Assembly: GCF_023566355.1 (NCBI RefSeq)
Contig: NZ_JAKNSW010000001.1
Coordinates: 1 to 64,000 of the forward strand
DNA length: 64,000 nucleotides
Reading direction: 5' to 3'
DNA from: Mesoplasma sp. JKS002658
Lineage (GTDB): Bacteria > Bacillota_I > Bacilli_A > Mycoplasmatales > Mycoplasmataceae
Below are positions 1-64,000 of the stretch, one piece after another; within the stretch, counting starts at the first letter, position 1; each line of letters begins with the position of its first letter. The notes under the pieces are model-generated. The model had not been told where the DNA came from. It was given only the letters and a program-made list of their open reading frames with translations, and made no database searches. A program made the translations under genes and the position numbers.

Positions 1-1
1 T

Positions 2-571
2 CAGGCCTTTTTGAGTGCCAATAGTAGTTTTATAGGATTAGATACTGTTGTTGATTATGATGCTGATTCATTCATAGCTCCTAGTTCAACGACTGATGGT
101 TCGCTGACTATTAGTGCTAAACCAAATACAGCATATACCGGAACCTTAATAATTACTATTACTAAATTAACCAATGTTGTTGATGAGCGTAACTTTGTGG
201 ATATTGTTGAACAAATTTCAAAAAATAATCAATTAGTTTTACGTATTCCCTCAGGAACAACCAAAGGTGATGGTGGTGCTGATAGCACCTATGTTCAATC
301 TTTAAAACAATCATTTATTAGATTAGTTGTAGGTTTAGGTTATCAAATAAACCTTCAAGATATGGTTATTACTCAACAATGGTTTGACAACGGTTCTGGT
401 GGTTATGAAGGTGAAGCTCCAAGTAATGAACAATTGGATAGTGATTACTATGATTGACACACCACCAAGGGAATTTCTATTGGAGGATATATGGTTACAG
501 CCAGTGGAGAAATAATTCCTTTTGAATTTCACTTTTTAAAATGTGAAATTATTATTGGTCAACAACGATAA
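2..571 (+). CDS. C-terminal part of a surface/secreted-type protein, cut by the window edge
   Basis: The reading frame is open from the window edge and runs through an in-frame TGA (455-457, read as Trp) to TAA at 569-571, so 189 residues are visible and the start is missing. The visible part is rich in Thr, Ser, Asn and Gly, with alternating hydrophobic residues (for example AYTGTLIITITKL) that suggest beta-sandwich structure. An acidic Gly/Ser/Asp/Tyr segment follows near residues 130-150. No membrane helix or known catalytic motif is visible. The composition resembles mollicute surface lipoproteins, but the signal peptide would lie outside the window, so export is only inferred. The function is not recognised. 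Confidence 0.6.
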
Positions 572-656
572 TCCATTAACTTATTTATTTTTTTAAGATG
601 TTGTTATAAATAACAAGAACAACACTGTTATTAAAGAAAGCCAATTTAAAGGTGTA

Positions 657-662
657 TATAAT
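657..662 (+). promoter_or_regulatory. TATAAT -10 box upstream of ung
   Basis: A perfect TATAAT sits 56 bases before the ung start. No convincing -35 hexamer is visible. The expected start of transcription (about 669) would lie just before the hairpin at 676-699. Confidence 0.35.
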
Positions 663-675
663 ATTAATGAGAGTT

Positions 676-699
676 AAAAGTGCCGTGAGGCACTTTTTT
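676..699 (+). terminator. Terminator-like hairpin before ung
   Basis: A 9-bp stem (AAAAGTGCC / GGCACTTTT) with loop GTGA is followed by T residues. By position it ends the transcript of the upstream surface-type gene, although a TATAAT box lies on its 5' side. Confidence 0.7.
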
Positions 700-718
700 A
701 AAGATTGGAGAGCAAATT

Positions 719-1381
719 ATGAGCAGATTTCCCCAAGGGTGAGAAACCTTTTTTGAAGAAGAGGTAAAAAAGGATTACTTTCAACAACTTTGAAAGACAG
801 TTCAACACGAATATTACACCACGACAGTTTATCCGCCAGGAAAAGATGTTTTTGCAGTGTTTAAACTAGTCCGTCCAGAAGACGTCAAGATTGTCTTACT
901 TGGTCAAGATCCTTATCATGGAAAAAATCAAGCTAATGGTATTGCTTTTTCAACTGCTTCAGCAATTACACCACGCAGTTTGGCTAACATGTTTAAAGAA
1001 TTAAAGAGTGATTTAGATATCGATCATCCTAGTAATGATTTAAGTGGCTGAGTAGCGCAAGGTGTCTTTTTATTGAATACGATTTTAACTGTGCGTGAAC
1101 ACCAACCCCTAAGTCATCAAGAGCTGGGGTGAGAAACTTTTGTTTTAAATGTTCTTAATTTCTTAAATTCTAACAACAAAGTGATTTTGTACTGTGCTTT
1201 TGGTAATCAAGCAATGAAAATGTATAGTAAAATTAATGGTATTAAGTCAGAGAATATCTTGAGGTATGGACACCCGAGTCCGTTTAGCTATGATAAATAT
1301 TTCAAAGGTACCCGTCCCTTCAGTCAAATCAATAGTTGGTTAGAGTTTCATGATTTAACACCAATTAATTGGGCACAATAA
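719..1381 (+). CDS. ung: Uracil-DNA glycosylase (family 1)
   Basis: Removes uracil from DNA as the first step of base excision repair. The 220-residue product has the usual family length. The water-activating motif GQDPYHG is at residues 62-68, and the C-terminal motif HPSPFS is at about 185-190; the family usually has HPSPLS. Four TGA codons are read as Trp, at residues 8 and 25 and around 111 and 138. The ATG at 719 has GGAG six bases upstream and gives the complete N-terminal domain. The gene is followed after 25 bases by an ECF S component and then cysS. Confidence 0.95.
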
Positions 1382-1406
1382 AAAAATTGAAAAGGATCTT
1401 GGTTGG

Positions 1407-2306
1407 ATGAAATCAATTAGTAGGTATTTGTTAACTGAGAATAATTTAGCTCATGTCGTTGCTTATTTTTTGTTGAGTCTAATTGCTTTATTTTTAATTT
1501 ATTCTTTAATCCGCTCAACTTTTTTTAAACGTACTTACAAGGGATTTAAGTTCACAACTAAAAAGATTACTTATATTGCGATGATGGCAGCAGTTTCTTC
1601 TGCAGTAACAGTTGTGATTTCTTTGACTTTACCGATTACTGTTCTTCCTCCTGTTCGGATGTCTTTTGAAGGAATCATGATTAAAATTGCGGGAATGTTC
1701 TTTGGACCGCTGGTAGGAATGATTGTGGGATTGATTACTGAATTAATCACGATAATGTTTGTGCCTTCCTATATCCATATAGCCTATTTGCTTTTAGAGT
1801 TGGGAGTCGGTTTTTTAAGTGGAATTGCAGCAGTTTCTCAAAAATGAACTGGGAAAAAGAAGTGATTAACGTTTTTAGTAATTAACCTTTTTATTATTCT
1901 TTATGGCGTGATTATGGTTTTAATTACGAGTAGTTATGATCAAAATGTTAAAATCTTTGGTGCAGAAATTAGTCCTGATACCTATAAATTTGTTTTTATT
2001 GGTATCCTTGGTGCGAGTTTATTTGTTATTTGGATGGTTGTAGGAGTTTTTCTGGTCATAGAAAAGTCAGAGCTCTTAGAGATTGTTTTACCAATTATTT
2101 TGCTTTGTGTAATTACTGAATTTTTAGCAACTACCTTAATTGGATCTTGAGGAGATTCTAGTTTTTTAGGTATTCCGCGTGATAATGGAGGTTATACTTC
2201 GATTTTAATGGTGCGTCTGATTGAATCGCCACTAAAAATCTTATTCAACACGATAATTTTATCAACGGTCTATTACATTTTAAGACCATTAGTAAAAACA
2301 AAATAG
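1407..2306 (+). CDS. ECF-type transporter S component (substrate-binding membrane subunit)
   Basis: A 299-residue, very hydrophobic protein with about six membrane segments. It contains the pattern typical of ECF S components: a helix ending near PVRMSFEGIMIKIAGMFFGP, followed by a Gly-rich helix. Such proteins bind a vitamin or nucleobase and share a common ECF energising module (EcfA, EcfA', EcfT), which is not in this window. The substrate cannot be read from sequence; folate or another cofactor is possible. The N-terminal membrane helix (residues 12-35) ahead of the S-fold is an addition. An in-frame TGA follows residue 146. The stop overlaps the AGGAGG ribosome-binding site of cysS, so the two are probably co-transcribed. 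Confidence 0.75.
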
Positions 2307-2317
2307 GAGGATTAATT

Positions 2318-3646
2318 GTGAAAATTTATGATTCATTGACTAAAACAACACAAGAGTTAAAGGTGACAAATAACCAAATTCGTCTTTATTGTTGTGGACC
2401 AACAGTTTATAACTACATTCATTTAGGAAATAGTCGACCAAGTTTTACAATGGACTTTTTGGTGCGTTTTTTGCAGTGGAAGGGTATTAAGGTTGATTAT
2501 TTGCAAAATATCACTGATGTTGATGACAAGATTATTGATAAAGCTCTTGCTGCTAAACAATCAGAAACAGATTTAGCAAATTTTTATACTGATGCTTATC
2601 TTGAAGATTTATCTGCATTACACATCCAACCTCCAACCAAGCTTATTAAAGTATCAACTGTCATTGATTTGATGATTGAATTCATTCAAAAGTTAGTTCA
2701 TCAAGGTGACGCTTATCTTGAACAAGAAAACGTCTTTTTTGACTTAAATCGTTGAAAAGGAGAGTATGGAAAGTTATCTAACCGTACTTTAGATAGTTTA
2801 GCTGTTGCACGGATTGAACCAGAAACTAATCTCAAACATCACCCTGCTGATTTTGCGTTATGAAAAAAAACCGAAGTAGGAATTAAGTGAACTGCTCCTT
2901 TTGGGATAGGGAGACCTGGGTGACACACTGAATGTGCTCTCCTAAATGATTTTTATTTTAACCACCAAACTTTAAGTATTCATGGTGGTGGGGTTGATTT
3001 AAAGTTTCCTCACCATGAAAATGAACGGATTCAGTATCTTGCTGCTAACAATAGAGAGTTAAGTGAAATTTGAATGCACAACGGTCATTTAACTTTTAAT
3101 GATGAAAAAATGTCAAAATCTTTAGATAATATGATTTTGGTGCGAGACTTCTTAAAAGATTATCATCCTGATGTTTTACGATGATTGTTTTTAACTACTG
3201 CTTATACCCAACCTTTGGATGTCAGTCATGATCTTTTAACTCAGGGTCAAAAGTTTTTAGATCGCTTAAATAACTTAACTAAAAAAGCGAAACAACTAAC
3301 CGCTTTTAACCAGTTAATTGATGAAAGTACCAAAGAAAGTTCTTCGCATTTTTTAGAACGATTTAATGACTTTATGAATGATGATTTGAACACCCCTTTA
3401 GTTCTTAGCGTTCTTGAACAAGCAATTAAAGCAATTAATAAAGACTTAATGAAAGACAAAATAACCCCTGATTTTTATCAATTAAAAACTATGTTAAAGG
3501 TTTTAGGTTTTTCTACTAGTGTGAATCTTGCAGTTAATCAGGAAGAAAAGTCGTTATTTTTAGCTTGGAAAAAAGCTTTGGAACAAAAAGATTATAAAAA
3601 TGCTGATACTTTGCGAAGCCAATTAATTGCTAAAGGATTACTTTAA
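2318..3646 (+). CDS. cysS: Cysteine-tRNA ligase
   Basis: Charges tRNA-Cys in the cytoplasm. The product is 442 residues with class I synthetase signatures: [14 protein letters not shown] near residues 25-38, where Cys26 is a zinc ligand and HLGN is the HIGH-type motif, and KMSKS at 264-268. Further in-frame TGA codons fall at conserved Trp sites, for example in the GRPGWHTECA-like segment around 2910-2940. The GTG start at 2318 has AGGAGG at 2305-2310. The order cysS-rlmB-sigma-rpmG-secE-nusG matches the Firmicutes cluster, although mini-ribonuclease III and yacP are absent here. Confidence 0.96.
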
Positions 3647-3647
3647 A

Positions 3648-4373
3648 ATGAAGAATTTAATTTATGGTAGACGAGTGGTAGAAGAATTTATCCAAAAGCA
3701 CCCAACAATGGTCAAACAAGTGTGAACTAGTCATTACCAAGAACTAGTTAAGAGAACTTCACTTAATCAAACCTTAATAACTGTTAGTACAAATCAAAAA
3801 ATGGAAAAAATGTTTGATCAAAAAGTTAATCATCAAGGATATGTGGCAGAAATTAAAGAATTTAATTACACCCCATTTAACGAACTGCTTGCCGCGATTA
3901 ATACCCAAGAAAAGGCAATAGTTTTGGTGTTAGACCAAATTCACGATCCTTATAATTTTGGAGCTATTATCCGGAGTGCGACACTTTTGAATGTTAGTTA
4001 TCTGATTATTTTAGACCATAAACAAGTTTTAGTTAACCCAACAGTGGTTAAAACTAGTGCGGGAACTGCTTATGATATGATAATTTCTAAAGTTAACAAT
4101 CTAACTAATGCGTTAGAAAAATTGAAAGAAGTCGGTTTTTGAATTTATGCTTCTAATTTAAACCAAGAAGCTCTTGATGCAAGAAAAATTGATTATGCAC
4201 CAAAAACAGTGGTAATTATTGGTAACGAAGAAAAAGGGATAGGAGAAAAATTGACCCATCATGCTGATGTTAATGTTTTTCTACCTTCAACCCAGAAGAT
4301 TGATTCTTATAACGCTTCAGTTGCTGCATCATTGTTGATGTTCATTATTAGTGACCACATCAATTTAATTTAG
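3648..4373 (+). CDS. rlmB: 23S rRNA 2'-O-ribose methyltransferase, SpoU/TrmH family
   Basis: A 241-residue SpoU-type methyltransferase starting one base after the cysS stop. The SPOUT motifs are visible: LVLDQIHDPYNFGAIIRSA (motif 1), GNEEKGIG (motif 2) and a SYNASVAASLLMF segment (motif 3) near the C terminus. A short N-terminal substrate-binding domain precedes the knot. The cysS neighbourhood is typical of rlmB (yacO), which methylates a guanosine in 23S rRNA. The exact target is inferred from the family and location. TGA codons at about residues 26 and 165 encode Trp. Confidence 0.88.
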
Positions 4374-4376
4374 TTG

Positions 4377-4414
4377 AAAAAGGGAACATTTCTTAAAAAA
4401 TGCTCCCTTTTTGT
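4377..4414 (+). terminator. Terminator after rlmB
   Basis: A stem with AAGGGA..CATTT pairing to AAATG.TCCCTT and a short A-rich loop is followed by a T run. It separates the ung-cysS-rlmB group from the sigma-like gene. Confidence 0.75.
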
Positions 4415-4497
4415 GTTTTTCTTGGTTAACTTGTTTAAGTTAATGGGAAAAAATTAATTCTTGTCCTTATACCGAAATAGGAAGTAAGGGATAAAAA

Positions 4498-5088
4498 ATG
4501 AAAAATAGCGAAATTAAATATCATGTAAACCGTGAAGAACACCATTTTGACCCATTAAGCACAAGTCAAAGTGACCGGTGAAGAATTTATCAACAATTAA
4601 GTAAATGCAAGAATTATGCGATTAATAAAAGTTATCGATGTTATTATAATTTACCAATTGAGAAAGAAGATTTAGAACTAGTTGCTTGAATTGCTTTTAA
4701 CGAAGCCATCAACAAGTATGAAAATCAAAAGGGAAGGAAAACTTTTGAATCTTTTTTAATTGATGCAATTACATGACGGTGCAATGATTATTGTGAACGT
4801 TATGTTACCAATCATCATAAAGTTTTGAATTTAGCAAGCACAAAAAATTGAAGTGAGGAAAGGGTTGGTAACGTGAATGAATTATTTGACCAAAAAATTG
4901 CTTTAGATTCCTTGTTTGCTTGTTATTTAGCAACTCTAAAAGATTATGATAAACAGTTGGTAGCAAAAGCGTTAATTTATGATTATCTCGAACCTAAAAA
5001 CATTTACCAGAAATATCCGATGAGTAAATCAAAAGTCTATCGTTTATCAAAAGAAGTGATAAAAGATATCACCCACCTTCTGATTTAA
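4498..5088 (+). CDS. Sigma-70-family-like protein in the sigH position
   Basis: A 196-residue protein between rlmB and rpmG, where Firmicutes carry sigH. The segment AWIAFNEAINKYENQKG followed by TFESFLIDAITWRCNDYCERY resembles sigma region 2, in which a helix for core binding precedes a basic/aromatic -10 recognition helix. The C-terminal residues 150-196 (QKYPMSKSKVYRLSKEVIKD) look like a helix-turn-helix of region 4. Overall conservation is low and six TGA codons encode Trp. Mollicutes normally rely on one housekeeping sigma factor, so this would be an extra, divergent one. The start ATG follows GGAAGTAAGGG. Promoters it might serve are not identifiable. Confidence 0.6.
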
Positions 5089-5144
5089 TCATTTTCTAAT
5101 TTATGATATTCTATATATTGTAATGTAATAAAAAGGGAGTAATT

Positions 5145-5303
5145 ATGCCAAAAGACCATCGTAAGATTATTTTAGTTTGCTCTGATTGTTTAAGTCGTAA
5201 CTACTCTTTAACTAAGGGAAATTTAACACAAAAAGAACGTTTAGAAGTAAAGAAATATTGTTCAACTTGTAATCGTCATACCCTACACAAAGAAAGTAGG
5301 TAA
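5145..5303 (+). CDS. rpmG: 50S ribosomal protein L33
   Basis: A 52-residue L33 of the zinc-ribbon type, with two Cys pairs (CSDC near residue 12 and CSTC near residue 40) that would bind one zinc ion, a basic N terminus, and a final HTLHKESR. An AGGGAG ribosome-binding site lies 6 bases before the ATG. The gene is too short for most ORF cut-offs, but the family signature is clear. It heads rpmG-secE-nusG, the usual arrangement. Confidence 0.93.
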
Positions 5304-5309
5304 GATTTG

Positions 5310-5717
5310 ATGACTCCACAAGAAAAAGAGTTAAAAAAAACCCAAAAAAGGTTAAAAAAAGAGGCGAAGGCCAAGACGAGAGTTACTCGTAAACAAGCAA
5401 AGAGCAAAAAGTCTGATCATGCTCAGAGTGAAGGGACGACTAAACGGGTTTTGAGAGAAAAAGAAATCAAGAAAAATCTCTATAACCGGAGTAACTTTAA
5501 AGCCACAAAAACCAAAGAAAAAATTGATTGAAAACTTTCTTTTAAGGAATTTCCAGTCAAAATGGTTAAAGAAGTGAGCAAGATTAAATGGTCAGGTAAG
5601 CAAAATTTAACCAATAAGTTTGTGCAAGTAATTATCTTTATGTTAATTTTTGCAGTGGTTTTTTATTTAATTGACTGAGGATTTCAGACGTTATTTTCAG
5701 TGATGCACGTGATATAG
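5310..5717 (+). CDS. secE: Preprotein translocase subunit SecE
   Basis: A 135-residue single-span membrane protein of the SecYEG channel. The N-terminal ~75 residues are a Lys/Arg/Glu-rich cytoplasmic extension, common in mollicute SecE. The conserved amphipathic stretch EFPVKMVKEVSKIKW precedes the membrane helix (VQVIIFMLIFAVVFYLIDW). ATG at 5310 is preferred over the TTG one codon upstream because it lies well placed after the AGGTAAG at 5297-5304. SecE is identified by this architecture and by its place between rpmG and nusG. Confidence 0.9.
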
Positions 5718-5735
5718 AAGAGTGGAGTATTAAAA

Positions 5736-6404
5736 ATGAATTTGGAAAACGAAAAATTAGAAGCGGAATTAGAGAAATATCCAGGCCAATGGTTCGTAAT
5801 TAATAGTAATACTGGGCATGAAGACAAGGTTCGCCAGGACTTATTAGAAAAAGTTAAAAATCAAAATCTGGGTAACATTATTTTTGATGTGCGAATTTCA
5901 AAGTACTTGACTGAAACTAAGAGTGGTAAAGAAACAGAAAAAAACAAATTTCCTGGATATATTTTCATTAATATGAACATGACTGAAGAAGCATGATTTA
6001 TTGTGCGTAATACTCCAGGAGTAACTGGGTTTATTGGTTCATCTGGAAGAGGAGCAAAACCATTTCCATTAACAAGCGAAGAAGTGGCAAGAATGATTTT
6101 AAATGACCAAACCCAATCTGATCCTGTTGAGCCATTAGAACCAAGTAAAGAAGTTAAACCTGTTTCTGGAAATAAAGTGATTACTTCTGGACCAAATGCT
6201 ACTCAGGAAAAAGTTGTTTATACTGCTGATTTCAAAATTGGTGATCAAGTAGTAATTCAAACTGGACCGTTTATGAACAAAGATGGAAAAGTTATTGATA
6301 TGGATTTTGATAAGGGAGTAGCGATTATTTCAATTGAGATGTTTGGTCGTTATACACCAACCGAGGTCGAATTTAAAAACGCAAAAATCCTCACTGAAGA
6401 TTAA
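5736..6404 (+). CDS. nusG: Transcription elongation/termination factor NusG
   Basis: A 222-residue NusG with the N-terminal NGN domain (WFVINSNTGHEDKVRQDL through VRNTPGVTGFIGSSG) and a C-terminal KOW domain beginning near FKIGDQVVIQTGPFMNKDGKV. NusG binds RNA polymerase and links it to Rho or the ribosome. A TGA at 5994 encodes the Trp of the WFIVRNTPGVTGF segment. The linker between the domains (about residues 130-165, rich in Pro, Glu, Thr, Ser) is longer than usual. The gene is followed by a strong terminator. Confidence 0.95.
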
Positions 6405-6465
6405 TCGTTTAAGAAAAATAATGTAATTGTAGTTGAATACCAGTGCAATGTGAATCGGATTGTTA

Positions 6466-6491
6466 GCTCTTTTTTAAAAGGGCTTTTTTCT
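6466..6491 (+). terminator. Terminator after nusG
   Basis: An 8-bp stem GCTCTTTT / AAAAGGGC (one T-G pair) is followed by a T run. It closes the rpmG-secE-nusG unit. Confidence 0.75.
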
Positions 6492-6564
6492 TGTTCAAAA
6501 TTAACAAAAAGTCTGGAAATATGTCGAAATTAACTAAGAAAAAAGCTCAAAATTATTAAAATTA

Positions 6565-6573
6565 TGTTAAAAT
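6565..6573 (+). promoter_or_regulatory. Extended -10 promoter of the rplK operon
   Basis: TGTTAAAAT fits an extended -10 (TG-N-TAAAAT). It lies 79 bases before the rplK start, just after the nusG terminator. No good -35 is visible, as is common for extended -10 promoters. The ~70-base leader could carry the L1 binding site known in other bacteria, but no structure was verified. Confidence 0.5.
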
Positions 6574-6651
6574 CAATGAGTAAATTTTATTGTGGAAGAA
6601 GCCAAGAGTTTCGTTTGGACCACAGCGAGTAGAGAGAAAGAGGAAATACCC

Positions 6652-7086
6652 GTGGCTAAAAAAGTAACACGTATTGCAAAACTGGAATTTATGGCAATGC
6701 AAGCCAAACCTGGAGCAGAACTAGCTTCTTTGGGAATTAACATGCCAGAATTCACCAAACAATTTAACGACGCAACTAAAGAAAGAGCAGGAGATGTTGT
6801 GCCAGTTGTTATTACTGCTTATGATGATAAATCATTTGATTTTGTCTTAAAAACAACTCCTGCCCCAGTGATGTTGAAAAAAGCTGCTAAGATTCAAAAA
6901 GCAGCGCATAATCCTGGAAAGGAAACTGCTGGAACGATTAGTATTGAAGATTTAAGAAGCATTGCTGAGTATAAATTACCAGACTTGAATGCTAATAGTG
7001 TTGAAGCGGCTATGAAAATTATTGCTGGAACTGCTAAAAATATGGGAATTAAAATTACTGGATGAGATGAAGGGGAAACTAAATAA
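6652..7086 (+). CDS. rplK: 50S ribosomal protein L11
   Basis: A 144-residue L11, part of the GTPase-associated centre of the ribosome. The N-terminal [21 protein letters not shown] and the C-terminal [21 protein letters not shown] segments are characteristic. The GTG at 6652 is chosen because the protein then begins exactly where L11 normally does and GAGG lies about 9 bases upstream; a 20-residue upstream extension of the frame has no family support. A TGA near the end (7063-7065) is Trp, followed by DEGETK. The stop overlaps the rplA start by one base, so the pair is translationally coupled. Confidence 0.95.
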
Positions 7087-7769
7087 TGGCAAAGTTGAGT
7101 AAAAATCGTAAAGCAGCTTTAACAAAAGTTGATAAGAAAACCCTTTATCCAGTTGCTCAAGCAATTAATTTAATGAAAGAAGTTGCTTCAACTAAGTTTG
7201 ATGAAACTGTTGAATTGGCTTTCAACTTAAACATTGATCCGCGTAAAGCCGATCAACAAGTTAGAGGGGCGGTTGTTTTACCTTCAGGAACTGGTAAAAG
7301 TCAACGTGTTTTGGTTTTAACTACTACTAAAACAAAAGAAGCAACTGATGCTGGTGCTGATTTTGTTGGTTCTGATGACATGATTTATAAAATTCAAAAT
7401 GAAAATTGGTTTGACTTTGATGTGATTATTGCCACTCCAGAAATCATGGCTAAATTAGGACCAATTGGTAAAGTTTTAGGACCTAAAGGTTTGATGCCTA
7501 ACCCAAAAACTGGAACTGTTACAATGGATGTTAAAAAAGCTATTGAAGATGTTAAAAAAGGAAAAGTAGAGTATCGTGCTGATAAAGAAGGAAACATTCA
7601 CACGATTATTGGAAAAGTTTCTTTTGATGTTAGCGCTTTAGAAAACAACTTTAAGACTATCCTTAGTGAACTACAAAGAGTTAAACCTCAAACTGTTAAA
7701 GGTGACTATATCAAGAGTGTGACAATCTCTTCAACAATGGGTCCAGGAATTAAAATTCAATTAAATTAA
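7086..7769 (+). CDS. rplA: 50S ribosomal protein L1
   Basis: A 227-residue L1, the mobile stalk protein that binds 23S rRNA and, in other bacteria, represses its own operon. The family signature [20 protein letters not shown] is visible near residues 126-145, split between the residues shown here. Full family length. The ATG overlaps the rplK stop (TAATG). A terminator follows directly. Confidence 0.97.
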
Positions 7770-7775
7770 GAAAAT

Positions 7776-7798
7776 CGTCTTTTCTCAAGACGTTTTTT
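7776..7798 (+). terminator. Terminator after rplA
   Basis: A CGTCTT / AAGACG stem with a 5-base loop is followed by six T. It separates rplKA from the rplJL unit. Confidence 0.75.
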
Positions 7799-7805
7799 AT
7801 TGTAA

Positions 7806-7834
7806 TTGTTCTTGGTTTTAGATATGATGATAAT
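7806..7834 (+). promoter_or_regulatory. Promoter of the rplJL operon
   Basis: TTGTTC (7806-7811) and GATAAT (7829-7834) are separated by exactly 17 bases. This is one of the best -35/-10 pairs in the window. It lies between the rplA terminator and the L10-type leader. Confidence 0.6.
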
Positions 7835-7840
7835 GCTATT

Positions 7841-7958
7841 AGTACCGAAGAAAGTAACTGGGAAACCTTAATTTGTTACCGAGGAAAAAGCTAGAACATA
7901 TCTTTATTAATAAAAGTTTGCTTTTTAACCTTGGTCGAAAATTAGATCAAGGTTTTTC
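7841..7958 (+). promoter_or_regulatory. L10-type ribosomal leader with attenuator upstream of rplJ
   Basis: A ~150-base leader separates the rplJL promoter from rplJ. The first part contains paired segments such as AGTAAC...GTTAC around 7854-7886. The second part ends in a clear intrinsic terminator: AACCTTGGTC / GATCAAGGTT with five T (7927-7958), placed before rather than after the gene. In other Firmicutes the L10(L12)4 complex binds such a leader and promotes termination. Assignment to that class rests on position and the terminator; the kink-turn was not verified. Confidence 0.65.
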
Positions 7959-7994
7959 TTATTTATTCGTTAAACATAAAAAGGGGGGAAATAG

Positions 7995-8492
7995 ATGACA
8001 CAAGAAAGACCAGCACACGCCAAAAAGGCTTTGGTTATTCAAGAAATTGCCCAAAAATTAACCACTAACAATGGGGTGGCAATTGCTGAATACAAAAACT
8101 TAACAGTTGCGCAAATGACAACTTTACGTCAAGAAGCGTTAAAACAAGGTATCGAAGTTAAAGTGTACAAGGATTCATTAGTAAGAAGAGCTGCTAGTGA
8201 AAGTAACCTTGAACCTTTAAATGAATTCTTAACTCAACAAAATGTTTTCATTTTTTCAAAAGAAGACGGGGTGGCAGCACCTAAACTCGTGGCTGAATTT
8301 GCCAAAAAGAACAAAGATTTAGTTTTAAAAGCAGGAATCTTTGAAGGTAAAATTCAAGACACAACTGCAATTAATAACATTGCTTCTCTTCCATCAAAAG
8401 AAGAACTTTATTCAATGTTTGCCAACTCTTTATTGTATCCATTGCGTCAAGTGATGAATGCAATCAAAGCAGTTGCTGACACTAAAGCGTAG
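7995..8492 (+). CDS. rplJ: 50S ribosomal protein L10
   Basis: A 165-residue L10 that anchors L7/L12 dimers to the ribosomal stalk. The N-terminal domain has the expected segments GVAIAEYKNLTVAQMTTLRQEAL and VYKDSLVRRA. The C-terminal helix for L7/L12 binding (PLRQVMNAIKAVAD) is present. The ATG follows a very strong GGGGGG-type ribosome-binding site. It is co-transcribed with rplL after the leader attenuator. Confidence 0.96.
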   Translation: MTQERPAHAKKALVIQEIAQKLTTNNGVAIAEYKNLTVAQMTTLRQEALKQGIEVKVYKDSLVRRAASESNLEPLNEFLTQQNVFIFSKEDGVAAPKLVAEFAKKNKDLVLKAGIFEGKIQDTTAINNIASLPSKEELYSMFANSLLYPLRQVMNAIKAVADTKA

Positions 8493-8563
8493 TTAAATAA
8501 GAATAACAACAAACTCGTACTAGATAGTATTAATTATGAAAACCATTAAAGGAGAATAAAATT

Positions 8564-8932
8564 ATGGCAGTCACAAAAGACGATATTATTAAAGCATTAG
8601 AAACCATGACTTTAACTGATCTAAACGATTTAGTTAAAGGAATTGAAGAACACTTTGGAGTAGTTGCTGCTGCTGCAGTTGCTGCCCCAGCAGCTGGAGC
8701 TGACGCTGCTGCTGCCCCTTCAGAAGTAACTGTTTTCTTAGCAGAAGCAGGAGCACAAAAAGTGCAAGTTATCAAAGTAGTTAAAGAACTTACTGGATTA
8801 GGGTTAATGGATGCCAAAAAATTGGTTGATGGAACTTTACCAGTAGCAATTAAGGAAAACATTAAACCAGAAGAAGCAGAACAAATTAAAGAAAAATTAG
8901 TTGCTGCTGGAGCTTCAGTAGATATTAAATAA
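8564..8932 (+). CDS. rplL: 50S ribosomal protein L7/L12
   Basis: A 122-residue L7/L12 stalk protein. The N-terminal dimerisation helix is followed by an Ala-rich hinge (residues ~36-52, AAAAVAAPAAGADAAAAPSE) and the C-terminal domain with KVQVIKVVKELTGLGLMDAKKLVDG, which contacts translation factors. An AAAGGAG site precedes the ATG. The 71-base gap to rplJ and the strong terminator after the gene fit the usual L10:L12 stoichiometry. Confidence 0.97.
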   Translation: MAVTKDDIIKALETMTLTDLNDLVKGIEEHFGVVAAAAVAAPAAGADAAAAPSEVTVFLAEAGAQKVQVIKVVKELTGLGLMDAKKLVDGTLPVAIKENIKPEEAEQIKEKLVAAGASVDIK

Positions 8933-8962
8933 TTAGACTTATTTAAAACCTAATTAAATAAC

Positions 8963-8996
8963 AAGGCAAATTTATTTCTATAAATTTGCCTTTTTT
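8963..8996 (+). terminator. Terminator after rplL
   Basis: A long stem (AAGGCAAATTTA / TAAATTTGCCTT) with loop TTTCTA is followed by a T run. A very strong intrinsic terminator. Confidence 0.85.
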
Positions 8997-9007
8997 CTTT
9001 GTTTTTA

Positions 9008-9016
9008 TGGTAAAAT
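9008..9016 (+). promoter_or_regulatory. Extended -10 promoter ahead of the rpoBC region
   Basis: TGGTAAAAT matches the TG-N-TAAAAT extended -10 also seen before rplK. It follows the rplL terminator and would start a transcript covering the 393-residue gene and rpoBC. No -35 is visible. Confidence 0.45.
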
Positions 9017-9112
9017 TTTTGCAGTGATTTTAGTTTAGTTAGTTAAGAGCTTCTACTAGATCAAGCATTTAATAAAATCTGCAGATAATTAACAGTAGAA
9101 AGTGATACTTGC

Positions 9113-10294
9113 ATGATTAGTCTTGAATATTTTCTCGATGAAAAATGGTATAAGAAAAATCTTTCTAAATTAAAGGACAATCGTTTTTTAACTAAACTAC
9201 CTGGAATTAAAGGTAACAAGTTTAGTTGAAAATTCAGAGAAAATGTACAACAAGACCGTTTTCTTTTTGATTATCTTGCTGCTTATCGGGTTGACCGAAT
9301 GGAAAAAACTTACCGTGGGTTTAATTATTTTGAGATTATCAGTTTTCTTTTAATTGATGGTAACTTAAAAGAGGACAAACCCGCCAGTGTTTTATATAAG
9401 AATTTAGTGCAGTTGAACAATGACAGATTGAAGCCTAATTCTTATGACTTGAAGTTGATGCGGAACATTCTGCAAGTATATGATTTAATATATCAAAACA
9501 ATTTTCCTTTAAACGAGGAAAATTTTGAACTTGTGGTTCACATTTTATTTTTGGGGTTGGATTCTAGTTTAGATTCTTTAAGTGATCGAAAAAGAACAAA
9601 AGAAACTCCAAGTGCCTTTCATCATTTATTAGATCCAGGATTAATTGATCAAGAGATGCATAACTTTTGGGAATACTTAAAAGACATTCCTGAAAATGAT
9701 TTTTCTGGATTTACTAAAGCGTTTATTTTAGGGTTAGAGTTTCTCTATATCAGTCCGTTTCAAAGTTTAAACCTAATGATGATGCAGTTTATTATTAAAT
9801 GGTATTTATTTCAACTTGATAATGACTTTACTTATCTTGGCTTTGGTTTGCTAATGGGGGTAAATTTCGAAACATTTGTTGAAGTGATTGATGAATTGTT
9901 TGCAACTGATTTTAATTGTGACCGATATTTAGCTTTGTTTCGGTTAATGACTAAAAACCAAGCTAATATGATGAAACGATTTTATTGAATGGTTAATAGC
10001 GTGAAGAAACCTTTAAGAACGAAAAAAGAATTTAATGCTGATGATTTAAGGTTTTTTATGAGTTGTCTAATGCTTTTGCCTTCAGAGTTTAATGAAAAAA
10101 TGATTGAAGAAAACCCTTTCATTAATCAGATTTTAAATGGAAAAGAAGTCATTACCACTAAGTTGAACCAACTGGTGAATTTAGAGGTTTTACAAAGATC
10201 TCGTCAGAAAAACAAAGACTATTATATATGAGCAAACCCTGACTATCACAAAATTAACCACTTGTTAGTGGATGAAGCATGCAAACAAAAATAA
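9113..10294 (+). CDS. Uncharacterised protein upstream of rpoB; possible degenerate Fic fold with C-terminal winged helix
   Basis: A 393-residue cytoplasmic protein with three in-frame TGA (Trp) codons. Helix-rich, with no signal peptide or membrane span. The central FILGLEFLYISPFQSLNLMMMQFIIKWY (SPFQSLN at about residues 214-220) has the spacing of a Fic motif (HPFxxGNGR), but the catalytic His, Gly and Arg are absent. The C-terminal ~60 residues (TTKLNQLVNLEVLQRSRQKNKDYYI) resemble the winged-helix domain that often ends Fic proteins. If the relationship is real, AMP transfer is unlikely. Many bacteria have rsmC (ybxB) between rplL and rpoB; it is absent here. The ATG at 9113 has only a weak ribosome-binding site. 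The function is unknown. Confidence 0.6.
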
Positions 10295-10303
10295 GGAGAA
10301 ACT

Positions 10304-13300
10304 ATGAGTTATAAAATTAAGAAAATTAATAACCGCACCACAAGAAGGGATTACACCAAAGTTTCTGGGAAGTTACCTTTACCAAATTTAGTAGAAGTTC
10401 AAACTGACACTTTTGAATGATTTAAGACTAAGGGGATTCAAGAAGTATTTGATGAAATTTTTCCTATTGTTAGTCCAAATGGTCAAGCAACTTTAGCATT
10501 GGATGATTGAGAGTTTCGTACTCCACGAATTAGCATCGCTCAAGCTAAAGAAGAATCAAAGATTTATGATGAACCCATTTACGCTAATTTAACCTTAACA
10601 ATTAATAAAGAAAATGAAATTGTTAGCAAAGAAGGATTAAAAATTGTTGGTGGCGATTTTGGTGTTTTCTTTAAGAATTGGTTAGAAAACCAGTTGGAAA
10701 ATAAAAACGTGGTCTTAACCAAAAATGTTGATAATTTGTACTTTTATGAAGCAAAGACTAAAAGCTCTACTCATCCAGACATTATTGAATTAACTTTGAT
10801 TGATGAAACTGAAGAAGAATTAGTTATTAACTTAACTGTTTATAAAAAGGGTGAAGTTTTTATGGGAGATTTCCCGTTAATGACTGATGCAGGAACTTTT
10901 ATTATTAATGGTAGTCAAAAAGTGATTGTTTCTCAATTAGTTCGTTCACCAGGTGCTTACTTTAACAAGGAATTGAACCGTAAAAATGGAGAGATGATTT
11001 ACAGTGCTAACATTATTCCTTCGCGAGGAACTTGATTAGAATTTGAAACTGAAAATAAACGTAATGCCAATGGTGATTTAGAAGAAGTTTTGTATGTTAA
11101 AATCGACAAATCTCGTAAAACTACAGCTACTAGTTTAATTACTGCCTTGGGAATTAAACCCGCTCAAGCTTTAGAACTATTTGACAGTTCTAATTTGATT
11201 AATAATACTTACCAACAAGATGGATTAACTGGAGATGGGGAAACTGATTGAGAAAACGCAGTTCAAGACATCTATAAAAAGATTCGTCAAGGAGAAACTG
11301 CTACTGCTGATGGTGCTTCAAAGTATTTAAATGGATTATTATTTGACCGTCGTAAATATGATTTAACTAAAGCAGGTCGTTTTAAATTAAACCAAAAATT
11401 AGCGATTAAAAACCGTCTTTTAGGAACCAGATTAGCTGAAGACGTTCTTGATGCACAAGGTAAAGTTTTAATTCCCAAAGACACATTAGTTAACAAAGAA
11501 AACTACGAAGAAGTTCGTGAGATTTTTAGTCGTGATGTGATGACCACTACTCTTGATTTCCTAAATGATATCAACAGTCCTAAAGCTATTCAAAAGGTAA
11601 AAGTTTACCGTGATAATGATTTGAAAACTAAAACAATCACTTTATTAGGAATTACTGGTCACTCAAATGATGAATTCTTAAACATTGCTGATGTTTTAGC
11701 AACAATTTCTTATGCAGAAAACTTGCATTATAACATTGGTCAAATTGATGATATTGATCATTTAGGAAATCGCCGCGTAAGAACAGTGGGAGAATTGTTG
11801 CAAAACCAATTACGTATCGGAATGATTCGAATTGAAAAGAACGTACGAGAAAAACTTTCAACCGCTCAATTATTTAAGGTTAAGCCTTCAACAATTATTA
11901 ACAACAAACCTTTAACTGCTGTGATTGGAGAATTCTTTAATCTATCCCAACTTTCTCAATTCATGGATCAAATTAACCCATTATCAGAATTAACTAATAA
12001 ACGTCGGTTGACTGCGCTAGGACCAGGAGGATTGTCTCGTGATCGTGCTGGCTTAGAAGTGCGGGATGTTCACGATTCTCATTATGGAAGAATTTGTCCA
12101 ATTGAAACTCCTGAAGGACCAAATATTGGGTTGATTAACAACTTAGCAACCTATGCAAAAGTTAATGAGTATGGATTTATTACCACTCCTTATCGAAGAG
12201 TTAAAAACGGTGTTATTAATAACGATGATATTCGTTATTTAACTGCTGATGAAGAAAATAATTATGTAATCGCGCAAGCAAACGTTAAACAAGATGATAG
12301 TGGGAAAATTTTAGAAGAAACTGTCATTTCGCGTTATAAAGGTGATGACATCATTGCCAACGTTCAAGATGTTGATTATATTGATGTTTCTCCAAAACAA
12401 ATTTTCTCAATTGCTACTAGTTGTATTCCGTTCTTAGAAAACGATGATGCTAACCGGGCATTGATGGGAGCAAATATGCAACGTCAAGCTGTACCACTTT
12501 TAAGACCTGAAGCACCATTAGTAGGAACTGGGGTTGAATTTGAAGCTGCCAGAGACTCTGGAAGTGCAATTGTTGCTAAAGAAGGCGGAATTGTTCGTTA
12601 TGTTGATGCCAAAGTGATTACTGTGGAAACTAGTCAAGGAACTACTACTTACCCATTAGCTGATTTTGAACGTTCAAATAACGGAACTGCAATTGCGCAA
12701 AACCCAATTGTTAACCTTGGTGATACAGTTGAAAAAGGTGAGATTATTGCTGATGGTCCTTCAATGGATGAAGGAGAATTAGCGATTGGTCAAAACGTTG
12801 TGGTTGCCTTTACAACTTATAATGGTTACAACTATGAAGATGCGATTGTAATGAGTGAACGTGTGGTTATGGAAGACCGTTTTACTTCAATTCACATTGA
12901 TGAGTACACTATTGAACGTAGAAATACTAAACAAGGTGAAGAAGAAATTACTCGTGAAATTCCTAACATCTCTGAAAATTCAAAGAAATATTTAGATAGT
13001 GATGGAATTGTTGCGATCGGAACTGAAGTTAAGCATGGTGATATTTTAGTAGGAAAAGTAACTCCCAAAGGACAAGTACAACTTTCTCCAGAAGATAAGT
13101 TATTAAACGCAATTTTTGGTGAAAAATCACGTAACGTTAAAGATAATTCTTTAAAAGTACCAAATGGTGGGGATGGAATTGTTCAAACTGTTAAACGTTT
13201 CACGCGTGAAGATTATGACTTAGCACCTGATGTTTTAGAAATTGTTAAGATTTATGTCGTTCAAAAACGAAAAATCCAAGAAGGGGACAAAATGTCTGGA

Positions 13301-14137
13301 CGTCACGGGAATAAAGGGGTTATTTCACGAATCCTTCCTGTAGAAGACATGCCTCACTTAGAAGATGGAACCCCAGTTGATATTATGTTAAACCCTCAAG
13401 GGGTGCCTTCACGGATGAATATTGGACAAATCTTAGAAATTCATTTAGGAATGGCTGCTAAAAAACTTGGTATCAAGGTTGCAACTCCTGTTTTTGAAGG
13501 TTTAAATGAACAAGAGTTAGATGAGATTATGCAAGAAGCTGGAATGACTAACTTTGGAAAAGTGAAGTTAATTGATGGAGCAACTGGAGAGGTTATGGAT
13601 AAACCAATTGCAGTTGGAGTTATGTACATGCTAAAACTTTCTCACATGGTTGATGATAAATTACATGCAAGAAATGTTGGTCCTTATTCTTTAATTACCC
13701 AACAACCATTGGGTGGAAAAGCCCAAAATGGGGGACAAAGATTTGGAGAAATGGAAGTTTGAGCGTTAGAAGCTTATGGAGCTGCACATACTTTAAGAGA
13801 AATTCTTACGATTAAATCTGATGACATTAAAGGTCGGGTAAAAACTTATGAAGCAATTGTGCGTTCAAAGAAAATTCCTGAACCAGGAATTCCTGAGTCA
13901 TTTAATGTGTTAACTAAAGAAATTATGGGTCTAGGATTTGACATGTTTATGATTGATGAACAAGGCAACAAATCAGCAATTAGTGCTTATGATCGCGCTG
14001 ATAGTGATGTGGAAGAAGACTTGTATGCTTCAAATCAAGGTGATTATCACTCTCCAAGTGATGAAGAAATTATTGCATCAAATATTGAGCCAGAAGTCTT
14101 AGTAAATATGACTAGTGGTGAAGAAAGTAATGATTAA
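10304..14137 (+). CDS. rpoB: DNA-directed RNA polymerase subunit beta
   Basis: A 1277-residue beta subunit. Recognisable segments are [21 protein letters not shown] (near residue 190), the rifampicin region from [15 protein letters not shown] to [13 protein letters not shown] (about 547-583), [13 protein letters not shown], and the C-terminal [24 protein letters not shown]. At the position of E. coli His526 the residue is Asn (N565), and Ser531 is replaced by Thr (T570). Around residues 100-190 the first lobe carries a longer stretch than usual ahead of GDFPLM. AAGGAG precedes the ATG. rpoC follows after 16 bases. Confidence 0.97.
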
Positions 14138-14153
14138 GAAAGGGCGTAACTAA

Positions 14154-17921
<3,768 letters not shown>

Positions 17922-17930
17922 GAAATTTAA

Positions 17931-17957
17931 AAGCAGTTGTTAACAACTGCTTTTTTT
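17931..17957 (+). terminator. Terminator after rpoC
   Basis: The stem AAGCAGTTGTTAACAACTGCTT is a near-perfect hairpin followed by a T run. Confidence 0.85.
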
Positions 17958-17963
17958 CTGTGC

Positions 17964-17991
17964 TGTAAACAAAAGCTGAATTTTGTATAAT
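17964..17991 (+). promoter_or_regulatory. Promoter of rpiB-glyA
   Basis: TATAAT at 17986-17991 is preceded 16 bases upstream by TGTAAA (17964-17969). It lies between the rpoC terminator and rpiB. The -35 is weak. Confidence 0.5.
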
Positions 17992-18022
17992 TAAAACAAG
18001 AAAAAGAAAGAAGGTTTTGTTG

Positions 18023-18466
18023 ATGAAACCAAGAATTTATATTAGTAATGACCATACTGGGGTAGAAATGAAACAGGCAATTGTCAAATATTTAACCAGT
18101 CTTGATTATCAAGTAACTGATTTAGGAAATGTTGATGGAAAATCTTGCAGTTATGCTAGCAAAGGTTTGGAATTGGGAGAAAAGATTGCTGGTGATAAAG
18201 ACTGTTTAGGAGTTGCTTTGTGTGGTACGGGAATTGGCATTTCAATTGCGGCAAACAAAGTTAAAGGAGTTAGAGCAGGATTAGTTTCTGAATTAGAGAC
18301 TGCCCAGTTGATTCGTGAGCACAACGATTGTAATGTGATTGCGATGGGGGCAAGAATGATCGCTGTTGATAAGGCTTTAAAACTAGTTGACGCCTTTTTA
18401 AAGAGTGAATTTGCTCATGGTCGTCACGAAGAAAGGGTAAAAACAATTAATGAATACCATGGATAA
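18023..18466 (+). CDS. rpiB: Ribose-5-phosphate isomerase B / RpiB-LacAB family
   Basis: A 147-residue sugar-phosphate isomerase. It should interconvert ribose-5-phosphate and ribulose-5-phosphate in the pentose phosphate pathway. Motifs: N-terminal [11 protein letters not shown] (usually SDHAG), [22 protein letters not shown] with the catalytic Cys, and [17 protein letters not shown] at 18023 is chosen over the upstream TTG codons because AGAAGG is well spaced from it. The end overlaps the glyA start. LacA/LacB-type substrates cannot be excluded, but no lac genes are nearby. Confidence 0.88.
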
Positions 18467-19688
18467 GCGCATCCAGAGAGCTTTAAACAAAGAATTAAAT
18501 CGTCAACAAACTCACATTGAATTAATTGCTTCAGAAAACTATGTTTCAGAGGCGGTCTTAACTGCCAATGGTTCGATTTTTACCAATAAGTATGCTGAAG
18601 GATATCCTCATAAACGTTATTATGGAGGTTGTGCCTATATTGATGAAGTTGAAAGTTTAGGTATTGAATTAGCAAAAGAAATTTTTGGTTGTGATCACGC
18701 CAACCTTCAACCCCACTCAGGATCGCAAGCAAACCAAGCGGTTTATCAAGCTTTATTAAATCCTGGTGATAAGGTGCTAGCAATGGATTTGAATGCTGGA
18801 GGGCATTTAACGCATGGTTCTAAAGTCAACTTTTCTGGAAAAACCTATCACTTTGCTTTTTATGGTGTTGATCAAAAAACTGAAATGTTAGATTATGATT
18901 TAATTGCTAGACAAGCTCGAGAATTTCAACCAAAATTGATTGTTACTGGAGCTAGTGCTTATTCTCGTAAAATTGATTTTGCTAAATTTAAAGAAATTGC
19001 TGATGAGGTTGGTGCGAAATTGATGGTGGATATGGCTCACATTGCTGGATTGGTGGCTACAGGAATGCATCAAAATCCAGTACCTTATGCTGATGTAGTT
19101 ACAACCACAACCCACAAAACGCTTCGTGGAGCTAGGGGGGGGATGATTTTGTGTAAACAAGAGTATGCTAAAAAGATTGATTCTGCAGTTTTTCCTGGAA
19201 CTCAAGGTGGCCCTTTAGAAAACTTAATTGCAGGAAAAGTCCAAGCATTATGCGAAGTTCAAACTCCAGAGTTCAAACTTTATGGCCAACAAATTGTTAA
19301 AAATGCTCAAGCACTTGCTCAAGCACTTGAGCAAAACGGAATTAAGTTATTAACTAACGGAACAGATAATCACTTGATTAATTTTGATGTTAAAAAAACC
19401 TTTAATTTAACTGGAAGAGAAGCTGAAAAGATTTTAGAAAGTATTGGCATTGTCACAAATAAAGAATTACTTCCCTTTGACAAAGAAACTCCTTATAATA
19501 CTTCAGGATTAAGAATCGGAACTCCAGCAATGACTACTCGCGGTTTTAAAGAACCAGAATTTATTGCTGTGGGAGAAATCATTGCTCAGGCTTTGAAGAA
19601 TCCTGATTCTGCTAATTTAACTACCTTACATCAACAAGTAGAAGGGCTTTGTGCTCAGTTCTTGATTTATCCCAATTTAAAATATTAG
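18450..19688 (+). CDS. glyA: Serine hydroxymethyltransferase
   Basis: A 412-residue PLP enzyme that converts serine and tetrahydrofolate to glycine and methylene-tetrahydrofolate. Recognisable features are the N-terminal [11 protein letters not shown], the PLP lysine segment [16 protein letters not shown], and the full family length. ATG at 18450 sits about 12 bases after AAAGGG and overlaps rpiB; a second ATG three codons later is also possible. glyA and the downstream upp lead into the ATP synthase operon, a conserved Firmicutes-type order. Folate-dependent chemistry fits the folC gene elsewhere in the window. Confidence 0.96.
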
Positions 19689-19704
19689 AAAGAAGAAATT
19701 ATTT

Positions 19705-20328
<624 letters not shown>

Positions 20329-20392
20329 TTTTTGTTAATAAAACCAAGCTTGTAATTTTCAAAAACAGTTTAGATAAGCATTTTAAAGAAGG

Positions 20393-20434
20393 AAAAAACC
20401 TGTTGGAAGCAACTGCTTTTTAGCAGGTTTTTTT
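20393..20434 (+). terminator. Terminator after upp
   Basis: AAAAAACCTG pairs with CAGGTTTTTT around an inner stem-loop, followed by further T. It ends rpiB-glyA-upp. Between here and the atpI-like gene (to 20512) an AT-rich stretch probably holds the atp promoter; no clear hexamer pair was found. Confidence 0.75.
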
Positions 20435-20512
20435 AGTTTTAGTCGCGCAATAAAATTTAGTTTGTATTAAAATAAAGGAGATGGATATTATATTTAAGAT
20501 TGAGGTATAGGG

Positions 20513-20965
20513 ATGGGCCAATCTTTTCTTGCCCAGAAGTGAAGACAAACAAATAAATGATTTGTGCTTGGATTGATTTCTTTGATGATAACTATTTTTT
20601 TGGTTTTAATCATTTTAGTGACAACCAAGACAACCAAAGTTGACTGAAGTTGAATAATTGGTTATGTGGTGGCCTTTTTTTGTAGTACCACAGCTCTTTT
20701 TTTAATCTATTACGCTTATAAAGTTTTAATTAGAACAGAAAATTATTACACTTATCTTTTCTTATTTATCTCAAGATTTGGTCTATATTTTATTCCATTC
20801 ATACTTGCTGTTTTTGTTCCTGGAGATAAAGTTTCGGTGTTTGGGGTGCTAATTGGTTTTGCCCCAATTGTTCTGTTACCACTTTTTCAAGGAGGTTATC
20901 AGATTCTGACCACTAAACAAACAACAAGTACGAGTAAATTAAAGAAGTCTGGAAGGGGGGCTTAA
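20513..20965 (+). CDS. AtpI-like membrane protein at the head of the ATP synthase operon
   Basis: A 150-residue membrane protein with about four hydrophobic helices (near residues 20-40, 47-70, 80-97 and 105-125) and a basic C-terminal tail. It occupies the atpI position, just before atpB. Four early TGA codons are read as Trp. AtpI proteins assist assembly of the c-ring or transport magnesium; sequence conservation is low, so the assignment depends mostly on location and topology. The stop overlaps the atpB start (TAATG). Confidence 0.7.
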
Positions 20966-21870
20966 TGTTGGGGCCACAACTTAGTTCAATTGGGGATTAT
21001 TTTTCTGATAATTGACACCATTGACAACCACAATTACTATCAATCGTTTTTACCGCTTTAATTATTAGTGCGATTTGTTTGGTTTATAACATCAAGATTC
21101 GCAATCACCAAGAAGAAGAACGGATGAGTGGTTTTCTGGTTTTGATGGAAATGTTCATTCTTTTTTGTGAAGATTTAGTCGTGCAGGCAATGGGCAAGAA
21201 ACACAGGAAATTAACTCCTTATGCAATGTATCTAATTATGTACATTTTTGTGGGTAGTTTGATTTCATTAATCGGAATTGAATCCTTAGCAACTTCTTAT
21301 ACTATTGCTTTTAGTCTTGGTTTAATTAGCTTCTTGTCAGTTTACTACTTTGGGTTTAAATACCAAAAGTGAGCTTATTTTAAACGTTATAAGAATCCGA
21401 TTGAAATCTTTACCCAATTTACCCCATTAATTTCAATTTCTTTCCGTTTATTTGGGAATTTGTTGGGTGGATCAATCATTTTGGGATTGGTTTATGCGTT
21501 GTTTATCAACGTTCAATCAAGTTTTGATGGTACAGGTAACCATGTGGGAAGAATTTATGGAACAGTTGGAGGATTTGAAGATAATTGAAACTACCAGTAT
21601 ATTTACTTTTGGTCTGGTTTTAATATCTTTACTACTGCTTTTGCGCCGTGATTACACATGTATTTCGACCTTTTTGATGGAGGAGTACAAGCGTTGGTCT
21701 TTACGATGCTAACCTTCTCTTATTGATCAGAAGCGATGGGAGAAACTGATGACAGTACCAGTGTAAAAACTGTCCAAAAAGGGAAGGGTTCGATTTTGCA
21801 TCGTCATCATGGACGAGCAGAGAAAACTACTTCACCAAATGAAGATCTTGCAATTCAAATTGCTTTATAA
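20965..21870 (+). CDS. atpB: ATP synthase Fo subunit a
   Basis: A 301-residue membrane subunit forming the proton channel with the c-ring. The conserved segment FRLFGNLLGGSIILGLVYAL contains the essential Arg. The last helices (GGVQALVFTMLTFSYWSEAMGE) are typical. There is a hydrophilic C-terminal tail of about 35 residues with a His/Arg cluster (HRHHGR) that the family usually lacks. Several TGA codons encode Trp. Confidence 0.92.
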
Positions 21871-21894
21871 AAAATAATTTAAGGAGAAAATCAA

Positions 21895-22212
21895 ATGTTA
21901 TTTGCTGATTTAATGACTAATGTCTATTTAAACTTTTTTAGTGCTTTTGCCACTGTTTTACCAAACTTACTTGCCACTGGAGCTACTACTGGAGATGGAT
22001 TGAAATTTCTTGGTGCTGGAGTTGCTGGTATTGGGGTACTTGGAGCTGGAATCGGTCAAGGGATTGCTGCTCAAGGAGCATGTATGGCGATTGGAAGAAA
22101 CCCAGAAATGGCTTCAAAAATCCAATCAGCAATGATTATTGGTGCTGGAATCGCTGAATCTGGAGCGATTTACTCACTAGTTATTGCCATTTTATTAGTC
22201 TTTGTTGCTTAG
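21895..22212 (+). CDS. atpE: ATP synthase Fo subunit c
   Basis: A 105-residue hairpin membrane protein of the rotor ring. Helix 1 holds the Gly-rich [23 protein letters not shown]. The loop [10 protein letters not shown] is the polar F1 contact. Helix 2 holds the proton-binding Glu in [11 protein letters not shown]. The ~35-residue N-terminal extension is longer than in most bacteria but common in mollicutes. AGGAG precedes the ATG. Confidence 0.95.
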
Positions 22213-22248
22213 TTAAAAGTATTTATGAATAGAAAGAAGGGTTAAAGA

Positions 22249-22791
22249 ATGTTTTTATTAGAAGGAACAGCAGGGGTTCCTGAAGTTGTTGCCCAGTTAT
22301 TTCCTAACCTACCAAACTTTATTGCCCATGTTTTAGCAACAATTATTATTTTGGTTTTACTAACCAAATGAGTTTATAAGCCGTTTCGGAATTCAGTTGA
22401 TAACCGTCGGGCAAAAATTAACGAATTATTAGATGAAGCGGTTGATAAACAAACTAAGGCAAACAAAGATCGCCATCAAGCAGCATCATTGTTAAATGAT
22501 GCTAAGAGTCAATCTTCATTAATTTTGAAAAATGCCCGTGCTGATGCTGATGTTCAACGTTTGAAGATTCTTGATGAAGCCACTAAACAAGCAACAACAC
22601 TGCAATCACAAGCAAAAAATTCAATTTTAAAAGAACGTTTAGATGCTCAGAGTGAGATTAAACAAACAATTATTGATGTTGCCTTTCAAGCTGCTCAAGA
22701 AATTTTAAAAGAAGATATTAACTCAAAGAAGAATCAAGCGTTGATTGAAGATTTTTTAGAACAACTTGATAAAGTTAAAGGTTCAAAATAA
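22249..22791 (+). CDS. atpF: ATP synthase Fo subunit b
   Basis: A 180-residue peripheral stalk subunit. One membrane helix (FIAHVLATIIILVLLTKWVYKPF) precedes a long charged coiled coil to the end, the usual b-subunit layout. An in-frame TGA encodes Trp in the membrane helix. The stop overlaps the atpH start by one base. Confidence 0.92.
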
Positions 22792-23372
22792 TGGCGTTAT
22801 TAGACCAAAGGGTGATTGATAATTGAGCAATAGCGTTAAGTAATATTGCCTTAGAGCAAAATCAAGCCAAAGCCTATGTTGAACAAGCTAGTGTTCTGGT
22901 AGAAGTTTTAAAAGATCAAGACAAATTTGTAGCGATGCTAAGTGCAAAGAACATCAGTGATGAAAGTGGGGAAATGAAAGCCAAGATAGTTGATGAAACC
23001 TTTGCATCATTTAGCTTCGTTCCTGAAATTTTAAACATGATGAAAATGCTTTCACAATTAGGTGAATTTGTTTATGCTCGCGATATTTTTAAAAAAACCC
23101 GGAAGATTTTAACCCAGGCAGCGGGATTGGCCTACGGAGTAGCGTGATCGACGCAATCACTTGATGCAAAGACTTTAACAGCTTTAGAAAAGAAAATTGG
23201 TACAATCTTGAACCACAAAGTTAAATTAGTAAACAAGCTTGACTTAGATTTAATTGGTGGGGTGCAAGTGGTAATTGAAAACCGAATTTTTGATGGATCA
23301 ATTAAAGGTAAGTTGGATAAGATTCGTTATGAAATAATGGAAAATACAAAGAATTCAGAAGGGGTGGAGTAG
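22791..23372 (+). CDS. atpH: ATP synthase F1 subunit delta
   Basis: A 193-residue delta (OSCP) subunit that links the b stalk to the alpha3beta3 head. The N-terminal six-helix domain begins with [14 protein letters not shown]. The C-terminal beta/alpha segment ends with [24 protein letters not shown], matching the family's GG.....D.S......L pattern. It overlaps atpF by one base. Confidence 0.9.
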
Positions 23373-23376
23373 ATTT

Positions 23377-24954
23377 ATGGCTTTTAATATTAAAGAAATC
23401 TCAACAGTGATTGAGAGCCAGATTAAGCGTTATGGACAAGAAGTTGTTCAAAGCGAAGAAGGAACAATCATCACTGTAGGAGATGGTGTGGCTATGATTT
23501 ATGGTTTAGACAATGCCTTAATGGGTGAATTGTTATTGTTTCCTCATGATGTTTATGGAATGGTTTTAAATCTGGAAGAAGGTCTGGTTGGAGCAGTTAT
23601 TTTAGGTAATGACACTTTGATTAAAGAGGGTGATAAGGTTCGTCGCACTGCAAAAGTAGTTGAAGCACCAGTCGGAGATGCCCTGTTGGGAAGAGTAGTT
23701 AATGCTTTGGGTCAACCAATTGATGGTGGAGGAGAAATTAAAGTTAGCAAACATGCTCCAGTAGAAAAGATTGCCACAGGAGTTATGGCCAGAAAATCTG
23801 TTGATCAACCCCTAGAAACTGGAATTCTTTCTCTTGATGCGATTATTCCGGTTGGTAAAGGTCAACGGGAATTGATTATTGGTGATCGTCAAACTGGGAA
23901 AACTGCGATTGCAATTGATGCCATCTTGAACCAAAAAGGAAAAAAGGTAAAGTGTGTTTATGTTGCGATTGGCCAAAAGGACTCCACAATTGCGCAAATT
24001 AGTGAAAAGTTAAGAAAATTTGGAGCAATGGATTATACAGTGATTGTTAATGCGGGTGCTTCTGAAGCCGCACCAATGCAATATCTTGCTCCTTATACAG
24101 GGGTCACGATGGCTGAAGAATGAATGAGTCAAGGTGAAGATGTCTTAATTGTTTATGATGATTTGTCTAAACATGCAGTTGCTTATCGAGAAATGTCGTT
24201 GCTATTAAGAAGACCACCAGGAAGAGAGGCTTATCCTGGAGACGTGTTCTATTTACATTCTCGTTTATTAGAACGAGCAGCTAGGGTGACAAAGGAATAT
24301 GGTGGAGGATCAATTACAGCTCTACCAGTGATTGAAACCCAAGCAGGTGACATTTCTGCCTATATTCCCACCAATGTGATTTCAATTACTGATGGACAAA
24401 TTTTCTTACAAGCAGATTTATTTAATGCTGGAATTCGTCCTGCTATTGATACAGGATTATCTGTATCGCGGGTAGGGTCTTCAGCGCAAATCAAAGCAGT
24501 AAAACAAGTTTCAGGAACTTTAAAATTAGATTTAGCTCAATACTTTGAATTACAATCTTTTGCTAAGTTTGGTTCTGATCTTGATGATTCGACTAAAGCA
24601 ATTTTGGATAATGGGACGAAGATTATGGAAATGCTGAAACAAAAACAATACCATCCGATTAATCAAATCGATGAAGCGTTTGTTTTATTAGCGATTAAAG
24701 AACGTTTAATTAAGTGACTACCTCTTGATGAGATGAAAAACTTTAAGGATGCAATTATTGATTTCTTCCACCAGGATGCTGATGCTAAAAAACTTTATAC
24801 TAAAGTTGCTAAAGCAAAAGCTTTTGATGATGCTAGTTTAGCAGAGGGTAAAAAATACTTAGGAACAGTGGTTAAAACTTTGACTAATAATCTTGCTAAC
24901 TACCAAGTTGGTAATTATGGTAATCAAGCTGATTTTGATCACTTAGGTAAATAA
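23377..24954 (+). CDS. atpA: ATP synthase F1 subunit alpha
   Basis: A 525-residue non-catalytic nucleotide-binding subunit. The Walker A GDRQTGKT and the alpha-specific segments [11 protein letters not shown] and [11 protein letters not shown]-type ([21 protein letters not shown]) are present. Two TGA codons, at 24121 and 24715, encode Trp. GGGGTGGAG precedes the ATG. Normal length. Confidence 0.97.
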
Positions 24955-24955
24955 G

Positions 24956-27279
<2,324 letters not shown>

Positions 27280-27288
27280 GGTTTAGTG

Positions 27289-27588
27289 ATGGGAATTAAA
27301 CTTAGAGTTGTTACTCCTGATGGAATTTTTATCAATGATAAAGAAGTTGATATTGTTAATGTTCAAACAATTGATGGTGACATGGGGATTATGAAAAATA
27401 TGACTCCAATTGTTTCTGCTTTAAAAATCGGGACAATGAGTTTCCGCATTAATAATAGCGTGACTTATGTTCACCTACACCGTGGGATTTTAAAAGTTAG
27501 CCCTCAGGAGTGCAGAATCATTACTGAAAGACTTTATTTGGTGAATCAAAGTGGTCAGAAAATTGATACACCAAATAAACTTAATTAA
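27289..27588 (+). CDS. atpC: ATP synthase F1 subunit epsilon, short form
   Basis: A 99-residue epsilon subunit. The N-terminal beta-sandwich is present (LRVVTPDGIFINDKEVDIVNVQTIDGDMGIMKNMTPIVSAL). Most bacterial epsilon proteins have 130-140 residues; here the C-terminal helical hairpin that regulates ATP hydrolysis is nearly absent. ATG at 27289 is taken because it is the normal family start; it lies 9 bases after the atpD stop. Confidence 0.9.
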   Translation: MGIKLRVVTPDGIFINDKEVDIVNVQTIDGDMGIMKNMTPIVSALKIGTMSFRINNSVTYVHLHRGILKVSPQECRIITERLYLVNQSGQKIDTPNKLN

Positions 27589-27592
27589 ATCT

Positions 27593-27620
27593 AAAAAAAC
27601 GCTTACTTTGAGCGTTTTTT
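27593..27620. terminator. Bidirectional terminator between atpC and the exonuclease gene
   Basis: AAAAAACGCT pairs with AGCGTTTTTT around loop TACTTTG. The A and T runs make it usable in both directions, for atpC on + and the 5'-3' exonuclease on -. Its last bases overlap the exonuclease stop codon. Confidence 0.8.
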
Positions 27621-28662
27621 AATGTTTATTTGGTGTTTTAATTTCATAATCACTCATTTTAAAAACAAATTCATCAGCTGGAGAGTTACAACTTAAGGGC
27701 ATTGTTTTGCTATTGTTAAATTTAACTCCTTTTGGTTTTTTGCTTTTCTTGGGAATAGCTTTTAAACTTTGATCAAGTCTTTCTTCAGCATAAGGAAGGT
27801 AAGCTCACATCTTATTTTTCTTCAAAAAGTTAATATAACCACGTCAATTAACTCTCAAAGGACGAAAATCGATACGTCCTAAATCTAAATTTTTACCAAT
27901 GGTGGTAATTTTTTTGTTCATTAAAATTTGTTCTTGAGCATTTTTAATTTTGAAATGAACATTTTTGGGCAAGTCATTAACATGAGCAACGATATTTTCT
28001 GCGGTGTCATATTCTGCTAATAGTCGGAGTGCAGTTTGATAATTAAGGTATCTTACTCCTTTAATGTTGTCAGAACTATCACCCATCAATGCTTTAATAT
28101 CAGCAACTTGTGATGGTGAACAACCCATTTTATCTTCGACAACGTTTTCATCAATAAAACTGCTTGGCGTATTTCTGGTTGATTTCACAACAACTTTAAC
28201 GTTAGGATTAATTAATTGGTAGCAATCCTTATCGTTAGAAAGAATGTGGACATTATATCCTTTCTTGACTGCGATTCGGGCAATAGTTCCCATTACATCA
28301 TCGCCTTCAAAATTTTCTTTTTCATATCAAGGAATATGGGCTTGAGAGAGAAAAGTGCGAATAATTTGCATTTGAGGAATTAAATCAGCAGGAGTTTCTT
28401 TTCGGTTTGCTTTATATAAAGGGTAAAGATCACGTCTTCAACACCCTTGACCGACATCAAAGGTCACAATCACGGTGTGATAAATGTTAAGATCAATGAT
28501 TTCGTTAATCTTCGAGATGAAAGTGTAAATGGCGTTAATTTTTACCCCATCCCGGTTAGTAGCAACCTTTTTTCGTTTCAAAGAACCATAATAACCCTTA
28601 TGAAGAAGGTGATAACCATCAATGAGTAGAATGGTTTGCTTGTTTTTTGTTTTGTCATCCAT
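27619..28662 (-). CDS. 5'-3' exonuclease (FEN/PolI N-terminal domain type)
   Basis: A 347-residue stand-alone 5' nuclease, as in other mollicutes that lack a full DNA polymerase I. Acidic metal-binding motifs of the family are present: LLIDGYHLL near residue 15, EGDDVMGTIAR, ILSNDKDCYQLI, and the helix-hairpin ALMGDSSDNIKGV. Several TGA codons encode Trp. The final ~60 residues are basic and not conserved. It should remove RNA primers and flaps during replication and repair. The ATG lies at the junction with a decayed gene upstream. Confidence 0.88.
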
Positions 28663-28669
28663 ATTTTAC

Positions 28670-29219
28670 CTAATTTCTGTTTTTTCTTTTTTAATACCTT
28701 CACTGGAAGTTGATCGGAGTTTAGAGCATGAAGAGTAATCTCATAACTAATTTTGTGATAGAAAACTTTATTCACAATTTTAATGTCATTTTGTGAGTAA
28801 AATCAGTCAAATAGCTTAATAAAACTGATAGTTAAATTCCAATAAGTAGTGATAAATAGCTACTGTGTGTTGCGCAATAGTCCTAGCATTTTGACGATAA
28901 GCTCGAACTAAACACCCACTTCTAAACTTAATTCTTCCATAATAACAGACGATTAGAATACAAAGGTTAATTAAATCAAAACTGTTCAACCATCAAAAAG
29001 ATTGCTCAACTAGCAGTCTTTTCGACTAATCATCCCACTAAACTGCTTTGCTTGTGAGTTTATAAATATAACAATTGTTGGTCGTTCTAATATCTTGATA
29101 GGTGTTCAAAAAATCAGTAACTTCATTTTTTGTAGTTTTCTTTTGGATATAGACTTTAAAAAATGATTTTTTATAGTAAGAGTGGTGTGATACTCGTGTT
29201 GATTAACAAGAACATTCAT
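28670..29219 (-). pseudogene. Decayed gene of unknown family upstream of the exonuclease
   Basis: No intact ORF is present in this ~550-base stretch, but coding-like segments line up on the minus strand in successive frames. An ATG at 29219 gives NVLVNQHEYH; after a frameshift comes SYYKKSFFKVYIQKKTTKNE. Two TAG stops follow, then SKRLLVEQSFWWLNSFDLINL through ARTIAQHTVAIYHYL. Another frameshift leads to IKLFDWFYSQNDIKIVNKVFY and ITLHALNSDQLPVKVLKKKK. Trp at both TGG and TGA fits protein-coding ancestry. The product family is not recognised. The last frame overlaps the start of the exonuclease. Confidence 0.5.
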
Positions 29220-29355
29220 GCATTCTTACCCTTTAATTATAACAATCTTTTGCCTAGGACTTATTTTTTAAATAAACTATTTATTTTATAATTATATAAA
29301 TGTGGCCTAATGATTGCTACTATTATCTATAAGTAAGGAAGTAGAAGAGGTAAAA

Positions 29356-32187
29356 ATGGCTAGTGATAAACAATTAGTGCGGAAGTATGGAAGGATTGCT
29401 GACCAAATTATTGCTTTAGAATCCAAAATGCGGGCTTTAAAAGATGAAGACTTCCCAAAGAAAACCAAAGAGTTTAAAGAATACCTATCTCAGTCTAATC
29501 GTGATGTTGATACTTTATTAATTGAAGCTTATGCCTTAGCTCGAGAAGCGGCGCGGAGAATTTTGGGATTAAATGCTTTTAAGGTGCAGTTAATTGGGGC
29601 GATTGTTTTAAATAGTGGTGATATTGCCCAAATGCGTACTGGGGAAGGAAAAACTTTGACTGGACTATTTCCTACCTACTTAAATGCTTTAACTGGTAAA
29701 GGTGTTCATATTGTTACTGTTAATGAATACTTGTCACAACGGGATTCAGAAATTAATGGTCAGGTGTTTGATTTTTTAGGGGTTAGTTATGGTTTGAATT
29801 CTGCTAATGCTTCGAAATCTGAAAAGCGCGAAGCTTATGCTCAAGACATTACTTATACAACAAACTCAGAAATTGGGTTTGATTATCTCCGTGACAATAT
29901 GGTTAGCAACTTTGATCAAAAAGTTCAAAGAGGTTTGAATTTTGCCATTATTGATGAGGCAGATTCAATTTTAATTGACGAATCAAGAACACCGTTGATT
30001 ATTTCTGGAGGGTCAACAATTGTTGCTAACATGTACCAGGCTGCTTATCAGTTTGCTAAAACCTTAAAAACAGGTAGTGAGAATGATGTGGAAGTTGATT
30101 TGGAAACTAAACAAGTTTATTTAACTGAAAAAGGGATGCAAAAAGCTAAGGATTATTTCAGTGTTAATGATTTGTTTAGTATTGAAAATACCGAATTATT
30201 CCACTTGATTTTAAATGCTTTGAAAGCTGAATTTACTTTCAAAGAAGGAGTAGAGTATACAGTTCAAAACGGAGAAATTCTTTTGATTGACCAGTTTACT
30301 GGTCGAATTATGCACGGAAGATCTTATTCTGATGGACTTCAACAAGCGCTACAAGCAAAAGAAAATGTTGAAATTGAAGAAGAAACAGCAACTTTGGCAA
30401 CCATTACTTATCAAAACTTCTATCGTTTATATGCGAAGTTATCAGGGATGACAGGAACTGCTAAAACTGAAGAAGAAGAGTTTATTAAGATTTATAATAC
30501 CCGCGTAATTGTGATTCCTACTAATAAACCAATTGTACGAAAAGATGCTGAGGACTATACGTTTGGAACTAAGCATGCCAGTTTGAAACACTTAGTCCAA
30601 GAAGTGAAAGAATTTCATGCCAAAGGAAATCCGATTTTAATCGGAACTACAAGTGTGGAATCTTCAGAACAAATTTCGCGTTATTTAACCAAAGCGGGAT
30701 TGAAGTATGAAATGATTAATGCCAAGAATCATGGACGAGAAGCTGACATTATTGCTCGTGCTGGACAAAAGGGAGCAATTACCTTAGCTACTAACATGGC
30801 AGGAAGAGGAACTGATATTAAACTTGGAGAAGGAGTTGCTGAGTTAGGTGGTTTAGTTGTTTTTGGCGTCGAACATAATGAAGCACGCAGAATTGATGAC
30901 CAGTTAAGAGGAAGAAGTGGTCGTCAAGGTGATCCTGGTTTTTCTCGGTTTTATATTTCAATGGAAGACGAACTGATGATTCGGTTTACTTCGCCTAAAA
31001 TTCGGAAGAATTTCTTACGGTTGGGTGATGATTATATTAAGAGTCGAATCTTTAACCGTGCGGTAAATAATGCGCAAAAAAAACTGGAGGGGATGAACTT
31101 TGACCAGCGAAAAAACGTCCTTGATTATGACAATATTGTTGCTCAACAACGTGAAACGATGTACTCTCAACGTGATGACATTCTCACCACTCCTGATATT
31201 GAATTAGTGATTCGAAGAATGTTTTATACCACTGCTTATGAATTGGTCTTGAAGTATTCTAGAATTGTTCAAGGGGAACGAACTCTTGAGGTTAATAATT
31301 TACTTTCAAGCATTGATGGAAAGTTAATTCCTAAGGGAGAATTTAAAGCTCAAGACTTTGAAGGGTTAGAAAATAATCAAATTGCTGAATTAATTACTAA
31401 AGCAATGATGAAGTTTTATCATGGTAAAACTGAAGGAATTGGTTCTGAGGTGGTGCAAAAAATGGCTCGAGGAATTATTCTTGAAGCTTTTGATCGCCAT
31501 TGGACTACGCACCTTAACGTGGTTTCGAAGTTAAAATCAGGAATTTATCTCCAACAATATGCTCAAAATAACCCTTTAAGTGAATATGTTGAACAAGCAA
31601 CCAGACTTTATAACAAAATGAAAGTGGAAATTGCTGAAGATGTTAGTGACAAGTTGAGTAAAGTAATTTTACGAGACGTCGAAACCACAAACCAACCTCA
31701 ACAAATTGAAATTACTGATAAGGACATTGATGCAATTTTTGCTGAAACTGGAATTACTAGAGAAGATTTAAATCCTGAGATTTTGCGCGAAAAGTTTGCC
31801 CAATTAAAAGCAAAAGTTGATGCTCAAGACGAAACAAAATTAAAACGTTTAAAGGTTCAAGAAGATATTTTGCAAGGATTAGTGATTGAATTAGCTAAAC
31901 GGGGAATGCCTGTGGTTAATAATGAAATTAACTTAAACCAAAGTGATGTTAATCAAATGATTAAAACCTTTGGGTTTGAAAATCAAGAGTTTACTCGTGA
32001 ACAAGTAGAAGCAAAATTTAAAGAACTTGCTGAGGGTAAGACTGTTAATGAACTCTTTTCTTTGAATGTTGCTTTACAGGTGTTAGGCTCAATTGCTGAT
32101 GAAATGAAAAAAATCAATGATAATAATAACCAAGATGACCCTAAACCAGGAGAAAAAGTTGGTGAAAAACGCTCAAAAATAGGTTAG
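29356..32187 (+). CDS. secA: Protein translocase ATPase SecA
   Basis: A 943-residue motor protein driving export through SecYEG. Walker A MRTGEGKT near residue 95, the DEAD-like IDEADSILIDESRTPLI, TNMAGRGTDIKLG and QLRGRSGRQGDPG are visible. The C-terminal ~150 residues are charged and lack the zinc-binding CxC motif, as in many mollicutes. The ATG at 29356, with GAGG about 5 bases upstream, is preferred over an extended start at 29314 that adds 14 atypical residues. Confidence 0.96.
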   Translation: MASDKQLVRKYGRIADQIIALESKMRALKDEDFPKKTKEFKEYLSQSNRDVDTLLIEAYALAREAARRILGLNAFKVQLIGAIVLNSGDIAQMRTGEGKTLTGLFPTYLNALTGKGVHIVTVNEYLSQRDSEINGQVFDFLGVSYGLNSANASKSEKREAYAQDITYTTNSEIGFDYLRDNMVSNFDQKVQRGLNFAIIDEADSILIDESRTPLIISGGSTIVANMYQAAYQFAKTLKTGSENDVEVDLETKQVYLTEKGMQKAKDYFSVNDLFSIENTELFHLILNALKAEFTFKEGVEYTVQNGEILLIDQFTGRIMHGRSYSDGLQQALQAKENVEIEEETATLATITYQNFYRLYAKLSGMTGTAKTEEEEFIKIYNTRVIVIPTNKPIVRKDAEDYTFGTKHASLKHLVQEVKEFHAKGNPILIGTTSVESSEQISRYLTKAGLKYEMINAKNHGREADIIARAGQKGAITLATNMAGRGTDIKLGEGVAELGGLVVFGVEHNEARRIDDQLRGRSGRQGDPGFSRFYISMEDELMIRFTSPKIRKNFLRLGDDYIKSRIFNRAVNNAQKKLEGMNFDQRKNVLDYDNIVAQQRETMYSQRDDILTTPDIELVIRRMFYTTAYELVLKYSRIVQGERTLEVNNLLSSIDGKLIPKGEFKAQDFEGLENNQIAELITKAMMKFYHGKTEGIGSEVVQKMARGIILEAFDRHWTTHLNVVSKLKSGIYLQQYAQNNPLSEYVEQATRLYNKMKVEIAEDVSDKLSKVILRDVETTNQPQQIEITDKDIDAIFAETGITREDLNPEILREKFAQLKAKVDAQDETKLKRLKVQEDILQGLVIELAKRGMPVVNNEINLNQSDVNQMIKTFGFENQEFTREQVEAKFKELAEGKTVNELFSLNVALQVLGSIADEMKKINDNNNQDDPKPGEKVGEKRSKIG

Positions 32188-32199
32188 TTAAAAAGGGTG

Positions 32200-32205
32200 T
32201 ATAAT
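32200..32205 (+). promoter_or_regulatory. TATAAT -10 box upstream of uvrB
   Basis: A perfect TATAAT lies 13 bases after the secA stop and 71 bases before uvrB. The -35 would fall inside the secA end and is not convincing. A hairpin with a T run follows it, so a transcript from here would begin close to that hairpin. Confidence 0.4.
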
Positions 32206-32217
32206 TATAGATATATT

Positions 32218-32248
32218 AAAGGAGTTAACCTAAGTTTGCTCCTTTTTT
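32218..32248 (+). terminator. Terminator-like hairpin between secA and uvrB
   Basis: AAAGGAG / CTCCTTT with a 14-base loop and a T run. Probable secA terminator; it lies downstream of a TATAAT box. Confidence 0.65.
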
Positions 32249-32275
32249 GTCTTTGTTGATAAGAGAGGGAAGAAA

Positions 32276-34273
32276 ATGTCAATTAAAAAACAATTTAAAC
32301 AGTTTGAGTTAAAAGCTCCTTATCTTCCTAGTGGCGATCAACCCAAAGCAATTGAACAGTTATTAACTGGGATAAAACAAGGAAAAAAGGACCAAGTGTT
32401 ATTAGGGGCTACGGGAACTGGAAAGACTTTTACCATGGCTAATATCATTGATAAGTTAAATAAACCAACCCTAGTTCTTGCTCATAATAAAACTTTAGCG
32501 ATGCAACTTTATTATGAATTAAAAGAGTTTTTTCCTAACAACCGGGTGGAATATTTTGTTTCGAACTTTGATTTTTACCAACCCGAAGCCTATGTTCCTG
32601 CTAAAGACTTGTATATTGATAAAGATGCGCGCCAAAATATGGAATTAGACATGATGCGTTTAAGTGCGATGAATGCGTTAATGACTAGAAGTGATACGAT
32701 TGTGGTTGCAAGTGTGGCTGCAATTTATGCTGAGCAAGACCCTAGGGAATATTCAAAACTCTTTTTTGAACTGAACGTTGGTCAAAAAATCTCTAAACGG
32801 GATTTATTAACTTTTTTGGTTCGTACTGGTTATGTTCGTAACGAAATTGAAAATGCTCCTGGAACCTTTAGTGCTAAGGGAGATGTGATTAAAATTGTTC
32901 CTGGATGAATGAGTAGTGAAATGTTTCGAATTTCACTTTTTGGTGATGAAATTGAAGAAATTTCGGTTATGAATAGTACTACTGGTGGGGTTTCTGGTCA
33001 TAGCAGAACAGTAACAATTTTTCCTGCTCAAGATTATATAACTAGCGAAGAACGGTTGAAGGGGGCTGTAGAAAATATTGCTAAAGAGTTAGAAGAACGT
33101 TTAAAGTATTTCCGCGATAAAGGTTTGTTATTAGAAGCACAACGCTTAGAACAACGGACTAAATATGATTTAGAAGCTTTATCAGAATTTGGTTTTTGTA
33201 GTGGGATTGAAAACTATTCTGCTCAACTTGATTTTCGTCCCCCTGGGGTTGCTCCTTATAGTCTAATTGATTATTTTGGTGATGATTTTTTAACAATCAT
33301 TGACGAGTCTCACATGATGATTCCACAAATTAGAGGAATGTTTAATACCGATCGCTCTCGTAAAACTACTTTAATTGATTATGGTTTTCGTCTTCCTTCA
33401 GCTTTAGATAACCGTCCGTTGAACTTTGAAGAATTCACCAGCGCTTTACAAACAACAATTTATACTTCTGCTACTCCTGGAGACTATGAATTAAGTTTAA
33501 CTAATAATGAAACTGTTCAACAAATTATTCGTCCTACAGGGTTGTTAGATCCTGTGATTGAAGTTCGACCAAGTAATGGTCAAATTGATGATTTAATTGA
33601 GGAAATTCGTCTTCGTGCTCAGAAAAAAGAACGGGTATTAATTACCACTTTAACAATTCGGATGAGTGAAGATTTGACCACTTATTTACAAGAGAAAGCA
33701 GTCAAGGTTGCCTACCTTCACTCAGAGTTAAAAACCTTAGAACGTAGTGAAATTATCAATGACTTAAGAAAAGGTGTTTATGATTGTGTGGTTGGAGTTA
33801 ACCTGTTAAGAGAAGGTTTAGATATTCCTGAAGTTTCGTTAGTAGCAATTTTGGATGCAGATAAACAAGGATTTTTGCGGAACGCGAGAAGTTTAATTCA
33901 AACAGTAGGAAGAGCTGCTAGAAACGCTGAGGGGAAAGTAATTTTTTATGCTGATACAATGTCACCAGCAATGCAAGAATGTATCAATGAAACTGCTCGG
34001 AGAAGAACGATTCAAGAGGAGTATAATCGCGTTCATCACATCACTCCAACTACGGTTTATAAAAAGGTTATTGAAAGTCAATTAACCCAATGTACCCGTA
34101 AAGAAATTGAGAAGGTTAATAAAGCTAAAAGTAGCAAAGAAAAACGCAGTGCATTGGAACGTTTATTAGCAGATTTACGTCAAGAAATGCTTGCTGCTGC
34201 CAAAGAGTTGGACTTTGAACGCGCTGCTGATTTACGCGATACAATTATTGAACTAGAAGGTCAAAAAGAATAA
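32276..34273 (+). CDS. uvrB: Excinuclease ABC subunit B
   Basis: A 665-residue helicase-like damage-verification subunit of nucleotide excision repair. Walker A GATGTGKT, the beta-hairpin region, [13 protein letters not shown] and the C-terminal UVR motif ([24 protein letters not shown]) are present. A TGA at 32906 encodes Trp within the VIKIVPGW segment. uvrA follows after 13 bases, so the two are co-transcribed; uvrC is not in the window. Confidence 0.97.
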
Positions 34274-34286
34274 GAGGAATTGATAA

Positions 34287-37124
34287 ATGAAGAACCAAAT
34301 TATTATTAAAGGTGCTCGAGAAAATAACTTAAAGAACTTGGATTTGACTCTCCCAAAAGACCAATTAATTGTTTTTACTGGTCTATCTGGATCAGGGAAA
34401 TCATCATTGGCATTTAACACGATTTATGCTGAGGGACGAAGACGTTATATTGAATCATTAAGTGCTTATGCACGCCAATTTTTAGGTGGCAATGAAAAAC
34501 CTGATGTTGATTCAATTGAAGGATTGTCGCCCTCAATTTCAATTGATCAAAAAACCACTTCGCATAACCCCCGTTCAACAGTAGGAACGGTGACTGAAAT
34601 TTATGATTATTTACGGTTGTTATATGCTCGGGTAGGAACACCTTATTGTATTAATGGTCATGGGAAAATTCATGCGTTATCAATTAAAGAAATTGTTGAT
34701 TCGATTATGAATGAAATTGTTGATGATGATCAAGTTTATATTCTTAGTCCTGTAATCAGAGAGAAAAAAGGAACTTTTGTTGACTTGTTTGCTCGTTTGG
34801 AAAAAGAAGGTTTTATTCGGGTAATTGTTGATGGTACCACTTATCAACTTGGTGAAGTAATTGAGTTAGAGAAGAATAAAAAACACTCGATTGATATTAT
34901 TGTTGATCGTTTGATTTTTAAGAACAACGAAGAAATGCGTTCAAGAATTTATGGAGCAATTGAAACTGGATTAAAATATGCTGATGGATTAATTAAAGTT
35001 AGTTTTTCTCAAAATGACAATAAATCCGACCAATTGTTTTCTACTTCTTATTCATGTAAAGTTTGTGGATTTGCTATTCCTGAACTAGAACCCCGTTTAT
35101 TCTCTTTCAATGCGCCTTTGGGTGCTTGTGAAGAGTGTGATGGACTTGGAGTTAGTTTAGAAGCTGATGAAAGTTTAATCATGCCTGATAAACAACTTTC
35201 AATTAATCAGGGCGGAGTACTTTATTTTAAAAATTTAGTTGGTACTGATAATTTAGAATGACAACGTTTTCGTACCCTTTGTGATTATTATTTTATTGAT
35301 TTGAATCAACCTTTATATACCCTGTCAAAAAAACAAATGGAAATGATTTTATGAGGAAGTGATCAACCAATTGAATATAAGTTAATTTCTACGGGAGGAA
35401 GAAAGGTTGAAAACCTAGACTTCATTGAAGGGGTTGCCTCAATGATTCAAAGACGTTATTTTGATACTAAAAGTGAAGAAATGCGTCGTTATTTAAACCG
35501 TTATATGGTAGCAAAACCATGTAAGACTTGTCTTGGAGCAAGATTAAATAAGGTTGCCTTGGCTGTTAAAATTAATGAAAAATCAATTTATGATTACACC
35601 CGCATGTCAATCAGTGATGAATTAGCATTTATCTTTAACTTAAAGTTAACCCCAAACCAAGCTAAAATTGCTGATTTAGTGGTAAAAGAAATTATTTCGC
35701 GCACCCATTTTTTAGATGAGGTTGGTTTGGGTTATCTTAACTTAGCTCGTAGTGCAACTACCTTGTCGGGAGGAGAAGCGCAACGAATTAGGTTGGCAAA
35801 ACAAATCGGTTCCCAATTAACTGGGATTTTGTATGTTTTAGATGAACCTTCAATTGGTTTGCACCAACGTGATAACGACCGTTTAATTCGGACTTTGAAA
35901 GAGTTACGTGATCTTGGTAACACTTTAATTGTGGTCGAACATGATGAAGACACGATGAAGGCAGCGGACTGGATTGTTGATATTGGTCCTGGTGCTGGAG
36001 AGCATGGTGGGGAAATAATTTATAGTGGTACTTATGATGATATGGTTGCTCAAAATCAAACTCTAACTGCACAATATCTAACAGGAAAGCAAAAAATTAG
36101 CGTGCCAAAAACTCGTCGTGGTGGTAATGGGAAAGTTTTAGAAATTAAAAAAGCTGCAGAAAACAACTTGAAAAAAATTAATGTTAAAGTTCCTTTGGGT
36201 AAATTTGTAGCGATTACTGGGGTGAGTGGGAGTGGAAAATCAACTTTATTAGAAGATATTATTTATAAAGGGATTAAAGCCAACCTTTCTAAAGAAGTGA
36301 TTGTTCCTGGAAAATTTGAGGAAATCAAAGGTTTAGAAAATGTTGATAAGGTAATTTACATTTCTCAAGATCCGATTGGTAAAACGCCAAGGTCTAATCC
36401 TGCAACCTACACGGGTGTTTTTGATGACATTCGGGATTTATTTACCGAACTTCCTGAAGCTAAAATTCGGGGATACAAAAAGGGACGTTTTAGTTTTAAT
36501 GTTCCTGGAGGTCGATGTGAAAATTGTCAAGGAGATGGAGTAATTACAATTTCAATGCAGTTTATGCCTAGTGTGGAGATTGTGTGTGAAGTGTGTGAAG
36601 GAAAACGTTATAACGAAGAAACTTTACAAGTCCGTTATAAGGAGAAAAACATTTCTGATGTATTAAACATGACTGTTGAAGAAGCGTTGAGTTTCTTTGC
36701 TAACATTCCTCAAATTAAAGAAAAACTTGAAACAATTAACCAAGTGGGCTTAAATTATATTCGTTTAGGTCAATCAGCTACCACTCTTTCAGGGGGAGAA
36801 GCGCAACGGATCAAACTTTCAACCTACTTGTTAAAAAAGGCCACTGGGAAAACTTTATTCTTACTTGATGAGCCAACGACTGGATTACACATTGATGATG
36901 TGAAACGTTTGTTAATGGTTTTAGATCAATTAGTGGATATGGGAAATACGGTTGTGGCAATTGAACATAACCTCGATTTTATTAAAACCGTCGATTATAT
37001 TATTGATATGGGACCAGAAGGTGGTGAATTTGGAGGAATGGTTGTAGCTAGTGGTACTCCTGAACAAGTTGTGGAGGTTAAAGATAGTTATACTGGTCAA
37101 TACTTGAAGAACTATCTAGTTTAA
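34287..37124 (+). CDS. uvrA: Excinuclease ABC subunit A
   Basis: A 945-residue damage-sensing ABC-type ATPase. Two ATPase domains are visible: Walker A GLSGSGKSS near residue 33 and GVSGSGKST near 646, and two LSGGEAQR signatures. Zinc-finger Cys pairs occur in CKVCGFAIPE...CEECDG and CENCQGDG...CEVCEG. In-frame TGA codons at about 35259 and 35351 encode Trp. Full family length. Confidence 0.97.
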
Positions 37125-37130
37125 TGATTT

Positions 37131-38258
37131 ATGATTAGTGTTGATGAAAGTTTTCTCCCGATTAAAAAACGTTTTAACAAAAAATATCATTTGAAAGAAG
37201 TGCTTGCTCACCTTGGTAATCCTCAAACAGCAATTAAAACGATTAATGTTGTCGGAACCAACGGAAAAGGATCAGTCACCCGCTTTCTTGCTTTGGCTTT
37301 AGCTCAAAGATATCCTAAGGTAGGTGTCTTTAGCTCGCCAGCGTTTTTCTATCAAAACGAACGGATTGCAATTAATCAAACTTTAATTAGTGATCAAGAT
37401 TTAAGACAATATTTAGCAATGGTTCAGCCTTGAATCGAACAATACCAGTTAACCTTTTTTGAAATTTGAACTTTAATTGCGATTCTTTATTTTTGTGACC
37501 AGAAAGTTGATTTAGCAATCGTGGAGGCTGGAATTGGGGGAGTCAAGGATGTGACTTATCTTTTTTCAAACCAAATTGCAACCTTGTTAACGATGGTTGG
37601 TTTTGATCATGAAGAAGTATTAGGAACTGATATTGAAACAATTTTAACCAATAAAGTTTTAATGGCTAAACCTAAAACTAAACTTTATGTTAGTAGTGAT
37701 AATATCAAGTACTTGATTTCAATTGAAAAAATTCTCAAAGATCAACAAGTAGAAATTGTCCTTGGTGAAATTATTGATGATGAAGTTTTATACCAACAAG
37801 CAAATAAGGGTTTGGTAAAAACCTTTCTTTCTCAAGAGTTTCAAATTAATGATTTTGATTTTTTAAAAGCACCACCACTTCTGGGGCGCTTTCAAGTTTT
37901 ACAAACCGAACCTTTATTAATTGTTGATGGTGCTCATAATCCTGCTGGAATTGAAGCTTTAATTAAAAGTTTTATAAACAAGTATCCTAACAAAGATCCA
38001 GTAGTGATTGTGGGGTGCAGTGCTCATAAAGATTATCAAACCAATCTTAAAGTGTTAAGCAATCACTTTTCAAAACTTTATGTAACTGCTTTTGATCACT
38101 TTCAAAGCTGAAATCTTGATCAGGTTATGATTGGAGAAAAAATTGGTGATTGGAAAACTTTCCTCCAAACTCAATTAGCTAATAATTGCGATGTTTTGGT
38201 TTGTGGTAGTCTTTATTTTATCCCCCTGGTTGAACAATGATATTATAATTATCACTAA
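37131..38258 (+). CDS. folC: Folylpolyglutamate synthase / Mur-ligase-type family protein
   Basis: A 375-residue ATP-dependent ligase that adds glutamate to folates. The P-loop VVGTNGKGS is at about residues 40-48; EAGIGGVKDVTYLF corresponds to the family's EVGLGGRLDATN, and the C-terminal LIVDGAHNPAGIEAL is diagnostic. Four TGA codons encode Trp. It is shorter than typical FolC (about 420-440) and departs from the family at the GGR..AT residues. It begins 6 bases after uvrA. The S component downstream may bring in folate. Confidence 0.85.
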
Positions 38259-38275
38259 AGTTTAAAAGGAGAAAA

Positions 38276-39007
38276 TTACCAACTATTAATCACAACTTGT
38301 ATTTATTGACTACGTTGATTTTTTTAGGAACATTTCTTGGTTTATTAGCAGGATGTTATCTACTTCAACGTTGAGAGTTAAGAAAAACTTATCAGACTAA
38401 AAACATTACCTTAATGGCTTTTTTAATTGCTTTAAGTGTTTTGTTAACCAATTTGTTGAGTTATTCTTTCTTAGTAGTTGGAACAACGATTCGGTTAGCT
38501 TTGGGTAACTTCCTTTTATTTACTACGGGAATGATTTTTGGCCCGTTCACAGGAATGATTTCAGGGTTATTAAGTGACACTTTAGGAACGTTAATTAATA
38601 ATGGTGGAGTTTATCATTTTGGCTTTGCTTTTGCTAAATCTTTGTTTGGTTTAAGCGGAGGACTTGTGTTTCTTTACAAAAATAATAAGTGGTTATTTTT
38701 GAAAATCATTAGTTATTTTAGTCTAAATTTCCTGATTTATAGTTTTGTAATTTCCCCATTAAGTGTTGCTAGTTTATATAATAGTTACTCACTTGCGATC
38801 TTAATGGGAGTTGGAAAGTTACTTCGTTTTCCGATTGAAATTGGTATCTATCTTCCTCTGGTTTTTCTTTCTTTTAATCTGTTAAGTTTTTTATTATGAA
38901 GAGTTCGAGGAAAACAAAAGAAAAACAAATTATGGTGCTTTAGGAACGGAAGGGTTATCTTGAAAAAAACTTCAAAGTTACCTAAACAAAAAAATCTGGT
39001 GCTTTAA
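38276..39007 (+). CDS. ECF-type transporter S component, probably folate-family
   Basis: About 243 residues, with some six membrane helices. The segment ALGNFLLFTTGMIFGPFTGMISGLLSDTLG is typical of ECF S components of the FolT-like group. It lies directly after folC, which suggests folate as substrate, but this is inferred. No ATG, GTG or TTG lies close to the AAGGAG at 38265-38270. TTA at 38276 is 5 bases away and is a recognised rare start in this genetic code; TTG at 38297 is the conservative alternative. The basic C-terminal ~40 residues are cytoplasmic. Confidence 0.7.
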
Positions 39008-39096
39008 AGAGGGTAAAAAAAGAAGAATTAGACAAAAATGCAGCAGAAGAAGTGATTTAAATTATAATTAAACTATGAAGGTGATTGGAGTTAAGT

Positions 39097-40062
39097 ATGC
39101 CTGAAAAATTAACGTTAAAAAAGATTTGTGATCAATTTGGAATGGAAGTTTTAGCAGGTGATGATAAACTTGAAACCAAAACTGTTAATGTTTATGGGTT
39201 AAATCGCGCTGGGTTAGAATTAACAGGATTTTTTGTTCCTGTTCCTAATAGTAATAATGCGCGCAGAATGCTCCTCCTTTCGTCTAAAGAGGCAGCTTAT
39301 ATTCAACAATTAGATGAAGCAACGCGTGCAGAACGTTATGAAAAGTTGATGCTTGATAGTGTTCCAGGGATTATTGTGACCCAAAAATTTAGTGATTTAA
39401 TTACAATTACCAAGGTTGCTAAAGCTAAAAACTTTCCGTTATTGAAGGTAGAAACCGAATCTACTTCTGAATTGACCCAAAAAGTTCTTGATTACTTTGA
39501 TAATTTTTTTGCTCCTCAACTTGAAGAACACGGTTCGTTAGTTAATATTTATGGTCAAGGAGTATTGATTATTGGGAAGTCAGGAATTGGGAAGTCAGAA
39601 ATGGTGATTGAATTAATTAAAAATAACCATTTGTTTGTTGGTGATGACCGAATTATTATTACTAATAAATCTTCAGTGTTGTATGGGCGTTCTCATCCTA
39701 TTTTAAAGAACTTAATTGAAGTTCGTGGAATCGGAATTATGGATATGTCTAAAACTAATGGTTATCAGGCAATTATGGATACCACCACAATTGATTTGGT
39801 TGTAGAACTCTTTTCTTTTGAACAAAATAAACTTGATGATTCTGAACGTTTGGATGCTCATTATCAAACCAAAGATATCTTGGGTGTAGAGGTTCCTTTT
39901 ATTAGGATTCCAGTTTCTTCAGGACGAAATATTTCAACAATTGTTGAAGCAGCAGTTGGTCAGTTAAAACTAGTTAAGTCAGGAAATGCTGAAGATATTG
40001 TCCAAGTAATGGATGACCGAATTAACCAAGAGCAGGGAAATGAAGGTCGTGAAAATAACTAG
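39097..40062 (+). CDS. hprK: HPr kinase/phosphorylase
   Basis: A 321-residue bifunctional enzyme that phosphorylates and dephosphorylates Ser46 of HPr, the regulator of PTS sugar uptake. Walker A GKSGIGKSE is near residue 158, and the signature GRSHPILKNLIEVRGIGIMDM follows. Of two possible starts, ATG at 39097 has GGAG at 39087-39090. The end overlaps the start of the first lgt, the usual hprK-lgt order. Confidence 0.95.
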   Translation: MPEKLTLKKICDQFGMEVLAGDDKLETKTVNVYGLNRAGLELTGFFVPVPNSNNARRMLLLSSKEAAYIQQLDEATRAERYEKLMLDSVPGIIVTQKFSDLITITKVAKAKNFPLLKVETESTSELTQKVLDYFDNFFAPQLEEHGSLVNIYGQGVLIIGKSGIGKSEMVIELIKNNHLFVGDDRIIITNKSSVLYGRSHPILKNLIEVRGIGIMDMSKTNGYQAIMDTTTIDLVVELFSFEQNKLDDSERLDAHYQTKDILGVEVPFIRIPVSSGRNISTIVEAAVGQLKLVKSGNAEDIVQVMDDRINQEQGNEGRENN

Positions 40063-41644
40063 TAGTTTTTTTAGTCAAAGTCAGGATTTAATTAATTGAA
40101 TTAGTCTTCATGGTGATCCAAGTAATGTCAGAAACTTAAATGGAGTGATACCAGCCTATCCTATTTTTATGTTCATTGGAATTATCCTAGTAATCGTGGC
40201 TTCGATTATTAAAATGAAAACAAAACGCATTCCGTTAAGAGAGTTAGAATTGGCGATTGTGATTACTGTTCCTTTGGGAATTTTGGGAGCAACGATTTTT
40301 GGTAAGGCTTTTATTCCTGGATTAGTGTGGTATCACGTGTTTTTCTTTTGAGAACCAGGAATGAGTTTATTTGGTGCGTTAGGATTAGGAGTTGCTGCTG
40401 GTTTTGTCTGGTTTTATCGTCGGTCAAAAGTGACGATGATTTCAGTATGAGTATATGCTGATTGTATTTTACCAAATATCCTTTTAGGTCAAATTATTGG
40501 TCGGTGAGGAAACATGTATAACCACGAAATTTTAGGACAAGTAGTTAGTTATGAATCGTTAGGATGATTGATAGGTTCAATTCGAGACCAGTTATTTTAC
40601 TTTCCTAGTGAATTAGCAACTTTGGCTTTACCTAACGGGTGAGGTGAAATTGTAGCTAATCATGGTTCTAATCTTGATGAAGCTATCCAAGCATTGATTG
40701 ATGCAGGACTCCCTTCTGATCAAGGTGAAACAATGAAAAATCTTTTAACCCAACCCTTGCAATATCGTGAACCATTATTTTTGTATGAATCATTAAGTAA
40801 TAGTTGCTTATGATTAATTCTTACTTTTATTGTTCCTAACCTTTCGCGCTGGTTCCAACCCCCCCTTAAGTATCCTTGAGATGTTGAACCAAAAGCATAT
40901 CCAGGATGATATAACAAAAAATATAAACATTTGCCTGAAAGCGAAATTAGTAGCATGAACAGTCAAAAACCGATAAAATATCAGCGAGTACTGGTTGGTG
41001 ACGATCAAACACCAGAACTCAAACTTTCGTTCTTTAATGCTTGAAACAAAGCTTATTATTGGTATGAGAGTGATGAGGCAGAAACCGAAAAACTCCTTGC
41101 TTCTCAAGAGCAACGCAGTGAGAAAATTCAACAAGTTTATCAACGAGTTGAAGGTTTAAGTCAGCAAAAAACTAAACGTCAAAATCAAGCAAAACAGAGG
41201 TTTTTAAATCAGTCTCATCAATATGATAAAGGGAATGCGCAATTTAAAAAAGCCAAAACTACTTATCATCAAGAATTAAGAACTAATCGAGTTGAATATC
41301 AGAAGGCTAAACAAACCCAATTGGCATCACTTGGTGGTTTTAAGCGTCATTTTGCTGCCAATCCTGATGCAAAGTACTTAGAACAAGTAAATAATCCAAA
41401 TCACTTCTGAATTTTACGAAGTGGGGTTATTAGTGGTGGTTATCTCTTTGGTTATTTATTAATTCGGATTATTTTAGAAACTCATCGCCAAGCAAGTGAG
41501 TTGTTTATTCAAAATACTCCAATTGCTGATTATTTAGTTTTAAGTTTAATTCTTTTTCTAGGAATTGTGTTAATCGTTTTTGCTCAAGGGATTTCCCCTT
41601 ATAAATGAAGAATGGTAGGTTGATTATATGAAAAATCTTACTAA
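40040..41644 (+). CDS. lgt: Prolipoprotein diacylglyceryl transferase paralogue 1 (lacks the conserved His)
   Basis: A 534-residue membrane protein of the Lgt family, which transfers diacylglycerol to the lipobox Cys. The signature GRWGNMYNHE is present with the essential Arg (E. coli R143). R243 in REPLFLYES corresponds to R239. The HGG motif (H103 in E. coli) is replaced: MSLFGAL has Phe at residue 111. A hydrophilic, coiled-coil-like insert of about 110 residues (around 330-440) separates the last helices. Over a dozen TGA codons encode Trp. It overlaps hprK by 23 and trxB by 17 bases. A GTG at 40049 is an alternative start. Confidence 0.85.
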
Positions 41645-42581
41645 TGAAAATCAAGAAAAAATTTATGATGTAGTTATTGTTGGGGGTGGTCCTGCTGGTT
41701 TAACTGCGGCAATCTATGCTGCTAGAGCAGGATTAAAGGTTGTTATTTTAGAAAAAGAAGTTCCTGGAGGAAAAATGGTTAAAACTGCTGAAGTTGAAAA
41801 CTACCCAGGATTTAATTCAATCCTTGGTCCTGATTTAGCGATGCGGATGTATGAACAGGCCACTAGTTTAGGAGCTGAATTTGAGTATGATGGTGTGCTT
41901 CATTTTACTAAACGGGATGATAACTTGTTTGAAGTCCACACTCTTCAACCAAACACTTTTTATACTAAAACCTTAATTATTGCTACAGGAACCTTAGAAA
42001 ACAAGTTAGGCATTCCTGGTGAAGACCGCTTATATGGTAAAGGTGTCAGTTATTGTGCGGTGTGTGATGGTGCTTTTCACAAAGGTGGCGATGTTGCTGT
42101 GGTTGGTGGAGGTTACTCTGCTTTAAGTGAAGGAACTTATTTAACTGCTTTTGTCAAAAACTTGTATGTCTTTGTGCGCAAGGATCATTTTAAAGCTGAT
42201 GAATTTCAAGTTAGTTTATTAAAAGAAAAACCAGGGGTCCACTTTATTATGAATACGGTGGTAGAAGAAATCATTGGTACTGATAAAGTCGAAGCAATAA
42301 AAACAAAAAATTTAATCACTGGTGAGGTAAAGGAAGTTAAAGTTCAAGCAGTTTTCCCTTATATTGGTTCAAAACCAATTACTGATTTTATCCATTCTGA
42401 ACTTAACTTAAAAGATGACCAAGGTTATTTAAAAGTTAATGCGGATATGTCAACAATTATTCCGGGGTTATTTGGTGCTGGAGATGTGCGCGAAGTACCC
42501 TTACGTCAGATTGCCATCGCTTCTGGAGACGGAGCGTTAGCGGGACAAATGGCTGTGGAGTACATTCAAAACTTGGGATAA
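41628..42581 (+). CDS. trxB: Thioredoxin reductase
   Basis: A 317-residue NADPH-dependent flavoprotein that keeps thioredoxin reduced. The FAD-binding VVGGGPAGLTAAIYAARAG is at the N terminus, the redox-active CAVC is near residues 143-146, the NADPH-binding VAVVGGGYSALSEGTYL follows, and the C-terminal FAD segment GLFGAGDVREVPLRQIAIASGDG is present. One neighbouring residue choice (VGGGYSALSE in place of the common VGGGDSA) is mild. A strong terminator follows. Confidence 0.96.
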   Translation: MKNLTNENQEKIYDVVIVGGGPAGLTAAIYAARAGLKVVILEKEVPGGKMVKTAEVENYPGFNSILGPDLAMRMYEQATSLGAEFEYDGVLHFTKRDDNLFEVHTLQPNTFYTKTLIIATGTLENKLGIPGEDRLYGKGVSYCAVCDGAFHKGGDVAVVGGGYSALSEGTYLTAFVKNLYVFVRKDHFKADEFQVSLLKEKPGVHFIMNTVVEEIIGTDKVEAIKTKNLITGEVKEVKVQAVFPYIGSKPITDFIHSELNLKDDQGYLKVNADMSTIIPGLFGAGDVREVPLRQIAIASGDGALAGQMAVEYIQNLG

Positions 42582-42607
42582 AAAACCAATCTTAGTAAAT
42601 AAAATTA

Positions 42608-42648
42608 AACCAAACTAAGTATTTTTAACTTAGTTTGGTTTTTTTTAC
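42608..42648 (+). terminator. Terminator after trxB
   Basis: A 13-bp stem (AACCAAACTAAGT / ACTTAGTTTGGTT) is followed by a T run. Very strong. Confidence 0.88.
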
Positions 42649-42739
42649 GTTTTTCGTCAGTTTTAATTGCAAAAGATAAGTTCTTTTTATAAATTTATAG
42701 ATATAACTAATTATAATAAATCTAAAGGAGGAATGAATA

Positions 42740-43042
42740 ATGTTTACAAAAGAAGAAATCGAACATTTGAAAAACTTAAAAGAAAAAGCTAAAAGAGAAG
42801 CTGCCGAAGCAGTTAAAATGGGATTGGAAGCAAAGAAAGCTTGGGAAAATGCTGAGTCTGTGAAGTCTGAAGCAGAATCAGTGAAAGCTGAGTTCGATGC
42901 TTTATTAGAAAAAACTGAATTTTCTAACCAATGAAAGAAAAAAGCTGCTTCTGTCGAAACTCACGCAAATGAGATTAAAAAAGTAGTTGAGAAAGATTTT
43001 TCAAATCAATTCTCAGAACCAAAAACTGCAAAAACTAAATAA
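42740..43042 (+). CDS. Small charged coiled-coil protein
   Basis: A 100-residue cytoplasmic protein rich in Glu, Lys and Ala, with repeating heptads (AKREAAEAVKMGLEAKKAWENAESVKSEAES split over residues 15-45). One TGA (Trp) lies near residue 65. There is no signal peptide or membrane helix. AAAGGAGG before the ATG and a TATAAT at 42712-42717 suggest strong independent expression, and a terminator follows immediately. The family is not recognised; a filament- or membrane-associated structural role is only a guess. Confidence 0.7.
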
Positions 43043-43048
43043 ACTAAA

Positions 43049-43076
43049 AAAAGGAAGATAAAATCTTCCTTTTTTC
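43049..43076 (+). terminator. Terminator after the coiled-coil gene
   Basis: AAAAGGAAGAT / ATCTTCCTTTT with a three-base loop and a T run. The following 43077-43224 contains no gene. Confidence 0.82.
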
Positions 43077-43224
43077 TTTTGATGATTTCTAAATAACTAA
43101 CTAATCATTATTGCTTCAATTGTTTGATGAGGGTTCTGATAACATCAATCAGGTTGTTATGATACATCCTTGGTTATGTTTATGTAAGTGCTTTTATTAA
43201 TATTTTATGTCGTGATGAAATAAC

Positions 43225-43260
43225 AAAAAACCTTATCTTTGAACAATGATAAGGTTTTTT
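43225..43260 (-). terminator. Terminator of the small reverse membrane gene
   Basis: AAAAAACCTTATC pairs with GATAAGGTTTTTT around a 10-base loop. It lies just after the reverse-strand stop at 43276 and could also act in the + direction. Confidence 0.78.
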
Positions 43261-43275
43261 AATATTTTTTAATGC

Positions 43276-43608
43276 TTAAACTTGAAAATTGTTTGCAGCT
43301 TCATCCATTCTGGTGTTAGTAGCATCACTGATTTTTGCTCGTTCATATTGATCAACCTTACCATTAGCAACGATTAATAGAACTCCAGAAATGATACTTA
43401 AAAAGAATAAAGCACAAACTCCTAATGTTAAACATTCACTTGGCTCAGCAGCTAAACGTTTTTTATTGATGCTTTTTGTCATTGGAATTGTTCATAACAT
43501 CGGAAGCAATAACGCTGCTGTAAGCACGGTGCTAAGAATTGCAAACGCATAAGCTATTCCTAATAATGACTGGTAGGCACTAAGATATTTTTCTCGATTT
43601 TGGTACAT
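43276..43608 (-). CDS. Small membrane protein, unknown function
   Basis: A 110-residue protein with two clear membrane helices (near residues 15-35 and 58-80) and polar ends. One TGA (Trp) falls in the first helix end. AAAGGAG precedes the ATG on the minus strand. It is transcribed away from the second lgt, from the left half of the inverted-repeat promoter. The family is not recognised. The shared promoter may couple its expression with Lgt. Confidence 0.75.
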
Positions 43609-43633
43609 AATAATTCTCCTTTATTTATACTCA

Positions 43634-43701
43634 TTAATATTGTAATTGATTATAACAATACTTTCTAACCAGAGAATCGGTATAATCAATTACAATATTA
43701 A
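43634..43701. repeat. Perfect 21-bp inverted repeat forming a symmetric divergent promoter
   Basis: The arms 43634-43654 and 43681-43701 are exact reverse complements (for example TATAATCAATTAC on the right arm) around a 26-base spacer. The inner end of each arm is a TATAAT box facing outward: 43681-43686 for lgt on + and 43654-43649 for the small membrane gene on -. The first bases of both transcripts would therefore be identical. No good -35 hexamers are visible in the spacer. It could be an operator, or a duplicated promoter. Confidence 0.85.
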
Positions 43702-43713
43702 GGAGTACTAAAG

Positions 43714-45159
43714 GTGATTGATTGAACTCAAGGTGATAACTGACAAGATCCAGGAACCTGAACAGTTAGTTCTGATTATGGGGGATGGTTTCATGTCTAT
43801 GCGTTTACGATGACTCTGGGAATGATTCTTGCAGTTGGTTATAGTGCGTTTAAGTTTTGAAAAAAAGGTATTCCTGTCACTCAATTGGCATGAGGAGTGA
43901 TTGCGATTATTCCTATGTCGCTATTTGGAGCTTCAATTTTTGGAAAGCTAAACGCTGATGGTCCTGGAGTTAATGCTAATGGAGTTGGATTTTGAGGATT
44001 ATTTGCCTTTTGACACGCAGGAATGGCTATTCATGGTGGGGTTTATGTTGGAACTTTAACTGGTTTAATTGTTTATGGAATTATGGGTCGTTACACTAAA
44101 GTTTCTTTATGAACTTATATGGACTGTATCATTCCCAACATCTTGTTAGGGCAAGGTATTGGGCGGTGAGGAAACTTCTTTAACCACGAAGTGATGGGAC
44201 CACCAGTGGGATCGGTATCTAGCAACCCACTTTCTTGGTTACCTCATTATATTCAAGTGAATACGCAATGAAGATATACTGGAGCAACTGGTCAAATAAT
44301 TAACGGAATTAATTTGCAAAATGGTCAAGTTTATCAAATGGCACCAATCTTCTTCTATGAATCAATTGCTTTATTTATTGTTTGGGGTTTAATTACTTTT
44401 GTTTTGCCAAATATTGGGAAATGAATTGGCTCTAAACCTTGAAAAAAACTTCCTAAAGAATATCACTTTAATGCTGGGCAAGGATGATTAAACTTTATTA
44501 TGCCTTGAAAATATTCAGCTAAACAATTGGTTAAACACCCAGAACGAAACCAAAGTTATTTTGTAATTTGAAACCAAGCTTTTTATAAAAAACTTGAAAC
44601 TGATCAAAAACCAACCTATGAGAAAGAGATTGCTAAAATTAATCATAAGAGCGCTAGTTTAACTTCGCGTCGTTATCATAGTGGAAGAACTTTAATTAAA
44701 GCAAACAATCCCCAAAAGTACTGGATTACTAAGGTTGGAGCAGAGGCTGGAGGGTACTTCTTAGCTTGAAATATCATCAGATTTGCTTTAGAGTTGCAAC
44801 GACCTTACGACCACTTGTTTATCATGTATGAAAAGACATTATCGTTAGTAATTATTATGGTGACAGCAGGACTGGGACTATTAATGATGATTCTTAGTCA
44901 AAATGTGATTGCTTGATTCTTCCGTCAACCAAATAAGTTGTATGAAAAAGAATACTTTGAAGCATCTCATCTTGATAAAGCGTACTTTTATTATTTGAGA
45001 AAATGATTGAACTTGAACAAAACTTCACAACCAAAGTCAAGAAAGAAGCAAACTAATTCAAGTAAACAAGAACAAATCAAACAGAGAAAAAAAATTTCTA
45101 AAGAAGATAAGGCAGCGCAAAAACTTGCTAAAATGCAAAAAAAGAAAACTAATGATTAG
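43714..45159 (+). CDS. lgt: Prolipoprotein diacylglyceryl transferase paralogue 2 (lacks the second conserved Arg)
   Basis: A 481-residue Lgt homologue that is split by more than 20 TGA (Trp) codons if read in the standard code. Motifs: GMAIHGGVYVG keeps the HGG His (residue 107), and GRWGNFFNHEVMG keeps the first essential Arg. In MAPIFFYES the position of E. coli R239 is Met (residue 209). A long basic C-terminal tail (about residues 425-481, many Lys) follows the last helix. GTG at 43714 has AAGGAG nine bases upstream. It is expressed from the right half of the inverted repeat and leads into whiA. Confidence 0.88.
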
Positions 45160-45170
45160 GATGTGAATTG

Positions 45171-46112
45171 ATGTCATTTGCTTTAGAAGTTAAAGAAGAA
45201 ATTGTTTCTCATACTTTCAGTGACGCTCAAGAACAAGCTTTTTTGTGTGGTTTTATTAAATACAACGGTGAGTTGATTTATTCTGATAACTTATTAAAGC
45301 TGCACATTAGCACGATTAGTAACAAGATTGCGCGAACTTTATTAACTTTTGTCAAAAAACACTATCAAGGTGAGGTTTTAATTTCAATTACTCAATCTCA
45401 AACTTTAAAGAAACAAAAAGTTTATCATTTAACTTTAAATGGTGAAGTGAAAAACTTTTTAATCCAATTAAACATCATTGATACTAGACAAAGTAAGGTT
45501 ATTGTCCTTGATCAAGAAATTCTTAGTCATTCTGATTTATTACGTTCATATGTGGCGGGAATGTTTGTAGCGATTGGTTCAGTTAATGCGCCCCAGTCTT
45601 ATTACCATTTGGAGTTAAGATTTCGAGAAAATGCTGATGCGCTTTATTTTCAAAGTTTAATGGACAATCAGGGTTTTAATTTTAAACTGTTAAACCGTAA
45701 AAATCAGATTTATCTGACTTATTTAAAGAAAGCATCCTTGATTTCTGATTTTTTGAAATTTATTGATGCAGGATTAAGTGTAATGAAATTTGAAAACGAA
45801 CGCATTTCACGAGACATGGTTAATAGCATTAACCGAATTTCTAATATTGATATTTCTAACCAAGCAAAGGTGTTAAAAACTGCTGAAGAACAAGTAAAAC
45901 AAATTACTTACATTAAACAACACCATCAAATGCAAAAGTTAAGCGAGAAAGCAAATGTTTTAGCAAATTTAAGGTTAAGATTTCCTGAATCGTCATATGT
46001 GGAGTTAGAGAGTGAGATGCAAAAAAAAGGTTTTGTGATTACTAAGTCTGGGATTGCTAATCTTTTTAAAAACATTGAAAAACTTTATCACGAAATTTAT
46101 AAAGATGATTAG
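45171..46112 (+). CDS. whiA: WhiA-family DNA-binding protein
   Basis: A 313-residue homologue of WhiA, with an N-terminal LAGLIDADG-like domain (FLCGFIKYNGEL and LLRSYVAGMFVAIGSVNAP) and a C-terminal helix-turn-helix (LRFPESSYVELESEMQKKGFVITKSGIANLFKNIEKL). WhiA influences cell division and chromosome segregation in Firmicutes; its role in wall-less cells is not known. It starts 11 bases after lgt, in the same transcript. ATG at 45171 is preferred over TTG one codon upstream. Confidence 0.9.
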   Translation: MSFALEVKEEIVSHTFSDAQEQAFLCGFIKYNGELIYSDNLLKLHISTISNKIARTLLTFVKKHYQGEVLISITQSQTLKKQKVYHLTLNGEVKNFLIQLNIIDTRQSKVIVLDQEILSHSDLLRSYVAGMFVAIGSVNAPQSYYHLELRFRENADALYFQSLMDNQGFNFKLLNRKNQIYLTYLKKASLISDFLKFIDAGLSVMKFENERISRDMVNSINRISNIDISNQAKVLKTAEEQVKQITYIKQHHQMQKLSEKANVLANLRLRFPESSYVELESEMQKKGFVITKSGIANLFKNIEKLYHEIYKDD

Positions 46113-46146
46113 TAAACAAAAAAGTGTTGTTTCAATTTATTTTAGA

Positions 46147-46152
46147 TATAAT
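46147..46152 (+). promoter_or_regulatory. -10 box of the XRE regulator gene
   Basis: TATAAT 31 bases before the ATG, with a weak GTGTTG about 17 bases upstream. Confidence 0.45.
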
Positions 46153-46182
46153 TAAATCAGCAAAAAGAAAGGGGTAATAAGG

Positions 46183-46413
46183 ATGACTAAAGAAATAAAA
46201 AAAGAAGACATCGTCGGGATTCTTGGTCAAAATATGCGAAACCTCCGAACTAAGGAAAACATTACTCAAGAAGAATTGAGTTTTCGTTCAGGATTACACC
46301 GCAATTACATCTCTGATACTGAACGGGGAACTAGAAATATTTCTCTAAAAGCAGTTGAAAAGATTGCTAAGGGATTAAATGTTGAGTTAGCTGAGCTTTT
46401 TAAAAAAGGATAA
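46183..46413 (+). CDS. Small XRE-family transcriptional regulator
   Basis: A 76-residue stand-alone helix-turn-helix protein of Cro/CI type. The five-helix domain is complete: ILGQNMRNLRTKENITQEELSFRSGLHRNYISDTERGTRNIS, with the recognition helix at HRNYISDTERG. Such proteins regulate nearby or unlinked genes, or control restriction-modification systems; no such system is visible here. AAAGGGG precedes the ATG and a terminator follows, so it is monocistronic. Confidence 0.88.
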   Translation: MTKEIKKEDIVGILGQNMRNLRTKENITQEELSFRSGLHRNYISDTERGTRNISLKAVEKIAKGLNVELAELFKKG

Positions 46414-46425
46414 TTAACTAATTTT

Positions 46426-46463
46426 AAAAGACCAAACCATTAAAAAGAGGTTGGTCTTTTTTT
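46426..46463 (+). terminator. Terminator after the XRE regulator
   Basis: AAAAGACCAA(A)CC pairs with GGTTGGTCTTTT, followed by a T run. Confidence 0.8.
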
Positions 46464-46561
46464 GACTAGTAGCATTAATAAAAATTAAAGGCCAGGTTTA
46501 ATTAAGTACAAAAATATAGTAGAATTACAATTAGTTTTAAAAGGAGAGGAGGGTTATTTCT

Positions 46562-46855
46562 ATGGGCGCATTATTAGCAAGTAATGGGGCAAATTATACG
46601 GCAAATCGAATTATTTTAGGGTTTGAAATTGCGATTATGATTGTTGCTGTAGCCATGATTGTAATTGGTTTATTACAGAATAAAAAATCACAAACTGGTT
46701 TAAGTGCATTAAATGGTGGAAACGAAGAGTTATTTACCAATTCTAAAGAACGTGGTGCAGATAAGGTCTTTTCAATCTGGATGTTGTCTTTAGGAATAGT
46801 TTTCTTTGTCATCACTTTAGTTATATGTATCTTAACAAACACTATTTTAAAGTAG
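46562..46855 (+). CDS. secG: Preprotein translocase subunit SecG
   Basis: A 97-residue membrane protein with two helices (near residues 20-40 and 72-92) joined by a QNKKSQTGLSALNGGNEELF loop, which matches SecG. The order secG-rnr-smpB-ssrA is the conserved Firmicutes arrangement and strengthens the call. AGGAGAGGAGG lies upstream of the ATG. It completes the SecAEG components seen in the window; SecY is not included. Confidence 0.88.
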   Translation: MGALLASNGANYTANRIILGFEIAIMIVAVAMIVIGLLQNKKSQTGLSALNGGNEELFTNSKERGADKVFSIWMLSLGIVFFVITLVICILTNTILK

Positions 46856-46899
46856 TGTTTTTTACTTTTTAATTACCAGAAGGAGAGTTTAGTATCAGC

Positions 46900-49041
46900 A
46901 TGATGGAAACCAAAATTATTAATTTATTAAAGAAACATGAGAAGAAGCTGCCTTTAACGATTTTAGAGCGAAACTTAAAGGCTAATTCAAACGAGCTTTT
47001 GAATCTTTTAAAAGAAATGGATGAGCAAAATCTGATTGCTTTAACTCCCGATTTTAATGTTTATTTAATTGATCAAGAACCTTACTTTAAGGGTCATGTT
47101 AAAATGCATCCCAAAGGTTTTGGATTTGTGACAAATTTTCACGATTTAGAGGGTGATGATTTTTTTATTCCCCCAGTAAATTTAAATAATGCCATTAGTG
47201 GTGATGTTGTTGTTTATCGAATTCAAAAAGATAATTATCAAGAACACGATCCTGCCATTCCACCCCGATTTAAAGCAGGTGTAGCTGAAGTTTCTAGTCG
47301 AGAAAAAGAATTTTTGGTTGGAGAATTAAAAAAATCAAGCGATGAAAGGTTTCTTGATTTAATCCCAACTGATCAAAGTTTAAGTTCGTTTCGAGTAGTA
47401 ATGGTTAACAAAAAAGATTTTCACTTAGATGCAAATTTATTGTTAAAGGCAAAGATTTTACGGAGTGAAGGTCGCAAGTTGTTTGTCAGAATTATTAAAG
47501 TTATTGGTAATGCTTTAAAAGCATCAGACCGAATCATTGCGATTGCTGAAGAATTCAACATCAAGATTGATTTTAATAAAAATACTTTAAATGAAGCACA
47601 AAAGGTTGCTCTAACTCCTGATAACCAAAGTGAAGAATTGAATAAGAGAACCAAGCAAAGTTTGATTGGTAAAACGATGGTGACAATTGATGGGGTTGAC
47701 TCTAAGGATTTGGATGATTCAATTGGGGTTGAAAAAATTGATGACCAACATTATCGCTTAACTGTCGCAATTGCTGATGTTGCGCACTATGTTCAACCAA
47801 AAACCTTCTTAGACAAAGAGGCGTTAATGCGGGGAAATTCAACTTATTTGGTCGATACTGTGATTCCGATGCTTCCAGAGGTTTTATCTAATGGAGTTTG
47901 TTCATTAAACCCAAATGAAAAGAAGTTTGTTCTGGTTTGTGAAATGGTTTTTGACTTAACGGGAAAAATGGTTGAGAAACAAATTTATGAAAGCGTCATG
48001 ATTTCAGTTGGCCGCTTAAATTACAATCAGGTAAATGAGTATTATGCTACAAAAACGATTAGTGCTAGTAAAGAAGTCCAAACAATGCTAAATCATGCTT
48101 TTGAATTGCACCACATTTTAAATAAAGAGCGAATTGCTCGTGGCACAATCAACTTTGAAATTCGTGAACCTAAAGTTATTTTAGATGATAATGCCAATGT
48201 TGTGGAGATTAGTTCACGAACAAGTGGAGAAAGTGAAAAGTTGATTGAGAACTTTATGGTAAGTGCCAACGAAGCGGTTGCTACAACAATTTATGAAAAA
48301 GAATTACCTTTTATTTACCGAAATCATGGTCGTCCTGAAGCTGAAAAATTATTAGAATGGTATGCTACTTTAATTAACTTTGGAATTGATGTAAAGTTAA
48401 CTGATAAACAAAAACTTGATCCTAAAAACTTGAATCATACACTAAAGCAAATCGATCAACAGATTACTGATTCTTTAGAAGTAGAACTCTTAAACCTAAG
48501 TTTGTTGCGATACATGGACAAAGCAAAGTATGGTTTAATTAACATTGGTCATTTTGGTTTAGCTTCGAAGTGCTACACGCACTTTACTTCGCCAATTCGT
48601 CGCTACAGTGATTTAATTGTTCACCGTTATTTGAAACAATATTTAGTTAAACAAGAAACTGATGCTTGAAAATTAGAGCAAAATGCTGCTTTTGTGGAAA
48701 AAGCGAGTTTAATCATTAATGATACTGAACAAAGTTCAATTGATACTGAACGTGAAGTGATTAAGGTTTGCATGGTGGAATATATGCAAGATAAAGTGGG
48801 TCAAGAATTCATTGGTGTGGTAGTAACAGCTTTAAAGTTTGGTACTTTTATTCAGTTAGAAAATATGGTCGAAGGTTTAGTGCATATTTCTGAATTTCCT
48901 CAGGGAACCTCTTATAATGAAAAGAGTCAAAGTTTAATTACTCCCCAAAATAAGATTTACAAGATGGGAGATAAGGTTAAAGTTAAACTAATAAAAGCGG
49001 ATTTACCAACTCGCAAAATTGATTTCCAGTTTGTTAATTAG
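46900..49041 (+). CDS. rnr: Ribonuclease R
   Basis: A 713-residue 3'-5' exoribonuclease. Domains in order are an N-terminal winged helix, a cold-shock domain (FKGHVKMHPKGFGFV), the RNB catalytic domain (TIDGVDSKDLDDSIGVEKI with catalytic Asp residues) and the C-terminal S1 domain (EFIGVVVTALKFGTFIQLENMVEGLVHIS). A TGA at 48667 encodes Trp. RNase R degrades structured RNA and works with tmRNA-SmpB in quality control, which fits its neighbours. The ribosome-binding site to ATG spacing is a little long. Confidence 0.96.
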
Positions 49042-49055
49042 AAAAGGTGAAAACA

Positions 49056-49508
49056 ATGGGTATGAAAATTATTGTCACTAATAAAAAGGCACGGTTTAAT
49101 TACGAAGTGATTGATAGTGTTGAGGCAGGAATTAGTTTAACTGGTAGTGAAGTAAAATCAATTCGCCAAGGTGATGTTTCAATTAATGAAGCGTTTGTTT
49201 TAATTCGAAAACAAGAAGTGTTTATTATTAATATGAATATTAAAAGATATGAACATTCTACTAATACCCCTACTAAGTTAGATCCTAGTCGCACTAGAAA
49301 ATTATTGTTACATAAAACAGAAATTAACCGTTTATTAAAAAGGGTTCAAGAAGAAAAATTAACTCTAGTTCCTGGAAAGTTATATTGAACTAATAATCGG
49401 GTTAAATTAGAGGTTATTTTAGGAAAAGGAAAGAAACTTCACGACAAACGTCAAACAATTAAAGAACGCGATTCTCAACGAGAAATTAATAAGGGTTATA
49501 AACGATAG
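49056..49508 (+). CDS. smpB: SsrA-binding protein
   Basis: A 150-residue tmRNA partner for trans-translation. The N-terminal beta barrel starts with [22 protein letters not shown], then [20 protein letters not shown], and the basic C-terminal tail has [21 protein letters not shown] split at its ends. ATG at 49056 is 8 bases after AAAAGG; the GTG three codons before is less likely. Its RNA partner lies 1.6 kb downstream, separated by two accessory genes. Confidence 0.95.
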
Positions 49509-49551
49509 GTTAAGTAAAATTAAGATTGATTATGAAAAGAGGTTTGGTGTT

Positions 49552-50658
49552 ATGAATCAATTAATTGGTAAGGAACAACTTCATATTCAAAAGAAGAGAT
49601 TTAATGAACTCGATATCAATGATTCATTTTTTGATAGTTTGAAGAAAGACTACAATTTTGGGAAAAATGAATTTGAAGTTTGATTTAAAAAGAAAGCTGA
49701 TGAAATGGCTTTTCTGGCCATTGACGATAACAACAAACTTTATGGTTTTCTCTATTTTAAAATTGAGGATAAAAATGAAGATTATTCTAATTTTTCACCA
49801 TCTTTACCTCCTAAAAAAAGACTAAAGATTGGAACTTTTAAAGTAGAATCCGAACCAAAAGGTCAAAAGATGGGCGAAAGGTTTTTGGGCTTTGTTTTTG
49901 ATAATGCTAAAGAATGTAAAGTTGATGAAATTTATGTAACCATTTTTGATGAGAGAGAGTATACGCAAGGACTTATCGCAATTTTTAAACAATGAGGTTT
50001 TCTCGAATGAGGAGTTGATAAAAAAACAGGTGAGAAAATTTATATAAAAAATCTAAACAAGTCTTCTTTTGATAGTTCAAAGAATATAAAATGAAATTTT
50101 CCAGTTCTAAAGCCAAATCACAATTATTTCTTTTTACCTATAAATCCAGAATTTCACAACGAACTCATTCCAGAACACATAGTTAAATATGAGAAGATTC
50201 CTGATTATGACCCCACTAAACCCTATAGAAATGCGCTAGAAAAAGTTTATGTGTCTCGCGCTAAATGAAAATTTAGGCAAAAAAATCCACCAAGTGAAGG
50301 TGATTTAATTTTACTTTATAGAATGGGTCGTGGATTAAATGGACAAAAGTATAAATCTGTAGTGACAACTGTTGCAGTAATTTCTGAAATATTTCTTCCA
50401 TCTGATAAAATTACTTTTTTTGATTTTTGTAAGAATCGTAGTATTTTTGATGAGAAACAGCTGGAAAAATATTGAAAGGAAAAAAACGGAATTAATCTTG
50501 CAGTTATTAAGTTCATACCACTTTATAAAATGCCTCATAATGTGGTTTTGAATGAATTATGAGATGTAAATATAATTTCTCCAGGATCAGGACCCCAATC
50601 ATTTGATGTAGTTTCGAAAGAAAATTTTGATAAAATAATTAAACTATCAAAGAACTAA
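49552..50658 (+). CDS. GNAT acetyltransferase fused to a PUA/EVE-like domain (unknown function)
   Basis: A 368-residue two-part protein with at least nine TGA (Trp) codons. The N-terminal ~150 residues look like a GNAT fold: a beta strand LYGFLYFKIED, the strand LKIGTFKVESE, and a CoA-loop-like KGQKMGERFLGFVFDNAKE at residues 103-121. The C-terminal half (about residues 200-368) contains KWKFRQKNPPSEGDLILLYRMG and VVTTVAVISEIF, like PUA/EVE-type nucleic-acid-binding folds. The next gene is an ASCH-domain protein. The pair is inserted between smpB and tmRNA. Not recognised as a named family; RNA modification, toxin or defence roles are possible. Confidence 0.65.
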
Positions 50659-50687
50659 AAGTTTAGAATAAGGTATAGGTGATTGTT

Positions 50688-51059
50688 ATGTGTAAAATTT
50701 TAATTTCAATCAATCCTGAATATGTTGAAAAAATTTTAAGTGGTGAAAAGAAATACGAATTTCGCAAGATTAATCCGAAACGAAAAGTTGATAAACTTAT
50801 TATTTATGAAACCTATCCTTTAATGAAAGTGGTTGCTGAAGCGGAAGTTAAAACAACACTTTACGATTCTTTAGAAACTATTTGAAACATAACAAAAGAG
50901 TTTTCTGGAATTAGCAAAGATTTTTTTGATGATTATTACATTAATAAAGAAAAGGCATTAGCATTTGAATTGATAAAGGTTAAAAAGTTTCCAAATCCTA
51001 AAGATTTGAGTGATTACAACATTAAAGTTGCTCCTCAATCTTTCATCTATTTAGACTAA
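50688..51059 (+). CDS. ASCH-domain protein
   Basis: A 123-residue protein with the ASCH signature GxKxxExR as GEKKYEFR (residues 19-26) after ISINPEYVEKILS. ASCH folds are related to PUA and bind RNA or modified nucleosides. The C-terminal segment SFIYLD closes the fold. ATG at 50688 follows ATAGGTG by seven bases. It lies 29 bases after the GNAT/PUA gene, and the two probably form an operon. Confidence 0.82.
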
Positions 51060-51089
51060 TTAACCTGAGTTTTTTGCAATGAGTTTTGC

Positions 51090-51118
51090 TTGTTAAATAC
51101 CTAATTTTCGCATAAAAT
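51090..51118 (+). promoter_or_regulatory. Promoter of tmRNA
   Basis: TTGTTA (51090-51095) and TAAAAT (51113-51118) are separated by exactly 17 bases, 28 bases before the mature tmRNA 5' end. Confidence 0.65.
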
Positions 51119-51146
51119 AAGAGTGTGATTTCAATTAGATCATCAC

Positions 51147-51560
51147 GGGGGTGTCCTGGTTTCGACAGGATATCTGTTGTCTATAACAGCAGTGGTCTGG
51201 TAAACCTAAAGACTACTAGGTTTGATTAAACGCAAACAAAAAAGAAGAAAAATTTGAAATGCCAGCATTTATGATGACAAACAATCAAGCTGGGGCAGCT
51301 TTATTAACTGCTTAATCCAACTTTAATTTAAGTTAAACATTTCTAAGGGTAGTAGTTTTAGTCGGTTAATTATTATCTTTTTACCCAATCGATTCCGAAG
51401 TTATGATTGCAATAAATAGCTTTTAAATACCATTGCAAATGATTCTTTAATCCTTTGTTGATTTCAGTTAATTAATCATCAGTTAGGAAAGCAAATAAAC
51501 TTGTAGACGTTATAGACAAGGGTTTCTTGGACGCGGGTTCAATTCCCGCCATCTCCACCA
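51147..51560 (+). ncRNA. ssrA: tmRNA (SsrA)
   Basis: 414 bases, from GGGGGTGTCCTGGTTTCGAC to the encoded CCA end (51558-51560). The 5' GGGGGTG pairs with CATCTCC near the 3' end, and the T arm GCGGGTTCAATTCCCGC is intact. The tag reading frame resumes at GCA 51232 and ends at TAA 51313-51315, giving 27 encoded residues that start ANKKEEKFEMPAFMM and end AGAALLTA. An internal EMPAFMM motif and a hydrophobic C terminus resemble tags of spiroplasmas and Mesoplasma. It rescues stalled ribosomes with SmpB, and the tag marks proteins for proteolysis (Lon or FtsH in mollicutes). Confidence 0.97.
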
Positions 51561-51584
51561 AATGCTGAATTCAGCACCATCAAG

Positions 51585-51620
51585 ACAAGACATGCACAAG
51601 CAAATGATGTCTTGTTTTTT
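51585..51620 (+). terminator. Terminator after tmRNA
   Basis: ACAAGACAT pairs with ATGTCTTGT around a short A-rich loop, with T residues after. A small palindrome GCTGAATTCAGC lies at 51564-51575, directly after the CCA. Confidence 0.75.
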
Positions 51621-51665
51621 TATTTTTGATAGAATTAACAGAAGTATTAACAAAGGAAAATTTTA

Positions 51666-53087
51666 ATGAAAGAATTGAGCGAACTCACTTTAGAGATCCA
51701 AAAAGTTTTACAAACCCGTGATAAAAAAAGAATTAATAAGTTATTTAACACGTACCAAGATGTTGACATTGCTAGTGCTTTAAACCAGTTAGATGATGAA
51801 GCTGAGATTATTGCTACTTTTGAATTGATTAATAAGAAATATCAAACTACCTTATTTCCTTATTTAAACTTAGAAACTCAAGAATTATTGGTAAAGAATT
51901 TAAATAACAATGATTTAAAGCTTTTAGTTAACAATATTTATAGTGATGACTTGGTTGATTTAATTGATGATTTACACAAAGATGATGTTAAAAAAGTTCT
52001 TGATTTAACTAGTGCTGAAAAGCGCTTAGAATTAAACAATATTCTTCAACACGACGAACAAACTGCTGGAGGGATTATGAGTGTTAACTTTTTAAAGTTA
52101 CCCCAAACTTTGACAGTCTCAGAAGCAATTAAAGCAGTCCAAGCTGTTCATGATAAGGTTGAAAATGTTGATGATTTATTCATTGTTGATGACTTTGAAA
52201 CTTTGGTAGGACAAATCCAGCTGAAAGACCTACTGTTCAATGATAGTGAAGCTAAGTTGGAAACCATTATGAATACAGCAGTAGTTTCAACAAAAATTGA
52301 TAAAGACCAAGAAGAAGTTGCTCAAGTTTTTAAACGTTATGATTTGAATAGTTTGCCTGTAGTTACTCTTGATAATAAGTTAGCAGGAGTAATTGCGATT
52401 GATGATGTGGTTGATGTAATCGAACGAGAAACTACTGAAGATCTACAACGTTTTGCTGGGATTACACCATTCAACGATGATGATCCTTTCAAACAAAGAA
52501 TTGGGGGAATGTTTCTTTCTCGTTTAATTTGACTGGGTGGGGGAATGTTGTTTGCCACGATTGTGCAAATTTTATTAGTCGTTTTTTTCAATGACTATGG
52601 CTTAAATCTCGCTGATTTAGGAACAGTTAATGATGCTAAGTATGGGGCTATTTATTTGTATGTTCCGTTAGTTTTTGTTTTAATGGGAGTTTGTGGAATT
52701 GGTGTGAACCAATCAACAAGTAATGTTGTTCGCGCGTTGTCAATTAATGATGATCATAAAAAACTGCGTCGTTTAGTCTTTAAAGAAATGTTAACTTCTT
52801 TAATTGTTAGTGTTGTGATGGTTGTTTTAAATATCTTACGATTAGTAATCTTCTATGCAATTCAATTCAATGACATCAAAAGTCAAGGTTTATGAGATGC
52901 GGTTTTAGCCAGCAGTGTGACTTTGATTCTTGGTATTCTTTTAAGTGGATTATTAGGATCGCTATTACCAATTGGGGCTAAAAAACTCAAACGTGATCCT
53001 TCATTAGTTTCTTCTCCACTAATGATTGGCATTATTACTATTGTTGTTTGTGCGATTTTCTTTGGTTTAGGACTAGCATTTTACTAA
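51666..53087 (+). CDS. mgtE: Magnesium transporter MgtE
   Basis: A 473-residue Mg2+ channel. The layout is an N-terminal MgtE domain, two CBS domains (about residues 135-255, including TAGGIMSVNFLKLPQTLTV and MNTAVVSTK), and five membrane helices from about residue 285. The pore-region sequence GVCGIGVNQSTSNVVRAL (family: GNAGNQ) and the C-terminal DPSLVSSPLMIGI (family: DPA..S.P..T) are visible with differences. Two TGA codons encode Trp. Confidence 0.92.
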
Positions 53088-53106
53088 AAAATAGAGAGAG
53101 AAAAAC

Positions 53107-53769
53107 ATGCGTTTAAGAAATAAAAACTGAACAAAAGATTATTTATTAAATCACCCTCAGCATTTAATTTCTGTGTCAAACGACCAGTTGAAAGTAGGAG
53201 ATTTTTTTGCTAATCACAACCAATTTTATGCTTTAGAAATTGGTTGTGGTAAGGGTGATTTTTTGATTGCTCAATCTTTAATTCATCCCGACTGAAACTT
53301 GGTTGGTTTGGAAAAAGAAAGTACGGTGGTTGGGGTTGCTTTAAAAAAAGCTTTAATTACAAAGCACGAACAACTTGATAATTTAAAGTTTATGAATGGA
53401 TTTGCAGAAAAACTTCAACAAGTTTTTCTGCCTAACTCTTTTGATTGTCTTTTCTTAAATTTTTCCGATCCTTGACCAAAAGCAAAACACTATAAAAAAC
53501 GGTTAACTTATCAAACATTTCTTGATGACTATTTTAAAATTTTAAAACCATCAGGAAAAGTTGAGTTAAAAACTGATAATGACCAACTTTATCAGTTTAG
53601 TTTAGAACAAATAACTGCACATCCGCAATGGAGAATTGTTTATCAAACTACTGATTTGTATGCTGATGCTAACCAGTTAAAAACTAATGTTCCTACTGAA
53701 TATGAGAAGAAGTTTCATGCTCAAGGAAAAACGATTAAGAAAATCATTTTCCAACCCCAGTCACTATAA
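53107..53769 (+). CDS. trmB: tRNA (guanine-N7-)-methyltransferase
   Basis: A 220-residue SAM-dependent enzyme that makes m7G46 in tRNA. The SAM motif EIGCGKGDFLI and the family signature FSDPWPKAKHYKKRLT are clear. Three TGA codons encode Trp, including the DPWPK one. ATG at 53107 is 19 bases after the mgtE stop. Confidence 0.94.
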
Positions 53770-53806
53770 AAATTTTATTGCAAAAAACCAAGAGTTAAAA
53801 AGGATC

Positions 53807-53855
53807 CAAGGCTTCTACTGAAGCCTTGCCAGTCTATTTTGGTGTAAAATAGACT
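53807..53855 (+). other. Tandem perfect hairpins downstream of trmB
   Basis: Two adjacent perfect stem-loops, CAAGGCTTC / GAAGCCTTG (53807-53828) and AGTCTATTTT / AAAATAGACT (53831-53855), sit two bases apart without a following T run. They may act as a transcription or processing end for mgtE-trmB or as an RNA stability element. The stretch from here to 54026 shows no gene. Confidence 0.6.
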
Positions 53856-54026
53856 GTCCCAAATTAAAACAGGGAAAATAATTTTTAGTTAACTTTTTTT
53901 GTGCTGTGGAAAAATAATTATCACCTTGATAAATAGGGGCTTATTTAAAAAGGTAATAATTCCAGAATGACAAACTTTGTTTTTTACTGTTTTTTTTAAA
54001 AACAATTAAGGTTATTATTATTTACA

Positions 54027-54032
54027 TAAAAT
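54027..54032 (+). promoter_or_regulatory. -10 box of the first lipoprotein transcript
   Basis: CATAAAAT before the riboswitch resembles the tmRNA -10 (CATAAAAT at 51111-51118). No clear -35 is visible. Confidence 0.4.
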
Positions 54033-54043
54033 TGAATATCAAA

Positions 54044-54109
54044 TTCTTATATAGGGTAACACAATGGGTTACTGACTCCACCCCTACCAGAAATCAGGGA
54101 CTATAAGAA
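54044..54109 (+). promoter_or_regulatory. 2'-deoxyguanosine-type purine riboswitch (aptamer) upstream of the first lipoprotein gene
   Basis: P1 is TTCTTATA (54044-54051) with TATAAGAA (54102-54109). P2 is GGTAAC with GTTAC(T), and its loop contains ATGG. P3 is CCCT with AGGG, and its loop contains ACC, so GG and CC can form the loop-loop kissing pairs. The J2/3 joint reads ACTCCACC, in contrast to the guanine/adenine TTTCTACC. The base equivalent to position 51 of B. subtilis xpt is C, the change known to favour 2'-deoxyguanosine. The overall pattern TATA-GGGTA-C-AATGGG-TACTGAC matches the 2'-dG-I aptamers known from Mesoplasma florum. The joint J3/1 is ACTAT. Confidence 0.85.
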
Positions 54110-54130
54110 CATACTCTAGGTATGTTTAAT

Positions 54131-54169
54131 GAGGATTATTACTTTTGATAATAAATAATCCTCTTTTTT
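54131..54169 (+). terminator. Terminator in the first riboswitch expression platform
   Basis: GAGGATTATT / AATAATCCTC (perfect 10 bp) with a T run lies 21 bases after the aptamer and before the coding region. Two bases before it ends AACATAC...GTATGTT (54108-54126), which can also pair with AAACATACCT (54208-54217) next to the ribosome-binding site. Confidence 0.75.
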
Positions 54170-54232
54170 ATGGGTCTGCTGATTGAGAATACGTGTTTTC
54201 TTTTTTAAAACATACCTGAAGGAGGGTGAATA

Positions 54233-55639
54233 ATGAAAAAAATCCTGCCTTTATTAGGGGGTCTTGTAATTACCAGTATTGCCTCTACAAGCGTTGTTTC
54301 TTGTATTGCTCCCCGATATGCTGTGGGTAGTCCGGGACAAAGGGTGGTAGTTTCCACCAGTGGTCGGATTAACGATCATTCTTTCAATCAAGATGCTTAT
54401 ATTGGCATGAAAAACTTTGTTAAATCAGAATACGGATTGGATGGTCAGAACAATTATGTTGAAGCTGCTGATACCTCAAGCACTTCGGTGGTTTCTGCCT
54501 ATCGTTTAGCAAAACTTAAAAGGGCTGATGCTGTTATTTTACCAGGATTTAATCACATAACTACAATTGCTGCAGCAGCAAAGCTTTTTGGTGAAAAAAC
54601 TATTGTTTTAGTTGATGGAACACCAGGAAGTACTGACAAACTTTATGATCATGTTATTAGTGTTTTATTTAATTCTCAACTAGGAGGTGTGCAAGCGGCT
54701 TTTGATGCTGCGTATTGAGCAACTACTAAGGTTAGGGATGCCCAAGGCAATGAAACAGAAAAAATGCAAGGTGATGCGAGTGGGGATGGAAAAATTACCT
54801 TCGGTACTTTTGCTGGAGCTTCAAATAAATATGGAGTTGATAACTACATGTGAGGCTTGTTATTAGGAATGGATCTATTCAATAAGTGATATGGTGAAAC
54901 TCGTGGTTATGTTCGTCTTGCAAACACTGATGATTATAAAATTGAATCAGTAAAAGTGACCAACACCAGTAGTTACGACTGGTGAACTAATAATTTTGAT
55001 TTAGGAGGAGCTACCAAATCAGGGATTGTTTCTAAGCTAGTTGATGATCGCAAGGCTGATATCATTTTTCCTGTGGCTGGACCTCAAATTGAAGATGTTT
55101 TAAATTATCATCCTCGTAGTAGTAGTTATAAAGGTTTACCTTATGTTATTGGAATTGATGTTGATCAAGCTGAAATTTTTAATGGTTCTGCTTATCACGG
55201 GCGCTTTATTACTAGTGCAATTAAAAATGTTCATAGTGCCACAAAAATTGCTTTACAACACGCTCAATCGTTAGTAAATAAACAAGTTGATGGAAGTTAT
55301 GCTGCCAAAACAAGTGCTGATGAAATGTGGGATGGTACTACTCCTGGACGTTATAAAAACTGGTCAGTTGACCTTTTAGATGATGGTAGTGGTAAGTACA
55401 AAATCAGCAAGCATTATTTACGCTTGTTTGATGGAGAAAATGGTGATAACCCTGATGAAGCAGGATCACTACCAGTTGATGCAAGTGATGTGCTAATTAA
55501 TTTTGTTAATAACGCGTTTGCTGATTTAGGAACTACAGCAATTGATTATTTGAACGGAAAAATTATTACTAAGTTAGCTCAAGAGATTATCGATAGAGCT
55601 AGAAACGAAGAATTTAGACTAATTTATGATGAAAAATAA
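54233..55639 (+). CDS. BMP-family substrate-binding lipoprotein 1
   Basis: A 468-residue lipoprotein. The signal peptide ends in lipobox VVSC with Cys24. The BMP domain (Med/PnrA type, purine nucleoside binding) is recognisable from INDHSFNQDAYIGMKNF and the DxxxxxF-type AADTSSTSVVSAYRLAKLKRADAVILPGF. Around residues 168-190 an inserted segment contains a dockerin-like DASGDGKI (D181). Four TGA codons encode Trp. A strong GGAGGG precedes the ATG. Its paralogue follows; both lie before the ABC transporter genes, whose nucleoside-uptake role is known in related mollicutes. Confidence 0.88.
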
Positions 55640-55690
55640 TTTAGTAATAAATTAAAACCTCATGTTAAAATTAAATATATAAAATAAAGG

Positions 55691-55761
55691 AAATTCTTAT
55701 ATAAGATATCAGAACGGGATATTGTTTCTACCTCTAACCTATTAGAGACTATGAGAATTTA
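55691..55761 (+). promoter_or_regulatory. Guanine-class purine riboswitch upstream of the second lipoprotein gene
   Basis: P1 is an 11-bp stem AAATTCTTATA / TATGAGAATTT. P2 is GATATC / GATATT with loop AGAACGG. J2/3 is the canonical TTTCTACC. P3 is TCTA / TAGA with loop ACCTAT (CC for the GG kissing pairs). J3/1 is ACTAT, with C at the guanine-specifying position 74. A copy of the P1 5' strand, ATTCTTAT, lies at 55782-55789 and could pair with the P1 3' strand (55751-55758) instead, a switch-like alternative. No T-run terminator is seen, so control may be at the level of translation. Confidence 0.85.
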
Positions 55762-55835
55762 GTAGTTAAAAATAACTTCTGATTCTTATCTGAAACATTC
55801 CACTTTTGTTTGAATCTTGGCAAGAGGGAAATGGT

Positions 55836-57191
55836 GTGAAAAAAACTTTAGGCATTTTGTCATCAATTGGTGTGATTGGCATTAGTACTACAAGTGTAAT
55901 TGGATGTATTGCTCCTAAATATGCTAGTGGTGTTGAGGGCCAACGAGTGGTTTTAGTTACTGAAAGTGGTAAAGTCGACGATCACGCTTTCAATGAAGAC
56001 GCTTACAAAGGAATGAATACCTATTTAATGTACAATTATAACCTGATTGGGAAAAATAATTATGTTGAGTCAGTCGACGCTTCTTACACTTCCCTGGTTT
56101 CAGGTTACCGTTTAGCAAAACTTAAAAAAGCTGATGCGTTGGTTTTGTCAGGATTTGCTCATATCCCTACTTTAAGTGAAGCTACCAAGTTGTTTAAAAA
56201 TCAATCTGTAATTCTGATTGATGGAAAAGCAGACTATGATAATCCTGAATATCAAAATGTGATTAGTATTGTTTTTAATTCCCAAATTGCAAGTATGCAA
56301 GCAGTTTTTGATGCTGCTTATTGAGCAACTACCAAGGTTAAGGATGCTCAAGGCAATGAAACAGAAAAAATGCAAGGTGATGTTAATGGGGATGGAAAAA
56401 TTACTTTTGGTACTTTTGGAGGAACCTCGTTTAAGTATGCAGTAGATAACTATATGTGGGGGGCATTCTTGGGAGTTGAACTTTTCAATCAGTATTATGC
56501 CACTACCTCTGAATCATACCGAAAAATTTATTTAGCCAATACTTCCACTCATCAAGTGGGTGATTTGAAAATTACTTCTTCATCCGATGCTGCTTATTAC
56601 AGCGGTAATTTTCAATTAGGAGGGGCTACTAAATCAGGTATTGTTGATAAGTTAATTGGTCAAGAAAAATCAGACTTAATTTTTCCGATTGCTGGGCCTC
56701 AAATTCAAGATGTTTTAAACTATATTCCTCGTGGGTTTAATGGTCGACCTTACATTATTGGGGTGGATGGAGATCAAGCGACTGCTTATGATAGTGATGC
56801 TGTTCACGGACGTTTTATTACTAGTGCAATTAAAAATATTAGTAGTGCCACACAAGCTGCCTTACAACATTCTTCTTCTTTAAAAGATAGGAGCGGGAAT
56901 GCTTGAACTGACGTGTGGGATGGTCTTTCTCCAACTCCAGCTTTGAATTGGTCCGTGGATTTGGTTGATGATGGTAGTGGGAAATATCAACTTAAAACCC
57001 ATAAGTTATTCTTATATGATGAAGAAAAACAAGACGATGCACCAGATGCTACCAATGTCTTAATTAATTACGTCAATGCTGCTTTTGAAAAAACCAGCAT
57101 GGAGATTAGTAGTTATATGGACGGGGCTTTAATTCAGAAGATTGCTGAGGAAATTGTTGCAAAAAAGTTAATCGCGGTGAAATTAAGTTAG
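55836..57191 (+). CDS. BMP-family substrate-binding lipoprotein 2
   Basis: A 451-residue paralogue of the preceding lipoprotein. The signal peptide carries lipobox VIGC with Cys24, and matching BMP segments follow (VDDHAFNEDAYKGMN, SVDASYTSLVSGYRLAKLKKADALVLSGF). The insert has a dockerin-like DVNGDGKIT. GTG at 55836 gives a normal signal peptide, with AGAGGGA about 7 bases upstream; a TTG ten codons earlier is less likely. Three TGA codons encode Trp. It is followed after 42 bases by the ABC ATPase gene. Confidence 0.88.
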
Positions 57192-57233
57192 TCAATGATA
57201 ATTAATGACTCTGAGCAAAGAAAGGAAAAAACA

Positions 57234-58790
57234 ATGAGTGAATATGCTGTAGAAATGCTTGATATTACCAAAACGTTTAACAACGGAATGATTGTTGCAA
57301 ATGATCATTTAACTTTAAGGGTAAAAAAGAATGACATTCATGCTTTGGTTGGTGAAAACGGGGCTGGTAAATCAACGTTGATGAGTATTTTATTTGGGAT
57401 GTACCAACCAGATAGTGGTGAAATTAAAATTAATGGTGAACCAGTAATTATTACTGATCCGATTAAAGCGAATCAATACAAAATTGGGATGGTTCACCAA
57501 CACTTTAAGTTAGTGCAGGTGATGAAGGTGTGAGAAAACATCGCGCTGGGAGTAGAAGAAACTAGTTTAAAAATCTTTACCAACCAAGCGAAGATTAAAC
57601 ACCAAATTACTAACATTATGGATCAATATGGTTTACACGTTGACTTGAACGCTAAGATTGAAGATATTTCTGTGGGGATGCAACAACGCGTAGAGATTTT
57701 AAAGATTCTTTATCGTAATGCTGATATTTTGGTCTTTGATGAACCAACAGCAGTGCTAACTCCTAAAGAAATCGATAATTTATTAATGATTATGAAGAAC
57801 TTACAAGCTAAAGGGAAGACGATTATTTTTATTACTCACAAACTTGAAGAGATTAAAAAGGTTGCTACGAAAGCGACAGTTATTCGTCTTGGTAAAAACG
57901 TCCGAGAATTTGATGTTAAAGAGATCAAAGGCAACGTGCTTGGTGAAGCTATGGTAGGAAGAAAACTTGTTAAAGTTAAAAACAAAGATCATACTCATGG
58001 CAAGAAAAAAGTTTTTGAAGTAATTAATTTAACTGTCAAAAAGGAAAGCGATCACCGTTTAAATGCTGTAGAGAACTTAAGTTTAACAATTCATGAAGGA
58101 GAAATTCTTGCAGTTGCAGGAGTAGAAGGAAACGGACAAAAAGAACTAATTGAAGCTGTTACTGGTTTACTTAAACCATCAAGTGGAGGAATTGTCTTTA
58201 AAGGGGTTAATATCAATAACACTTCGATTAAAAAGCGTTATGAAATGGGAATGAGTCATATTCCTGAAGACCGCCATAAGTACGGAATGATCATGGATTT
58301 TAACGTTTTAGACAATATTGTCTTACAAAGTATTGATAAGAAACCGTTCACAACTTTAAAAATGATTAATCAAAACGAAGTGGAAAAATATGGTGAACAA
58401 ATTATTCACCAGTATGATGTGCGCGGTAGTCGCAACGGAAAAGCATTATCACGAAGTCTGTCAGGAGGGAACCAACAAAAGTTTGTGGTTGGAAGAGAAA
58501 TTAATCGGGCTCATGACTTACTAGTAGTGGTTCAACCAACTCGTGGATTAGATATTGGCGCAATTGAATATATCCACAGTCAAATCTTAGCAGAAAAAGC
58601 GCAGAATAAAGCGGTGTTACTAGTATCTTATGAACTTAGTGAAGTCATGAGTTTAGCTGATAACATTGCAGTGATTAATGATGGTCGGATTATTAAAACT
58701 TTGAGTGCTAATAAAGTTAAACGAGCAGAGATTGGGGCATTAATGGGTGGTAGCACCTTAACTCAGAAAGGGGTTAATCTTCATGAATAA
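57234..58790 (+). CDS. Sugar/nucleoside-type ABC transporter ATP-binding protein (two ATPase domains)
   Basis: A 518-residue protein with two ABC domains. The first has GENGAGKST, the signature ISVGMQQRVEIL and FDEPTAVLTP; the second has a degenerate Walker A, GVEGNGQKE, and the signature LSGGNQQKFV. This RbsA-like arrangement is shared with the BMP-dependent nucleoside transporters (for example YufO-type). One TGA (Trp) is at about residue 100. ATG at 57234 follows AAAGGA; an upstream in-frame start adds 13 unlikely residues. The stop overlaps the first permease gene. Confidence 0.92.
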
Positions 58791-61428
58791 ATGAAATTTA
58801 TTCAACTGAAAACTACAGCGAAAAACTCGTGATGTATTTTCTTCTTATGAAACTCGTGAGAAGTTTAAATATATTAAGGGATCAGTTTTTGCAATTGTTT
58901 TAGGTTTAATTATTGCTGGGATTATTATTGCTGCTCAAAACGTCAATCCCTTTGTCTATTTAAGAGAATTATTTAATGTTTCTTTTAGTAGCTTATTTGT
59001 TGAACAAACATTCCAATGATTGGCAATTTATATTGTTGTTGGTTTAGCAGTTGGGCTTGGTTTCAAATCCGGGATCTTTAATATTGGGGTCTCTGGACAG
59101 ATGTTATTAGGGGCAGGAATCTCAATTATTTATTATCGTTTAGCAGTTGGTGATAATCACGCGATGCATGCTGGTGATATTATTGTTGTTTTCTTGATTT
59201 GTCTGTTTTCAGGAGCATTCTTAGCAGGAATTGCTGGTGCTCTAAAAGCTTTATTCAACATTCACGAAGTTGTAACTACAATTATGTTGAACTGAACAAT
59301 TTGATACTTGTTAAAATTCTTGTTTACCAAGTATCAAAGTTTGACTGGAGCTGGAATTAGCACGAGTGCTTCAATGCCTTCAGATCAACTAGCAATTAAT
59401 GGCAGTTCAATCGCCATTCCTTTAATTATTGCCTTTATTTGTTTGGTTTTGGTTGCTTTCTTATTAACCAAAACTGTTTTTGGTTATAAATTAAAAGCGG
59501 TTGGTTCCTCACCAAATGCAGCAAAATATGCTGGGTTTAATGTTAAAGCCAAAATTGTTGAATCAATGTTGATTTCTGGGGGATTAGCAGGAATCGCTTC
59601 GTTTGTTAACGTGTTAACTTTAAATCCCAACATTTCCTTTACTGTGGACAATCTTCCTGCAATTGGTTATGATGCGATTGCGATTTCTCTAGTAGCCTTT
59701 AATAATCCAATCGGAATCTTCTTCACTTCGTTTTTGTGAGGAATTTTACAATCAGGAGGAGCTGGAACTGCATCTTTATTTAACATGTCGAACCAAACCT
59801 CAAGTTTAATCTTTGGAATTATTGTTTATTTTGCTGCCATTTCAGTAGTCTTTATTAATTATTATCCAATCTTGAAGTTGAAGATTAATTTAGCTAGTTT
59901 TTCTTCGCGTACGACTCGTGAACAAGTTCAAAAGTTATGATCAGAACGTCAAAAGATTATTAAAATTCGTTGAAGTTTGCGTCCTGGTTTAGATGTGCAA
60001 AACTACACTCAAGCAATGAAAGAAGAAAAGCGTCTTTTAAAACTTAGTTATCAACAAGGGGTTGAAAAGATTTCTTATCAAGAATACAAAAAACAAGTTC
60101 AAGCAATTAATCAGCAAATTCGTGCTTATGTTCGTGATTATAGAAAAAACCTAAGAGAAGTTGATAAAAAACTTGGTCAAGCAATTAAAACTGTGAAAAA
60201 AGATAACTACATTCAACGTTTGACCTTAGCAAAACAAGGGATTAAACGTCGCGAACGATTGTTATTAAGAATCAGCGATCAAAACGCCTTGGGACATTTA
60301 GAAGAAGTTAAAGCAACTTATATCGGAATCCAAGACTACTTAAAACAAGAAGCGCACAACTATCATCACTGACTAAAAACTCAATTAGAACCAATCAAAG
60401 CAGAATATCAACAAAAGGTTTATGAAATTGAAGCTTGATATGAAGGGAAAAGTGGAGATTTAACTCACTACTGAACTTGATTTAACTTATCAATTGAAAC
60501 TAAGGGAGAAATCAAAAAACAAAAGATTAAGACCAAGAATAAAGTTGAATCGTTAAGAACTGATTATCGTTTGAATAAGAGCGCTATTCGTCGTGACAAA
60601 ACATTAGGTGGGGCAGAAAAACAACAAGCACTTGCTAAGCTAAAAACAGCAATCACTGATCAAATTATAGCTTTAAGAGAAGCTGGTCAAGCAGTGATTG
60701 AACAACAACAAGCACTTGCGGTTAATGCAAAAACTAATTATCAAAAGGCTAAAAATAATGTTCAAGTTAGAGCAAAACTTAAAACGATGCAAAAGAGTTA
60801 TCTTCACAAGTTGGATAGTGCTAAAGAAACTTATCAAAAAAAGGTCGTTGCTCTTAAAGAAGCGAATGAAACTCGTCGTCACCAGTTTGATAAAACCACT
60901 AGTCAGGGTCAAATTGCAGCAATGCAAGGATTTGTTAGCACTTATGATAACTATAAAAATCAGTTAAAAAACCAACAAGTTTATTCAGGAATTTATTTAA
61001 ATCAACTAGCAGAAAAAATTACTTTAATGTGAGTCGACTTACAAACAATCAATCACGATAGTTTCTTTACTGCTCAAGATACTCGAGTTTCTTTCTATAT
61101 TAAGAAGCGAATTTATCAATGATTAGCAAAAGAAGAAAAGTGGGTTGAAGAATCAAAGATTGCTTATCATAATCTGGATGAAACTAGAGAAATTAAAGTG
61201 GACACAAAGCGAATAATGACCACTTATAAACAGAGTTTGGTGTTATTCAGTGAAGATTATAAAACTGAAAAACAACAAATTATGAACAACAAAGATTTAA
61301 ACCATCAAACCAAAGGTTTGATGCTAAATGAAAATGAACGAACTTATAGTGAACGTTTACAAACCTATATTTTAGATTTGGAAGCAAAAACCAGAAGCCG
61401 AAGTTTTCTTGAAAGTGAGGTGAAATAG
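58783..61428 (+). CDS. ABC transporter permease with a very long cytoplasmic coiled-coil tail
   Basis: An 881-residue protein read through 14 or more TGA (Trp) codons without any true stop. Residues 1-370 are a permease of the ribose/nucleoside type (YufP-like), with a GLGFKSGIFNIGVSGQMLLGA start and the motif VGSSPNAAKYAGFNVKAKIVESMLISGGLAGI. From about residue 385 to 881 the sequence is hydrophilic and rich in Gln, Lys, Glu and Leu, with long coiled-coil stretches. Such a tail is far beyond the ~350 residues of the family. It overlaps the ATPase gene by 8 bases and ends 3 bases before the second permease. The tail's role is unknown. Confidence 0.9.
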
Positions 61429-61431
61429 CTA

Positions 61432-62352
61432 ATGTTATCCTTTTTAGATTATGCTTTTGCTTTATGTGCAATTTTATTATTAGCAGCACTTTCTGGATAT
61501 GTCAGTGAACGAAGTGGGGTTGTTAACATCGGTATCGAAGGAATGATGAGTATTGGGGCATTAGTCGTAGCAATGATTGGCTCAGCGGTGAACAAAAGTT
61601 CCACTCACAACCTAGATCAACTTTGAGTCGTCTTGGTGGGAGGAATTGTTGCTGCTGTGTTTGCCCTCTTCCACGGGTTTGCCTCAATTACTTTAAAAGC
61701 CAATCAGGTAATTTCAGGAACAGCAATTAATATTCTGGCTGCAGGAATCGCATTATTCTTTGCTACTTCAGGATTTTTTGGTTCAAGTGCCACAGATATT
61801 TCTACTAACTTTCATTCTTTATATGTTGATGCCAATCATGTTCTTCCAGTTTGATTATTAATCGGTCTAGGAATTGCGGTGTTATTACTAGTTTTCTTTA
61901 CTTTCACTAAGTTTGGAATGCGCTATAAAATGGTTGGAGAAAATCCTAATGCAGTTGATGCAGCAGGAATTTCAGTAACTAAATATCGTTACCTTGCTGT
62001 CTTTTTATCTGGTTTCTTAGCTGGAATTGGTGGAGGAGTGATGATTTGCACCATTGTTGGAGGAGGAACTTTTGGAGGAACCACTTTTGGTTTTGGGTTC
62101 TTAGGACTAGCGATTCTAATCTTTGGTCAATGAAATATTCTTTATATTACCATTGGGGTTGTTGCTTTTGGGTTCTTATACACTTTAGGAAACCAATTAG
62201 GGACTTTAACCACTAATATATCAATTAAGAATAATGCAGGAATCTTTAGAATTATTCCCTTTGTCTTAACAATTGTTGTCATGGTGATCTTTTCGAAGTG
62301 ATCACACGCTCCAGCAGCGAACGGGCAGCCTTTTGATAAGGCCCTGCGGTAG
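61432..62352 (+). CDS. ABC transporter permease 2
   Basis: A 306-residue inner-membrane permease of the YufQ/BMP-type nucleoside transporter. The opening GYVSERSGVVNIGIEGMMSIGALVVAM and the KMVGENPNAVDAAGISVTKYR segment are family signatures. It forms the heterodimeric channel with the first permease. Five TGA codons encode Trp. It starts 3 bases after the previous stop. A terminator follows. Confidence 0.92.
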
Positions 62353-62364
62353 TTAAATTAGTTT

Positions 62365-62389
62365 AAAAGCACTCAAATGAGTGCTTTTT
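62365..62389 (+). terminator. Terminator of the nucleoside transporter operon
   Basis: AAAAGCACTC / GAGTGCTTTT with loop AAAT and a trailing T run. Confidence 0.82.
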
Positions 62390-62425
62390 ATTTGGATGAA
62401 TTTTAGTCAAGGTCTGGAATTGTTA

Positions 62426-62577
62426 GTTAAGAATGAGATAATAAAAACTGTCAAAAGTTCTTAACAAAAAAAGGTTAATAACACCATGATTGATGATTTA
62501 TTAATTAAGGAAAAGTTGAAATAATCAGCCCTAAAACAAAACTTAGCAAAAGACCATTTTTTGGTCTTTTATTTTTT
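62426..62577 (+). other. Candidate small transcript with a 12-codon ORF and terminator
   Basis: This intergenic stretch holds an inverted repeat GTTAAGAA / TTCTTAAC (62426-62433 and 62458-62465) that encloses GATAAT (62437-62442), a 12-codon ORF (ATG 62486 to TAA 62524) and a terminator (AAAAGACCA / TGGTCTTTT, 62548-62577). It resembles a short independent transcript or small RNA. There is no gene otherwise. Evidence for expression is only structural. Confidence 0.35.
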
Positions 62578-62619
62578 GTAAAATAAGAAATGAATAAATA
62601 GGGAATGGTGATTATAAAA

Positions 62620-63714
62620 ATGGAAATTTTGATTTTAGGGAACGGGTTTGAATGTCAGTATAACCCCAATGTCCGCAATTTTAACCAAAAATTTGTTGAG
62701 TTTATTAATGATGAGAATAAAACTAAAGAATTATTAAAAAAGATTAAAAGCTTTTGTGAACATGATCAAAAAATTTATCAAGCGATAGTTACGACGATTC
62801 GGAATGAAATTGAATTTAATGAAAATTTTATTTTAGAATCAGAATTACGTGATATTGGGATGCATTTAGCTAATGCTCCAGCTCGAACGCTGGTTGCAAG
62901 TGAGAATTTAATTTTTCATTGTTTAAAAAATTTAGTTGGTTTGATTATCAATGAATTCACCACTGATTATCGACAAATTGATCAATATATGGATTTTCGC
63001 ATGAAAGAATTACCAGACCAAATTTGAACAACAAATTATACCAATTCAGCTCAGGAGGCTTACGAATCTTGAACAGAAGGTTCTCTTTTTCAACCCCTTG
63101 ATTTGACTAATTCCTACTCCAAAGATTCTTTGAAAAAAGCGAAAGTGATTTATTTACATGGTCAATTTTTATTTCGAACCACATCAACATTTTCACCAAC
63201 AACAGCTTATCTTGGCGCTTCCCAACTTGGTGATATTTATCAAGCCAATTCTCCTTATTTTAGTGCTAATCAACCAGTTAAAGCAACTCAAAAATCAAGC
63301 AAAACTTTTATTGATGATCAAACCTTTCAAAACATTGAAATTAATTTAGCAAAGAAAAACGAAAACCCGTTAAAAAGTGCTATTTCTAAAATTCTTTGGA
63401 ACCAAAGTGAAGTCATTAAAATTAATATTTTTGGTTTATCGGTAAATAATGATGAAGGATTATTTAAAATTCTCTTAGACGAACTTGAGAAAGCAAACGT
63501 TAGTTATGAATTAAATTTCTACTACTATACGCAAACTGATAAAAAGAATTTTGAAGTATTTAAGCATGATTATTTGAATAGTACAAATGATAATAATTCT
63601 GTCGTTAATCCTTTTATTCATTATAATTTTGGGAACAATCCTCAAAAAGTTAAAAAACGAATTAACATTTTGCCATCAAAAGAATACAAGGGGTTTAAAT
63701 TAAAAAAGAAATAG
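62620..63714 (+). CDS. AbiH-like abortive-infection family protein
   Basis: A 364-residue soluble protein. The N-terminal ILILGNGFECQYNPNVRNFNQKFVEFI matches the GNGFD...L.T.Y.DF start of AbiH. A TTNYTN segment at residues 137-142 corresponds to the family NYT motif, YLHGQ (His180) to the HG motif, and INIFGLSVNNDEGLFKILLDEL near 269-290 to the G.S...D segment. Departures are Glu in place of the first Asp and Leu in place of His in the GHS-like motif. AbiH confers phage resistance in lactococci; its mechanism is not well defined. ATG at 62620 follows GGTGAT, an anti-16S match, by eight bases. The gene stands alone. Confidence 0.72.
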
Positions 63715-63721
63715 AGTTAAG

Positions 63722-64000
63722 CTATTTGCTCATCGCTGCGATTAACTTTTGGTCATGATTTAGCAATTGGCAAGTTAACAAATAACTTCCTATAATTAAA
63801 ATTAAATTACTAGCAATTAAAATTAGAACTGTTCATCAATTATTTTTCGCCGCTTTAATTCAGTTGTTATCATAACCATTTATTGTCGCGGTCAGTTCAA
63901 CAAAGTAAAGGACAACTAAAAAACTAATGATTATCAAGTAGGTTTGTCAATTGACTTGAAACTTACTGGTTTGTTTGGTTTTCTGATCAATTTCATACTT
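63722..64000 (-). CDS. C-terminal part of a membrane protein, cut by the window edge
   Basis: On the minus strand an open frame enters at the window edge and ends at TAG (63724-63722), giving 92 visible residues. Two membrane helices are present (YLIIISFLVVLYFVEL and TVLILIASNLILIIGSYLLTC), with a WIKAAKNNWW segment containing TGA-coded Trp between them. A short cytoplasmic tail ends with AAMSK. The gene is tail-to-tail with the AbiH-like gene, 7 bases apart. The family is not recognised. Confidence 0.65.

Follow-up and report, generated by a model that had tools for sequence, protein, structure and literature searches.

Does a nucleoside importer of Mesoplasma sp. JKS002658 receive feedback from two different purine ligands, each sensed by the aptamer ahead of one of two paralogous lipoprotein genes? 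The host is a wall-less mollicute that reads TGA as tryptophan, with a genome of 767,909 bases in four contigs and a completeness rating of 95%. We analyzed the first 64,000 nucleotides of contig NZ_JAKNSW010000001.1 (hereafter the window), in which a Pfam scan places two PF02608 (Bmp/PnrA) lipoprotein genes in one operon with those of an ABC ATPase and two PF02653 permeases, the composition of a PnrA-type nucleoside ABC importer.

54233–55639, + strand, lipoprotein 1 (PF02608, Bmp/PnrA-like)
55836–57191, + strand, lipoprotein 2, GTG start (PF02608; TmpC/PnrA 2fqw match)
57234–58790, + strand, ABC transporter ATPase (Pfam scan)
58783–61428, + strand, permease 1, PF02653, followed by a long C-terminal extension (Pfam scan)
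61432–62352, + strand, permease 2, PF02653 (Pfam scan)

PnrA-type receptors take purine nucleosides in general as substrates, and TmpC, whose structure is in the PDB, is known as PnrA, a purine nucleoside receptor of Treponema. Lipoprotein 2 matches the TmpC/PnrA structure (PDB 2fqw). PF02608 receptors, an ABC ATPase and two PF02653 permeases are common to the PnrA/TmpC system and the operon described here, whereas the latter has two receptors in tandem, each gene preceded by a riboswitch of its own, and a long, extra C-terminal region in permease 1. That permease comprises 881 aa, of which PF02653 covers residues 75 to 351 only; about 500 highly charged residues follow. Just 3′ of the operon, positions 62605 to 63714 encode a 369-aa protein without a Pfam match, and elsewhere in the window positions 7827 to 7968 match the ribosomal protein L10 leader (RF00557, 62.7 bits). 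The first-pass annotation had placed two purine-class aptamers before paralogous lipoprotein genes, which Rfam matches to both leaders and the 53% identity between lipoproteins 1 and 2 bear out. Searches of the whole host genome with RF00167 and RF01510 returned no purine-class riboswitches beyond these two, elements 1 and 2.

Element 1 lies ahead of lipoprotein 1.

54045–54108, + strand, element 1 aptamer, apparently of 2′-deoxyguanosine (2′-dG)-I type with U22-A52 and C51 (RF01510 51.8 bits; relatives; pair counts)
54079, + strand, C51, the nucleoside-selecting position (read in the sequence)

The aptamer has a P1 of 7 bp, a P2 of 6 bp, the L2 loop ACAAUGG, a short P3 of 4 to 5 bp, and CC in L3. 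Its pocket, in xpt numbering, reads U22 A23 G24; G46 A47 C48 U49 C50 C51 A52 C53; A73 C74, with U22 at 54052, C51 at 54079, A52 at 54080 and C74 at 54101. It is reportedly position 51 above all that decides whether a nucleobase (U) or a nucleoside (C) is recognized (PMC7287874), and the C that had been reported at this point of J2/3 is indeed present. Element 1 has the C51 and C74 expected of a 2′-dG-I aptamer and lacks the U51 of guanine-I riboswitches. The M. florum 2′-dG-I consensus carries C22-G52 (PMC8872408; also the Rfam alignment), where element 1 has U22-A52, a compensated change common to 16 RNAs in four genera.

With the M. florum 2′-dG-I RNA (RF01510, nrdF leader), element 1 shares the three-way junction, C51, C74, G24 and A47, similar P1 and P2 sequences, and a terminator 5′ arm that is predicted to compete for the P1 5′ strand; it differs in the 22-52 pair, in its larger L3 and in its putative target, the gene of a nucleoside-binding lipoprotein, the genus having no ribonucleotide reductase (RNR). 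Because U22-A52 stands in place of C22-G52, element 1 reads as a sister variant, not an identical member, of the M. florum RNAs, and the match proposed earlier breaks at the 22-52 pair. The shell U22, C51, A52 and the C that pairs with the ligand recur in 2′-dG-II, a proven class marked by a G-C pair closing P1 and a two-nucleotide J3/1 insertion (PMC8872408) and reported from Bacteroidetes; in element 1, by contrast, A21-U75 closes P1, and J3/1 is AC without the insertion.

Within the window, only element 1 exceeds the 2dG-I threshold (51.8 bits against a cutoff of 51, E 5e-8); element 2 scores 47.4 bits, under the cutoff of 51. Not falling below threshold in this covariance-model check is weak support for element 1, as U51 RNAs pass too. 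Calling the ligand from the RF01510 bit score was rejected: RNAs with U22-A52/U51 reach 64.7 bits (G195) and those with C22-G52/U51 reach 81.3 bits (G159). The gathering score thus admits many U51 guanine-type RNAs, at up to 81 bits, and is cleared by the C51 element 1 by 0.8 bit; because U51 RNAs pass as well, a score above threshold is no evidence for 2′-dG, and the ligand of a purine-class RNA cannot be called from it.

Downstream of the aptamer, folding of the growing transcript yields the elements of a transcriptional switch.

54042–54050, + strand, strand P, the P1 5′ strand plus three upstream bases, partner of the P1 3′ strand or of strand T (transcript-length folding)
54109–54125, + strand, spacer hairpin between aptamer and terminator (folding)
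54129–54137, + strand, strand T, antiterminator partner of strand P or else folded largely into the terminator 5′ arm (folding)
54131–54169, + strand, intrinsic terminator, 10-bp stem followed by six U (folding)

P1 forms first. When the transcript reaches 54140, a 9-bp helix (54042–54050 with 54129–54137) is favored over P1 by 4.8 kcal/mol, and from 54164 on the terminator wins and P1 is again nearly optimal. The P-T helix, which includes two G-U pairs, has a shuffle p of 0.06, weak as a single case. Across relatives, strand P pairs better with the terminator arm than strand A, the P1 3′ strand, does in 30 of 31 C51 aptamers that have a nearby terminator: all 21 C22-G52/C51 RNAs and nine of ten U22-A52/C51 RNAs, the tenth being a tie (5 versus 5) in the leader of a congener (G151), where the advantage of strand P is absent. 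NMR of the M. florum RNA showed an exchange among strands P, A, T and H, in which P is bound to A when the aptamer forms and to T when the antiterminator forms (PMC5838219). The P-T antiterminator of element 1 is predicted to follow the same logic as that OFF switch. Element 1 would accordingly act as a transcriptional OFF riboswitch for 2′-dG, probably with the same direction in the cell: when plentiful, 2′-dG would bind the three-way junction, pairing with C74 and having its nucleoside accommodated by C51, and would keep P1 closed; the P1 5′ strand would then be unavailable to the terminator 5′ arm, the terminator would form, and no lipoprotein 1 would be made.

Element 2 precedes lipoprotein 2 and the ABC genes.

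55663–55671, + strand, TGTTAAAAT, perhaps the extended -10 of a promoter separately serving element 2 (read directly)
55695–55756, + strand, element 2 aptamer, putative guanine type with U22, U51 and C74 (RF00167 45.7 bits; pocket read)
55751–55789, + strand, hairpin that takes the P1 3′ strand and excludes the aptamer (folding; counterpart in G151)
55796–55833, + strand, hairpin hiding the Shine–Dalgarno sequence of lipoprotein 2 (folding; counterpart in G151)

RF00167 matches positions 55677 to 55771 with 45.7 bits (cutoff 37), the aptamer core spanning 55695 to 55756. The pocket reads U22 A23 A24; G46 U47 U48 U49 C50 U51 A52 C53; A73 C74, with U51 at 55729 and C74 at 55749. Element 2 has U22, U51, A52, C74 and the J2/3 sequence GUUUCUAC in common with guanine-I (RF00167, B. 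subtilis xpt), and differs from it in an L3 of four nucleotides (CCUA). A four-nucleotide L3 is a trait of 2′-dG-I, other purine riboswitches having seven (PMC8872408). The over-cutoff score and the combination of U22, U51 and C74 agree with the earlier proposal of a guanine-type aptamer, for which guanine would be the ligand. A search of the element 2 leader for a terminator found none. The congener has TGCTAAAAT where the host has TGTTAAAAT, and a promoter scan was uninformative (16 matches versus 12.8 in shuffles). Shine–Dalgarno release was rejected as the mechanism of element 2, the hairpin staying closed with P1 on or off; because forced P1 leaves the Shine–Dalgarno sequence closed, we claim no switching direction for this element.

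The papers covered here describe 2′-dG-I as a class of M. florum, known above all from a reductase operon. RF01510 was run over 320 genomes of the order and RF00167 over 60 of the family; 140 stretches were retrieved, and the pocket was read in 111 RF01510 aptamers from 34 genomes, 109 of which could be parsed. The parsed set comprises 26 aptamers with C22-G52/C51, 16 with U22-A52/C51, 19 with C22-G52/U51 and 48 with U22-A52/U51; at 22-52 the pair is always C-G or U-A. RNAs with C51 were seen in 16 genomes from six genera, so that C51 members of this class are common in related genera rather than few, as the first-pass annotation had it, and they include a U22-A52 sub-variant intermediate in sequence between guanine-I and M. 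florum 2′-dG-I. Of this sub-variant, element 1 has 15 further representatives in relatives (16 RNAs in all, four genera); every one keeps G24, and most keep A47. Pairs are kept in 91.5% of cells across 14 of these RNAs, with 10 pairs changed on both sides, a level reached by 0 of 500 shuffles; slid controls stay below 44%. Among 84,980 species genomes, the exact U22/C51 core was found only in Acholeplasma multilocale (G202), Mesoplasma photuris (G203) and M. seiffertii (G204), a count that is a lower bound because the P1 letters were fixed and the host's own genome and near ones were possibly not covered.

We compared position 51 with the genes downstream, which were clustered by BLAST and named from the window Pfam scan and genome searches with PF02867, PF00268 and PF00860; the names guaA, guaB, purA and DHH rest on our reading of the sequences. 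RNR genes follow 12 aptamers, all with C51 (eight C22-G52, four U22-A52), whereas a gene for guanine permease or a guaA, guaB or purA gene stands behind 34 aptamers, all with U51, and behind none of the 42 with C51. Lipoprotein genes stand behind both types. The separation over the 109 aptamers from 34 genomes is complete (Fisher 2.6e-11), although this is not a true probability, since the genomes are related and their independence is overstated; the split holds across several genera on either side. The U22-A52/C51 RNAs themselves precede nrdF in G202, G204 and G205 and a PF02867 reductase in G209.

One U22-A52/C51 RNA, element 1, sits on nucleoside uptake in cells without reductase. No match to PF02867, PF00268 or PF13597, which together represent RNR of any class, was found in the host genome (four contigs, 95% complete) or in the single-contig genome of its congener, whereas PF02867 is present in 50 of the 60 genomes of the family. 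Each of the two genomes encodes two over-cutoff dNK kinases, and PF00860 permease has no match in the host genome. Because the genus is without RNR, deoxynucleosides must be imported, and with RNR missing and deoxynucleoside kinases present, feedback by 2′-dG on a nucleoside receptor would be sensible. Position 51, the gene-association split, the M. florum-like antiterminator and the failure to find RNR in the genus together support 2′-dG as the probable ligand of element 1 and guanine as that of element 2. The two receptors of one importer would then receive separate feedback, from the deoxyguanosine pool and from the guanine pool. We consider this joint account, with element 1 as a 2′-dG transcriptional OFF switch and element 2 of guanine type, likely to be correct. 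Structures, conservation, gene content and gene associations were observed directly; from them we infer the ligands, the OFF direction in the cell and the substrate of each lipoprotein.

The general appetite of PnrA-type receptors for purine nucleosides, taken with the TmpC match, would also suit an element 1 that senses guanosine and 2′-dG alike and feeds back on a general purine nucleoside importer. Its U22/C51/A52 shell is that of 2′-dG-II, which recognizes guanosine too (PMC8872408), and 2′-dG-III binds guanosine and 2′-dG with similar affinity (PMC9295807); because the 2′-dG-II pocket with the same shell binds guanosine well, strict 2′-dG selectivity of element 1 may fail. We nevertheless judge a guanine-nucleoside sensor unlikely, as the same sub-variant precedes nrdF and another RNR gene in relatives, where 2′-dG is the sensible signal, and the genus itself is without RNR.

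More drastic readings fare worse. Were the change at position 51 neutral, element 1 would be an ordinary guanine riboswitch and guanine would answer for both paralogs; the retained U22-A52 pair of guanine riboswitches and the non-discriminating RF01510 score would allow this, but C51 and G24 are kept in 16 RNAs of four genera, with A47 in most, and the absence of guanine permease, guaA, guaB and purA behind all 42 C51 aptamers makes it the least credible possibility. Hardly more credible is that the aptamers are remnants and that element 1 or 2 no longer regulates. Element 2 does lack a visible link from P1 to the ribosome site, as its forced P1 leaves the Shine–Dalgarno sequence closed, and degenerate aptamers occur in relatives; against this, pockets and helices are intact in both elements, the terminator and the predicted antiterminator of element 1 are complete, and the congener retains the two leaders with matching architecture.

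On the favored account of separate 2′-dG and guanine feedback, the paired paralogs are a natural experiment in which one nucleotide would change the riboswitch ligand, the C51 copy being predicted to bind 2′-dG and the U51 copy guanine. The congener has the same order, a C51 aptamer then a U51 aptamer, with a Bmp lipoprotein after each, and M. photuris also carries a C51/U51 pair before Bmp lipoproteins (G203, 337536 and 344427). The lipoprotein tree makes the two M. photuris proteins sisters (100/100) and sets them apart from the pairs in the host genus. A single ancient duplication behind all dG/guanine pairs is rejected by the AU test (p 7.5e-59 with the three U51 lipoproteins held together). 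For the host genus, one versus two duplications gives p 0.086; aptamers group by type between species (0.88, 0.84), whereas proteins group by species without firm support, and because these groupings differ we leave the number at one or two. Given the 87% identity between the aptamers of the M. photuris pair, the position-51 change most likely happened in place there. A further change is seen in the Mesoplasma group, where the Bmp aptamer of G162 has C51 and its orthologs have U51. The related genomes suggest duplication, and then a change at a single key nucleotide, as the origin of dG/guanine pairs. The chances seem to us about even that a riboswitch-receptor unit was duplicated and its ligand switched through position 51 at least twice independently, in the host genus and in M. 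photuris, giving one importer separate 2′-dG and guanine feedback and placing a 2′-dG sensor on uptake, with RNR missing in both lineages.

Several other arrangements were seen among the relatives. In G157, five 2′-dG-I type aptamers stand in a row (L033, 36256–41538), each followed by a different lipoprotein gene, an array that looks like an expanding riboswitch-lipoprotein cassette. Six aptamers of the Mesoplasma group (L038, L044, L048, L057, L062 and L075) are C22-G52/U51 with the J2/3 sequence GACCUGC and lie ahead of guaA; by their sequence they represent a 2′-dG-I-like frame in which position 51 holds the guanine-type base. Two RF01510 matches, L034 (G157, 49597) and L067 (G161, 31317), have a broken J2/3 or J1/2 and look like decaying aptamers. 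The U22-A52/C51 aptamers L072 (G151, 5783), L082 (G209, 193805) and L097 (G201, 73480) lie ahead of genes that, judged by sequence alone, encode a probable nuclease and two DHH-type phosphoesterases, which hints at 2′-dG control of nucleic-acid degradation genes.
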